Assembly (NCBI GenBank): GCA_026874595.1
Contig: CM049310.1
Coordinates: forward strand, 90,155,556-90,219,555
Origin: Sipunculus nudus
Taxonomy: Eukaryota; Annelida; Sipuncula; Golfingiida; Sipunculidae
DNA: 64,000 nt
Direction: 5' to 3'
Under the pieces are notes generated by a model that worked only from the letters and a program-made list of their open reading frames with translations, made no database searches and was not told the DNA's origin. Position 1 is the first letter of the stretch, and each line of letters starts with the position of its first letter. Shown here piece by piece: positions 1 to 64,000 of this stretch. A program made the position numbers and the translations under genes.

Positions 1-513
1 TGGTCTGACGAATTTTTCATTTAATGCACAATTTCTATTTATAACGAACGCGTTATATCTTGCCTCTGGCAATATGTATGCATTCAACAATAACATCAAT
101 ATAAAATGAAAAAGAAAACATTTCTTTTACTTGTGTAAATATCATCCCTTTCCCTAATATCTTTATTAAAAAACTAACAATTTTAACCAATGATAGTTTT
201 ATAGGAAGGTAGAATAAATGGTCTATAAAACAAAATATAAAAAGAATTTTTTTTCCAAACATACACGTACATGCAAAATTTGAATGATTTATTCCTGTTG
301 ATTGGTAAGAAATATCCCGCTAAAGATGAAACGAAAACAGTGGTGATCAGCTGCCCATTGCGGTATCGGGGGAAACGTAAGATTTTATTAAATTATACGT
401 TGCGTTCAGCCTTATTTAGCTTCTTCTGTCTAGCGCCACTTGCTCAACAAAGCTCTGTAGCCATCAAAGCTGAATGCTCTTTCTTTACACGCAATGTGTT
501 GTATCTCTTTTAG

Positions 514-615
514 CAAACTGCCCTTGCGAAAGAATTTGAAGCCCTAGTGAGGGCAGACGACAGGTTTGAGGTCACAAATGACGTCATCATGGGATTAGTC
601 TGCTTCCGATTGAAG
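514..615 (+). CDS. Gene A penultimate exon (equivalent to gene B exon 11)
   Basis: Phase 0 to phase 0, 34 codons, acceptor ending tttag and donor gttggt. The protein begins [18 protein letters not shown] and ends LVCFRLK, matching gene B exon 11 (43456-43557) at all but one residue. Confidence 0.9.
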
Positions 616-1183
616 GTTGGTTGTCATATTTTAATACAACACTAACTTCCACTGAATAATGAAAATGAAACCCATCACATTTTCTCAAATCTTGTTCCTT
701 ATATTTATATATTTATAATTGTATGTTTACTTGGGCTTATATACCTACTAAAGTAAGGGATACAGATTTGTTCAAAATATAGGATATGACGAATTTATTT
801 TATTTCGTGACTTAATCAAATTTTAACAAGGAGGTTAAAAAGTAGATTCCAAAATCACTCAGTATGGCAATTACTTCATAAGGATTCCGTAGCTGTCCAT
901 TGTTCATGAATGTGTCGTTAATTAGAGAAGGGGTATACATTAAGGTTTAACTTCGCTTGCATAACTCTTGTAGTTTTAACCTCCTTGATCTTTGCAACCA
1001 TGAATCTGATTTCAGGATCAGTCAAATGAAGTCAATGAGCGATATCTGAAGAAAATCAATGAAGACGGCAGGACACATCTAGTGCCATCTGTTGGGAAAG
1101 GCGTGTACTATCTGAGATTTGCCGTTTGTTCTGCCATGACAGAATCAAAAGATATAAAATATTCATGGGATGTAATCCAGTAG
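514..1183 (+). CDS. Aromatic-L-amino-acid decarboxylase paralog A, 3' end (last two exons, 5' part outside window)
   Basis: These are the last two coding exons of a PLP-dependent group II decarboxylase (AADC/DDC-like, cytosolic, converting aromatic amino acids to amines). Exon 514-615 (34 codons) is preceded by a tttag acceptor and followed by a GT donor. It contains DDRFEV and MGLVCFRLK, the conserved C-terminal small-domain segment. Exon 1016-1183 begins after a ttcag acceptor and contains HLVPSVGKG and [10 protein letters not shown], ending at TAG. The first exon differs from the matching exon of gene B by a single residue (E for I at codon 7), which suggests constraint. The stop falls 13 codons earlier than in gene B: the reading continues in frame past the TAG with recognisable similarity to B's tail. 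Exons 1-10 lie outside the window, so activity and substrate cannot be judged. Confidence 0.88.
1016..1183 (+). CDS. Gene A terminal coding exon (equivalent to gene B exon 12)
   Basis: It follows the acceptor gatttcag, is read from GAT CAG TCA, and stops at TAG 1181-1183 (55 residues). It carries the AADC C-terminal motif HLVPSVGKG and LRFAVCSA. Codons after the stop (ISNTVLRESKVR) still resemble gene B's final residues, so the TAG truncates an originally longer tail. Confidence 0.9.
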   Translation, partial: DQSNEVNERYLKKINEDGRTHLVPSVGKGVYYLRFAVCSAMTESKDIKYSWDVIQ

Positions 1184-1542
1184 ATATCCAACACAGTGCT
1201 CAGAGAATCTAAAGTCCGTAGCACCAACTGCTGTCCACCTTTCCTTTGTAAATTATTTTCTTAAAAACGCATTTTTAATTTTTTCCCTAGAAAAGACATA
1301 AGTATTTGTTTACCTTGTTATGTTTTTTAAGAGTGTTTACATGATACAATGAAAATGAACAGCCGTCGATTAAGAATGTTTTTGCATGTGACCAGTGAAC
1401 TTGCCCGGCAAAATTGGGTATAAGGTGTTGTAAAATGAAGACTGCTTTTTCTTTTTTTTTCAAATAATTCGTTCTCTGAAATAAGGTATTAGGTTGGTAT
1501 TTAATTACCTTGTTGAAAATAGGGTCAATCGATATTATATAC

Positions 1543-1548
1543 AATAAA
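1543..1548 (+). terminator. Candidate poly(A) signal for gene A
   Basis: AATAAA lies 360 bp after the gene A stop. It is the first canonical signal after the stop that I noticed; the equivalent place in copy B (about 44563) reads AATATA, so the assignment is tentative. Confidence 0.3.
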
Positions 1549-1717
1549 ACTGTTTACCGATGAAATGAAACTAATAACAATTCTCATAGCAAATATCAGG
1601 TGGACACGAGGGGTCTAAGGGGATGTGCGTTATAATTAAAGGGGTCCATTCACCTATCTGACATTTATAAGTTAAAGATGTATTAGATCTTTTATAAAAC
1701 TAAAAATCCTCAGACCA

Positions 1718-1755
<38 letters not shown>
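1718..1755. repeat. (AT)n microsatellite
   Basis: About 18 dinucleotide repeats, followed by a short duplicated 'atatcaggaatcac' phrase. Confidence 0.9.
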
Positions 1756-1757
<2 letters not shown>

Positions 1758-2919
1758 GAATCACATATATATATCAGGAATCACATATATTGTTGTCCAA
1801 AGGTAGGTGAATGGGCAACTACTAATTAAACTAAAGTTATTATGAAAAGTGCTTAATAAAAAAAAACCAGATGCCTATTCTACCTTACTGAGGTCATGCT
1901 TGACTGATGATTTTCACCCTAGGAATTAATACCTAGGTATTAAAGCCCATTGTATTAAAGTTTCAAAGACCGCTATACAATCGATTGTTATCAATGTCCA
2001 CAGGTGCGTGTTGTAAGCAATAGCATAAACATGTATTTGTATCAAGGACTACATAAGCAATAAATCAAACTAATACACCTGTATATCACTTGAATTACTC
2101 TGTATAGGATTGTTGTCATTTGTCTTGTGTCCGGTCATTCGCTTAACAGTTGTTCTTTTAAATACATAAATGCCCAAGAAATTATACCTTTCGGGACATT
2201 CATAAGAAATGAGAATACATGATCCAGGAAATGTCAGTTAATAATTTCCATGTCAAGTTGTGACAAACATCAAGCTAAAATTGACGAATCTCAAACCATC
2301 GGAGGATGAGATAAGTAAAGAATATTAACGACAGATGAAATGCCACGAAATCATAATAAAATAAAACAGAGAAAAATACTAATATGGTTAAATTATTTAT
2401 AGTTAATAATAATCTCTAAAAATCCTAAGTAACTTTAACAAATACACTTGAACACAACTACACATATTGCTGAGACAGTCTTTGGGTTTAAAATCCTTGT
2501 GTTATTGGAACGTTTTTCATGCCTGCATTTTTATCACATTAAACACATAATTTCATTTCTTAGTACAAATCAGAAACATGGTTTTAATTTGTGTAATCTG
2601 CATTTTCAACAATCATTTTGTTGTTAATAGTTTGTTGGTATACGCACGTTATTTTTGTAGAATATTTAAAGAAAATTGCTTGCGTCTTTTAATTTGAGAA
2701 ACAAATATTTTTGTACAAAAAACACATTAGTCCATCCTTTGGTATATTACTTCTTCAGCATACAATATATTTTAGTAAAGGGTTATATAAAGAGTCTTAC
2801 AAATTAATCATTATTTATAACTTGTGTATCTAAAGTTTTAATACTCCCGAATATTCATGAATGTTTAGATAAATCAGGTACATATATATGCAGTCATGAT
2901 ATTTTATTTTTTTTTATTA

Positions 2920-4320
2920 TGGATATTATGTAGTGCTTAATCAAGAATCATATCCGGCGCTAATGTGCTCTACAGTAAAAAGCATAAAAGCTTATTTCAA
3001 TTGTACAGTACTTTAAAAAGTAAGACTATTAAAAATTAGTACATGTAAGAGTTTAAATGTAGTAGGATTTAAAAAAATAAGCGTTTTAAGGCGCAATTTA
3101 GAAACAACAAAAGCATGGACATGTTTAACGATTTCAGGAAAACTGTTCCACAGACCCGGAGCAGCAATCTTAAGACATTTTTCTCCAAAAGTTACAGTCC
3201 GAGCCTTCGTTGTTTACAAGCCTGTTTTTGCAGAACGCAGGATCCTTGCAGGAATGTATTGAACAAGGAGGTCGTGTGAATATGATAGAGCTAGACCGTT
3301 TATTGCTTTGGTAGTTAAAAGAAATTGTTTCAAACGAATCCGACATTCCTGGTAGCAAAAATCCGACTGGTAGCAAGTGCAGTTGTTTCAGTACCGCGAT
3401 AATATGGGAGCATTTCGACGTTCGAGTTATAATCCTGGCGGCAGTATTTGAATACGCTGTAATCTACTGATGAGAGTATCTGGCACTCCTTATAGTCGCC
3501 CATTTCCATAGAACAATCTAGACGTGACAAGTGCATTTTTTCAAGCATCGTCAGTGACATGAGGGATTTTTTCAGTGTTCCGTAAGTGGAAAAAATGATA
3601 TTGAAATTGCATTAATTTGCGTCTCCATTGAAAAATAGGTGTCTCAATAGACCCCGAGGTTTTGGAAGGTCACAAATCGCGTCACATCAGAGCCTTCTAA
3701 ATCGAGGCTTTGGGTACAGGATTCAGCTTTTTACGTAAAAACGATATTTCAGTTTTGCTAGTGTTTAATTTTACTTTATTATACGTCATCCATCCTCTAA
3801 TATCATTGATGTAGGATTCAATGAATCCAAACAAATCTGTCAAGTTTTCAAAAGGTTTGACAGCCAGATAAATTTTGGTATCAACGGCAATGATATTGCA
3901 TTTGGTGGCAACGTATTATTTCCCCTAATGGCTTTGTATAAAAACTGTTTAATTTAAGACCGAGCACCGAGCCTTGTGGTACATCAAATCTAAAATCCTT
4001 TGGGTTGGTTGTCACTCCATCAATTACAACGGTCTGTTATCTGCCTTCCAGATTTGAAGATAACCATGATAAGGCCAAACCTGGTATCCAAAAATTTGTT
4101 TCAGGAAGTGAAAACAATACTGAATGGTCAATTTTGACCACAGTAGAAGAAAGGTCCAGCATAAAAAGCTTAGGGACAGACCCCTTATCAAAATTGTCAG
4201 TTTTATCATTTTGAACCCTAATTAGAGTTGTTTCTCTTGAATAGATAGTTCGATTAGCTGACTGAAACCGATAATTAAAATTGTTGTCATTTACACAGGG
4301 CTCAAACCGACAGGACACAA
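2920..4320 (-). mobile_element. Degraded non-LTR retrotransposon (CR1/jockey-like) reverse transcriptase and C-terminus
   Basis: Read on the minus strand, 4318 down to 4037 gives a broken reverse transcriptase start with recognisable phrases (ETTLIRVQND, LFMLDLSSTVVKIDHS, FWIPGLALSWL) matching the 'LLDLSAAFDTIDH' and 'G..ALSWF.SYL' motifs of CR1/jockey-type LINEs. Further down come DVPQGSVLG (RT motif), remnants of the YADD region, and near 3160-3130 the characteristic AAPGLWNSFP C-terminal phrase. There are several stops and frameshifts, so it is a fossil. The equivalent interval behind gene B lacks it, so the insertion came after the A/B duplication or was lost from B. Confidence 0.8.
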
Positions 4321-4329
4321 TTCTCTCTA

Positions 4330-5290
4330 ACAGCTTTTCTACTTCACTTTAATGTCAGAAGTACTATATGTAAGCGTTTAAAGTTTATATTACTTTTATA
4401 CGCTTAACTTTATATTGAATGTGATGGTATGGATTTTAAAAAGGACAAGTCCTGCAAAACTCATAGAATTAATTGATATATCTAGAATAGCAGGACACAG
4501 GTTGTATCCATAATATTACGTAATCGGTGATGATGGGTGCTGAAGTTAACCTTTGTATATGCCCTTCTGGAAAATGGTCCAAAATTACTCAAACTATTAT
4601 GGTATCTTTGCCCTCCAAGGTGAATAAGAATTGTAATAATGTAGTTGTTCAAAGAAATAGCTTTAACTCCAAAAATGTTTAACGTGAAAATTGGAATGAA
4701 ATTAAAAATAAGGCACACAGAAAAGCTTCTTTTTACAGTTTCTGCTTCACAACACTGCATAATTTGCATTTATGCAATTGGCTGGGATTAAAAACTATCT
4801 CCCTCATTAAAAAACCCTCTAACACCTCCGTTAAGAGAAATGTATATTATTGATTTTCTAGCTTGCATATTAATTACTTGCATACTGTTGGATATACGGG
4901 ACACCCTACCATAATATCCTTTTTCTAGACTTTCATGGTATAGCTTCATTTAAGACCAAGATATACCAGTAAGTGACTTTTTGTGAGCTTCCTGGGAGGT
5001 TTCTTATGTTCACCTTGTAGGCCACCATTTTGATTCAAATGTTTTATTATAAGACTATAACTGTTATTTCTTTGGCCAGAATATCATGAAGTTAAACTTC
5101 ACATTCAACAAAATAAAGAAGTGACACGCCTGAACAAGTATGTTTCATTGTTAACGATTTAAAATGTCTTCTGAGGTAAATCAAATACAGTTTGGTATCA
5201 GTGCAAGCCTTGAGCTTTCTAGCTAAAAAACATCTACAAGTGGCCCATTTACAAACTTTAGAGAGTGTCATACACCTGTGCCCTTGAAAT
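4330..5290. other. Non-coding flank conserved with copy B
   Basis: No gene seen. From about 4650 to 5260 the text matches 48130-48830 closely. The similarity then ends abruptly: copy B continues into an Ig-like exon whose partner is at 20990, so about 15.7 kb separates the two homologous blocks here. Confidence 0.65.
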
Positions 5291-5299
5291 CTGGAACCT

Positions 5300-5930
5300 G
5301 AAATTGAATTTCTGTTGATGAGTGGTACCATAAATGTGAAGTCAGAATTCAATCAGTCCAAAAAATGAATTCAACATCTGAAAACCAAACTGAGAGAAAC
5401 ATTCACTTTTGATCTTTACCTCTGACATTTTGACATCAAAATGGAAACGGGTCTCTCTTTATTCCTTTATAATTGATTTAGTTTATCCTTTATAGTTTTA
5501 GTTTATAAATTAATCTACTGTTCAAACGAAAGGTTGTCAAGACTAGTACATACACCTTGCGTAAGAGTAATTGCTATTCAAGTGGCAAATGGGCTATAAC
5601 GCCCAGCTGAATTTGACGTACTGAAGACGCATCTTGTAATTATTTGTATTTTGATCCGATAAAAAATATGATATTTGTTAAGGTTCCTTGCACAATGGAA
5701 AGAAACCTTCCCAGAATGCAAAAAAAACATGCTTTCTGCTCATAATATTTAGAAAATAGTTAAACTGATCTTATTTAGGGTTTTCATGAAAATTTCATCA
5801 GTAACTCCCTATATGCTAGTTTGAAGTTGCTACGTCAAACTACCATTTTTACACGTCTGACTGATAGTGTGCTGAAATTATAACATTTTCCTAGCAGAAT
5901 ATAAGTCACAGTAACATTATAATAGGTTGC
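5300..5930. other. Anonymous AT-rich DNA
   Basis: No gene, RNA or recognisable element seen. Confidence 0.5.
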
Positions 5931-6830
5931 CAAGGAATCTTTATTGGAAACTCCCTGGATTTTTTATCAAATTAGAAGCTTCCAGGTCCAACTGTAAAAA
6001 ATCGTGCAATTTGTCTTATGGGTTGGTCGAATCATGTGCTTGAATATGTCTAACTTTAAAAACTGACTTTGCGAAAATCATTGGTTTTAGGAATATGGGT
6101 CCACATTGACCCGATTTCAGGATTCAAAGGAGACTTGCCCAGGGCATCCCTGGATATATCATGTTTTTGACCGGTAGCTCTGCTGAATACACAATACCAT
6201 TAACTTATTCCAGGTTTCAATGGAAACTTGCAAAAGACCTCCCTGGATGTGTAGGTAGAGGTTTTATTTGCGGCCGGGCTGCTGCAAAAATGGTTTAAAG
6301 CAGAAACATCTTTAAGGTAGCTCAATCAGCATTCAGCAAGTGATAAATACACTAGATGATCAATATACAAGAAAAGAGTCATTGCACTCTATACATTTGT
6401 TAATCACATACTGGAACTTTCGTATCGAACTTTTAATTATTCTTGGTTACAGGTTCAACAGGATAGGAAGCAGTGGTCCTATTTCAGATGTCCAAGGAGA
6501 TTTTTCAATGTACTCATTGGATTGAAAAGATAGAAAAATCCTAAGATTAGCGGATACAATTTGTGCCGCGTCTGACCCTTTTGGTGCTTAAAATCATGTT
6601 TTTGGCCCGGTGGTTTCATGATCTTACTTAAGGCTCCATAGAAATTTGCCTCGGGACCTCCATGGATGTACAGTTAGAAATTTCTTGGTCTAGTGGTAAC
6701 CTATTAACAGCTTAAGTGTTTCATTTGGTCACAGGGACCTAATTTCAGGTGTCAAGTGAGATATTTATGGACTTTCCTGGATGTTAAGTTAGAAGATTCG
6801 AGGCTCAGCGGTTACGACTTGTTCCCTGTT
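5930..6830 (+). repeat. Degenerate tandem repeat with units of roughly 130-150 bp
   Basis: The phrases 'atttcaggt(t)tcaa(t)ggaga', 'cctccctggatgt' and 'ttagaag.ttc..ggtc' recur near 5950, 6110, 6215, 6480, 6650 and 6750. Copies are diverged. No coding potential is apparent. Confidence 0.55.
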
Positions 6831-6859
6831 TAGGACTGACAAATAAAGAAGGATCGTTA

Positions 6860-7180
6860 CAACTCAAAATAAACAGCCAAAATGGTACAACTATAAATGT
6901 TAATATGAAGAGAGAAAAACATAGATTAGCAAACAAGTTTAGAACTACAAATAGTAACAATAATTTTGCGTTGCACAGAAAAGCAAAATCAATATGTAAA
7001 GATCTCTTCAATTCGATTAAGAAAGAATACAATAACACATTTATACAAAATATAAAGTAGTATACGTCTTTTAATGATAGTTAAAGACGTAATAAATAAC
7101 ATATCAAAAGAGAAATGGGTTGAATATTTTAGGCTGTTGCTAAGTGAATATTTTGTTGCATTAGATATTTATTGAAAGAT
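6860..7180 (+). mobile_element. Short LINE ORF2-like fragment
   Basis: Plus-strand translation from about 6894 gives a lysine/arginine-rich stretch (KREKHRLANKFRTTN, KSICKDLFNSIKKEYNN) followed near 7110 by SKEKWVEYFRLLLSE. Both resemble the linker between endonuclease and reverse transcriptase in L1/Tx1-type LINEs. It is short and broken. Confidence 0.45.
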
Positions 7181-7489
7181 AATTTGATCAATATAACTAA
7201 AATATAGAAAACAACCCTAAGTAAAATGAAATCCATATGAATATAAACCAAGAAAAAATTAAAAAAAAAACTTTCACATGTATTAAGAATAGAAAAAGCT
7301 CAGAAACAAGATGGTATTACAGTGAGTAAAAATAAATCAAGAGTTCGGTTGTTGTTATTGTTGTTTGACGTTTTATTTTGTGTTGTGGCCGTTAAAATTT
7401 TAACATTTCATTAATTTCATTAATAACATATAGTAAGTATAATAATGAATGTGAGTAAATAATCGTTAGCTACTAAAGTCAATTGTGCT

Positions 7490-8256
7490 TCTACATATTA
7501 TGGAACATATATTTTTAATCCGTTAACATGATCACGTACATTGATATTCATACTCTTTTTCAAACAACAGTAACAAGTTGAGATAATGTCCATACCTGCA
7601 TTGACTAAACACTTCTGTCGCTTTAAACGACTCTTTTCTCGTAAAAGCCGTTTTCCTCGCTTCATTCCAAAATGCCAAAACATTATCACAATTAACAATA
7701 AAATGTTCAAAACTGTTTCTTTAATTTGCAAAAGATACATTGTTCACTGTCCCTTTTCTCCATTTTGTGTAACGGAATCGGAATGAACTTTTTCTACCCT
7801 GTGTTGTCCATTTTCTAGGATTTTACCCAAAATAAATTACCGGTCATATTTCTTTTTCAAAAGCAATGAGATGCTTGTTATAAAATATTGTCAATACACC
7901 TGTTGTCCATTTTTTGTATATTAAAAAAAATATGTTATCTTAAATATATCAGTTCCTTACTACACTTTACATTCTGATGCTAAAGAGAACTGCACAGTGC
8001 ATTTAATTGAGATATAAAACCTTGTACTACATTCCACATTTTCTGTAAGCTAGACATAGGATATAATACAATCATTATGATAAGTACGTCTATAACAAGT
8101 AAAAGACCCTTTTTCAACCAATCGCAAAAAAATAAAGTAGAACCTTTGTATTTTACATTAACATTATTCGATATCGCTTGTTCGTCGGCCAATTCATTAT
8201 TTGTATCTTCCTTTCTAAAACGGTTTTCAGAAAAGTTTAGATAAAACACTTGCATT

Positions 8257-8260
<4 letters not shown>
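7490..8260 (-). mobile_element. LINE 3' end relic (C-terminal zinc-binding region)
   Basis: On the minus strand, 8160 to 8000 gives a 'W...GLLLVIDVL' phrase and 7720 to 7600 gives HFIVNCDNVLAFWNEARK, which fits the 'E.HLF..C....FW' zinc-binding C-terminus of L1-like LINEs. Several stops and frame changes show that it is dead. Confidence 0.55.

Positions 8261-8305
<45 letters not shown>
8255..8305. repeat. (AT)n microsatellite
   Basis: Nearly pure AT dinucleotides, abutting the Penelope-like relic. Confidence 0.9.
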
Positions 8306-8307
<2 letters not shown>

Positions 8308-8309
8308 GC

Positions 8310-9745
8310 TAAGTAGGTTCCAGTGCTTGCAGTATAGTGCTCGATACAGCTTAGGTAGAGCAGAATAACTAAACGTTAAGCAAGCTGGAGCATCGTGTTA
8401 TTACTCCGAGGCAGGGCATTTCCCGTCTAAGGGAAATGTGTTATTCACCCTACAGTTGCAGTTTTTTTTCGCTGGTTTCTTGGTTATTTTTTGCAATGAT
8501 TTTGTTGTTATGGGCTGTTATTATTTGCATCATTTTTCTCATGCAACTGTAACTGATTTTGATTGTATTTTTGTTAAAAATTATTTGTAGTTTGTTGTCC
8601 CAGGGGAAGTGTTTTTTTTTTATCAGTTTTAAGAATTGTTTTGATATTCTTGCTGTATGGTGGGTAATACTAAATTATCTTTCTAGCTCTGTTTCTTTTC
8701 TTTTTTTTTTTGTTGTCCATTATTGCCGTTTCCCGCATTGTAATAGACGCTTTCGTTGTACCCTGCTTTCTTTAAGGCTGAGTTATAAATTGGAGCGGCA
8801 TCTTCAAATATTTCTTTGCTTGATGATAATAGTGTGAGTCTCTTCCCGATTGCCTGTGGCAAGTTCTTAATGATAGATGGTGGGTGATTTGATTTGCATT
8901 TTATATAGACAGGTTTGTCGTTGGGTTTTCTTTATGGTTTGGTCTATTCAGTGCGGAGGTGAAGGTTTTCCGCTTCACTACCTGATGCTGATCGTAAAAA
9001 AGCTAGACCGTCGTTGCGGTATAGACCAATGCTTTTCGATGTTCAGGTTTTTTCCTAGGTCACTGAGGATATATAATCCAACCAGTTCACATACTCCTGC
9101 GCCGTCAAAAGCACCCATAGTGACGTCAATCTGGTTTGGTGCACCTATTTTTATCCAGGGTTTTCCCTGATTGTCAAAAAGTATGGATCTTCTAGAATGC
9201 ATTATGGCTTCGATTTCCGTTTTTGTAAGGTGGTGATTTGATTTTGCCCATTCTAAGGATTTGGTTAGGAGGTTCTCATTTATTTCTTTGTCGCGCTTTT
9301 GTATTTTTGCGTGATGTTTTCTTTCATGATCTTGTCATAGTAAATTGGGTTCATTTTGTACATGTTTCTTGTTTTGTCCGCTTTTACGAAAATTCTGGTC
9401 GACATTTTTATTTTTCCTATATCTTCCTGAGGGTTGCTTGGAAATCACTGTCAACATTTCTGAATTGTATTTTATCTACCATATGGAGGAGATCCCTTTC
9501 AAATTCTACCATTTCCTCAACCTGGGGTGGGGTGTTTTTAGATTTTATCCCAAAATGTCCATATTGTGTTTCAATATCATTACTATGGCTGGATTCAGAT
9601 TCCGGGTTGCTCTTATGAAAAAAGAATGCTTTCAATCGCATGCGTTTGATTAGTTCGTCGGTCTTTTCAAGCACTGTTATTATATAGTCCTTTCGGGTGG
9701 GATCGGTATGTCTTTGAGAGAATATTCCATGTTGAACAGATTCAT
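8310..9745 (-). mobile_element. Penelope-like retroelement relic (reverse transcriptase plus start of GIY-YIG linker)
   Basis: Minus-strand reading gives an ordered set of family phrases. About 9715-9640: SLKNIPIP and LEKTDELIKRM. About 9570-9510: KSKNTPPQVEEM. About 9390-9320: ADKTRNMYKMN and YYDKIMKENIT. About 9160-9060: PWIKIGAPNQIDVTMGAFDG and CELVGLYIL. About 8630-8560: FLKLIKKKHF and FNKNTIKISYSCM. About 8460-8410: CNCRVNNTFPLDGKC. The order and the Cys-rich linker that precedes the GIY-YIG endonuclease in Penelope-like elements support the call; the endonuclease itself is lost. It contains frameshifts and stops. Plus-strand ORFs of 97-126 codons across the same bases are shadows. Confidence 0.7.
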
Positions 9746-9749
9746 TGTT

Positions 9750-12600
9750 TCATATATATATAATATCCTTCGGGGTCATATTTGCAAAATTTGTGTTGGA
9801 ATATGCAAGAACCATGTTATTATCAAAATACTTCAGTACTATCTTTCCAATCATGAGCCATTTATCGTCAAAACATTTCATAAAACTTTTTAAACCATAT
9901 AATATAAATATTTGCCAAACAAATGGAATGTTTACTCCCCCATACCTATATCTTTGCTATATCTCTCTATACCTATGTCATTTTTTATTTTTTCTTTACC
10001 TTTTCTAGTACCCTGTCAATGAATTTATACATCAAACCGTTAACCCGTTTACAAACATATTCCGATAGGCGCAGGACCATCAGTAAATGAACAATTTGTG
10101 AAGCCAGCATACTCTTAGCTATAATTACACTAACACAAAATTTCTCTTGCTTAAGGATTTAACAGTTATTTTTCCATATTTTTAAATCCTGTTTCCTCAA
10201 TTACTCTCTATCTCGGCCGCTGACCTGTCATTGGCATATCTGACACCTAGTATCTATTGAGTTATAACCGGCGATATCACATGGACGCTATGGAGCCTCT
10301 CCTATCCTTCCACTTTCCTAACCACTTCCTACTGGTCTCATATTTAATCTTAGGTCAGCAAATTGTTCAAACTCTGTTGCATGGATTTGAAATCCTTAAA
10401 AACCGACATTTCATCTCCAAAAAAAAAACAGTCGGATCGTCGGCATACTGTGTTAATTTTGTGTTTCGCCTACCTGTACACTACCCATGAATCTACCTGA
10501 AATGTATGTAGAATCATTTATTTTGTCTGTGCAAGGAAGATGGCGCTAAAGTGTTATTTTTGTATTCTATAGGAACACCTACATGTACCGGCCTTCTGGT
10601 CCGAGCCACCTTGTGATTTGGGCTGAATGCCATCCACTTTTGGATGTGTTATGTTTATTTTCTCAAATTAAATTTAAGGGATTAAATATATTATTCCCTG
10701 ATAGGTAAAAACACAATATATTGTGGGTATCAGTGGATGACTGAAACTTGTATCAGTAGAGTGGTTACTCTTAATTATAATCACAATTAAGTTCATATAT
10801 ATTTTAGTGTACCTACAACCAAGACCCTTATACATTTGGTAAATACTGTGATTAACCATGGAAAAACAGGAGGAATCAGTTTTTTGTATGGTAAAATTTA
10901 CATATCAAGGAATTGTCAGAATTCTGGGGTAAATAAACACATTTTGATAAAAACATGAACACATTTTACAATGACTTTGTCAGCTTGTGTCAGAGTTTTT
11001 TTATGAGTTAACACACTTTGTAGGTAAACACATGGGTGATACCATGCTCGTAACGACACTTTGTAGATACACACACACATTAATGATACTATTCTCGAGT
11101 ACAGGTATACTCTTGTACTCATTATAGCCCGTGTATTGCATAACTGTTCATGCACATATCAGGTGATATCTGGTCATTTTTGGTCTCATATAACATATTA
11201 ATTGTGTACTTTAACCTCTATATAATCAAGTTGAAACGTTATTATCTATATTGTTTGACAATTAATATTTTCTATATAATGAAATATAAAGAACGTGGAG
11301 GAAAATGAAACTCGCTGATACATTTATTGTCGAACAAAACCACAACCCTAGTGAAGTTTAACTGATGGCCACATACACCTTGTTGATACTTTTACTGTTT
11401 TGAAACACATGATGCATTGATGTTAATTAGTCACACATGATACAGTATTTCTGTGTATACACACGCCACACTTGATACTTTCATGATACTTTAATACTGA
11501 TGGTACTCCATTAATATTATGATACGCGATACGAGATATATCTACGAATAATTTATTGTTATTTTTATAAATTCCAGGAAGTTTGACCTCCCATAAAAGA
11601 TAGTTGGTCTACTTTGGTCTGGTCTTCGTGATTTGGTCTGCTTAATGACTGTGACTTTTACCGGTCTACATGATCACAGATGGTGTCAGCGGTGGGATGG
11701 GTTAGGTTCTTCTCTTCGATCGGCAAGGTCATCTCCTCGATTGCCCATCATAGGTTAAAGGTCATATCTTCAATCGTCGAGGTCATCTCTTTGGATCATC
11801 GATCTCGTCGGATTACCAAGGTTAAGGTCGTCGCTTCCTATAATCAAACTCATCCTACCGGATTCTTAAAGTCATCTAGTCGAATGTCAAGGATACTTGA
11901 ACTTTGAACAAGCCTTTGAACTGTGAATTCACTTGTGCATGTGGACTCATGATACATTGTGACCTATTTTGTTTGATGTGGCCGGTCGTCAGTCACCTAA
12001 TATACCAAAGTCAGATACATTTATGCCATTCGTCTTAAGAAAGTTGTAATGTTAATATGCAAGTACCTTGGACAAGTTATACCTGCGAGCTAATTATTGA
12101 TGTTATGTGAACACTTGAACACCTGCCAGCTGATTGCTAATGTGATATGAAACTTGATGACTTTGTGAACATTTAATGCCAAATTGTTAATATTTAATGT
12201 TTGATATGTACACCACTTGACGATATCCTAACTGTTACTTGATGTCTATCCTGGTTAGTATACACATCATTCAGTGACACTTTGTGCATATTTCATGTTT
12301 GATATTTACTGTTGATGTTCACACATGTGAACATATGTTGGTACTTTTCGTCTATACCTGTTTGTGTACATATCATGGTGTGAAAGGATCAGATTCAATT
12401 AATTATACTGTACTTCTCACACCATCCACATTAACATAATCCTCACAGTCCTATACATTAGATTATGCTTTGATTATTCTATGTGGAACACACACAATAC
12501 ACAGAAATACAGTCAGGACGACTTTAAACTTTCACACTTTAGAAATAATCAACAGGTTGTTGGATAAAACGATATCAGAGAGTACAAAAGCCTTAAACAA
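9750..12600. other. Anonymous AT-rich DNA
   Basis: No gene recognised. Minor structure only: 'acactttgtag(g/a)ta' occurs twice near 11020-11070, and 'aggtcat' recurs at about 11728, 11758 and 11779. These do not define a known element. Confidence 0.45.
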
Positions 12601-12609
12601 CAAATAGTT

Positions 12610-13620
12610 ATGATTTATTTAGAAACGGAGTTATATTCGCTGCATTAGAATAAGGAAGGTGAAAAGCATCTTCGAAAAGGTTTAAAAAGTGGTGTATCAG
12701 GATTGTTTGATAGAACTTGAAAAACAGTTGGTGAATAATATCATGTAAGCTTAAAATGGAGAACAACATTTTGTGTGATATCAACTCAAAAGGCGCACAA
12801 TTAAGTTCCAAACTGAAATGGATTGAGCCTAGTGAGAAAAACACTTCATATTTGTTGGGCTTAGAGATATAAAAATAATAATGAAGTGTATCTCGGTTAT
12901 AAAAAAAAAGAAGAAAAAAACATACTTTTGATGATATAGATGAAATAGTGAATGAAATGTATAATTATAATTCATAATTATACAAAAACATGGTGAATTT
13001 GTAAAAGGAAAGTACGATACATTGATGGAGGATACAGTTGCTCCTCAATTATCGGATAATGACCAAATGATATGTGACGGGGGAAGTTACTGAAGAGGAA
13101 TTCAATGAATTACTCAAATCTAGGAATTCAAGTCCTGGAACTGATGGGTTTTGGCAAGTATTTTAATAAATGTTTTGGAGTAAATTACAGCATGTTGTTG
13201 ATTCATCGATTTATGCTCTTAAGGTTGGCAGATTATCAGCTTCTCGAAGGAAAGGTATCATTATATTGTGATATGAATATTTTAGACCTTTTACATTAAC
13301 GTGTACAGATTTTGAACTTTTGGCATGCAAAATATTAGAAAAAATATTTAAAATGTTTGCAAATACTGACGAAACTGGCTATATAAAGGGCCGTAGAATA
13401 TTTCAGATTACTAGATTTATTGAAGATATTATATGGTACGCACAGCAAAATAAAATATCAGGTATTCTTCTAGCATTAGACCATAGCAAGGCTTTCGCTA
13501 GCCTCAAAAGAAATATAATATAACAATGTTTAGAATCATACAATTTTGGGTATAATAATTTTAAATGGATGAGGCTCCTTTATTACAATACGCAAATATG
13601 TGTGTCTATGCCAGTTTCTA
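12610..13620 (+). mobile_element. LINE (L1/Tx1-like) ORF2 relic with reverse transcriptase motifs
   Basis: Plus-strand reading at 12780-12868 gives SKGAQLSSKLKWIEPSEKN, the linker motif preceding the RT domain ('GA..RSRAKW.EEGEKNTKYF'). At 13080-13150 come SPGTDGF-type residues. At 13360-13523 come ETGYIKGRRI, RFIEDIIWYA and LLALDHSKAF, which match 'QTGFIKGR', 'IR.I.DII' and 'LLLFLDFEKAFDS'. Frames shift several times, so it is inactive. Confidence 0.7.
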
Positions 13621-13629
13621 GTGTTTCAT

Positions 13630-14310
13630 AATAACACATCTCTAAATTTCGGTCATAAATACAAATCTGAATAATAACACTTCAAGAGTATGTTACTTTA
13701 AAACGTGTATTAAGACAAAACATCTTTTATCTGACCATCAATGTGAAAACTCCAGTTATTTACTTTCTGACAATATGTTATGACTTCTAAACAATAGTGA
13801 CCTATAAAAGAATAAAAATATATATATATAATGGTATATTAAGAAAAACACTAAACTATAATTGAAAGCAGAATAAGAAGCAAGTCGGGCGACAGGCCTT
13901 GCACTAGTCATCCTGTATACACGTGCCATGGTTCGTTCACCGAAAATCTGTTATTATGAGCAAAAACACATGGAACTATAAACATAGTCTAAGTTTGCAT
14001 CGAGCATCAGGGAAAATTACATTTTCCGCAGTTACAGTCATAGAAATAGAAGCAACATGTCCGCTCCATGGACCATCAGTTATTGGCATTTAATATAAAA
14101 TGTAATCAGGTAATCTGCCTTATTATTTGGTAAGAAGGGACACTAATGGTTGATAATGTTTAATTATCCTACCAGAGTTCTCTGACAGTTAGAGTTCAGG
14201 ATCTAAAGAAAACTTCAGCTTCATGACCGAAGACATGCCTGTCCTTCTCTAACAGCTGGGCAGAAAAGGAAAAGATGAACCATAATTACCTAAACAAAAA
14301 TAACTTTAAA
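13630..14310. other. Anonymous AT-rich DNA
   Basis: Nothing recognisable apart from a short (AT)n at about 13818. Confidence 0.4.
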
Positions 14311-14314
14311 ATCA

Positions 14315-14458
14315 CCACCAGGTGGCGCTATCTTGTCGTCCCGAAAGACTGACAATGTGTCAAGTGATATATTAGTACAATAATTACCACCAGATGGCAG
14401 CACTTCTCCCCTCTTAGTACGATCATAATTAAGTCATGTGAAGACCACTAGATGTCAG
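14315..14458 (+). promoter_or_regulatory. Cluster of three CTCF-type motifs in one orientation
   Basis: CCACCAGGTGGCGC (14315-14328) and CCACCAGATGGCAG (14387-14400) fit the bilaterian CTCF core CCASYAGRKGGCRS at every position. CCACTAGATGTCAG (14445-14458) differs at one core G. All three point the same way, with starts 72 and 58 bp apart. CTCF binding is an inference; a short dispersed repeat carrying the same core is the alternative. Confidence 0.45.
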
Positions 14459-14469
14459 TATGGCACAGT

Positions 14470-15020
14470 TCAAAATATAACTCAGTATGTGCACCATGTA
14501 TGTACACCGCCTATATAAAAATAAATAAGATAAATCTTAGAAAGCTGCATTAGGATAGCAAATTTCAAAGCAATGTATGGATCAATCATCGTAATTTTTT
14601 TTTCATTATTAAAACATGCGAGGGGTTACCTGTAGGTTGTCGAAGACTTTTCCTTATGAGGCATCCCTGACAGAAAGTGGTAGGAATTGTTAATAAAACC
14701 ATGATCTAAAGAAATGGAACCATTGATGATCGATTTTTAATCGATTGTTGAATGCATATTTGAGAACACCGTAAAATCGGCTGTATAAAATCATACATGA
14801 AATATTGACAAAGTAAATTCAGTCTGACTGGTACATCACGCTGAGGGGTTAAGGTAAGAGCAGGAATGTAGACACTTGATCGCAGCCTATAGTTACTTTT
14901 AATGCTGTTTGATATTTTGTGTCCCCTATTTCTTATATCTTTCACAAATCTGGAATATAATTTCTTAATAAAAAAAAGGTGAAGGTGAGGGTTTATAGTT
15001 TGATTTCACCGACAATGTCA
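14470..15020. other. Anonymous AT-rich DNA
   Basis: Nothing recognisable. Confidence 0.4.
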
Positions 15021-15029
15021 GTCTCATCC

Positions 15030-15322
15030 GACTTTACTCTTTGCCTTCCTGGTCTTTCGGGCCTGTTCATTCTTGTGACTTTCTCGGCCCCCTGGGGCGC
15101 ATACAACCGAAGCTGCCATATTAGGCGCTATAAGGTTATTCGTTCTACATTTGCCTTCCTCCCATGACCAGTACCCATTCGCTCCTGGGTCGAGAGAGCG
15201 CACCCTTGTGGTAAAGACTTTGCCTAGGAGTCTTAGCGCAGACGGCGGTCAGAACGGGACGCGAACCCACGACCCTGCGGTCACAAGTCCAGCGCTCTAT
15301 CTATTACGCCACCACGCTCCAC
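15030..15322 (-). mobile_element. tRNA-derived SINE
   Basis: The reverse complement of 15322-15245 has tRNA-like internal promoter boxes: a box A-like 'ggcgtaatagatagagcgc' and a box B 'gtgggttcgcgtcccg'. A GC-richer, non-tRNA body follows toward 15030. No clean cloverleaf or 3' end supports a functional tRNA. Confidence 0.55.
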
Positions 15323-15329
15323 AAATAAC

Positions 15330-16120
15330 ATAACTTCTTAGCCTGAATCTTCATAAATGTCTGTGAACGATAACGCAAGCATAAGCGATTTATTCAATGG
15401 GAAACTCTAAGAACTATTACACCAGTGGGCGACAGCGGTGCGCTTGTTCCTCTGGTTTGGTTACACCACTGTGTGTTTAAACACTGAAATTTCTATTTTA
15501 TGTCATAATATGGCAAGCTATTACAGATCATGGATAATAAAAAAAGTGGAATAACGTAGGGTAGCCTAAATAGGAAAACAATCTAGGAGAACACAGAGCT
15601 GGTACTTCGGGTTAGTGGGCGACAATAGGAGACAGCACCAGTTTAAGGACGGGAAATTTGTGATGTTTGTAACATTAATCATGTGAAGTTTGATTATACT
15701 CTCCAGCTACTACAGTACCGTACTGTATCATAACAAGAACATTGTTTATTGAATTATCACTTGTTTTTAGTCAAAACTACGATGCCAATTAATTCAAGGA
15801 ACATCGATCTAATAGACGTAGTGGAGACAGTACCCAAGATGTGCATCGTGGTATAAGTCTGTACTTTAACGTGAATATAACGTAAGAACAAAAGGACACA
15901 CGCACTTGGCATTTTAGGTGGGTTATGGCATTTCAAAGATTATGATATTTCAGTGCATGAAGAAGTGGAAATTTACAATGCATACCAAGGTACCAGTAAG
16001 AGTCCTTAATTTATTAAAGTTAATAAATATTTCAATTCCCCCATCCTCAATTTGATAGGAAGAACGTGTCCCCGTACGAAATTCTCCCTCACCAAGAGCT
16101 ATTGGTATCTCCCGCTGAGT
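15330..16120. other. Anonymous DNA
   Basis: A phrase 'agtgggcgaca' occurs near 15424 and 15614. Nothing else is recognised. Confidence 0.4.
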
Positions 16121-16122
16121 CT

Positions 16123-16128
16123 CTCCCT

Positions 16129-16196
<68 letters not shown>
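16123..16196. repeat. Compound (CT)n(AT)n microsatellite
   Basis: A CT run passes directly into an AT run of about 18 units. Confidence 0.9.
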
Positions 16197-16199
<3 letters not shown>

Positions 16200-16699
16200 A
16201 AATAGGTATGAAGTCCTGCCTACAGATATTTAAGTTTGTATGATAAGGAAAAATGAATAAAAGAATATTTGCAGGTAAGTCTGAACCTATGCTGCATAAA
16301 TTTAACTGATATTCATTTCAGGACTAAGTGCATTTTGTATATTCTGTCTGGTTACAGATTCATCACATTCATATTTCACGAATAAACAGTACACAGTCCT
16401 TTTCACTTCTAATGAGAAATGTATTATCTCCAATTATCTTCATTATATGAACACGATTATGGACTTTCAGATGTTCAAAAGGGTAAAAAATGTTCAAAAA
16501 GTTAAAACATAACACTTTTTTGTTCAGGTTCTTAAAGGCACGCTTGGTTTCAAGGACGTCAAAAAATGTTTATTAAGGGTAAATTGCTGTAGAATTCATG
16601 GAGAATTAGGGAAAGTTTTTGGAAATCTGTTTATGGCGTTGAAAGTTAAAACACCGATTTAAACAAGAATCCCTGCATAATTATTTTAGAGCCATCAAT

Positions 16700-18950
16700 G
16701 TAGGCTCGCTATTGACAATATGACACTCAAATGTGAGTTCGCAAATTTGATGACATTGATTAGGAACTGTGAAATGGTATTCAAAATATTAATAATTAAA
16801 GCAATATTTATAAAGTTGATCATAACTTTGAAAAAAAATTCCGTCGCTGTGCTAATATATCGATGCTATTATGGAAAACTAAGATAATAATATGATACTA
16901 CTTATATCATAAGTTAAAACATTTTATTTTAATACTACAATCAATACCGCTTTTAAAATATGAAAATAAAATGATTCAGAGTATAATCTAATCATATTAT
17001 TGTTAAAACATTAGAACATTGGTGGACACAAATACGGGGTCTGAGTCATGCCGACACAAGGAATAAGAGTTGATATCAGAAAAGTAAACTGCTTGTGACA
17101 GCGGGACACGTGTCGCTTTAACCGGAAATGACGAGCGGCTGGCATATCAGTGCTGCCGCCCTGGTGGACATAACGGAACTAAGAGATCTAATTAAAAAAA
17201 AGGACCAATCAACGATGTAATCGATTTACTGATCTGACCAATAGTGCAGACACTAACTAAAATTCAGTAATTCTATAATTCGGCGGCTTTATAAATGCAG
17301 GGACCTAAAAGAAAGCTTCATTTCATCATATTTACGACATGTAAAAGGAATGGAATGAATCCGCGATTTTTGTAAATATCACTTCAATAGGTTATAGAAG
17401 GATCGTTCGAGACCCTGTCATTTACAAATTAGTATGTCACGTTGTAGTACAAGGGAACAGGGTGATTTTATGATCTTTACTTTATTTGCATTAAAATCCA
17501 GTAAAAGACCCCAGTTTAGTTGGCATTTCGAGAGAACACCATCATTTGAGGCAGACGTGACAGATGGTTTAATTTTCCACCTCGTTATCCACTTTGCAGA
17601 CACTATACTAGCCTGGCTAAGTCGATGCTATGGTTAAGAATTAAACCCTCCCACAAAAAAAGCAATCAAACTTGCCCTAGCTGTGTTGCAACTAAGAAGA
17701 GATACCGCCGCCTCGTGGCAAATTGTATCACTAAAGTGCGGGTCTCTGTCCACCTGTTTCATCGTCTGATGGGGCCACTGATTATTGACGGTCAGCGCCA
17801 CATATCATCGTCTCGCTGAACTACTGTCTTTTCATGTGACGTGACCAGTCCCAGGTGGTCTTTCCAAAAATGTATTCAAAACCACATGGTTCCGTTAATC
17901 ATCGCCCATTGAAGGCTTCCAGCTGGCTACTTATATTCTCAATATAAGTCCGTCGAATATATTGAGTTTATTAAGTCTTTAAAAAAATAACCCTCAGCCT
18001 CACTTTTAACAGTAGGTACAAACAGTACCGCAAGTCCGCTTGGCACAACTTGCGGTAAAAGCCTTTAAGGTGTGTCACAGGTTGCATGCTTAATCCCATA
18101 TTTTTTAACGATTTTTTTATTTGATTCAGTGTTCTTACCTTGTTTTGAACCTTCCCCGGGTCAGTAGAGTCCTGTTACCATAAATCCCTGCAAAGTTTTA
18201 AAGATTTCTCTGAGTGCAGTGGACCATGTGAGACCCAGCCTTTCAATACGTTGTGTATTTATTGGGTTCATAGTTGTTTTTTTTTTCTTAGCAAGAAGTC
18301 ACTTTTATGCTCCACTAATCACAACACTCGAAGTGAGGATAATAATTTGTATATGCAAGCCGTAGCTGGTCTATGAACCTGAACTGAAACGTTCATCTGT
18401 GAGTTGAACCCACTTAGAGTGGAGAAATCCAGGAAAACCAGCCACCACCACTGCTTATCTCTGATGCAATATTGGTGAGCTTATTACAGTTTTCCTTATT
18501 GTATTATAAAGAAACTGTATTGTACCCTCGGTAAAGAACTTAACTGGCAATAATATTTCATAATTATCATTATTTCATTAATTTGTGGCATTCCCTAATG
18601 TATTTAATAAGAACAAATCCTCTTTCCACATTATTGTACATCATGTTCATTGTGTTTTTTTTTCAATTGGGATTACGGCTTTTCTTCATTAGATCATTCT
18701 AATCTTAATTATACTTTCATCCTTATTCAATTGACAGTGACACCAATAGGCGTGGATTTATCCTTTAAAAATAAAAAAGAAGATGTTCATGAATAATGCG
18801 CAATTATATAAACGGATCAATAACTTATACTGAATTGTTTTTGTAATTTTCGTATGTAGGTTAACATTTCTGAAATAAAGGCATTGCCACGCGATAAAAA
18901 AGTTACCCCTGTCTGATGCCCATTGGTAAGGCTAACCTTACAAAGTGACG
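16700..18950 (+). repeat. Duplicated segment, copy C
   Basis: It matches 22600-24560 (for instance 'tatgacactcaa' at 16719 and 22605, and 'accctcagcctca' with 'cagtaggtacaaacagtacc' at about 17990 and 23702). It also matches 51230-52740 (for instance the 'gacacgtgtcgct' block at 17103 and 51309). It is therefore a third copy, in the same orientation, of a unit also present at 22600-25140 and 50960-54190. Confidence 0.75.
17290..17637 (+). pseudogene. Decayed copy of the unrecognised two-exon gene tail (copy C)
   Basis: 17551-17637 retains a 28-residue reading plus TAA matching the terminal exon at 51697-51783 (shared phrases ADVTDG, LVIHFADTIL and WLS.CYG). The acceptor here reads ttgag rather than tttcag. 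The preceding exon, about 17320-17430, is broken: ATG TAA stands where the other copy has ATG AAG, and little of the rest aligns. I therefore call it a pseudogene. The function of the family is unknown to me. Confidence 0.6.
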
Positions 18951-20940
18951 GACCGGGTTTAACCTGATAAAGTCAATATGGTGTGTCTTTTTAAGGCGTA
19001 TGGATTGTATGGGCACTCAGGCACACAAGATAACACAGGGCAGAGCTAAACAACGAGGAGTTATATTAAAATAAGACAAAGGTTCAAATTCAAAACCACC
19101 TACCAGATAGGATCCTAGCCTGTTATGCTTCACCCCATATTAAATACACTGTTTGCACACTAAAAAACTCTTGTAAAGACAGGGTACGCTATATACAGTC
19201 TCTATAGCTCTGGGCATCCTAAACTGGCAATACTAGACATCAACAGGTGGTACTTGACCCCGACCAGCAGCACTCTTCTGGACACCTGCTGGCAGCAGAT
19301 TCTGGATACCTATTCTCAATTTCTTGTGTATACATTTAGGCGATATCTTCAGGTTTCACGTGAACCCAGTGAAGAAGACCTATCTTTTATTTTTGTTAAT
19401 TAACGTCAAATTGTCTCATCCTTTGAAATGCAACAGGTACTCTGCAGCTGATAAATAATAAAGAAATAAACAGTGGAGAAAACTAAATCCTTTTTAAATG
19501 TATTATGGCAATAATTTGACAGTGTTCCTCGCTTAAATTTAAAACATCCATATCCCATAACCGATTAAACTTTATCTTATCAGATAAAGGCAATGTATGG
19601 TCTCCGCCCTCCTGCTATTCATTAAATACATTGGTTTGCTCACTTGGTTTCAATAATAAAATGTAAACTATATTTTTTATAATATATTACCTTATTTCAT
19701 TTACTTATGTTGTATTTTATGATAGGAAAATGATAACATATCACTACTGTGACCTTACATCGCTGGTTCCAAAAATGTGTGGAATAACGCAAAAAGGTTT
19801 GGGATCTCCACTGATTAAGAGGTAGAGAAGCCCAACGGACATTGAAAGGTCATGGGTTTGATTCCGAACCGGAGTGAACACCTTATTCTGTGTATTAATG
19901 TTTTATCTTAATTTTAACCTAATTAAAAGGAGATTATATACTACATCTTTACTATATCTCGAAATTATGACCAACAAAGGTAAAATATTGGTATTCAATT
20001 TTTACGACATAGTATTTGCAACTAAAGGTATAATACAGGTTTAAATGGCAATGTTTAAACTGTGTTAGTCCTATTCATTAATTACATTGATATCTCAAGA
20101 TTATTAGGGGGAAACTATCAGGAGAAAACCATTTCCAAGGATATTTATTACACTGTAATTATGCATACGTAATTGTTTATTAAATCAGCAAGTATGCAAT
20201 GTTATACAGATTAAGCTTATTATCAGCTTCCTTGTGTAAGAGACAAGTTGCAGTATAAAGTAGTACTATTTTAATGTATAATTAGTTCAATTGTTCATCC
20301 AGTGGATTCGATTCAATGTCTGGATATAACTTGGGATGAAACCAGTATAGCCATGTTCATAGTGCTCGCTTCGCTTCTTTTAGGTAGTGTAAACTTATAA
20401 CCACCACCAAAAGCAGATGTAGGATGTATGTCTAGGTAAAGCGAACGTATTACAAATCTCATAATATATTCATATAACACACGTCCCTACACAATAATTA
20501 TAAATATGTATTTTTTGCAGAAAGAGAACTCAATATCTGGAAGACAAAAATTTTTCACAATAAATGATAAGGTTGTGCGATTTGTTTAAAAGCTTTTTGC
20601 ACATGTGAGCACATGCTTTCTGAGAGAGTTCAAATACCACAGGGTTTTTTTTCTCTGTCTTATTGTACGTAGACGTACACACACAAAAATATCTGGTAAT
20701 AAGATTATTCGATAAATGTTATGGTTTGGTTGTAACTGTCGTGAATACTTACAGTTTTTGCATCGGTCGAAGGAACGTAGAATCACTATTACGACATTTT
20801 ATAAAGACTTGATAAAGAGATAATTGAAATTTTGATAAAAACAATGCTGAAGTGCTTGAATTATACAAATGAGACAACCATCCACTGTATTTGGTCATTT
20901 TCTCTGAATAACAAAGAATTTCATGTAAACCCCCTTATTT
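18950..20940. other. Anonymous AT-rich DNA with one tRNA-like module
   Basis: No gene recognised. See the separate tRNA-like entry near 19816. Confidence 0.4.
19816..19885 (+). mobile_element. Degenerate tRNA-like (SINE head) sequence
   Basis: It has 'ttaagaggtagagaag' (box A-like) and, 30 bp on, 'catgggtttgattccgaac' (box B-like). It cannot form a convincing tRNA, so it is probably a SINE fragment. Confidence 0.4.
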
Positions 20941-20953
20941 GAAGCATTGACAG

Positions 20954-21274
20954 GTGCACCAGCCAAAAAAATATGACAGACACAAGTCACGTGATAGTTT
21001 TGTACCTAATGGTGGGACCATCTGGCCTAATTGTTCATTAATTATAAAGAATGATAATTTGATTCTTAAGTTCAACAAAAAGGCAACTGTAGAAATAAGT
21101 ATTTCGTTGTTCGAACAACTACCCAGCAAAGGCACACAAATGATAAGTAATCATTCAATGGAACTCACTAGGGTAATGTCGATTAAATATAGTTTCGTAA
21201 AGATTCTTAATGCTCGATTAGAAGACAATGGAGTCAACTCATGTACTCCAGGGTTGTCTGACGGTGTAACGTAA
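20954..21274 (+). pseudogene. Ig-like V-type domain exon, copy A (truncated)
   Basis: A 106-residue open stretch contains GGTIWPNCSL (B-strand Cys) and, about 70 residues on, VKILNARLEDNGVNSC, which corresponds to the 'ED.AVYTC' F-strand signature of Ig-like domains. Its partner at 48841-49151 carries the better-preserved PEDTAVYTCTAE. Here the reading ends at TAA (21272-21274) soon after the second Cys, whereas the partner's frame runs 16 codons further to TAA. The initiator Met shown is arbitrary; an exon would start after an upstream acceptor that I cannot place. Such domains occur in secreted or surface recognition proteins. Both copies carry lesions, so I call this a pseudogene fragment; a terminal exon with a shortened tail is the alternative. 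Confidence 0.5.
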
Positions 21275-21599
21275 GCTCCAAATGAAGACATTTAAAGCGT
21301 TCCTGTTTTAGGTGTGTAAATAGTTATTTACATTTGATAAAATATCCTACCTGTTCTATATGTCATGTTAAACGAGGGTATGTCAGAATTTATGTCTTAT
21401 GTTACAGAGAACATGGATGAATTGTACTTGTAAAAAGATTTTAGGCTATTTAATAAGTTTTGTTAAATACCTTTTAATACCTTTGTTTATATTTTTGATG
21501 AATGCTAACTTAGCTATGTATATGCACATTTAAAAAAAAATTACTTTGGACTACATGACAGGGCAGTACCACACGCTTCCTCAATTTTTTTTTATTCTA

Positions 21600-21855
21600 G
21601 TGGAAACTAGGCCCGGTGGCTAATGCACTTGTGGGCCCAAGGTGGCTGATGGTCAAAATAACTGGGTCATACTACCGAGTATTCCTCGAAAAGCACCTGA
21701 TTTGTGAGTGAAACGCGATCACTGGCACGGCACTCCCATAAAGAGTGCAGAGCTCTCAACGTGAAAAATCTCACCACTTCGTCAGAGATTCAAACTCGCG
21801 AACTCCTGACTTAAAGTCTTGGGCTCTACCCCTGAGCCACAGACGCCGGTTTACT
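21600..21855 (-). mobile_element. tRNA-derived SINE, copy 1
   Basis: The reverse complement begins with 'gtggctcaggggtag' (box A) and 'gagtttgaatctc' (box B). Its body contains 'gtgccagtgatcgcgtttcactcacaaa', here summarised by 'gcgtttcactcacaaa'. The same body recurs at 41141-41385 (+) and 49430-49630 (-). The 49430 copy lies in the same relative place behind the Ig-like exon, so that insertion predates the duplication. Confidence 0.65.
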
Positions 21856-21943
21856 TTTTAATTCTATCCCTTTCCATGGCGAACAAAAAAAAGTCAGTAT
21901 ATGAATAGCCAACTTTGTTTTCGCTGGTTTGTCCTTTATATAG

Positions 21944-22596
21944 TATACGTCAATTAGCAGCTGTTAAATGTGGTTGAAATCTGACACATGTCGTTTACAG
22001 TAATACGTCAATTAGCAGCTGTTAAATGTGGCTGACATCTGACCCATGTCGTTGGCTGTAATACGTCAGTTAGATGCTGTTAAATGTGGCTGACATCTGA
22101 CCCATGTCGTTGACTGTAATACGTCAATTAGCAGCTGTAAAATGTGGCTGACATCTGACCCATATCGTTGACAGTAATACGTCAATTAGCAGCCGTTAAA
22201 TGTGGCTGACATCTGACCCATGTCGTTGACTGTAATACGTCAATAAGCAGCTGTTAAATGTGGCTGACATCTGACCAATGTCGTTGACTGTAATACGTTA
22301 ATTACCAGCTGTAAAATGTGGCTGACATCTGACCCATGTCGTTGACTGTAATACGTCAATAACAGCTGTTAAATGTGGCTGACTTCAGACCCATGTCGTT
22401 GACTGTAATACGTCAATTAGCAGCTGTTAAATGTGGCTGACATCTGACCCATGTCGTTAACTGTAATACGTCAATTAGCAGCTGTTAAATGAGACTGACA
22501 TCTACCCATGCCGTTAACTTTAATACGTCAATTAACAGCTGTTAAATGTGGCTGACATCTGACCCATGTCGTTGACTGTAATACGTCAATTAGCAG
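21944..22596 (+). repeat. 58-bp minisatellite, about 11 copies
   Basis: The unit is about 58 bp, with 'taatacgtcaattagcagc' then 'tgttaaatgtggctgacat' and 'ctgacccatgtcgttgact'. Starts fall near 21946, 22003, 22061, 22119 and so on to 22583. Most units contain CAGCTG. The array is head-to-tail and well conserved. It is absent from the corresponding place in copy B (after 49640). Confidence 0.9.
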
Positions 22597-22599
22597 ATA

Positions 22600-22962
22600 T
22601 GACACTCAATTTTGAGTTCTCAAATAGGATGACGTTAATAATTCACAATATAAATAATTAAAGCAATATTTATAAAGTTTATAATTACCTTGAATTGAAA
22701 CTCAGTCACTGTGCTAGCATAATGGTGTTATTAAAGACAATTAAGAAAATATATTTGCATTTATTGACACTACTAATAACATAAGTTAAAACATATTATT
22801 TTAATAATACAATCAATACACTATTAATGTATGAGTATTAAAAGATTAAGAATATAATCCAATCATTACGTGTTATATTATTAACAATAACATTTATAGT
22901 AATTACGAATTAATTAGTGAATGCAGTGATGGCCAGGATAAAAGTAAGAATTATATTATTAA

Positions 22963-23020
<58 letters not shown>

Positions 23021-25140
23021 GGTAGTAGAAATAGTAGTAGCAATAATACATTTTAAAATCAGCTCGTAAAGAAGGTTGGATATTTATTTAATCTTTTATA
23101 TTTGGCGAGACCAGACCGACGAGATTTATAATAAGCTCAAAATACGCAAGATTATGAACTATGAACAGTGGAAAAAAAATTTAAATATATTTTTTTCTGG
23201 CGATTTTAATATTCATGGTATACTATCAGTGCAAAAAAAGCCAAATAAATCTCTCCGAAATTTCTCGAGCTCTTTGTGAGTTGTCCGACTTTTGACATAC
23301 ATATTAGTTCATACATACATATCATTTAATTAGTTATGTGAATGGTACCGATCCTATAGTATTACCAGCAGATATTCCAGTGCAGTTTTAACAGATTTGT
23401 CATCCATGGGTCTTTTGCTATTTATATATACCTTATATACGTCTAACTGCCTCGTTAAATTTTCTTTGCAACAAACGAAGTCGCCTTTCGCCGGTTGTAA
23501 GTCAAAAACATATGGTGAAGGAATGACATGAGCATTATATTGACAGGCGACGCTGGCCACTGTGTCAGCTGCCACAGCCTTCCCGTTCGACAACCCTCAA
23601 CATGGTTCCTCCCGTCATCACCAATTGTTGGCTTCCAGTTGGCTACTAATATTCTCAATGTTGTTAGGCCGTCGAAAATGTTGCGTCCAGTAAGACTTAT
23701 AACCCTCAGCCTCAGTGGTAGCAGTAGGTACAAACAGTACCGGTAGTTCGTCTGGCACAACTGGCGGTACAACCCATTTCCATGCTTAACCCACATTTCT
23801 ACATGCATTTTTCATTTTATTTATTTTTCTTACCCTGTCCTGTACTTTCCCAGGGCCAGTATATTTCTGAAACCATAAATCCCTATTCGGTTTAAAGTTT
23901 TCTCTGAGTGCAGTGGACCATGAAAGATCCAGATTTTCAATGCCTTGTGTATATGTGGGTTCATAGTTGTTTATTTTTTTTCTGAGCAAGAAGTAACTGT
24001 TATGCTCCAGCAATCAGACCACTCGAAGTGAGGCTTTTTTGTATATCTGGGTGCATAAAGATTTATGTGTAAAGGCCGGAGTTGGTCTCTGAACCTAGAA
24101 TTAAAAGGTTAAGATGTGAGTTGAACACATTTGGTGTGGCGGAATCCCAGACAACCGGCTGCCACCACTACCTAACACTAATGTAATATTGGTGAGCATG
24201 TTACATTTTTCCTTATTGCATTGCAAAGACACTGTATTGCAGTAGAGAACTTAATTGGTAAAAATATTTCATTGTAATCATTATGTCATTTACTTGTGAC
24301 ATACCTTATGAATTTATTTTGTCTTAAAACAAATCCTCACTGGGCATAATTGTACTTCATGTTCTCTAGTAGGATTTTGAATTGAGGTTATGACTTTCCC
24401 TCATAAGATCATTCTTATCTTAAAGATACTTTTATTCTAATTCAATTGACAGTGGCACCAACAGGTCGTGGATTTATCCTTAAAAATGAAATATAATGGA
24501 TAATGCGCAATCATATAAACTGAAAATAATTTATACTTAATTCTTGTTGTAACTTTCATATATTGGTTAACATTCAGTTGTTATATAACCCATACAAAAT
24601 CTAAATTAGTAACCTGCACTAATTGCTTTAATTAATTTTACCTCGAAGTCGTGAAGCCTGGATTCCTAAATATTTTCTGCTGTATCTTAATCCGGTATTC
24701 CAAAAACTTATCATCAACATATCTATTACTGGTATCACAAAGTAAATAACAGCACATGGGTCAGATAAAATTTTTGGTAGCGATTCTGGCGATATTTTAT
24801 TGACATTTTCATGAGTTAAGTATATTATGTACATGCAGACCCCCGTAGCTTGTGTTACCTCTAATACTGCGGTGGAATTGGCATGGATGACCGTCAATTA
24901 TCTCAAAACATGGACATCACATCACCATTCGTATTAGAGACACTGTTAATAAAATATTTGAGTTATGATATATTGGTTGATGTTCCAAGTACGGTGTGTA
25001 TCTATTGAGCGGTTTGACTTGTTTAAGCAAGGAGAGACTGGCCAAGGCTACTAAGGGTAAAGGGGGACCATTTTGAAACCCCAAACGTGACACCTAGCCA
25101 ACGAGTACGAAGCCTTGAAGGAGTACATGATCCTTGTCAT
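22600..25140 (+). repeat. Duplicated segment, copy A'
   Basis: It matches copy C (16700-18950) at its left part and copy B (50960-54190) over most of its length, up to the 'ttgagcggt' block at 25005 versus 54055. The two-exon gene tail seen in the other copies is missing here; the corresponding interval (about 23030-23380) holds unrelated AT-rich DNA. Confidence 0.7.
22955..23021. repeat. (TTA)n microsatellite
   Basis: About 20 trinucleotide repeats. Confidence 0.9.
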
Positions 25141-25390
25141 TCAGATGAAACTTCAATGGTGCTAAATATGAAATCTATATTATTTCAGCTGAATTTTTAT
25201 GAATACGTAATCTATAGATCGAAGCGGCGGTTGTAGTACTCTTCATCAGAAACTATATGAAATAGGCATCCAGTCAGGAATTTAAGTTAACTCACCATGA
25301 CGACACAGATTAGGTCAAACACACCTCACTATGATATAAGTTTGTCACTTCACTCAGGTAACACAGTGATGGCACACGTGATAGCATCGT

Positions 25391-25440
<50 letters not shown>

Positions 25441-26100
25441 GATCTTTTTTTTATAAACGAGGACTTGACTCCCACAAGTCTCGCAATGTTTTGATCTGCT
25501 TTGAATATGAAAAAAAAGATGAACTGTATTAGTGATTGCTAGACGAACGTTGGTATTTTGTTGTGCGAGACCGATAGACCTAAGTCCACAGGTCCTCCAC
25601 TCAGCGGTCTTTTACCACTTAAATGGAACAAGTGAAAAACGACCCTCTAAGACTGTTCTCTCATGTCATCAGTCCCCAGTTGACGTCTACACCAAAAAAT
25701 GCGAAGGAAGATACATGATATGATTCGGGTATGGTTTAAAAAAAACTAATCACGATGTCATGTTTTATAAATACAGGAAAGAACATAACTTATTTTTAAT
25801 TGTCATTCCTTCTCCTTTTCTAAAAAAAGATGACCCAAATCAAATACCATAGCGAAGCATTTTTGGGAAAATATAATGATATTCGAAAATAAAGGGTCCT
25901 ATTTTTCTAACTCTGACAGTTTTCAGTAAGTTTTTTTTCATCAGTTAGGTTTAAATAAGTACCACAAGATTTTATTAAAATCCTCGCAATATCTTGCAAA
26001 ATATCTCGTTTAACGATATATTTCGAGATACCACTGGGTTATACCCTAAAGGGCCAGTCTGCAAGAGTCGTCTAGAAACGATATCTTATGCCCATTAATA
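25140..26100. other. Anonymous DNA with a (TC)n microsatellite
   Basis: No gene recognised. A (TC)n tract of about 22 units lies at 25395-25439. Confidence 0.5.
25395..25439. repeat. (TC)n microsatellite
   Basis: Pure CT dinucleotide run. Confidence 0.9.
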
Positions 26101-27945
26101 TCTCGATTTTTTCGGTTTTGGATTTTAGGCGCTAGGGGGCGCTGCACTAATAACACCCCAACATATCATTTTTTACCATATCTTAAATACTATAAACTTC
26201 ACTATATAAACTGAAGCTCATGTTGTTCGTCTTAACTTTCTACATAAGATTATTATTCATTTGTTATGTAAGATGTGTCACATTGTCAGTTTGTCTGTCT
26301 ATTTGTCATTTGTCCTCAATTTTGCCTTCTTGCGTCTTACATATAGCATTCTATAGACCACCGTTTAGCACTAATGGCATTGTCACTTACATATTTTATA
26401 TATCGGAACTTATTCTTGAAGGCGTATGACAGTGTGTTTTATTTAAATAAGTCGACGTTAAGGACATTGAAAAACCTCGAAATCAAAGATTCCGGCAAGC
26501 ATGTTGGCCAGTCCCGTATGTTTGTCTGTTTGTCAGTGATCTACAGGCCACTTTTTCTTCAAAGTCAAAAGTCCTGGAAGCCTATGTTTTGGTCAACAAA
26601 GGTTATAAAAAAAAGTCGAAACGTTATTTTCACCATAATTTTGTCAATATTAATCCTAGGTTCACAAATCTAGGCTAATTTTCTTCCTATGTACCTTCTG
26701 CATAATATGGTCCAGTCATTCTTTTCAAATTTTGTCGGTTTTTAGTATGCCTGTATGTCAGTTAGTTGTACTCAATAACGCTTTCTTGCTTATTCTTGTG
26801 TCTTACATATAACATTTAACAGGCCACAGTTTTGCAGGAATCCTTTTGAAACTGGTAAATCGTATGTCATACACATATATCTGGAAGGTGCATAATTGTT
26901 CATTTATGGGACATGGTTGCTAGGGGGCGCTGCACTTGAAACAATTCTCCCCCACATATCATTGTTTGACCTTATCTCCGAGACTAAACACCTCAATTAC
27001 ATAAACTATAGCTTAATTTCTTCCTCTAGTTCTTCTCCATAACTTTTTCAAGTCATCTGGTCTCAGCTTTTTGTCAAATTCAAAACACTTCAAAATGTTA
27101 TTTTCCATATACCTTTGTCAGTTCTGGTCCTATCTTTACAAACTTTGGCTAATTTTGTTCACCTTCGTCTTCTGCATAACTAAGAGTAGTCTACATGTAT
27201 GACATGTTCTGTTCACTGTCTTCCAACGATGGGTCACAATTTTCGACAAGCGCTTGACCTCTGGCCGTCTTTTTTCTGTGTGTATTGTTTGCCGGAAATC
27301 TTTGATATCGGCAACCATGTTGAGCATCTTAGGCTATTTTTTTCCTCTGTGCCTTCTTCATCAACTCTTCTGGTCATTTTGTCTTGATCTCGTGTCACTC
27401 TGTAGGTTTGTCTGTCTGTTTGTCAGTTGTCGTCAATTTCGCTTGCTTCCTGGTTCTTGCGTCTTATGTATAGCATACAACACGTCACAGTTTTGCAGGA
27501 ATCATTTTGGAACTGGTACATCATCTGCTTAGACCCATATCTCAAAAGTGATTTTTTTTTCACTTTCCGGATATACACGGTAGGTTGCACTGCAGTCAAA
27601 CCTTCTCAACATATCATTTTATGGCCATATCTCTAACACTCATTTACAACATCTATAGCTTATTTTCTTCCACTGAATATTCTCCATAGCCTTTTTAAGT
27701 TTTCTGATGTCAGTCTCTTGTCACTTTCTCAGCATGTGTATCTGTTTCTCAGTTGTCCTTTTATTCGTCTGATGGCTGGTTCTTGCGTCTCACATTTAGC
27801 ATTCTACAGGCCACAGATTTGGTGGAATCCTCTTGAAACTGGTGCAACTTATGTTTTAAAGCATTATCTCGAGAAAAAAATTTCATATTCCAGATATGGC
27901 AGCCGGGTGGGTGGGTGGGGGTCATATCTCCAAAACTATAAACTA
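26100..27945 (+). repeat. Degenerate long-unit tandem repeat
   Basis: Two marker blocks recur in order. One is 'ttgcgtcttacatatagcatt' with 'aggccacagttttgcagga' (near 26330, 26800, 27460 and 27785). The other is 'ctagggggcgctgcact' with 'acatatcatt' and 'ataaactat' (near 26130, 26920 and 27590). Units vary from about 330 to 660 bp. Short ORFs in this interval share the same repeated peptides and are not genes. Confidence 0.6.
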
Positions 27946-30900
27946 TAACTAATTCACCAGGGTGTCATATTTTGATGTCATCCTGCCTTAAAAACACTGT
28001 TAGCTAATGGTTTTAAATTCTCCGTGGTGTCACATTTTAACGTCATTCTGTCTAATTTCTCTGAGCCCTCTGTCTTGTAACATACATGGGCTCATTCAAT
28101 GCTGTCAATTAGAGATCGCAGTTGTGAGACCGCAGTGTCACAATTTGATGTCATCCTTAGAAATCACGTTGAACTCACTGTTTTTACTGTACTGAATTCA
28201 TTCCATCCAATCTCTGTGACAGAGATCATGGCTGTGAATTCACCGCGGTAGGACATTTTTGTCGTCATTCTGTGATATCACTGTAACTAACTGTTGTGTA
28301 ATGTACATAAGCTCACTGCCTTGCTATCCTTGTGAGCTCGTGGTTGTGAATTATCGTGGTCAGATTTTATTTACATCCTGTGACATTATTGTGAACTCAC
28401 TCTTGTACAACAGACATGAACTAATGCCCTGAAATCACTATGGATTCCTATGCTATCACTATGAGCTCCGATGCTATCACTCTCAGCCGACGGTTGTGAA
28501 ATAACCGCCGTTTTATATTTTTCTCCACATCCTGTGACATGACTGTGAGGTCACTGTTGTGCAACAGACCCAAAAGCATGCTAATTTATAACTAGAAGCT
28601 AACGTTGCTGAATGCACCGCCGTGTCATATTTGACGCTCACATGTGATGCCACTGTGAACTTGCTGTTCTGTATCAAACATGTGCTCACTGCTATGCTAT
28701 AACCGTGGGCTCACGTTCGTAAATTCATTGTGGTGTCACATTTTGTTGCCATGCTGAGAAATCCGTGAACTAACTGTTGTGTACCAGACATGAACTCATG
28801 CCATGCTACCACCCAGAGTACTGATGCTATCACTATGAGCTCCGATGTTATAACAGTGGGCCGACGGTTGTAAATACACCGGGGTGTCACATTTTGATGT
28901 CATCCGGTGTCTATGGTCTACATAGGCAAACACTGATTGGTTAGCCGTAAGTTCGGGTAACTAAGATAGTGCAGATTCAATCCGCCATTAAGGCATAATT
29001 AAGGACCAGAGGTAACACTAGTCAGATCAGTCTACGACATCTTATGTATAATTTCAGCATGAATAAATTTATAATACATCGCTATTCGACTTGTGGTCCC
29101 GGCATATCTATTCGTAGAGAAGAAGGGCCGTTCAGATTTTTTAACAAGCGGATGAACACAAAACTAAACTCAAGAAAACAAGCCATGGAAGCACATGACA
29201 GCGTGACGATGGAAGCCTTCTTCGGAATAGAATCTCCAAATGATGCTGCAAGATGGTTTGAAATATTTGCTGCCTACAAGAGATTATCTCCTGATTCTAA
29301 GATAACGTACTCACCACGACTATCTGCTAGAGCATTTGAAAGGTACCAGACCCTGCGCCCCGATGTAAAATCAAACTTTGAGACACTCAAAGACCGTTTC
29401 TGTCAAAATACGGCCCCGATGTCAGAAACTGGTTGGAGAAACGGCGGGAGCTTTGGCAAGCAACACAGCGCGACCAAGAGGGTGTAATGGACACTGCGGA
29501 TCGAGTGCTAAGAGCAGCGCTCTAGCTTAGGCTTATCGAACAGGATCAGAGGGATATATTACTCGCAGGGTTAAGGCCATCCCTTTATTTTTCCGCAGCG
29601 TGATCAAGAAACAACTGACCAGATTTTTTGGTATGCCAACAGACTGGAATTACCAACCGTCCAACCCAGCTCTATTGATGAAAGGTTATTTGCCACCATA
29701 GACTTGCTCAAGGCTAGACTTGACGCGCTGTCAGAAGAAGTGAGAACAACCGCAACAGTACGAGCCGTGCGGAGTCAACCGGAGCAATACTGTGATATCA
29801 CGGATGTATTACAGACATGAACTCATGCCGCGGTATCACTCTAATCTCACGGTTTTGAATTCACCGCGGTATCACATATTGATGTCAACCCATGATTTCA
29901 TTGTGATCCTCCTCCTGTGCAACAAGCGTGAGGTCACTGTTCTGCTATTACTGTGTGCTGAAATTGGTGAATTTACCGCAGTGTAGTATTTTTGTTTTTA
30001 TCCTAGGAAATCACGCTGAACTCTCTTTTGTGTAACAGACAAGAACCCATGTCATTCTGTACCTGATAGCTTTTGAATTCACCGCGTTGTCACTTTTAAC
30101 GTCATCATATGATATCACTCTGACCTCACTGCTTCTTAACATATATGAGCTCACTGTTATGCTGTCACTGTGGTCTCACGGTGGTACATTCACCGCAGTG
30201 GCATATATTATGGCCATCCTGTTTCACTACTGTGAACTCGCTTTTGTGTCACGTACATTAGCTGACGGTTTTACAATCACTGTGAGCCATTGGTTATGAA
30301 CTTACCGCGGTGTGACATATATTGGCGTCATCTTGTGATATCATTGTGATATCACTGCTGTGTAACTGACATTACCTTATGCCGAGGAATCACTCTATAA
30401 TCTCACTGTTCTTAATTCACCGCGGTATCAAATTTTGACGTCAACCTGGGATATCTTGGTGATCTTTCTGCTGTGCAACACATGTAAGCTCACGGTTATG
30501 CCATCACTTTGTGATCACGGTAGTAAATTCATGGCGGTGTCACATTTTTGTTGTCATCCTGTGAAACCACTTTTAACTCACTGTTGTATATTATACAAGA
30601 GCTCACTGTTAGGCTTTCACTGTGGGATCTCGGATTTGAATTCACCGCGGTGTCACATTTTTCTCGACATCCTGTGTAATCACTGTAAAATCATTGTTCT
30701 GAAACAGACATAAACTCATGCTATGTTATATTTAGGAGCTCATGGGGGTGAATTCACCGCGATGACATATTTGACGTCCTCATGTAATATCACTGATTGT
30801 TTTGTATCATACATGAGCCCTCTGCCATGCTAACACTGTGGGCTTAAGTTTGTGAATGTCACATGTTGTCGACTTTCTGAGATAAATGCGAACTCACTGT

Positions 30901-31575
30901 TGTCTAACAGATATGAACTCATGCCATGCTATCACTGTGAGTATCGATGGTATAACTATGAGTTCGAATGCTATCAGACGGTTTTGAGTTGACCGCGGTT
31001 TCACATTTTGACATCATCATGTGAACTCATTGTGAACTCACTATTGTGTAACATAAATGAGCTCACTGCCAAACTATCACTGTGGGCTTACAGTGGTATT
31101 AATTAACCGCGGTTTCACATTTTGATGTCATCCTGTGATATTCCAATGTACCTCTGACCTAGTGTAACAGACTTGAACTCATGCCGTGAAATCACTGTAA
31201 GCTCATAGTTTTGAATTCACCTCGGTGTCATATTTTGACATCATTCGGAAATAAAACTGTAAGCTCACTGTTATATTACGGTAACATTCATGCGCTTATT
31301 CTATGTTATCAATAAGAGATCATGACTGTGATTTCACCGCATTTTTACAATTCGATGTCATCTTCAGAAATCACTTTGAACACCCTGCTTTTACCAGACA
31401 TTAAGACATGCCATCCTATCACTGTGAGCTCATGCTTTCGACGTCACCGCGTTGTCGGATTTTTTGTCGTCATCCTCTGACTTCACTGGGAAACTCACTG
31501 TTGTGTAACATGCCTGAGCTCACTGCAATGCTACCACTATGGACAAACTATTTTGAATTCACCGCTATTTCTCTG
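27945..31575 (+). repeat. Degenerate satellite, about 112-bp unit, carrying ACCGCGGT palindrome
   Basis: The consensus phrase 'gaattcaccgcggtgtcaca' followed by 'ttttgatgtcatcctgtga' and 'atcactgtgaactcactgtt' recurs about every 105-117 bp, for example near 29860, 30080, 30188, 30300, 30417, 30528, 30642, 30750, 30990, 31100, 31215, 31335, 31445 and 31558. Many units retain the 8-bp palindrome ACCGCGGT; others show GTGAGCTCAC. The array stops about 15 bp before the conserved block upstream of gene B. A retrotransposon fragment interrupts it at about 28905-29815. Confidence 0.8.
28905..29815 (+). mobile_element. LTR-retrotransposon gag relic inserted in the satellite
   Basis: An open stretch at 29044-29487 contains DAARWFEIFAAYKRLS, LSARAFERYQTL and KSNFETLKDRF, the layout of a Gypsy-type gag core ('..W...F..Y.....W....L...L...A...Y', then '.F..LK..F'). 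Homologous coding continues in other frames to about 29790 (GVMDTADRVLRAAL, DILLAGLRPSL, ERLFATIDLLKARLD) with at least three breaks. The satellite resumes immediately after it. No protease, RT or LTR is visible. It is a dead fragment. Confidence 0.6.
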
Positions 31576-31589
31576 TGAAGTTAAGGGCC

Positions 31590-32150
31590 CATCTGTAAAC
31601 AGAATTTTATTCTGATAAAGCCTACCTAAAATTTGTCACAAACCTATGGGTTTTTGTAAGTGTAAATGGAATTGGGTTTTTCAAGCGGTTTTGTAGAGAT
31701 ATTGTATAATTAGCGCCATTTCGGTCCTCTGACATTAGAGGGTCTACGACCAACGTGTTGTGTCCGAGTAATTTGACATAGATTACATTGACCATTACCT
31801 CTGCTGAAAAAGGGCGAAGGGGAATACCCCCCTCCCCAGTGTACTGATTCCTCCGACCTTAAAGCAACAGGTAGGTCTGCCCTGCCTTTTTTTGTCCAGA
31901 TGCATAGCCGCACACCCGAATGACAGGTTTAGTATTATAACTAGATGTAAGCTCCGACCTGCACCCCGGGCCCGCAACTGAGAGATAATGGGGAGGGTGG
32001 TTGTCATGTCACAAAGACTAAAAGTCTTCACAGTTGTAAATTGACAATGATTCTTTAACGCACCGACTAGAACACATAAAAATAATATTAGACAAATAAA
32101 AAAATGGCCTTTATGCAATGACGAGATCTTGTGTCCGTGTCACATATAAT
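31590..32150 (+). promoter_or_regulatory. Conserved upstream block of gene B (shared with predicted gene C)
   Basis: This block aligns with 63415-63994 almost end to end. Shared phrases include 'acagaattttattctga', 'agcggttttgtagagatatt', 'ccttaaagcaaca', 'aactgagagataatgggga' (one change) and 'gagatcttgtg.ccgtgtca'. It lies 460-1020 bp upstream of the gene B start codon. Preservation at two gene 5' flanks suggests promoter or 5' regulatory DNA, although recent duplication alone could explain it. No clear TATA box is seen. Confidence 0.6.
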
Positions 32151-32490
32151 AAACCTTGCACGTACCTACTGAACTGTGCGGCCGTGACCTGAGCTGTCAC
32201 GATATGTAGACCAGACAACACGAATTCTACATGGAAACTCATTATATGTCATATCATCATGCTTAATTGGCTATATGATATCATTTTGTTGAGGTGGCAT
32301 GAAGCATTTGTTTCAGTGACGGCGGCAAGTATCAGTGCGTGATTTCACCGCTTTTCAGGATTTCTTGAGACAGTTGACAGGAAAATTGCAAGAACTTACA
32401 TATTTTTTTTATTATCATAGAAAGGGTACAATCAACCTACTTGGTCATATATTAAGCCAAATAATGTGTTTTATCTATTATCGGCTGCAG

Positions 32491-32610
32491 TGATGCATCC
32501 AGTTATAGAATTGACATGGATCAGTCGGTGGTTATTTCGGATATAAAGCTAATAGAATTACCGGTTTATAATGCTATCCTATTTCAATCCCTTGAAGAGC
32601 TGAAGAAAAA
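32491..32610 (+). other. Candidate 5' untranslated sequence of gene B
   Basis: An acceptor-like 'tcggctgcag' ends at 32490. An in-frame TGA at 32593-32595, 18 nt before the ATG, closes the frame upstream. Either a spliced 5' UTR exon starts at 32491 or the transcript starts nearby; the sequence does not decide. Confidence 0.35.
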
Positions 32611-32811
32611 ATGGACGCAGAGGAATTCCGCAAAAGAGGCAAAGAGCTGGTGCATTTCGTTGCGGACTACCGGGAGAACATCAGGGATCGCCGAGTACTT
32701 CCGGAAGTTCAGCCGGGATACTTACGCGGAATGATCCCTGACCACGCCCCAGAAGGACCTGAGCGCTGGGAGGATCTGATGGCGGATATTGATAGGGTCA
32801 TCATGCCGGGG
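32611..32811 (+). CDS. Gene B exon 1
   Basis: 67 codons from ATG to GGG, donor gtacgt. It encodes the N-terminal helix segment ([20 protein letters not shown]) and the [20 protein letters not shown] motif, ending DRVIMPG. Confidence 0.93.
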
Positions 32812-35800
32812 GTACGTCCAAGTCAACAGTAATGATAAACACAACACCATAAACGCCGAACGTGCTTTTTACTCCACACATGTGATCATAGCATTTTTTT
32901 TCGGCAGGTCGCTTTCACCATCATTTCATAAAAATTATATGACGTTTTATTCAAATTTATACATCATTCATATCAAGAGTTTAGTAATTGTTTTTTACAA
33001 AAATAAATAATATACATTTTACAAAAATACATAATATATTTATAAATAATAATGTAATTATAAAAAAAGTGCAATTTGATAACCTTATTACACTTATAAT
33101 TATATGATCAATTACTGTATGTTTTTACTGTTACATGCAAGGAAAGGAAGTTGTGAGATAACCCCTTTTTATCTTTTGAATCCAGAAGCGCTGGGTTCAT
33201 CAGGGGTCATAATTATGTGATTCATCCTTAGTTAACCCATTACAAAATAGGTAAAATATTTTAGTGTAATATATTGGGGACCAGATATCTTTTGATGACC
33301 GAATAGTTAATCAGTTGTCTTTTATAGAAAACAGTGTTAAAATTGTCATATCAATATTTAAATTAAATACTAATATATAATAAAAATACATTCTAGTGTA
33401 TAAATCCCTTAAAAATAATACATATTTATATGTATTTTAACCGTATGTCTATGTTTGCACAACTTTTCTTCCTCCTGCTTTGATGATCACTAATTGACAG
33501 CACCCTCACTTTCACGTCTACTTCCCGGAACTACCGTCTTCTCCCGCCATGTGTGCGGACCTGTTCTCCGGCGCTGTCGGCTGTATCGGCTCCACCTGGG
33601 CATATTGCACTTCTTATCACTCTTCATTTTATTTTATTTTTTTTATCTTTTGCTTTTTATTCAACTACTCCTTTCTGTTTTCAGGTTTCTTATCCCATTC
33701 TTTAACACACTTGCGCACTGTATTTCTTCAAAGGATATAATTCAGCAACAATTAAATTTAGTTTTTAATTACCGGAATAGCAAACGAAAAACGCTTCACT
33801 AAAGTTACGGAGAGTTGTCGCCTTTGACTTAACTGGATTCAATTTCTTGTTTAATGCTGGGACCATATATACTAATTTGCCTAAAAGACATATGATGGGG
33901 TCTACACCCTAGGTCAGAAAATGACAAATGCAGTCTCCTCACTCCACTTTGACCTATCGGACATTCTACTTTATCATACGTGTGTTAATGGGATATTTCA
34001 CTTGAAGTAAAGGAGGGGTGTATATGTGCATGCACATGTAAGGCTACATCTATGGACTATCCTCCAATATATCATTCTAGATAAATTCTGAATCACATAA
34101 GTGACCCCCATAAATCATATTGACTATTTAAATGGAGTATTGAAGAGAACACTATATAAGCGTGTAATTTGTTTACAGCTACACAGGAGCTTAAAGCCTC
34201 TTAAAGCCTCATCAGGTAATTCAGATTTCATAGTAATGTAAGCCACAGTATGGGTGTTTTTTGAGGAAGGCGATTAATCCGTCCAGTTCTTAAACTATTA
34301 AACTACCTTTTCTGTATAATTAATACGTTTCTGACTTAAGCTGTGTTGCCTTGTGCGTTTATATGCGTATATGCGTAGATATCGTTTATATAATTATGTA
34401 ATATTTGTTTTTCCACGTATACGTCAGCATAAATGCGTATACGCGTGTATGCATGAAAATCGCCACAGGAGCAATTTTTATGCACATGTCTGCAAGAAAC
34501 CAGGCATTTTGAGTAAGTGACGTCACTTCAGCATTTTGTTTTTTTTTGTGAAAGGCCCCTTTGATCCACCGTACACATATAAACGTCTGCCAGATAACGC
34601 ATAAACGCATGGATGCATATACGCATAAAGATAGAACAAAGCTTTTTAAACTGTTATAGCGGCTCCGTGAGGGATGGGAATTTGTTGAGCAAGGTGGTCG
34701 ATTGAATATGTGCTGAAGTTTAATTACTTTGGTTCGCCTTACTTGCCGATAGATGGCTTCGTTGAATGAGTTCCAGTTATATTTGCGGGCTTTCCGACAT
34801 AAACAAGTGGATATAAACAAAATGAACAGCTTGTGTGCGGTGGCATTTTCGCATTCTGGTCTAATTCATATAATTGGTTCAAAAGAATATCTAACAGACG
34901 TAAGGTGTTAATAAGCCTCTTTTGTAAAACAACCTATATGCATGAAATAAAAAAAAAATACCTAAACAGTGAAAATTACAGTTCCTGGTCGACTATTAAT
35001 GATAATTCCTTCCGAAAATTGATCTCGTCTTATCCATCTCATGGTTGACTTAGATTTCATTTGGTGCAACTCAGAGGAATCCGATTATTTGTTCAGCCAA
35101 TTGTCCACATTTTTAAGTAAGTTTATTCATTAATTTCAATTTTGTTAGGCGTTATCCAAGTTTCTGATGTTTTTGAAAGTTGTGGGTGAATTTCATAGAC
35201 TTTGCCAGGTAGAGGGTGCCTGTAGGCATACCTGTTGGGCAAGTATGTATATAGATATATAGCTCTTAGGATCCCGCTGGTTTCGTCCTGTAAACATATT
35301 TACTTTATCTGTCTCTCTCATTTTTTTCATCTTTCTAGATTATCTCTACTCCTTCTGGATAACTTCAACTCTTTTCGGAAAACCTCAACTATTTCCGGAT
35401 GAACTTAGCTCTTTCCGCATAACCTCAAAACTTTAAGGATAACCTCAATCCTTCTTTAAGATAACCTCAACTTTTTCTGGATAACCGCATCCCTTTTTGG
35501 AACTCTTAAACTCTCTCTGGGTACCCATAACGCTTTCCAGATTATCTGAATGCTGTATTGATAAGCTTTACTCTCTCCATATAATCTGATCATTTTCAAT
35601 ATATCTGCTCTTTAACTTCTTTTTTCCGAAAAATGTTTCTGGATAATCGCAATTTTTTCCGGATAACCTCGAATCTTTACGAAAAACGTCATCGTTTTTG
35701 GATATTCCCAACTCTTGATAACCTTAAATCTTTCCGGAGAATTTCAACTCTTTCCGGAAAACCTCAATTCTTTTTCGGATATCCTCAAATCTGTTCGGAT

Positions 35801-38800
35801 AAGCCTCATTCTGGATAATCTCAACTGTTTTCGGGTCTCAATTCTTCTTGGTAACCTCAAAACTTTACGAATAACCTCGACCCTTTCCAGATAACCTCAA
35901 CTTTTTCTGGATAACCCAACTCTTTTTTTATACCCTCGACTCTTTCCGGATACCCTTAACGCTTTCCAGATAACCGAAATGCTGTATAGATAAGCTTTAC
36001 TTTTTCCAGATAATCTGAACTGTTTTCCATAATACAGGTCTTGACGATCCTATTTCAGAATATTCTCAACTCTTTCTGAATTACCGCATATACTCAAATA
36101 ATTACTTATAACATCAACTCTTCTAGATATTCTAAACTTTTTCTTGATAATCTCAACTCTTTCCGGATTATTTCAACTCTTTTAGGATAACCTCAATTTT
36201 TTTTCGGATAACCCCAAATATGTTAGGATAACCCTTAATGGATATCTTGAACTCTTTTAGGATCTTTACTCTATTCTAGATAACCTTATTTTTAAACTCT
36301 TCCTGGATTCCCTTAACTCTTTCTTAAGTAGTTCCATTCTTTGCTAATAACCTCAACTTTTTCTGAATACCGTTAACTCTTTCCGGATACCCGAAACATT
36401 TACCTGAATTCCTCAAGTCTATCCGGATCACCTCAACTTTTTGTGGACCCTCTTAAATCTTTCTAGATAAACTGAAGTTTTCCCGGATAACCGCAATTCT
36501 TTCAGGATAACCGCAACGCTTTTCGGGTACACTCTTATCTGCAAACATGAGACATATAAAAAAAAGTTATTTCCAGGTGACTCACTGGCAGAGCCCACAG
36601 TTTCACGCTTACTTTCCGGTACTCACCTCGTATCCAGCGATCTGTGCCGACATACTGTCTACTGGCATTGGCTGTATCGGGTTCTCATGGGTAAGATAAA
36701 GACCATAGGAATTGCTACATCTAACATTGAAAATATTACCATCTTTGCCATGAGGTACAGTTTTCTTTAAATTAAATTTAAAAAATCGTCCTTAGTTGTA
36801 GTACGACCAATAAAAACATTTATTTGACGAAAATTTGCGAAAACCTCTGCCATCTAAAACACTGGATCCTTCCAGATACGTTTCAAAATCCAATCGGATA
36901 AACCAAATATCATGTCCCATCTTTCATATATTTTTGTAGATATTCGTTTTTAACTAACAGTAAGTATTTAACTCATCAGTTAATATATCACATTTAACAT
37001 ATACTCAGGAACTGTATGTGTCTAATGATATATCCCCAAACGAAGATAGCCAGCCCGGCGTGTACTGGACTCGAGGTTGTGATGATGGACTGGCTGGGCA
37101 AGATGTTAAATCTACCGCAGGAGTTCTTGTGGGGAGGCAAAGGAGGTGGAGTCATACAGGTTAGTGCGACAAAGGAGGTAGAGACATAGAGATAAGAGAG
37201 AAAAAGGAGAAAGAGTCATACAGGTCAGTGAGACATAGGCAGTGGATTCATATATGTGAGTGAGTCAAAGGAGGTGGAATCGTACAGGTCTCGGAGACAA
37301 AGGAGACGGAGCCAATCAGGTGAGTGAAACAAAGGAGGTGGAGTTCAAAAGGACAGTAAGACAAAGGGGGTTTACTCTTATAGGTCAGTGAGTCAAAGGA
37401 GGAAGAGTCTTACAGGTCTGTAAGACAAAAAAGTCATACAGGTAAGTCAGACACAGGAGGAAGAGTCATATAGGTAAGTTAGACCAAGGAGGAGGAGTGA
37501 TACAGGACAGTGATACATAAGAGAAGGAGTCTTACAGGTCATCCAGACAAACGTTTGGAGGTTTTTTTTCTAAGGTGGGGTCAATCATTAATAGAGTGAT
37601 GATAACAGGGCATTGTAGATTAGATGGGCGAATGAGGGCTTTACAATGTCCATAAGTGTTGGCGACAAAGTAGGCTTTATAATCCAGATGGGCAAAGTAT
37701 AATATAAAGATCAGTGAGATAATTAATTTGTAATCTCTGGAAGGTAAACGGAAGTAAAATGAGCATTGAAATTAAAATTGTATCAAATTTCTTGTGATTC
37801 TCTATGATATCTTAGATATACGGGCAGATTAAAGATATATATTGAAAATGTATCACCTTGTTGCTGGTTTTCAGATATGATTGAGTAGCTGATTAAATAA
37901 GTAATTTCACTTTAGATATCGCATACTATTAATTCTGCGATTTATTTATAGACTTAAAGTTTTCTGCATTTTTTTTCCCCTAAATGATTAACTATTCTTG
38001 ACTTTTTCTTAAAACGGCACATCCATGAATATCTTCTAGAAATTTTCCTGTTCATAAATGTTCAATCAACGTATCTTTACCATACTCTCTCAACATTTAA
38101 AGGGATCAGCGAGTGAAGTTACACTTGTAACTATGCTGTGTGCCAGAAAACGGGTACTCAGCGAGAAACGGGAAGAACTCAATACGAAAGGAGACTCGGA
38201 AATCATGGGAAAGCTGGTAGCATATTGCTCTGACCAGGTACGTAAAACTGCAAACATACTATTTGAACTATGTAAAATCGGTTGAAATTCTTCTGGGGCA
38301 ACCTTCCGGTCTACTTATAGCCTACAAAACATTCTAAACCTAGGTCATCTTACAGTTGCTGCTTAACTTTGACAAGTTAATATCGCAGCTGATTTTCTGC
38401 TCTGACCAGCTAACATATCAGTCGGTTACCCAAGTATTATGTTTACCGGTAGTCTATTCTCTGACCAGGTAACCTTTCGGGTGGCTTGCTGCTTTGACCG
38501 GGTTTCCATAAAGTAATGTTTGACGACACAACCTTACAGTTGGCGGTCTGATGCATTGCCCACATTAACTTACAGCTGGAGGTCCAATGTTCAGAAGACA
38601 TAACCCTAGAGTTTGAGGTCTAATGCCCTAACGACATTACCCTAGAATAGGAGGTCTTATCCTCGGACGACATACTCGCACAGATGGAGGTCTATATAAT
38701 TGCTCTGACGACATAACCTTACAGCTGGAGGTCTTATGCTCAGACGACTTACCTGAACAGCTCGAGATCTAATGCTCAGATAACACTACCATGGTAAAAA

Positions 38801-41800
38801 TGTATATGTTGGCTTTCTACTGGTCAAATAATTACTCGCTGATAAAAAGATTCTATTAAAAATAATTATAATAGTAATAATAATATTAATAACGGTAATA
38901 ATATAGAAATGTGTATAATTATCTGTAGGCACACTCTTCAGTGGAACGAGCTTGTCTTTTGGCGGCGTTGAAAACCCACAAAGTTGAAAGCGATGAGAAT
39001 TGCTGTATGCGAGGGGACGCTCTGGCTGACGCCATTAATCAGGACAAACAACAAGGACTGATACCTTTTTATGTAGGATTTTTTATTCTTATCTTAACCA
39101 GTTTATTTAAGTTAGTTTTGATTATTTAATAATTTTTGTACTCTAATTCTTACCATCATTACTGTATCCAAAAGAGGCAACTAGCAAAAAAAATATTTTC
39201 AGAAAGCATTATGACATAGGCCTAATAAGACTTTTTAGAAATAATATTAACTTTGACAGGGAAAATTAAAACGGTATATTTAAATATATCAACATATCTT
39301 GCATTTCATTTGAATGTGAATTTCCCGCGTGTTTAAGCCAAATACGTTATGAAATAAATGAATAGTTGCAATATTTTATACATGTATACTATGCACACGA
39401 TTCATCTTTTTTATCATTTAGAAAATTGATGGATTTTGAAGATTATGACATATAAGGTTACGTAAATTTAGCAATATATCAGAGAAGATTATGATTTAAA
39501 TTTGGATTTCTATTTTGCAGGCTGTTGCCACATTAGGTACTACGCCCTCCTGTGCCTTTGATAAACTTCAAGAGATAGGACCTGTCTGTAAGTAAATATC
39601 AATATTGGCTTGTTAATAACGTATGCATTAACTGTGATTTTTTTTTATCAAACCACCTCATGCATTCGTGGACTCAGCCTGTATATATGTGCAAATGAAC
39701 AGTAATCCGGACCAACCTTAGGCCACAACAATAAGAAAATTGTCCTGCACAGTGCGACAGTTCAGAAATTAGATGTTTTCTTAGTGAACACCACAACCTC
39801 TGCAAATGGTCCTGTGTCTCTATCCTACAAAATTACAATATCAAACAGTTCATACTATAATGAAATGCCTGAAATAATAGTATAAAATAGTTAACGACCA
39901 AACATAAGCTGATCAAAGCTAATGTTTGGCCTTACAAGGGATATTTATTTTTATTTTATAATGGCGTTGTTAAGGTTTCAAGTCGCCACCAAGGGCGTTG
40001 CCAAGGGGGGGGGGAGGGGGGGCTGCAGGGGGCCATGAGTAGTACTCACCGTCCTCTCGAAATTTCAATTAGTCAAATAATGTTTAAATGTTTTAAAAAA
40101 GATAAAAAAAATTCCCGTCACTGGTATCCGCAGATTTTGAACTTATTTCAATATAAGGCTTTGCAGCTACCGTTATTAATGTTTTGTTAACTGATAAATC
40201 TGCATTTCCTTAGGTACGATCCTGCAAAGTGATATAACATGATATAAAGTAATAAAACGTGACATATTGCATTTACCAAATATTTCAGCCCCATCCCTCC
40301 CTCAATCCTGGCTCCTTCCCTGGCTCCACCGTTGTTCGTATCAGACATTTCCCCGCAATCAATAAAAACGTAGTGATAATTCCGAAGTGGATAAATGAAT
40401 ATTAAGTGCTATTCGAAAGACAAGAAGGCATGATCCACTGGTATGTTGGCGTTGGTTATCATAGTGCCTGTTTTCCTTACAGGTAATAAAGAAAATGTCT
40501 GGCTACATATAGATGCCTCCTATGCTAGGTCCGCCTTCATATGTCCCGGTTTTGGACCGCTGCTTGATGGTGTGGAGGTACTTAAGTTTTTTATGTTTAC
40601 CAATTAAACTATCACCACTATAGTTGTGAATACACAACTCGATGTTAAGTCAATACATGTATATCATTTCCGATGGAAAGACACCTGTGACGTTAACAAA
40701 TAGTATTCCACCGACATATAGGAAATGTTAAGTGCCAAGTCAAGATCGGTTTTCTAAGTCTACAGATCATTTTTTCCAGGTTCATCAGTCAGGCCAAATG
40801 AAATACTCCATTTCAATATATGCATTTGTTAATAGAAGGAGATAGCTCTTTAAATTAAAATATGTTTTGATATTCATATCTGAGGTGAGTCTTACAATGT
40901 TTTGCAGACAAACATATAGATTTTTTAGATTTAAAAGTGTATTTTGACTTTTTAATAGGTGAATATCATTTTTTTACAATTGTTATCTTCATCTGCCTGG
41001 TTTAATCTCATTAAACCCTTTACCATTTATTTTATTAATTCTGACTTTTGCTTTACAGTTTGCAGATTCTTTCAACTTCAACCCCCACAAATGGATGCTG
41101 GTAAACTTTGATTGTTCGGCCATGTGGTAAGTATGTTTTAGACCGGCTTTTGTGGCTCTGGGATAAACACAGGATTTAAAGCCGGTAGTTCATGGGTTCA
41201 AATCTCAGTCGAGGAGCTTTGAATTTATTTTACGGTTTGTCCCCTTCCTGGGTGAACGCATTGCAGTTAATGGGAAGCCGTGCCCCGCGACAGTGTTTCA
41301 CTTACAAACGCGTGCGTCTTTTATGGCTCCTCGGTGTTATCACCATGCAATTGGGATGGTTACACACCAGGATACAAAATAATATGATAGAAAGCGAGGG
41401 TTACGGTCGTGTCAAGTAGTCCCAAACCGAATTGTAAACTCTGCAGATGTACATACTTAGGGAAAGAATTAGCTACGTCAGCCTTTAAAAAATGGAGGCT
41501 GAAAGAGGACTTCAACCATAAAGATTCTTTAAAAAGTGGGTTTTCTACCTATGCAAAGGGCCGAGTGATTCTAATCCATTTTTATTTTCATATTTTTTAA
41601 CGATTGGTCCATGTAATATTGGTAGAGCTATATACTGAATATGAATAAGGAAAGCCATGCGACAAGATAATATCTTTAATTAACTCTTCATGATGTTAGG
41701 TTTCCACATGGAGGCGACAATTAGAAACTGGGGAGTCATTAAATTATTAGCGCAAGCCTCAGAGGTTCTATTAAGATTTCAGCGGGGTATTTTTTACACC

Positions 41801-44159
41801 ATAATCAAAATCCTACTCCCTCACAGTATAATCCCTGGTATCTCAATAGAAATAAAAAGTAAATGAATTAATATATCGTTTATAATATATTAAAGTGATA
41901 AACATACTCACTAAGGGTTAAGGACACCTCTCAGATTGTGAAAGCCTTCAACGTAGACCCCCTGTTTTTAAAACATGATCAGCAGGCCAACGCCGTGGAT
42001 ATCAGGGTAAGCATGGACGCACTCACAAACACGCGCAAAACAACCAGAAAACATATAAGTGTATACAATGAATTTCTAATTGTTACCACTTCTATAAAGG
42101 ATGTTCGTTTTACTTTTATTTACATGATGGTATCTTAATTGTTTAGTTTAGTTCATAAATCCTTGGATCTCTGGGTATTTAATGGTTCTCATGCAGCTAT
42201 TTCACACTGCAATCGTCCCAGTTCTCTGCAATCATTTGTTTTAACCGTTGCTTGGAGAGCAAGATTCTCTATGTTCGACCAGCAGTTTGAGCACAGAGCA
42301 AAACAAATTGTAATCAGACCAACAAGATCGTTTTTTAATAGGATACAGCTCTAAACATTCAACATGCGACGTCTGCTCTGGTTTGCCTGACTGCACCGGT
42401 TCTGGCACAGGATCATTCAAATTCTTTGCTCTGCCAAACTCTGGAGATGGAACCAGAGAACCTTGCAATAGAAACAGGAGTTTTACGAACGGAGATCTGG
42501 AAAGACTGCAGTAAATGAATGTTTTATCTCCACCATCTATTAATTGGTCCGTCAATTTCTCTTCCAGCACTGGCAGATACCGCTTGGATTTCGTATCCGT
42601 TCACTCAAACTCTGGTTTGTTCTGCGTCTGTACAGAGTGCAGGGATTACGAACACACATCAGAAAGGTAATAAGGCAGGCCTCCCACGCAGGGGGTTCCG
42701 CCTACGAATTTTATAGTTTCCTACACTGCGAAATGCTTTATGTTAATTGGAATTTTCTGAAAGATTTGTGAGCAAACGCAGATTACGACGCAACCTCACG
42801 TCCCCACCATCTAATAATGATGAAACTATTTAGGTTCAAATGAGCCTTTAAATCATATTAAATGAATTTGAGCAATAATGACAAAGACATATATTGGAAT
42901 ACCCAAATATCTTTTTTAGGGATTGTTGCAGGTCTAAAGATTTTAAAATTTAATTCACAATTAACATTAATAAAACGCGATATATCTTGCCTCTGACAAT
43001 TAGCATGCATTCAACAATCATTTTAGCTTAAAATGCATACAAACATCTCGAGGTGTTTCTTTTTCAAGTGTGTATCATCCCTCTCCCTTAAATTTTACAT
43101 TTGACATTTTGACCAATGATTGTTTGATAGAAATGAAGTATAGAAATGAAGTATAACTGCTTCATAATACAAAATATAAAAAGTAGCACATTATTTGTTT
43201 TCAAACGTACAAATGCATGCACAATAAGAAAGCATTATGCCTGTTGATTTATAAGAAATATCCTTCTAAAAATAACACGAGCGCGGTGGCGCCTAGCTGC
43301 CCATTACGATATCGATAGACCAATCATTTTTATTTAATTATACAATGCGTTATTTCTTATTCTGTTTCTTTTTCCTAGCGCCACTTGCACAACAATGCTT
43401 TGTAGCCATCTAAGCCAAATGTTCTTTTTTACGCAATGTGTTGTAATTCTTTTAGCAAACTGCCCTGGCAAAAATATTTGAAGCCCTAGTGAGAGCAGAC
43501 GACAGGTTTGAGGTCACAAATGACGTCATCATGGGATTAGTCTGCTTCAGATTGAAGGTGAGTTGTCATATTTTAATAAAACACCAACTTCCACTGATTA
43601 CCAAGATTCAACATATCCCATTTGCTCAAATCTTGTTCCTTATATTTATATATTTATATGTATATTCCTACTTGACGTTTTGTGGGCTTATATACACATT
43701 AAAATAGATGGATAATTTTTTTTTAATCATGATGTGATGAATCTATTTTATTCCGTGGCCTAATGGTATTTTAATTTTAAACCCCCAGAATCAATCAGTA
43801 TGGCAAATACTCCGTAAGGACTCGATAGTCGCCAACTGTACATGAATGTTTCTTTAATTAGAGAATGTGTATGCATTAAATTTGAACTTTCACTTGCATA
43901 ACTTTTCTAATTTTAACCTCCTCGATCTCAGCAAACGTGAATCTGATTTCAGAATAATTCAAATGGAGTCAATGAGCAGTTACTGAAGAAAATTAATGAA
44001 GACGGCAGGATTCATCTAGTGCCATCTGTTGGGAAAGGCATGTACTACCTGAGATTTGCTGTTTGTTCTGCTGAGACAGAATCAAAAGATATTGAATTTT
44101 CATGGGCTGTAATCAAAGAGTTATCGAACACAGTGCTTGGAGAATCTACAGTTCGTTGA
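32611..44159 (+). CDS. Aromatic-L-amino-acid decarboxylase-like protein, gene B (12 coding exons, 478 aa)
   Basis: This is a PLP-dependent group II decarboxylase of the AADC/DDC family, cytosolic and homodimeric by family rule; human DDC has 480 residues. Exons: 32611-32811, 36577-36690, 37046-37159, 38103-38237, 38929-39072, 39521-39587, 40483-40577, 41059-41126, 41916-42006, 42568-42666, 43456-43557, 43953-44159. All junctions are GT-AG and phases agree. Key residues: H190 in SDQAHSSVER (stacks on PLP), D269 in LHIDASYA (pairs with PLP nitrogen), K301 in FNPHKW (Schiff base). Gly350 in HWQIPLG matches DDC, where HDC and insect Tdc have Ser. Oddities: F330 in DPLFLKH replaces the catalytic-loop Tyr (human Y332); V82 replaces human T82, the catechol contact; the RRFR motif reads FRIR. 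The start has A at -3, G at +4 and an in-frame stop 18 nt upstream. Substrate is therefore uncertain (DOPA, 5-HTP, tyrosine or other), and the product may be an aldehyde rather than an amine. Confidence 0.93.
33489..33599 (+). pseudogene. Dead duplicate of exon 2 inside intron 1
   Basis: Reading ACT AAT TGA CAG CAC CCT and onward gives a copy of exon 2: [17 protein letters not shown] then [16 protein letters not shown], against [17 protein letters not shown] and [16 protein letters not shown]. Three lesions occur at the edges: the conserved Trp codon TGG is TGA, the acceptor AG is TG, and the donor after TGG reads gcatat instead of gtaaga. The 33 codons between remain open. A shifted acceptor (gacag ending at 33500) would skip the TGA, but the donor would still be a poor GC site. 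It looks like a retired mutually exclusive exon or a duplication by-product. Confidence 0.75.
34340..34640. repeat. Imperfect inverted repeat rich in 'atgcgta'
   Basis: 'tgcgtttatatgcgtatatg' near 34354 is matched by the reverse complement of the 'gcataaacgcatggatgcat' to 'acgcataaag' stretch near 34600-34630. A central palindromic 'cgtatacgcg' phrase lies near 34436. It may be a foldback element in intron 1. Confidence 0.35.
35335..36540 (+). repeat. Intron 1 minisatellite, about 21-bp unit
   Basis: More than 50 diverged head-to-tail copies of 'ctttccggataacctcaact' and variants run up to 36 bp before exon 2. Units range from about 18 to 24 bp. The unit resembles 'ctttccggtactcacctc' inside exon 2 (36603-36622 region), which may or may not be its origin. 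Confidence 0.85.
36577..36690 (+). CDS. Gene B exon 2
   Basis: 38 codons, acceptor tttccag, donor gtaaga. It encodes [14 protein letters not shown], the substrate-pocket segment, with Val where human DDC has Thr82, then [11 protein letters not shown] and GIGCIGFSW. Confidence 0.93.
37046..37159 (+). CDS. Gene B exon 3
   Basis: 38 codons, acceptor acgaag, donor gttagt. It encodes [20 protein letters not shown] and ends with the Gly-rich GGKGGGVIQ. Family members usually read ACTELE; here the Glu is Gly. The exon's last ~30 nt seed the repeat array that follows. Confidence 0.92.
37160..37545 (+). repeat. Intron 3 minisatellite, 32-bp unit copied from the exon 3 / donor junction
   Basis: Twelve head-to-tail units (nine of them exactly 32 bp, others 26-33) plus a partial follow exon 3 directly. 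The consensus is 'gtcagtgagacaaaggaggt' then 'ggagtcatacag'. The exon's own end reads 'gcaaaggaggtggagtcatacag' before gttagt. Each unit therefore carries a pseudo exon end plus a donor-like site. Two units read ag/gtaagt (37442 and about 37474), closer to consensus than the real donor. Continuing the frame from exon 3 meets TAG within ten codons. Confidence 0.88.
38103..38237 (+). CDS. Gene B exon 4
   Basis: 45 codons, acceptor tttaaag, donor gtacgt. It encodes [19 protein letters not shown], then the variable loop, and ends KLVAYCSDQ just before the PLP-stacking His. Confidence 0.93.
38330..38800 (+). repeat. Intron 4 minisatellite, about 40-45-bp unit, related to the exon 4 / donor junction
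   Basis: The recurrent phrase is 'ttgctctgac(c/g)a' then 'cataaccttacagctggagg' and 'tctaatgctc'. The exon 4 end reads 'agctggtagcatattgctct' followed by 'gaccag' and gtacgt. Close intronic echoes occur at about 38399 (ctgctctgaccagctaac), 38459 (ctctgaccaggtaac), 38491 (gctttgaccggg) and 38701 (tgctctgacgacataacc). Copies are more diverged than in intron 3. Confidence 0.7.
38929..39072 (+). CDS. Gene B exon 5
   Basis: 48 codons, acceptor ctgtag, donor gtagga. It begins [14 protein letters not shown], whose His190 is the PLP-stacking residue (not the Asn found in insect DHPAA synthases), and ends KQQGLIPFY. Confidence 0.93.
39521..39587 (+). CDS. Gene B exon 6
   Basis: 22 codons plus one base, acceptor ttttgcag, donor gtaagt. 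It encodes [20 protein letters not shown], the ATLGTT PLP-phosphate region; the Cys codon is completed by exon 7. Confidence 0.93.
40005..40033 (+). other. G-run tract, possible G-quadruplex in intron 6
   Basis: A run of about ten G, A, seven G, then 'ctgca' and five G lies on the coding strand within the intron. Confidence 0.5.
40483..40577 (+). CDS. Gene B exon 7
   Basis: Acceptor ccttacag, donor gtactt. It encodes [20 protein letters not shown] with Asp269 pairing to PLP; the family's AYAGSAF reads SYARSAF here. It ends LLDGVE. Confidence 0.93.
41059..41126 (+). CDS. Gene B exon 8
   Basis: 22 codons plus two bases, acceptor tttacag, donor gtaagt. It encodes [20 protein letters not shown] with Lys301 as the PLP Schiff-base lysine. 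Confidence 0.93.
41141..41385 (+). mobile_element. tRNA-derived SINE, copy 2, in intron 8
   Basis: It starts 14 bp after the exon 8 donor. tRNA-like head: 'ttgtggctctgggataaaca' (box A-like) and 'catgggttcaaatctca' (box B). The body has 'gaagccgtgccccgcgaca' and 'gtttcacttacaaacg', matching the reverse complement of 21605-21780 and 49440-49600. It is in the sense orientation relative to the gene. Confidence 0.65.
41916..42006 (+). CDS. Gene B exon 9 (catalytic loop)
   Basis: One base plus 30 codons, acceptor cactaag, donor gtaagc. It encodes [20 protein letters not shown] and ends NAVDIR. This is the mobile loop closing the active site. TTT (Phe330) stands where DDCs have the catalytic Tyr (human Y332; insect DDC reads DPLYLKH). 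Two residues shorter than human in the loop tail. Confidence 0.92.
42568..42666 (+). CDS. Gene B exon 10
   Basis: 33 codons, acceptor cttccag, donor gtaata. It encodes [20 protein letters not shown] and ends LRTHIRK. The usual RRFR is FRIR. Confidence 0.93.
43456..43557 (+). CDS. Gene B exon 11
   Basis: 34 codons, acceptor ctttag, donor gtgagt. It encodes [20 protein letters not shown] and MGLVCFRLK. It is nearly identical to the gene A exon at 514-615. Confidence 0.94.
43953..44159 (+). CDS. Gene B exon 12 (terminal)
   Basis: 68 codons plus TGA (44157-44159), acceptor gatttcag. It encodes [20 protein letters not shown] and [19 protein letters not shown], ending GESTVR. No AATAAA is evident close behind the stop; AATAAA at about 45071 is conserved with copy A (about 2060). 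Confidence 0.93.
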   Translation, partial: NNSNGVNEQLLKKINEDGRIHLVPSVGKGMYYLRFAVCSAETESKDIEFSWAVIKELSNTVLGESTVR

Positions 44160-46335
44160 ACCCCCTGCTATCAATCTTACTTATTGTAGATAATATTCTT
44201 AAAAGATAATATATTTCAATTATTTCCGAGAAAAACTACTTAAGAAAGTGACAAACTAATATGGCATTTTTTTCAATTAATCCTAAGCTTATGTTTTACA
44301 TTTTAGTCTCTTTACAATGATCTGGCATTTATGATGTGTCCCTGCATGCGTAGTTATTTTTGTTTTAGCTGGTAATACAACATGACATATTTTTTCATGA
44401 TATCATCCAATAAGCAGCTGTCGGTTGAGACTGTTGTTGCTTGTAACCATTGACCATGACCGCCATAAGTAGATCTGATATGTTGTAATTATAAAATAAT
44501 GTGTAAGGTAGGTATCTAATTACCTTGTAAAAAATAAGGTCCATTAATCGTCTAATCTACAATATAATTGTCAACCATTGAAATGTAACTAATAACAGTT
44601 TTCATAGAAAATATCAGGTGGATCTGAGGGGATGAAGCGGACTAAATTGCATTTTTAATGTGGTCTATGAATGTGTTATAATTTAAGGAGCCCAGTCACC
44701 TATCTGACTTTTATAAACTAAAGGTTATCCCCTGGAGCTTTTATAAAAATTACTATCCTTAGTTCATTAATATATACACAGAGGATACCAGAATTCACAT
44801 AAATTGTTTTCAGAGGTAGGGGAATGGGAACCTTTAAACTACTTTTAATTAAACTACAGGTTTTTTTTTATGAAAAGTACTTAAGCAAAATATCAAGACG
44901 CCCATTCTAGCCTTCTGAGATAATGCTAAACTGATGAATTTCACCCTAGGAATTAATACTTTGGTATTTATTAAAGTTTCTAAGATTGATATACTATCGA
45001 TTGTTATCAATGTTCACAGGTGCCTGTTGTAAGCAATAGCATAAACATATTTTGTATCAAGAAGTATTTAGGCAATAAATCATACCTATACACGCATATA
45101 TCATTTGAATTTATCTTTTCTGGAGTGTCGTCGTTTGCTTTTGTCTGATCAAACGCTTAACACACAAGTGCAAATGTCCTTTTAAATACACAAATGCCCA
45201 AGAAATCATACTTTTTTGGGAAATTTATATGGTAAGAGAATACATGATCAAGCAATGTTCAGTTTACGAATCCCATTTCAAGTTATGACAAAGATCAAGT
45301 TAGAATTGATGAATCTAAAACCATTGGAGGAAAAGCTGAGTAAAAATTATTAACAACAGATGAAATGGCACCAATTCATAATAAAAGAAAACATAAAATT
45401 ACTAATATGGTTAATTTATTTATAGTTAATAAGAATCCCTACAAATGGTTAGTAACTTCAACAGATATGCTTGAACACAATTACACACACTGCTGAGACG
45501 GTCGTGAGGTGATTTAAAAAAATCCTTGTGTTGATGGAATTTTTTTCCTGCCTGCATTTTAATTTTATTTTAACAAAAATATTTATTTCTTAGTACTAAT
45601 CGAAAAAACACTGTTTATTTTATGTGTAACCTGTTTTTTTTATTTATATTTTAGCACTGAGCAGTCGATAATGTCCGTTCATTTACTATGCAGTTTTTGA
45701 GAAATTTTCTTCATGCCCAATAATATATCTGTTATCATGCAACGTTAGAGGAATATCAGCCCAACAATACCTAACAATTGTCAGGAACATCTATGTGACT
45801 TATAGCAAAAAAAAGAAATTCATAGTTAAAACGGCACAAAATTAACTTTTTCTGATTTGTGATAGCTAAAAATTACAAACTTTCCAGTAATTATAAAATT
45901 TAAGATCTAACAGGATACTGCTACAGATTTTGCAGAGGAAAGGGATCGTTCCATTGCAATATTTTTGCAGATGTTACCAGCATGAGACAAAATACTCCTA
46001 TTTGTATTTCAGTTCTTTACTTTAAACGATCATTTTGTTTATATAGTTTTCGTTGATATACACACCTCTCAGATTGGGGAAGATAGTTCAAAGAGAGTTC
46101 AGATTGTCTGTCATAATTTTCTTGCCAAATGACGCTAGCTGAAGCGTTGTACTACGGACGTAGTTTCAATTTTAAATATTAATCACACCGATCAGACCAT
46201 TTAGGGGATAGGCCCCAAAAGTAGGTTATAAATAGCTAGCTTTGTAATGGTAACACTGAGGAGTTTCCTAGTGCCATTCCATAAATGACCTTTTTATATA
46301 TTAATATTTTATAAGTTTTCCTTTATTACCTTTCC

Positions 46336-46340
<5 letters not shown>
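44160..46340. other. 3' flank of gene B, non-coding
   Basis: It aligns with 1184-2650 of copy A to about 45620. It then contains about 400 bp (45640-46020) absent from A before alignment briefly resumes near 46025. No gene seen. Confidence 0.55.

Positions 46341-46396
<56 letters not shown>
46340..46396. repeat. Compound (AT)n(AG)n microsatellite
   Basis: An AT run passes into about 17 AG units. Confidence 0.9.
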
Positions 46397-46398
<2 letters not shown>

Positions 46399-46862
46399 CT
46401 TATTTTCAAAATCGGTACCCTGGAGGCAAATAGTGTTAATGCATGAAATACAGTCTCTTCAGGGGCAACCTGTTTTTATCATCCAAGCCGAAATGTCGTT
46501 AGACTATTTGCTATAACTGGATTTTAAACATTAAATATGAAATAAACATTCAAATCTAACAAATATATATATATATTGTTCCTGAAATTACAGTTTTTTG
46601 ACATTGCTATATTACGATATTATGCTTTATGCAAATATATGCAAATATTGTCGTAAAACTTAACAATTTTCCAAAAATCACTTTACTCCCTCCTCCTCAA
46701 AAAATATAATTTCTTTCAGCTTACAATTTTTATTTCTGGTAAAAGTTTTTTTTACAGATTTCTTCTGATATTTTCATACTTATGCATAAAATGTAAAATG
46801 CTTCTATATATTTTATATGTTCATCCAGATCCAACAATTATCTTTTGAAGTTTCTTTCATTT

Positions 46863-48105
46863 TTAGCTCCGCTGACTGTAAGTTATCTGAGCTATAACGA
46901 TCACTCTTTGTCCGTCGTCCGTCCGGCCATCCGGCCATATGGTCGTCTGTCCGTTAACAAGGCACAAATCGTAACCAATGGACCTGGAATCTCCTAACTT
47001 TATATCCAGGTCCGAAGTAGTCCCCCCCCCACCCCCTCCCCCTCCCCCCACCCCCCAGAATAATGAAAAATTTGATACAAAAGGTCAAATATCTGAACAA
47101 CTAATGCATTTATCACCTTGATTCTTTGCATGGATATTGATCATGGAGTGTTGCATCAGTTCCTGCAGACTGGTGGCACCACCTGTATTTTTTCGATATT
47201 ATACTATTTTATTCATCTATTTTTGAGACCTCAAAAGATGCGGTCATCTGTTAACAGGGCACAAATCGTAACGGCTAGACCTTGAATCTTCTTTCTTGAC
47301 ATGCTGGGAGGTCAATGAAAAGTCTCCGTGGAAACCTGAAATTAGGTCTCTGTCGCCCATATTGTCCGAGCTATGAGGCTAAGAAGTACCCCCAAGAATA
47401 ACTAAAAATCTGATACTACAGCTCTGGTATTTGATCAACTGTTGCATTGATTGGCATTATTCTTTGCATGCATATGCATTATGGAGTGTTTCATTAGTTT
47501 CTGGTGACTGATAGCGCCACTTGTACTTTTTCGATTTTTTGCGGATTTATTTTCTCTATTTTGAGACCTTAGAAGATGAGGTCGTTCTTTAACAGGGCTT
47601 TAATTGTAACCATTTGTTCTAGAATCTTCAAACTTGACAGGTAGATCTGAGAAAGTCTCCTAGAAACGTGAATTATTGTCTCTGTTTACCATATTTTCTG
47701 ACCTATGGGGCTTATAAGCACCCCTCAGAATAATTGAAAATGTGATTCCAAAGTAGGGCATAAATCATAACCATGGGGTCCAGAATCTTCTAACTTGACA
47801 TCCTTGGAGTTCCTAAAAAAATCTCCCTAGAAACCTGAAATTAGGTCACAGTTAACCTATATTCTCAGAATTTTGGGGTATGTTTGAGCACCCCAGAAAT
47901 AATGCAGAATACACACAAATTTCCAGATTCCTCATGAAAGGCCGGTTGGATTGTCATCAAATTTGTTGTGCTTATGGGTCTTGATGAACTTAAGCTAATA
48001 TGCATCAACAATGATGCCACCTATCTGAATTAGTTGCCTGTGCAAGGACATATTATCAACATGTCAGTCGCCTGAGCGTCATGACCCACGGGTCACTTGT
48101 TATGA
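46863..48105 (+). repeat. Mollusc-type dispersed repeat with degenerate internal units
   Basis: It begins 'tagctccgctgactgtaagt' with 'ttgtccgtcgtccgtccgg' and ends 'gcctgagcgtcatgaccca' and 'cgggtcacttgt'. The phrase 'ttaacagggcacaaatcgta' recurs near 46955, 47252, 47590 and 47756, giving units of roughly 170-340 bp. I recognise this layout as a common repeat of mollusc genomes, from memory. A C-rich run lies at 47022-47056. Confidence 0.55.
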
Positions 48106-48840
48106 TAACGTTCATGTCTTGCATAAAATTGTTGATGTTTAAAGGCTATAACTCCAATGATTTTAAACGTAAAATTTGCAATGAAACTAAAAATAAGGCA
48201 TACAGAAATGAGTGTTTAACAGTTACAGCTTAAAAACACTGCATTATTTGCATATTATGATATATGCATCTAAATGCAATTTGCTCGGATTAAAAATCAC
48301 CCTTTAATAAAATACTCTTCAACATCCCCGTTAAGAAAAAATTATATTAATGATTTTCTAGCTTGCATATTGAATACTTGCAATTCAGATGGATATTCGT
48401 GACACCCTACCGTAATATATTTTTTTTCTAGACCTTCATGTTATGACTTAAATTTAGACCAAGAATTTTTGTGAGCTTCCCGGAAACGTTCCTATGTTCA
48501 CCTACCATTTCGATTTTATAATAAGACTAGGACTCTTATTTTTATGGTCAGAATACCATGATGTCTTTACAGTCAAAGAAATACAGAAGTGACACGCCTG
48601 AACAAATTTGCTCAATTGTTCACTATTGAAAGTGTTATGTAGTTAGTCATTGTGCAGTTTTGTATAAGTGCTGTTTTTGCCTTGCATGTCATTAATTAGA
48701 ATATGTGACCTTATGTTGTTTCCTTATAACATCTTCAATACATAACTAATTAATGAGCAATGTACCACGCCTAGAGCTTTTCAGCTCAAAACCATCTACA
48801 TGTTGCCCACCTAAAAACCTTAGGGAATATTGTATCTATT

Positions 48841-49151
48841 GGTGGGACCATCTGGCCTAATTGTTCGTTACAAATTAAGAACGATATTTTGATTCTCAAG
48901 TTCAAGAAAAAGACAACTGTAGGGAAAAGTATTTCGTTACTCGAACAACTACCTAGTACAAAGGCAAGTTAGTTATAAGGAATCATTCCATGGAACCAAC
49001 TAGGGTGACGTCGATTCCCTATGGTACCGTAAAGATTCTTAATGCTAGACCAGAAGACACTGCAGTCTACACTTGTACTGCAGAGACATTTGACGGTGTA
49101 CCGTTAACTCAAAATGAAGACATTTCAAGCGTTTATGTTTTGGGTGTGTAA
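48841..49151 (+). pseudogene. Ig-like V-type domain exon, copy B (one frameshift)
   Basis: It reads GGTIWPNCSLQIKNDILIL from 48841, then after a 2-base insertion near 48957 (AGTACAAAGG against AGCAAAGG in copy A) continues in another frame with RVTSIPYGTVKILNARPEDT, AVYTCTAETFDG and a tail ending VYVLGV before TAA 49149-49151. The two Cys and the PEDTAVYTC signature identify an Ig-like domain. The single frameshift breaks it; copy A lacks this frameshift but has a premature stop. An unrecognised intron or assembly error could also explain the shift. Confidence 0.55.
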
Positions 49152-49429
49152 ATATTAATTTACAATTGATAAAATATCCTGCCTGACCTATATCTCAAGG
49201 TATGCGGAGTTATGTCAGATCCTTTTGTATTATTTTACGAAGAACATGGTTGCCTTGTATTCTAATAAGACTTTTAGCTATAAGATAAGTTTTGTTAAAT
49301 ACCTTTTAATACCTTTGTTTATATTTTTTGTCGAAGGCTAGCTTAAGAAGTATATGTATAGCTAAAGAATTTCATTCCGGATTCGGAATACACGACAGTA
49401 TCACTAGCTTCTTCTCTTTTTTCTGGTGT

Positions 49430-49630
49430 CAACCAGGCCCGATGACTACTGCACTTGTGGGCCCTGGGTGTCTAATCGTCCCCATCACTTGTTCATACTT
49501 CCCCGAAAGGACCAATCATTTGTGAGTGTAACGCGGTCGCTTGGCACGGCCTTCCTATTAAACCTGCTGAGCGCTCAACGTGAAAAATCTCACCAAGTCG
49601 CCTGAGATTCTAACTCAGGAACTCCCAACT
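49430..49630 (-). mobile_element. tRNA-derived SINE, copy 3 (decayed)
   Basis: It matches copy 1 at the same position relative to the Ig-like exon ('aggcccgatga', 'gtgggccc', 'tttgtgagtgtaacgcggtc', 'tcaacgtgaaaaatctcacca'). The tRNA-like head is lost just before the 49658 element. Confidence 0.6.
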
Positions 49631-49657
49631 TTGAGTTCATAAAGGGCTGTAAAGATA

Positions 49658-50579
49658 CAGTAAAGCCTCGTTGTGTCGAAGTCGAAGGGACTGGTGAATA
49701 TACTTCGACACAATCGGAGTTCGAGATAACCGATATTTTATATATTCATCCTCCTTCAGCCCAGATTATTATCGATAAATACTGCACATGTATCGGGCCT
49801 ATATTATATAGTTCTAACAAATGTTAGAAAAAAGGTATTTATAATAAATAAAAGCACAAAAGTACCATAGGATTAAGTAAATAAAAAAGAGAAGCTGTAT
49901 AAAGCAGTATAACGTGCTCTATGGTAAATAAGAGTCAGTCTGAAAGGTGTCATCTTCCTCCTTGTATGTGGAGTCATGGATGTTTATCCTAGACACATTG
50001 AAGGTAAGGGTTCCATTATTTGTGGTTTATTAATAACTTCTCATTTCGAATTAATGTTTTGTCGGTGAGAGAAGAAAGTCATGATTATGAATGACTAATT
50101 TGCCAAACAGGTAAACAAAGGACCAGGCGTGCAAAAATCGCGCCTGATGTGTAAGGTCCTTGCCGGTATTAATTATGCAACTGGTCATCACGGCCGTAGG
50201 TATGAATGATGGAGCGTGCACAACTGTTAACCAAACATTAAAGCGGCATCACCTCGAGTCAAGCGACTGGAAAATCGCGCTTGATGAGTTAGAGCCGTGC
50301 CGGTATTAATTACGTATAACTGGTCATCACGGCCCAAACACGATTAACAAAACTGTTATCTAAATATTCAAGGGACATGACTTCGAGTTAAACGAACGAA
50401 ATTCTAACTTTGGACCGACAAAACCGTTTGACACATCAGGTTTTTCGAAATATCCCAGTTCGACACAAAAGGAGTTAAATTAGTGAGGTTTTTATTTTTT
50501 TTTTTCAAAGACTTCACATTCGATTTTGACACATGCAGGACTTCCACTTAACCGGATTCGACACAACAGGGTTTCACTG
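49658..50579. mobile_element. Non-autonomous pogo/Tigger-like DNA transposon (922 bp, TA flanks)
   Basis: The ends are inverted: cagtaaagcctcgttgtgtc at the left and the complement cagtgaaaccctgttgtgtc at the right (19 of the first 23 bases match), each flanked by TA. 'TTCGA' motifs fill the subterminal parts. An internal tandem duplication of about 135 bp has 'gccggtattaatta' at about 50163 and 50299 and 'actggtcatcacggcc' after each. There is no transposase ORF. The TIR style CAGTRAAACC with TA duplications is that of Tc1/mariner-pogo elements. The corresponding place in copy A lacks it. Confidence 0.75.
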
Positions 50580-50844
50580 TAATTAATATTCTTAGATTGC
50601 CAAACATATTGCATGCAAACACAATTGCATAATTATAAGATAATGGCTTCGGATAATTTGACAAAACTTGAATACCTTATGAGCAGTATTTCATATTCAT
50701 TATGTCTGTTTAACGTGCTTGATACATAATTACGTAATACATATTTGTAAAAATATGAATGCATATTATATATTGTCAAGAATAAACAATCTCTTCCCAT
50801 AACTAGGGATGGGTTTTTAAAATAATTTCATGTGTTCACCTCTC

Positions 50845-50852
<8 letters not shown>

Positions 50853-50928
<76 letters not shown>
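50853..50928. repeat. (AT)n microsatellite
   Basis: About 37 dinucleotides with one TT break. The peptide of alternating Tyr/Ile that it encodes is an artefact. Confidence 0.92.
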
Positions 50929-50930
<2 letters not shown>

Positions 50931-51464
50931 CGTTCATGTCAGTTTCTTTAGTAGTAACGATACTATATTATTACCTGCATATATTTGCACTTGCAGTTTA
51001 AAAAAATTATTAGCCATGGGTGTTTTACTATTCATTTATACCTTATATACATTTAAACTGCCTCGTTATATTTTCTTGCGTCAAACTTATGTCTCTCTTG
51101 CCGGGTGTCAGTCACAAACGATGATAAAGAAATAAAGTGAGCATGATATTGACAGGGGACGCTGGGAACTGTGTCAGCTGCCACAGCCCCCCCCCCCCTC
51201 CACGTTCCACAACCTTGTGTTTCTGTTTCGGAAATCTAATGAGTCATAATGACACAAGCAAAAAAGAGTTGACATCAGACAGTAAACAGTGCGCCTTGTT
51301 GACAGCGTGACACGTGTCGCTTAAACCGGAAGTGACAAGCGGCCGGCCTGCCGGTGCTGCTTCCCTGGTGGATATAAAAAAAAGACCAAGCAACGATGTA
51401 ATTAATTAATTTTAGTGACCATAAAGACTTACACTAACTATAATTCAGTAATTCTGTATTTCAG

Positions 51465-51783
51465 CCGCTGGGTAGATATTGACGGCATGAAGAAATGGAA
51501 CGAATCTATGATTTTTCCGTATTATTACTTTACTCGGCAGTTAAAGGAACGTTCGATACCCGCCCTTTACATAAAAGTAGGTCACGCTTTAGTTCATGGG
51601 AAGAGCAACAATTTTATTACATATACGTTATTAGCATTGAAATTGAGTGAAAGACTCCAATAAAGTTGACATATAAAGAGTACAGCTTTATTTCAGGCAG
51701 ACGTGACAGATGGCGCAAACCACCACCTCGTTATCCACTTTGCAGACACTATACTTGACTGGCTAAGTCAATGCTATGGTTAA
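51465..51783 (+). CDS. Unrecognised gene, last two exons (copy B)
   Basis: Two exons fit in phase. 51465-51576 (acceptor tatttcag, donor gtaggt) reads RWVDIDGMKKWNESMIFPYY and onward to PALYIK. 51697-51783 (acceptor tttcag) reads ADVTDGANHHLVIHFADTIL and DWLSQCYG, then TAA. The acceptor and donor sites, phase match (0) and partial retention in copy C argue that this was a real 3' gene end. Upstream exons are not recognised within the preceding kilobase. I do not recognise the family. The 'DGANHH' phrase near the end is faintly like the terminal D..H of SGNH/PC-esterase-type domains, but that is speculation. It may be an orphan fragment left by duplication. Confidence 0.5.
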
Positions 51784-53314
51784 GACTTAATTTCTCCTTA
51801 AGCTATCAAACTTGTCCTAGCTGTGTTGCAATTCTTAGAAGAGGTACCACCACCTCGCGACGAATTATATAACTGAACTGTCTGACTATTCATTGACTGA
51901 TGAGGCCACTGATTATTAACGGTCAGCCAAACATGACATCGCCTCGCTGAACTACGCTCTTTTCCAGTGACTTGATGAGTTATTGGTGGTCCTTCCCAGA
52001 AATTTACTTAAACCCTTTTTATTCTTTTAACCCATTGTTGCCTTCCAGTGGGCAACTTATATTCCCTATATTGTGAGGCCGTCTCATGTGTTGAGATCAG
52101 CAGGATTTAAACAATATAACCCTCAGCGTTAGTGGCGGAAGTAGGTAAAAACAGTACCGCTAATCCGTATGGCACAGCTGGGGGTAAAACCCAATACCAA
52201 GTGTCAAAAGCTGCAACTCATATTTATTGATGCATTTTTCATGTGATTCAGTTTTATAACCCTGCCGTCTCCTCTCCTCGGGCCATTAGAGTTCTGTAAC
52301 CATAAATCCCTGCTCAGTTTGTAAGTTTTCTCTGAGTGCAGTCGATCATGAAAGGCCCAGCTTTCCAATGCCCTGTGTATTCATTGCGTTAACAGTTGCC
52401 ACTTCTTGTCACAAGTTCCTTTTTTCGCTCCAGTAATCACACCACTCAACGCGAGGCTGAAACTGTCTTGTGTCTCGGTGCATTAGGAATTTTGTGTGAA
52501 TGCCAGACTTAGTCTGTTAACCTGGATCTGAAAGGTTCACCTGTGAGCTAAACGTAAACTGCTTCAAGAAGTAATCAAGAACAGTCTTCAAACTCTGATG
52601 CAATTTTGGTGAGCGTCTTACAATTTCCCATATTGCATACAGTATTGCAGCCTCGGTAAAGAACTCAACTGGATATTTTATATTATAATTATTAATATTA
52701 TTGTCATTGTTATTATTATTATTTCATTAACTTGTGACATTTCCCTCATGAATTTAATTTCTCTTAAAATAAATTCTCTAATGGCATAATTGTACTTCCT
52801 ATCTACGGGAGAACAGGAAGTACAATTTTGCTAAGAGAAGCTTTAGTTGAAGACAATTACATTCATGACTTCTGGATTATTCCTTAACCCGTGAATATTA
52901 AAATTGAATTCAAGAAGCTTTGGGATACCGTCATTTTTATATTATATATCCCTTCATTCTCATTCCATTAACAGTGCAAACAATAGGCCTTGGACTTTAC
53001 TTTTAAAAATGAAAAAGACATGGAAAATGCGCAATCATACAATATACCGTGAGGCCGTAAAGCCTGATTCCGTGCAATTTCTTGTATCATATTTCGGTAT
53101 TGCAAAATTAATCATCTACCTATCTGGTCCTTAGACATATCTTAGATACAATTTTCGGTAGCAATACTAGCGATGTGTTATTACATATTCATGAGCTCTA
53201 AAAAAGAAGTACATGCATGCCCCTTTATCTTATGTAAGCACTCTAACTGCGGTGGAGTTGGTATGGATGTCCGACATTTATCTCTAGTCAAGGACATCAA
53301 ACACAGAACATTCG
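51784..53314. other. Duplicated non-coding flank
   Basis: It aligns with 17640-18770 and 23600-24940. There are no open exons. Confidence 0.6.
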
Positions 53315-53322
53315 CATTAGGG

Positions 53323-54017
53323 TACACTTTTTACACAGCGCTTTACCTATAGGGCCATACCTATATCGTAAGGCGCTGTTTGTTATGACCTCGTATTCTG
53401 AATTGCTACACCAGAGGGAAGCACTGTATTTTTGTCCAATCAGATGAGACCTTGTGCTGGAAGACAAAGCCAAGCGAGGAATACACGGAGCCTATCATGT
53501 TTATTTCGTTTTGAGTGACAGCTCATCGCCCCGCGTAACCGTCTGAACAGGCGACAGATCGCAGAGAGAATTGCCCCTGACGTGGTTTGCTTAGGGCCTT
53601 GGGCACATAGGATACTCGGCCGGTGAGCTGTAATTCAAACGAAACGTAACAACATAGGCTGCGTGCACACCTCGCTGGCTTGTTTCAGTTCTGCAGACAA
53701 CAGATACATGGCTACCCTAACACAGTCATAATGTCATAATCGAATTGGTCGATGATGCGAGAATGCAGAGGGAGCAATTTAAATTCGACCAGAAACTCAT
53801 CAAGCGCCGCTAGAAGCGCAGCAATGGGCGGAGCCAGGATGCCTGAGGAGTGTTTGTTTATTGGCATCTGATTGGCTGCTTGTCACATCATACGTTTATT
53901 TCAGCGGACAACGAACCGTCATCTGGTGTCTAAATATATCATAAACGGTCGAAGTTGGCAGCGTGAAAATCAGTTGCTTCTTTAGAAGCGCAAGATTTCC
54001 GCTGCCTCGGGAGCGTA
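53323..54017. mobile_element. 695-bp insertion with 8-bp target-site duplication
   Basis: CATTAGGG is present at 53315-53322 and 54018-54025. Copy A' at 24930-24945 shows the uninterrupted 'cattcgtattagagacactg', so the boundaries are defined by an empty site. The insert is GC-richer than its surroundings. Its ends share only TAC(A/G)CT as inverted repeat, and a hairpin cagcgctttac / gtaaggcgctg lies just inside the left end. An 8-bp duplication suggests a hAT-type non-autonomous element. No ORF. Confidence 0.65.
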
Positions 54018-54839
54018 CATTAGGGACACTGATAATCAAATAATTGTTTTGTATTGAGCGGTCTAGCTTATTTAAACAAAGATAAGCTGGCTCGGGCTAC
54101 TTAGTGATACAGGGGGATCATTTTGAACCCCGAAAGCTGACACCTTGGCCAATGCGCACGAAGGCTTAAAGAAAGTTCACGTAATTCAGATAAATCTTCA
54201 AATATCAAAGCTATAATATTATTGACGGTCGTACCATTCCACATTTGTTCCACAACTTCTTTGCTGCCATCTTTGGAAAATGTAAGTTATGTGTATTTAT
54301 CTGTTTGGACCGTTGTGCATTGGGATATCAAGATGTATGTTGAATTTTGGATTTGTAGGTCCGAAGGTTTTAAACCGTGCCCAGTAAACTGCTCGACACC
54401 AAGACTCACGAACGGACAAAGGTCAAAGGACATTCGATATAGCTCAGATGATTTAAAGTCAGCTGATAGTCTAGTTATCTTACTTACTTTTTTTAGCCAA
54501 ATCCGGAACAAATTGCAACAAGAATGATAGTGTTGTATCATGACCTGAAAGTCCTGGAGAATAACATATTAAAAGCCCCAAAAAGTCCCATAAGGAATAA
54601 ATAATTTAATTTGATTATTTAAATTGGTTATTTAACTATTATATTTTACTTAACCTATGTGAACATTGTCATATTTAATTTGGTCTTTTTCTCTGAAGTG
54701 TCCACTCATTTGAAAGATTTCATGATTGCCTTTCTGTTGAACATTACAAAGATGCAATTACAAATTATAACGAGTTTTTGTACGCTGATAAGAAAAGGAC
54801 TCGACAATAAGACTTGCCCAAAAGCCTGTTGAAAATATC

Positions 54840-56940
54840 ATGAGAATGACTCCCCCCCCCCCCCCTATCTGAAAGATGCATGCTGGGCCTACAATATATA
54901 AAACCATGCTCTTGGGCAGTCCAAGGGAATATCAATTACAGGAGAAATCATATATAAATTGAAGATGTTGATATATTACATCATGATTTGTATTATGAGG
55001 GATATAGGTTCATCGATAATGCATCTGAATAACATGTTAATTTTATAAATAATAACAATTTCATGTCTATTGGCCAGAGCAAGACTCGAACATAACACTT
55101 TCCCACATACCCAAAGGTTACAGATTCCGTCAGTACAATTAACTCCTTTGTCAGAAAGTTTCACGCTGTGCCTAGGATATTTCCTCCTATGCCTTCAGAC
55201 AGTACAAGGGAATATTTTTTTCAGGATAAATACAAAGAAATATAGCAGCAGGTTATGTTTTATATCACTATATTCGACTTCAAGCTGTATTTAGCATTTA
55301 AATGGAGTTCAATTCCATTTCAATTAATTGCAATTTATATGACGAACCTTGTTAAATTTACCCTAAGGAAAGCTTTCTACTCTATTATACTCAACGTATA
55401 AGAAAGTTATTTTAAAGCCTAATATAGTGACTTTTATCTTCACATATCACATATCCTATCGCATTAACTCAATCAAATTAATGTTATGGATATAATTAAG
55501 GTAACACATCAGTTGTTCAATTTGGCAAATATTATATTCGGTTATTGACTCATGGCAAAGACTTTATATGGAAAATCGTTCAACCTCTCAGTGTGTCTGA
55601 CTTTCCATCTGTCCGATATCAACATTTTAAATGCGACGCTATATTTCAGTTACTCATACCAGGATCCCATTCAAATGGGAGGTATCTTGTTGGTCTTATC
55701 AATGTAGCAGTATCTGCTCGAGCATACTTCTTATATTATTAACAGATTCGCAATTTATTATTGGCCTGGGTTTTTCTGGAGCACGAAACGGCAATCTGTG
55801 TGCACGTTCAATCATAATCTCACTTTCACTGTCCTCCATGTTCATTTCATTTTTCTTATATTTTTCTCACCATTGACTCGCATGACTCTTCCTCCTGAAT
55901 GACAAAGACTAACACATTTTTTTTCGACTACTCTCCCAGTGTGTCAACCTTTGCTTTTAGTCTTTTATTTTCTGTGTTAAGTTTATTCATCTCATCTTGT
56001 AACACATTAATTTTCTCAGTTAGTGATCTAACAACATCAACAATTTTCCTGCGTTTGTTTCAAGTTTAGATGTGTCTAAAGGTCTAGCTATGAGTTCTCA
56101 TTCACTCGATTCCCCAATATCATTCACCTTTTGTTGCCCGGTGGCAGGTGTGGTTTTCTCTCTGTTACCACTCTCCCGGCACTTACTTCTGTACACTAAA
56201 ATAGGAAGTCATACTTGCTGCTGTCTGGATGGTTATTAATGTGTTTGTTGCTTTAACTAGAAGACTAAAGTTAGTAAAATATATTAAACGTTTCTATGGG
56301 GAGAATTCAATACGGTAAACTGCAGTTTATTGAAAAGATGTTGAAAACCAGTTAAATGCTAAATAATCCTTGATGTCGAAAACCCATTATCCCTCATGAT
56401 ACATATCGTGATATTAACTTTTCCCGTGCCTATATTTCTTTATGATTTATCCTGTATTTGGTATTCCCATGGACTGCCCAAGAGCATGGTTCTATATATC
56501 GGATGCACAGCGGGAAACTTTAAGACAATGCGGCAGGTTGTTCACACGGAATTTTCAACCCCTTTGGTAAGTGAGCAAGTGTTATTTTCGAGCCCTGCTC
56601 TGGCCAATATATATAATTTTATATACATATATTTTTTATGGTCTAATGAAGAGCAATGAAGGGCTATTTAAAATCATATGAATTCTTAATATTCCCTGGT
56701 GTCAATGACACTATATCCCTCATATTAGGCCTACACATCATAATGTAAAATATTCATTGCTCCTATTTCTATATGATTTGTCCTGTTGTTGATATACCCT
56801 TTGACTGTCTCAAGGGCATGGTCTGATATATCGTAGGCCCAACTAGCTACTTTCATACAACTAGGCAATTTGTTCTCACGATATCCCAACCCCTTTGAAA
56901 AGTGCACAAGTGTCATTGTCTAGCCCTGCCAGAATCAACA
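54840..56940. repeat. Four copies of a ~230-bp repeat in inverted pairs
   Basis: Copies at about 54880-55020 and 55070-55255 run opposite to copies at about 56390-56620 and 56690-56935. The shared core 'accatgctcttgggcagtcc' (54905) is the complement of 'ggactgcccaagagcatggt' (56471), with 'gtgttattttcgagccctgc' and 'gtgtcattgtctagccctgc' at the ends of the latter two. About 1.1 kb of other DNA lies between the pairs. Confidence 0.65.
55870..56200 (-). mobile_element. Coiled-coil coding remnant, possibly LINE ORF1
   Basis: The minus strand at about 56030-55930 reads SLTEKINVLQDEMNKLNTEN and KRLKAKVDTLGE, a leucine-heptad coil like LINE ORF1 proteins. Flanking frames are broken. It sits inside the inverted repeat pairs, consistent with transposon debris. 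Confidence 0.35.
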
Positions 56941-56949
56941 CATGAAAAA

Positions 56950-57426
56950 TCGTCTGACATCAAAGGTATATTCAACAGACAGACAATAAAGAGTGAAACT
57001 TAATGAAAAATAAGTCAAATAAAATCATCAAGTTAAATGACTTGTATCATTTCTGTTGCAATTTGTTCCGGGTGCAGCCTAATTTTTACTACATTATGAG
57101 CAAAACTGTGTCTTCCAGTTGTAATATTCCTTTATAATTAGTGATAATTGGTTTCGCAATATTGTTAGACTTAAATGAAATTATACGTACATGTTCAGGG
57201 GACCAGTTTACATAGCTGGCGAGCAAATCCTCTAATGCACAACTTATGAACTTATACAGTGGAGCATTGATTTTGTTCTTAAGATATTTGTACTACATGT
57301 ACACGCTATATTTCAACAGCGTCAAAGGAAAGGCTACCTGAATAAAAGCGTCCCCTCGGCCAGGGAGCTGAACTGAAATTCGTAAAATTTAAACAAATGC
57401 AATATATTCTTATTTCTATGTTATTG

Positions 57427-57472
<46 letters not shown>

Positions 57473-59540
57473 CATTTTTAAAGCTATGAGGAACTGGTCC
57501 TGCTATTTGGTGATAATCAAGTACTAATTATATTATAGCTAAACTAACATTCAAACATGACATCCGGGAGGAAAACAGGGAAAATTAAATTTTAAAAAAG
57601 TGCTTACAGGAAAAAAACATGTGCTCCGATCATGTATGAGCAAAATTTGATGAACTGATGTTACATTTATGCAAATAGTCTATATAAAATCTCAGTTAAA
57701 GGTGACTAAGAAAATAGAAGGGAATCGTGTTCATACACGGCCAATTAAACAGTCACAATAATAAACTGTGAAGGGTGATGTAGCGTATCCATTTTAGGTG
57801 TGTAATTGCTGGCATCCCTGGGCCAGATTAACACCGGAGTCGATCAATCTCCATGTGCGCAGTCTCCTTAAAATTTAGGTCAATGCCTTGTTGCCCAAAC
57901 AGACCGTGACACAACCGTAGGTTAAGTATTTACGCGTGAAGACCCATCTGTTGCTTCGAAAGATCGGTGTTCTCGGCACATCTTGAATACGATGCAGGCT
58001 TGCTTTAAATTGCTTTGAATTGCCTTTAGCTTCACATTAGCGAGGTTACACTTTCCATCAGTATTTTTCACAAGGGTTAAAATTTTGCAATTCTTACCAC
58101 GAAAATGTCCTCTCTCTACATAACTTCAATCATTATCATCAGTGTGTAAACAACTGTGATTTAGTGAACATTTGTCAATAATCAATAATTATGTATGTAA
58201 TGGGAACGGGCAAACCTAAGCCATCAGGCTTGCGCTCAATTCCTTGGATACTCTCAACTCACTTCATGATCACTGTGTATTCTTTACCATCTTTTATCAA
58301 TAAAATCGTTCAAACATAAAAGAAACCCGTTCCCGCTACGTCTCATTTTTATACAATTTAATTTCTGCATGACAGAATATTAGGTATTGATTAAATGTTA
58401 ATAATATAGGGCAGGATGTCCCTCGCAAGTATCTTAACAAACATAATAACTTGTGGCTTTGTGAATAATTTACCTGGATATGAAGAAAAGGTTCGGCAGG
58501 GTATCGTTGTTCCATTGTATGTTAGCACATAGTAAATATGTTTATGACTTTTACATAGACGCTGGAAGAATGCAAAGCCACGTTTCATTTTGTCCAATAT
58601 AGCATACCCCTCATTAAAAGGATTGATAAATTAGATATTCCGCAACAGGCAGTCGTGCGCACTGTCTGTGGTAGGTATTTAATACATATTTATATTAAAA
58701 AGTACCTATTGCATCACAGAGAACAGTGAATTTTGAAATTATTGTTTTTGCTATTTTTAAGGTGACTCCAAAGGGTATTTGGTGCAAACACTATCTGAAA
58801 TGTTATTGTTTAAATTTTACTCTTTTGATGGCGTTGTATAATGGCTGCATCGGAGATTCTCACCAAATATTCCGATAATATTTATGTGTGACATTTCCCA
58901 AGAGCTAATCATAGCGAATTTGCAATTTAAGCTTGCCGACAGGTTTTCCAGTTCCAGCAAAATGACGGGATCTCTGTATGCATTGTTACACTCTTTAACA
59001 GTGCAATGCATGTCCTGATACTTCGGTCATCATAATACACACACAGATTTTCTAATCTGTCATATTTGCTGCTGTAAACGGTCCATGAACAAGATCCATG
59101 AACTAAACAAGTAGTCCTCTAACACATTCACTGCCAAGCCTATGTTCACCCCCAGGGCCATGCACATGGACCCAAGCAGCCCCGAGTGCTGCAATGGTAC
59201 CAAGACTAGGTGCTAGTTACCTGATAAGAAGGTGTGACTTCGGATAACACAGGGGCAATAAAACTCGGGGGAGGTGTGAAGTTGGGCACTGAGCCAAATG
59301 ACCGCGTTAATAGTCAAAGCATGGCCCCGGAGGACTGGTCTCATGGCGTCTACGTTGACACCAGCATAAAGCTAACAATTGATTCAAATGAAGATCTATA
59401 TTTATTGTAAATGATGAACTAAATGAAAATGTGCATGTTGGCGCGAATGCTGAATACGGAAGAGTCAAATAACTGTGAGACACTGACAATTATAGGCCTA
59501 TATACATTTATGTAATATTACTATAAACACACAGTTCGCT
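56950..59540. other. Anonymous DNA with an (AT)n microsatellite
   Basis: (AT)n at about 57428-57470. No gene or element recognised elsewhere. Confidence 0.45.
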
Positions 59541-59546
59541 AACAGA

Positions 59547-59624
59547 TCCAAAATGGCACAGTGGTTAGAACAGGTGGTCTGTTTGAAAAACATAGCTAAC
59601 CGCGAATGTTCGAACCTGCGTGGT
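59547..59624 (+). mobile_element. tRNA-like sequence (SINE head or tRNA pseudogene)
   Basis: 'atggcacagtggttagaac' resembles box A and 'cgaatgttcgaacctgcg' box B at tRNA-like spacing. The acceptor stem does not close cleanly, so it is not called as a tRNA gene. Confidence 0.4.
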
Positions 59625-59979
59625 ATGATTTTTTTACAAACATTTAGTTTTAGCTCAAACATACATTTTTACACTTTAATAACGAACACAGCGATTATAC
59701 CGATAAATATTATTAAAACAAATTAATATATATAATTTTACATTTCACATATAATTTTCAAACAGTCATAGACTGTTTATATATACCGACATGCTTGAGC
59801 CTTGACGCGCAACTGACGTTGTCATTGTAACAGTTACACGAAACACGGAGATTATTTCAGTTTTGCAATTTACGAGCCCTTGTTTGTGAAGTTACTACAT
59901 ATATGCGGGGAACTGTCGGTTTTTCAGACTAATCTATTGGAATCTTTGCTACCATTGCGCATAGCCCGGCACAACGCGC

Positions 59980-61160
59980 ATTCAGCATCCACTCATCTTG
60001 CTACTATTATGCGTTCAAAGGCTTTTGAGCGCAAAGTGCGCGGTAGCAAATAGCAGTCGCACAGAAGCATTTGCTACCATTGCGCATTGCTTGCCACATC
60101 GCGCAATGAGCTGCCACTGATCTTGCTACCATCAAACACAGACCGGCTTGTACGCGCAAACTGCGCGGTAGCAAATCAGAACTGCGCGGTAGCGAATGGC
60201 TGTCATTGCTACCCATGTGGCCTATGCACAGACCGCCTTATATGTGCAAGTTGCGCGGTAGCAAATCAGACCTGCGCGATAGCAAGTGGCTGTCATTGCT
60301 ATCATGGCGGCTATGGTTGCAAAATCTGCTTCTGTTGACGTAGTGAAAGTCTTTGCTGCCAGAGGTCGCTCGGACAGGACCACTCAAAGCGATATGCGCG
60401 GTAGCAATTATTTGTCGCAAAGCAGCAAACAGATCTGCGCAGTAGCAAATGCCATGGTCATATTAAGCTGCGATCTCAATGCGCAATGTGCGCGGTAGCA
60501 AACAGACCTGCGCGGTAGCAAGTTGCTGTCAGCTCGGACAGGACCACTCAAAGCCTTATGCGCGGTAGCAATTAATTGTCGCAAAGTAGCAAACAGATCT
60601 GCGCGGTAGCAAATGGCATGGTCATAATCAGCTGGCAATGCGCAATGTGCGCGGTAGCAAACAGACCTGCGCGGTAGCAAGTTGCTGTCAGCTCCTATGC
60701 ATGGGGACTATGCCTTTGCGATCGCAAAATCTGCTACTGTAACGTAGTGCAAGTCTTTCCTGTCAGAGGTCGCTCGGACACGACTACTCATAGCAATATG
60801 CGCGGTAGCAATTAACTGTCGCAAAGTAGTAAACAGATCTGCGCGGTAGCAAATGCCATGGGTCATATTCAGCTGCAAACGCAATGCGCAATGTGCGCGG
60901 TAGCAAACAGACCTGCGCGGTAGGAAGTTGTTGTTGATTGCTACAATGTGGACTATGAATTTGCGATCGCAAAATCTGCTATTGTTGACGTAGTGCAAGT
61001 CTTTGCTGCCAGAGGTCGCTCGGACAAGACCACTCAGACCAATATTCGCGGTAGCAATTAACTGTAACAAAGTAGCAAATAGATTTGAGCGGTAGCAAGT
61101 GCCATCGACCATATTTAGCTGCGATTGCAATGCGCAATGTGCGCGGTAGCAAATCAGGGG
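59980..61160. repeat. CpG-rich array of GCGCGGTAGCAA motifs in ~240-bp higher-order units
   Basis: The 12-mer gcgcggtagcaa (with near variants) occurs more than 20 times from about 60036 to 61150. The motifs sit in larger units marked by 'cgatcgcaaaatctgct', 'ggtcgctcggacaggacca', 'gtagcaattaactgtcgcaa' and 'caatgcgcaatgtgcgcggt', with units beginning near 60320, 60530, 60720 and 60965. ORFs on the minus strand, up to 184 codons, arise from the repeat and share the same peptides, so they are not genes. Confidence 0.85.
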
Positions 61161-61162
61161 CC

Positions 61163-61320
61163 TGTTGCATAAAATTTTCGCAATTCGCAAAGTTGCGATG
61201 GGTTTGCGATGGAAATTGCGAAGCTCTTGCGACGGTTGCATAAAACATGACGCAAATTTCACGTGCTTGCCACGAACTTGCGACGGGATTAACGCAATTT
61301 ATGCTTCACGTGTCGTGTGT
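61163..61320 (+). mobile_element. Possible DNA-transposon end (GGGGCCTGTTGCATAAA)
   Basis: 'aggggcctgttgcataaaa' is followed by a stretch dense in 'ttgcga' and 'cgcaa' words and a second 'ggttgcataaaac' at 61233. The first phrase resembles ends of Harbinger-like elements in aquatic animals. No matching opposite end was found in the window. Confidence 0.35.
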
Positions 61321-61329
61321 TCTTAGATT

Positions 61330-63064
61330 CTGCCGGCACGTAGACCTCTGTCTGAATAAGGCGATTCCATGTGCCTCCCAGGTAGTGTCAAACTATGTGT
61401 CTCCTAGGTAGTCAAAAAATCGTGTAACCACCCTCGATAAGTACACATATAAACTTCGATTTTAAAGGCAGATAGTTCTTGTGACAACGTTATACAAAAA
61501 ATAACCTTGAAGGTCCTAAAATATATAATTGCAAGAATAAGTAATCATATTTATAATTCGTTAATAACTATTAAACAAATCGTAAATAATATTGAACAAA
61601 CTGGGAAAATACATATTTTTATGTTACCATATCATTTGTCAATTGTTTCATTATTGTAATATATATGTTTATTATGAAAACTTTTATCTCCAAGAAACTT
61701 TAAGATTTCCCCTATTTCTCTTCGTTTAGCCCCCCCCCCCCCCCCCTTCCTAACTAAAAAAACATGAATTGATTTCCCTTCATATGCACATATACCAAAC
61801 AAGACCCAGCCTATAAACATTCATATATTCACACAACTGACATTTCGTATTCATAATTATATTTCAGTTTAACATATGTATACCATAATGTATGTAAAGT
61901 AAGGAGGTAATGAAAATGTAACTTTTTGTCAGTTTCACCGTTACAACTAAGCTGTGTAATTTCCAAATAATATCTACAAGAAGAAAGCCTTGTAATTCAA
62001 CTATATGGCACTGGAATTTCTTTAAGTTCTTCCAAGTTCCCGATTTCGTGTACTTTACTTCCTATATGCATATATCTATATATAAGTTAAAAAGGAACAA
62101 GAATTAAGCCGAAAGAATCATTTACAGCCGCGTTCTGATTACACTGCCGATCTGTGTGTCAATAAGGTGGCACGCACCCTTTGTTGTTGATTGCGCAATA
62201 CCCTGTCCTCGCGGGGCAATAAACCTGAACGACCTAACGCCTCGCTATCTTGAGTTCACGCCTAAGGTGCGATCTATCACACCTCGGCCTCCCAACCGGG
62301 TCTGTCGTAAATAAGTGGCCAAAACATGTTCTAATATTAAACTAGCTACATATTTTTACGATCCTCCTTTTCGTTTGATTCAAAGTAGTATTCTTACAAG
62401 GACTCGACTTCAAACTGAAGCGCGTCGTAAAGTTATTTCACGGCAATGGACCGGAGCCGTGGATTTGTCACCATCTACACATCTTTCCTGCTTTAGAATG
62501 ATGCAGCGCACTGTTGAATGACAAATAATTCATTTTCATACAGCGAGACTATTTTATAAATGGTCTACTACTCATCTGCAGAGAATGTATTGATTAATTT
62601 TTGAGAATTCCTGCTGAAAATGGCTTATAAATAAATGACGTGTATACACGTCCTTGGCACTGGGGAATCATAATAAATGACGAGTATACACGTCATTGGC
62701 ATCTAAGCTGGCATTAACATTTCTCCCACAATCCATTCCCATGGACATGAACACGTTCGCTTTGACGTTCTACACCTAATCATATGTGTCAAATACAAGG
62801 GACAAAAATTAAAATGCCAATCTCCGTGTGGTTTGCTTATCTTAAGCATGTAAACCAAACAATCAAGTCATTGTAAACTCACACTCTCGTAAAAATGTAT
62901 CAGTTTTCAAGTCCCTGGGCCAGCACCGTCCATATACATATATAAAATAACCTGTCTGTCCCTAGCAAAAAAATCAATCAATTATGTAAAGCGGATAGTG
63001 GAAATCGTGTAGAGTTTTGTTTTATTACATTGAATGAAAAGATGTAATGTGTATGTTATATTTG

Positions 63065-63114
<50 letters not shown>

Positions 63115-63400
63115 CTTCTCCCTCTTGATATAGCTCTCAGAAACGTAAGAATTTCCTACGATAGTCCAACGATTGTCCTCCATAAAACCCAAAGACAGTA
63201 TATTAGAGTGATTTTGTTGTGAAAAATGACTTCCTTATCAATTGTCAAGGCAGGTCGATATACAATTAGGTTTACTTTAATTATGATGATTTTAAATTGT
63301 TGATGCAGGATTGTTGTAATTTGTGTTTTCAGTATTGTGAAACAGTGTGACAGGCAGAGAAACATGACAGTCTACGGGCAGAATTGGCTCTTACATGTAT
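61330..63400. other. Anonymous AT-rich DNA
   Basis: A C-run lies at 61731-61746 and an (AT)n at 63067-63112. Two related copies of 'aataaatgacg(t/a)gtatacacgtc' lie at 62632 and 62673. No gene recognised. Confidence 0.45.
62637..62652. repeat. Perfect 16-bp palindrome GACGTGTATACACGTC
   Basis: It is self-complementary over all 16 bases. A near copy (gacgagtatacacgtc) begins about 40 bp downstream, both followed by '.ttggca'. Confidence 0.8.
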
Positions 63401-63414
63401 TTCTCTTTGTATTA

Positions 63415-63994
63415 CAGGGTCCTTCTGAAAACAGAATTTTATTCTGAAAAAGGCCACCCTTGTAGATATAGTTATGTATTAATAAATATACTTAACTTAA
63501 AATTGATCACAAATCTCTGGGTTTGTGTAAGTAATAATGGAAATGAGATTTCAAAGCGGTTTTGTAGAGATATTGTATAATAAGCGCAAAATCTGTCGTC
63601 TTACATTAGAGATTCTACGACCAAAAAAATTTACACTGATTACATTTACCATCCCCTCTTGCTGAAAAGTGGGGGAAATATACCCCGCCCTCCCGTGCTT
63701 TAACGCCCTCCGACATTGACAGTTGGAGCTACAACCTTAAAGCAACAAGTACGCCTACTATGCCTCTATCTCCAGATGCATAGTTACACCCGCACACCGG
63801 GCCAGCAACTGAGCGATAATGGGGACGATAGTTGTAATGACACAAAGATTAGAAGTCTTTTCATTTAAATATTGACACTGATTCTTTTACACGCCGACCA
63901 GAACACATAGAAGACCCTAGATAAAAATAATAATAGACAAATAAAAATACCCGGCCGTCATGCAAGGTCGAGATCTTGTGACCGTGTCACATAT
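63415..63994 (+). promoter_or_regulatory. Copy of the gene B upstream block (predicted 5' flank of gene C)
   Basis: It aligns with 31590-32150 at a nearly constant offset of about 31.83-31.85 kb. In gene B the matching block ends 460 bp before the start codon, so a start codon for a further AADC paralog is expected near position 64455, outside the window. Confidence 0.6.
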
Positions 63995-64000
63995 GGACCT

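Follow-up and report, generated by a model that had tools for sequence, protein, structure and literature searches.

A clade of Sipunculus nudus AADC-type genes that lost the catalytic-loop tyrosine and its possible role in aromatic acetaldehyde synthesis

The stretch of DNA analysed in this work (the window, 64,000 nucleotides, C5:90155556-90219555) carries an intact AADC gene on the + strand, named gene D, and the last exons of a second gene of the same type, gene C. Gene D spans 32611..44159 with 12 coding exons, its CDS of 1437 bases encodes 478 residues and a stop codon, and every internal border is AG/GT. The first coding exon, which starts with ATG, is located at 32611..32811 (tblastn, splice check). 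Exon 3 (36577..36690; splice check, paralog alignment) encodes Trp71, Tyr79, and Phe80, with Val at the human Thr82 position. The following exons were all placed by splice check: exon 4 (37046..37159), exon 5 (38103..38237), exon 6 with the codon of His190, the human His192, at 38932-38934 (38929..39072), exon 7 (39521..39587), exon 8 with Asp269, the human Asp271 (40483..40577), exon 9 with the PLP lysine Lys301, the human Lys303 (41059..41126), exon 10, which is the catalytic loop exon (41916..42006), exon 11 (42568..42666), exon 12 (43456..43557), and exon 13 with the terminal stop TGA (43953..44159). A reading of gene D as a pseudogene without exon 7 was ruled out by the presence of that exon. 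A second copy of exon 3 at 33486..33599 on the + strand (tblastn, blastn) is a relic that has TGA at the Trp71 codon and is without splice borders; the repeat finder identified no repeat family between the two exon 3 stretches given as separate regions. Gene C reaches into the window on the + strand with exon 12 (514..615) and exon 13 (1016..1183), which ends with TAG 13 codons short of the gene D end. The protein of gene D matches PF00282 (group II PLP decarboxylase, AADC type) with an E-value of 5.4e-145 over residues 35-410 and profile positions 1-375 of 375. Over its length, it has 301/478 residues identical to fly DDC and 281/478 identical to human DDC.

The loop exon of gene D has AG and GT borders in the correct phase. 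An earlier note on this DNA had reported that this exon reads DPLFLKH with a TTT codon for Phe at residue 330, the human Y332 position, and both the DNA and the alignment of the spliced protein with human and Drosophila DDC bear this out. The codon position given there, 41973-41975, was wrong, as it reads ACA over the Lys/His boundary; the true TTT is eight bases away at 41965..41967 (translation, alignment). Phe330 is aligned with human Tyr332 and with the Tyr of Drosophila DDC, and it stands in place of the loop tyrosine typical of AADC-type PF00282 members. The core residues K301, D269, and H190 are intact in the spliced protein as had been claimed, and W71 (human Trp71) is retained as well. 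The earlier note had also named a different loop exon as an observation that would overturn its reading. The tblastn searches with fly and human DDC over the whole window gave no second loop exon and no alternative Tyr-bearing one above 22 bits. A base-calling error is unlikely for the Phe codon because the identical TTT is found in the nearest paralog, gene F, and also in genes G, H, and I.

The paralogs were identified by a PF00282 profile search of the same genome (1.43 Gb, 153 contigs), which gave 109 exon-level matches. From these, 13 AADC-type genes were read and named A to M, and this number is a lower bound. Chromosome C5 holds 9 of the 13 genes (A-I). Gene A is located at 89.23 Mb, gene B at 90.07 Mb, gene C at 90.14-90.16 Mb, gene E at 90.22-90.24 Mb, gene F at 90.27-90.28 Mb (region 90.271-90.283 Mb), gene G at 90.30-90.31 Mb, gene H at 90.33-90.34 Mb, and gene I at 90.37-90.38 Mb, with gene D in the window between C and E. 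Genes J and K are located on C1 (80.64 and 80.73 Mb), and genes L (61.02-61.04 Mb) and M (61.06-61.07 Mb) on C16. At first reading, 11/13 genes showed the full set of 12 exons, of matching length and with AG/GT borders, and gene C was then added to them. Genes C and E had appeared to be without the first exon, which was ruled out when this exon was located further upstream. Gene E is broken, as exon 7 is missing and exon 5 has a deletion and a frame break. A stop codon before the end point of gene D is also found in L (6 codons early) and H (3 codons early), and no stop is found inside the compared stretch in A, E, and M. Two further, partly read family genes keep the loop Tyr (PLYLQH on C15 and PLYLRH on C4). 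Further PF00282 matches outside the 13 genes are located on C12, on C16 (32.1 Mb), and on the small contig C131, where a single-frame match of 464 aa is found. Three family matches on C14 resemble glutamate/cysteine-sulfinate decarboxylases.

The residues at the switch sites were surveyed in all 13 genes, with genes C and E taken without the first exon. The human 332 position is Tyr in A, B, J, and K, Phe in D, F, G, H, and I, Val in C and E, and Ile in L and M, so that the loop tyrosine is absent in 9/13 genes (5 Phe, 2 Val, 2 Ile). Tyr is encoded by TAT or TAC at this site, Phe by TTT, Val by GTT, and Ile by ATT; a single base separates TTT from each of GTT, ATT, and TAT. The human 192 position is Asn in G, H, I, and M and His in the other nine, and all four Asn192 genes fall among the nine Tyr-less genes. 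One genome thus holds the 332/192 combinations Tyr/His, Phe/His, Val/His, Ile/His, Phe/Asn, and Ile/Asn. Position 80 is Tyr in G and H, which have Tyr79-Tyr80, and Phe in the other 11. The human Thr82 position is Thr solely in A and B and Val, Ile, Ala, Asn, or Glu in the other 11, which include all nine Tyr-less genes and the Tyr-bearing J and K. The PLP lysine, Asp271, Trp71, and Ser149 are kept in 13/13 genes.

The DNA tree was constructed without the trait codons (79-82, 190, and 330) and with the first exon of genes C and E added, which was left out for the protein tree. The nine Tyr-less genes form one clade in both trees, with support of 94/99 in the DNA tree, just below the tool's star, and 100/99 in the protein tree, which includes human and fly. 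On the DNA tree, Tyr and non-Tyr are separated by one change, the four loop residues call for three changes, and His and Asn for two. A single origin of Asn192 that groups G, H, I, and M was rejected (AU p 1.9e-67). The loop Tyr was lost once, in a single clade, and the Phe of gene D is not a chance mutation. The change of His192 to Asn arose twice within the Tyr-less clade. The earlier note had proposed the Phe route rather than the insect His-to-Asn route; this fits the residues of gene D, which keeps His190, but falls short for the clade, where Asn192 is present as well in the sister genes G, H, I, and M.

Constraint was measured from the counted nonsynonymous and synonymous differences per site in 12 gene pairs. 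In 11/12 pairs, nonsynonymous differences per site are significantly rarer than synonymous ones, for example between F and G (80/1115 nonsynonymous vs 67/319 synonymous, p=2.4e-11) and between G and H (38/1112 vs 24/319, p=0.0028). The pair C-E, which contains the broken gene, exhibits no sign of constraint (p=0.42). The Tyr-less clade is under purifying selection, and Phe has been inherited in constrained genes and is not a lone substitution.

The D and F regions are 97.4 and 96.4% identical in two long blocks, and C and E are 98.4% identical in the longest block (blastn). Such values fit either a recent block duplication or a pair of haplotypes. It is conceivable that the assembly has placed two haplotypes of a single region in tandem, as C-D and E-F, with D and F as alleles. 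We consider this improbable, since dS differs fourfold between the pairs (C-E 0.012, D-F 0.047) and E has lost an exon that is present in C.

The state of gene D itself has to be considered separately from that of the clade. Gene D has five unique replacements (E113G in exon 4, G276R, E283G, and R285G in exon 8, and G370R in exon 11, human numbers), and 5/5 are at sites that do not vary across human, fly, and the 11 other paralogs compared, which exclude E. In the pool of the remaining genes, from which A and E were removed, 31/132 unique replacements are at such fixed sites (p=0.001), and the comparison without L and M too gives 16/85 (p=0.0005). The far outgroup gene A has 14/57. Two of these sites, those of E283G and R285G, are also altered in human AADC deficiency, by the variants E283A and R285W, whose expression in E. 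coli is 10-20% (PMC8003434). The differences that could be assigned between D and F are 7 nonsynonymous and 4 synonymous on the side of D and 1 and 4 on the side of F, with 6 synonymous differences not placed, and gene E, the duplicate in the neighbouring pair, is broken. These observations suggest, with rather good probability, that gene D is a decaying duplicate without a useful enzyme, whatever its Phe means, and that its twin F and the other members of the array are the ones that matter. The reading frame and all splice borders of gene D are nevertheless intact, the D-F differences overall are biased to synonymous ones (8/1114 vs 14/320, p=3.3e-05), and the sole unique replacement of gene F is also at a fixed site (1/1). 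Gene D is probably a failing duplicate of its neighbour F, which has Phe without the five changes, and on these sequence grounds F, G, H, and I would be the likeliest copies to act. Gene L has lost His302 (H302Y) and gene M has lost Arg347 (R347M).

In mammalian DDC, Tyr332 has been proposed to protonate C-alpha once CO2 leaves, and the Y332F mutant forms DHPAA together with ammonia but no amine (PMC7497351), in agreement with the earlier note, which had stated that this mutation leads to oxidative deamination. Its statement that Tyr and Phe separate plant decarboxylases from acetaldehyde synthases also agrees with the literature, where the active-site His is kept and Y348F and F338Y convert the enzymes in both directions (PMC6411801). 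In insects, the switch that is named in the same review is Asn for His192 and not the loop residue. Replacing Phe79, Tyr80, and Asn192 of silkworm DHPAAS with the decarboxylase residues lowered its estimated DHPAAS activity from 95% to 5.9% (PMC6494836).

We somewhat favour the explanation that an animal AADC clade lost the loop Tyr once and that its working members are most likely aromatic acetaldehyde synthases, with gene D as a probably failing duplicate. The chemistry is our best guess from the published mutants of other enzymes. The ancestral, proton-relaying loop Tyr would have changed once to Phe (TAT to TTT), and the Tyr-less clade would then have spread mostly as a tandem array. The aromatic amino acid would be bound to PLP at Lys303 and decarboxylated. 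Without Tyr332, the carbanion/quinonoid would not be promptly protonated, and attack of O2 on this intermediate would give an aromatic acetaldehyde, CO2, NH3, and H2O2. By the published rules, F (and D, if folded) would be of the plant type, and G, H, and I would combine the plant type with the insect type. The plant-like synthase reading of the earlier note appears to fit the clade better than the gene D copy; the plant-type signature of loop Phe with His192, Asp271, and Lys303 retained and the constrained clade speak for it, and the five replacements of gene D at otherwise fixed sites speak against it for that copy. Against the explanation, part of the clade is decaying, with the five replacements in D, the lost residues in L and M, and the broken gene E. 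The literature passages on the switch also do not describe Val or Ile in the loop; both residues, like Phe, are without the hydroxyl. Phe alone may give a poor enzyme, since the plant Y348F mutant as an aldehyde synthase is 17 times slower than the wild type as a decarboxylase (PMC11308512). In pig DDC, Thr82 is in contact with the catechol hydroxyl of carbidopa (PMC6411801); its replacement in the whole clade leaves the substrate of the Tyr-less enzymes open.

An unlikely alternative holds that the Tyr-less enzymes still form amines, with His192 as the protonating residue, and that Phe, Val, or Ile alter just speed or substrate. His192 is kept in D, F, C, E, and L, the review in PMC6411801 holds it to be the proton donor of DDC, and the change of Thr82, which adjoins the substrate, in all nine genes suggests a substrate shift. 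However, loss of the loop hydroxyl alone switches both mammalian DDC and the plant enzymes with His kept (PMC7497351, PMC6411801), and 4/9 Tyr-less genes have lost His192 too. We give still less weight to the view that the Tyr-less copies are pseudoenzymes with another role, such as pairing with Tyr-bearing AADC subunits. One or two catalytic side chains are gone in these copies, in addition to the replacements in L and M, but a non-catalytic role would not need the four residues that are kept in every gene.

The stronger finding in this work is that one animal genome contains a natural series of residues at the loop and His sites. The full history, in which the plant route (Tyr to Phe) evolved in an animal, the insect route (His192 to Asn) was stacked on it twice independently, and Val and Ile were tried at the loop, is a tentative reading of the sequences to which we give slightly less than even credence. 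If true, it would provide a natural series of single-switch and double-switch enzymes in a genome that also has four Tyr-bearing genes of the AADC type. Whether this family forms an amine or an aldehyde is known to depend on two side chains, of which plants use one and insects the other (PMC6411801, PMC6494836). A series of them in related genes is suited to asking how the oxidative reaction evolves and whether both switches add up, and it raises the question of the use to which an animal puts aromatic aldehydes and H2O2. Among the matches listed in open-licence literature (titles and abstract starts), there is no report of a natural loop Phe in an animal AADC or of Phe and Asn192 together. 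No paper on AADC gene expansion in molluscs or on tandem duplication of DOPA decarboxylase in bivalves was found in open-licence literature, and none of the matches listed there is, by title, on mutually exclusive exons in DOPA decarboxylase. In a mussel genome paper, DDC is mentioned only in the list of abbreviations.

Comparing these genes to the known systems, gene D is similar to the Y332F mutant of mammalian DDC (PMC7497351) in the residue change, the family, and the kept His192 and PLP lysine. That enzyme is a laboratory mutant, whereas the Phe reported here is natural, inherited, and common to five genes. Gene D is also similar to the plant synthases AtPAAS and Rr4HPAAS (PMC6411801, PMC11308512), which have the loop Phe with the active-site His kept. 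Those synthases belong to a far lineage, as the alignment score of the gene D protein is 590 bits against fly DDC (3k40) and 390 bits against the plant chain 6eei. By score only, this argues against shared descent with the plant enzymes, and the best solved relatives of gene D are fly and mammal DDC. Unlike the plant synthases, the clade also has genes with Val or Ile in the loop and genes in which Phe or Ile is combined with Asn192. Insect DHPAAS (PMC6494836) is similar to paralogs G, H, I, and M in Asn192 and to G and H in Tyr79-Tyr80. Gene D does not carry these insect marks, as it has His192 and not Asn, and Tyr79-Phe80 and not Phe79-Tyr80 or Tyr79-Tyr80, although Tyr79-Phe80 is a form found in some insect DHPAAS (PMC6494836). 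Compared to Drosophila and human DDC, gene D belongs to the same family over its whole length and differs in the loop Tyr, in Thr82, and in the five further changes.

Exon 3 of gene B, one of the 13 AADC-type paralogs (A to M) that were read in this genome, is present as two intact copies at L010:1888-2001 and L010:4768-4881 (C5:90.071-90.074 Mb; L010 and the L numbers below denote stretches taken from the same assembly, C numbers its contigs). Both copies exhibit equal length and phase and are bordered by AG and GT. They differ at the substrate pocket, where one reads YFPAL whereas the other reads YFPTA. The two copies are a candidate pair of mutually exclusive exons. The upstream copy is damaged in at least seven AADC genes. 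Genes D, F, G, J, and K exhibit a stop at Trp71, gene H exhibits Trp71Leu, and genes L and M exhibit a shortened copy. The relic in gene D, the AADC gene of the window, lies at 33486-33599. The upstream copy was not found in genes A and I, nor in the searched parts of genes C and E.

Gene K also exhibits exon 4 (MANPACTELEV...) in three tandem copies at L025:4423, 5509, and 6565 (C1:80.738-80.741 Mb). The first copy has Lys in place of Met and two further changes, and the third copy has Ser in place of Pro.

The gene pair C-D and the gene pair E-F appear to be two copies of a single block within C5:90.14-90.29 Mb, including window positions 1-46000. Each gene type of this apparently doubled block has one damaged copy: E is broken and D carries five radical changes. 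Another duplicated element, located between AADC copies, is the pair of ORFs at window 20951-21271 and 48775-49151. Both ORFs share GGTIWPNCSL..KND..ILKF and NHSME.TRV..VKILNAR.ED and appear Ig-like by eye; a Pfam search of window 48957-49148 returned no match.

Nine bacterial-type COX1 genes with almost equal scores were also identified on contigs C60, C61, C62, C66, C72, C74, C75, and C89, which include contigs of 2.0 and 2.2 Mb. Their identity to relatives among the matches listed is at most 59%. The assembly seems to contain several genomes of one unusual bacterium.

More distant family members at L041 (C4:7.496-7.502 Mb) and L040 (C15:59.45 Mb) retain the loop Tyr, with the motifs PLYLRH and PLYLQH, respectively. 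Both have Ser or Thr preceding the PLP lysine, as in histidine decarboxylase.
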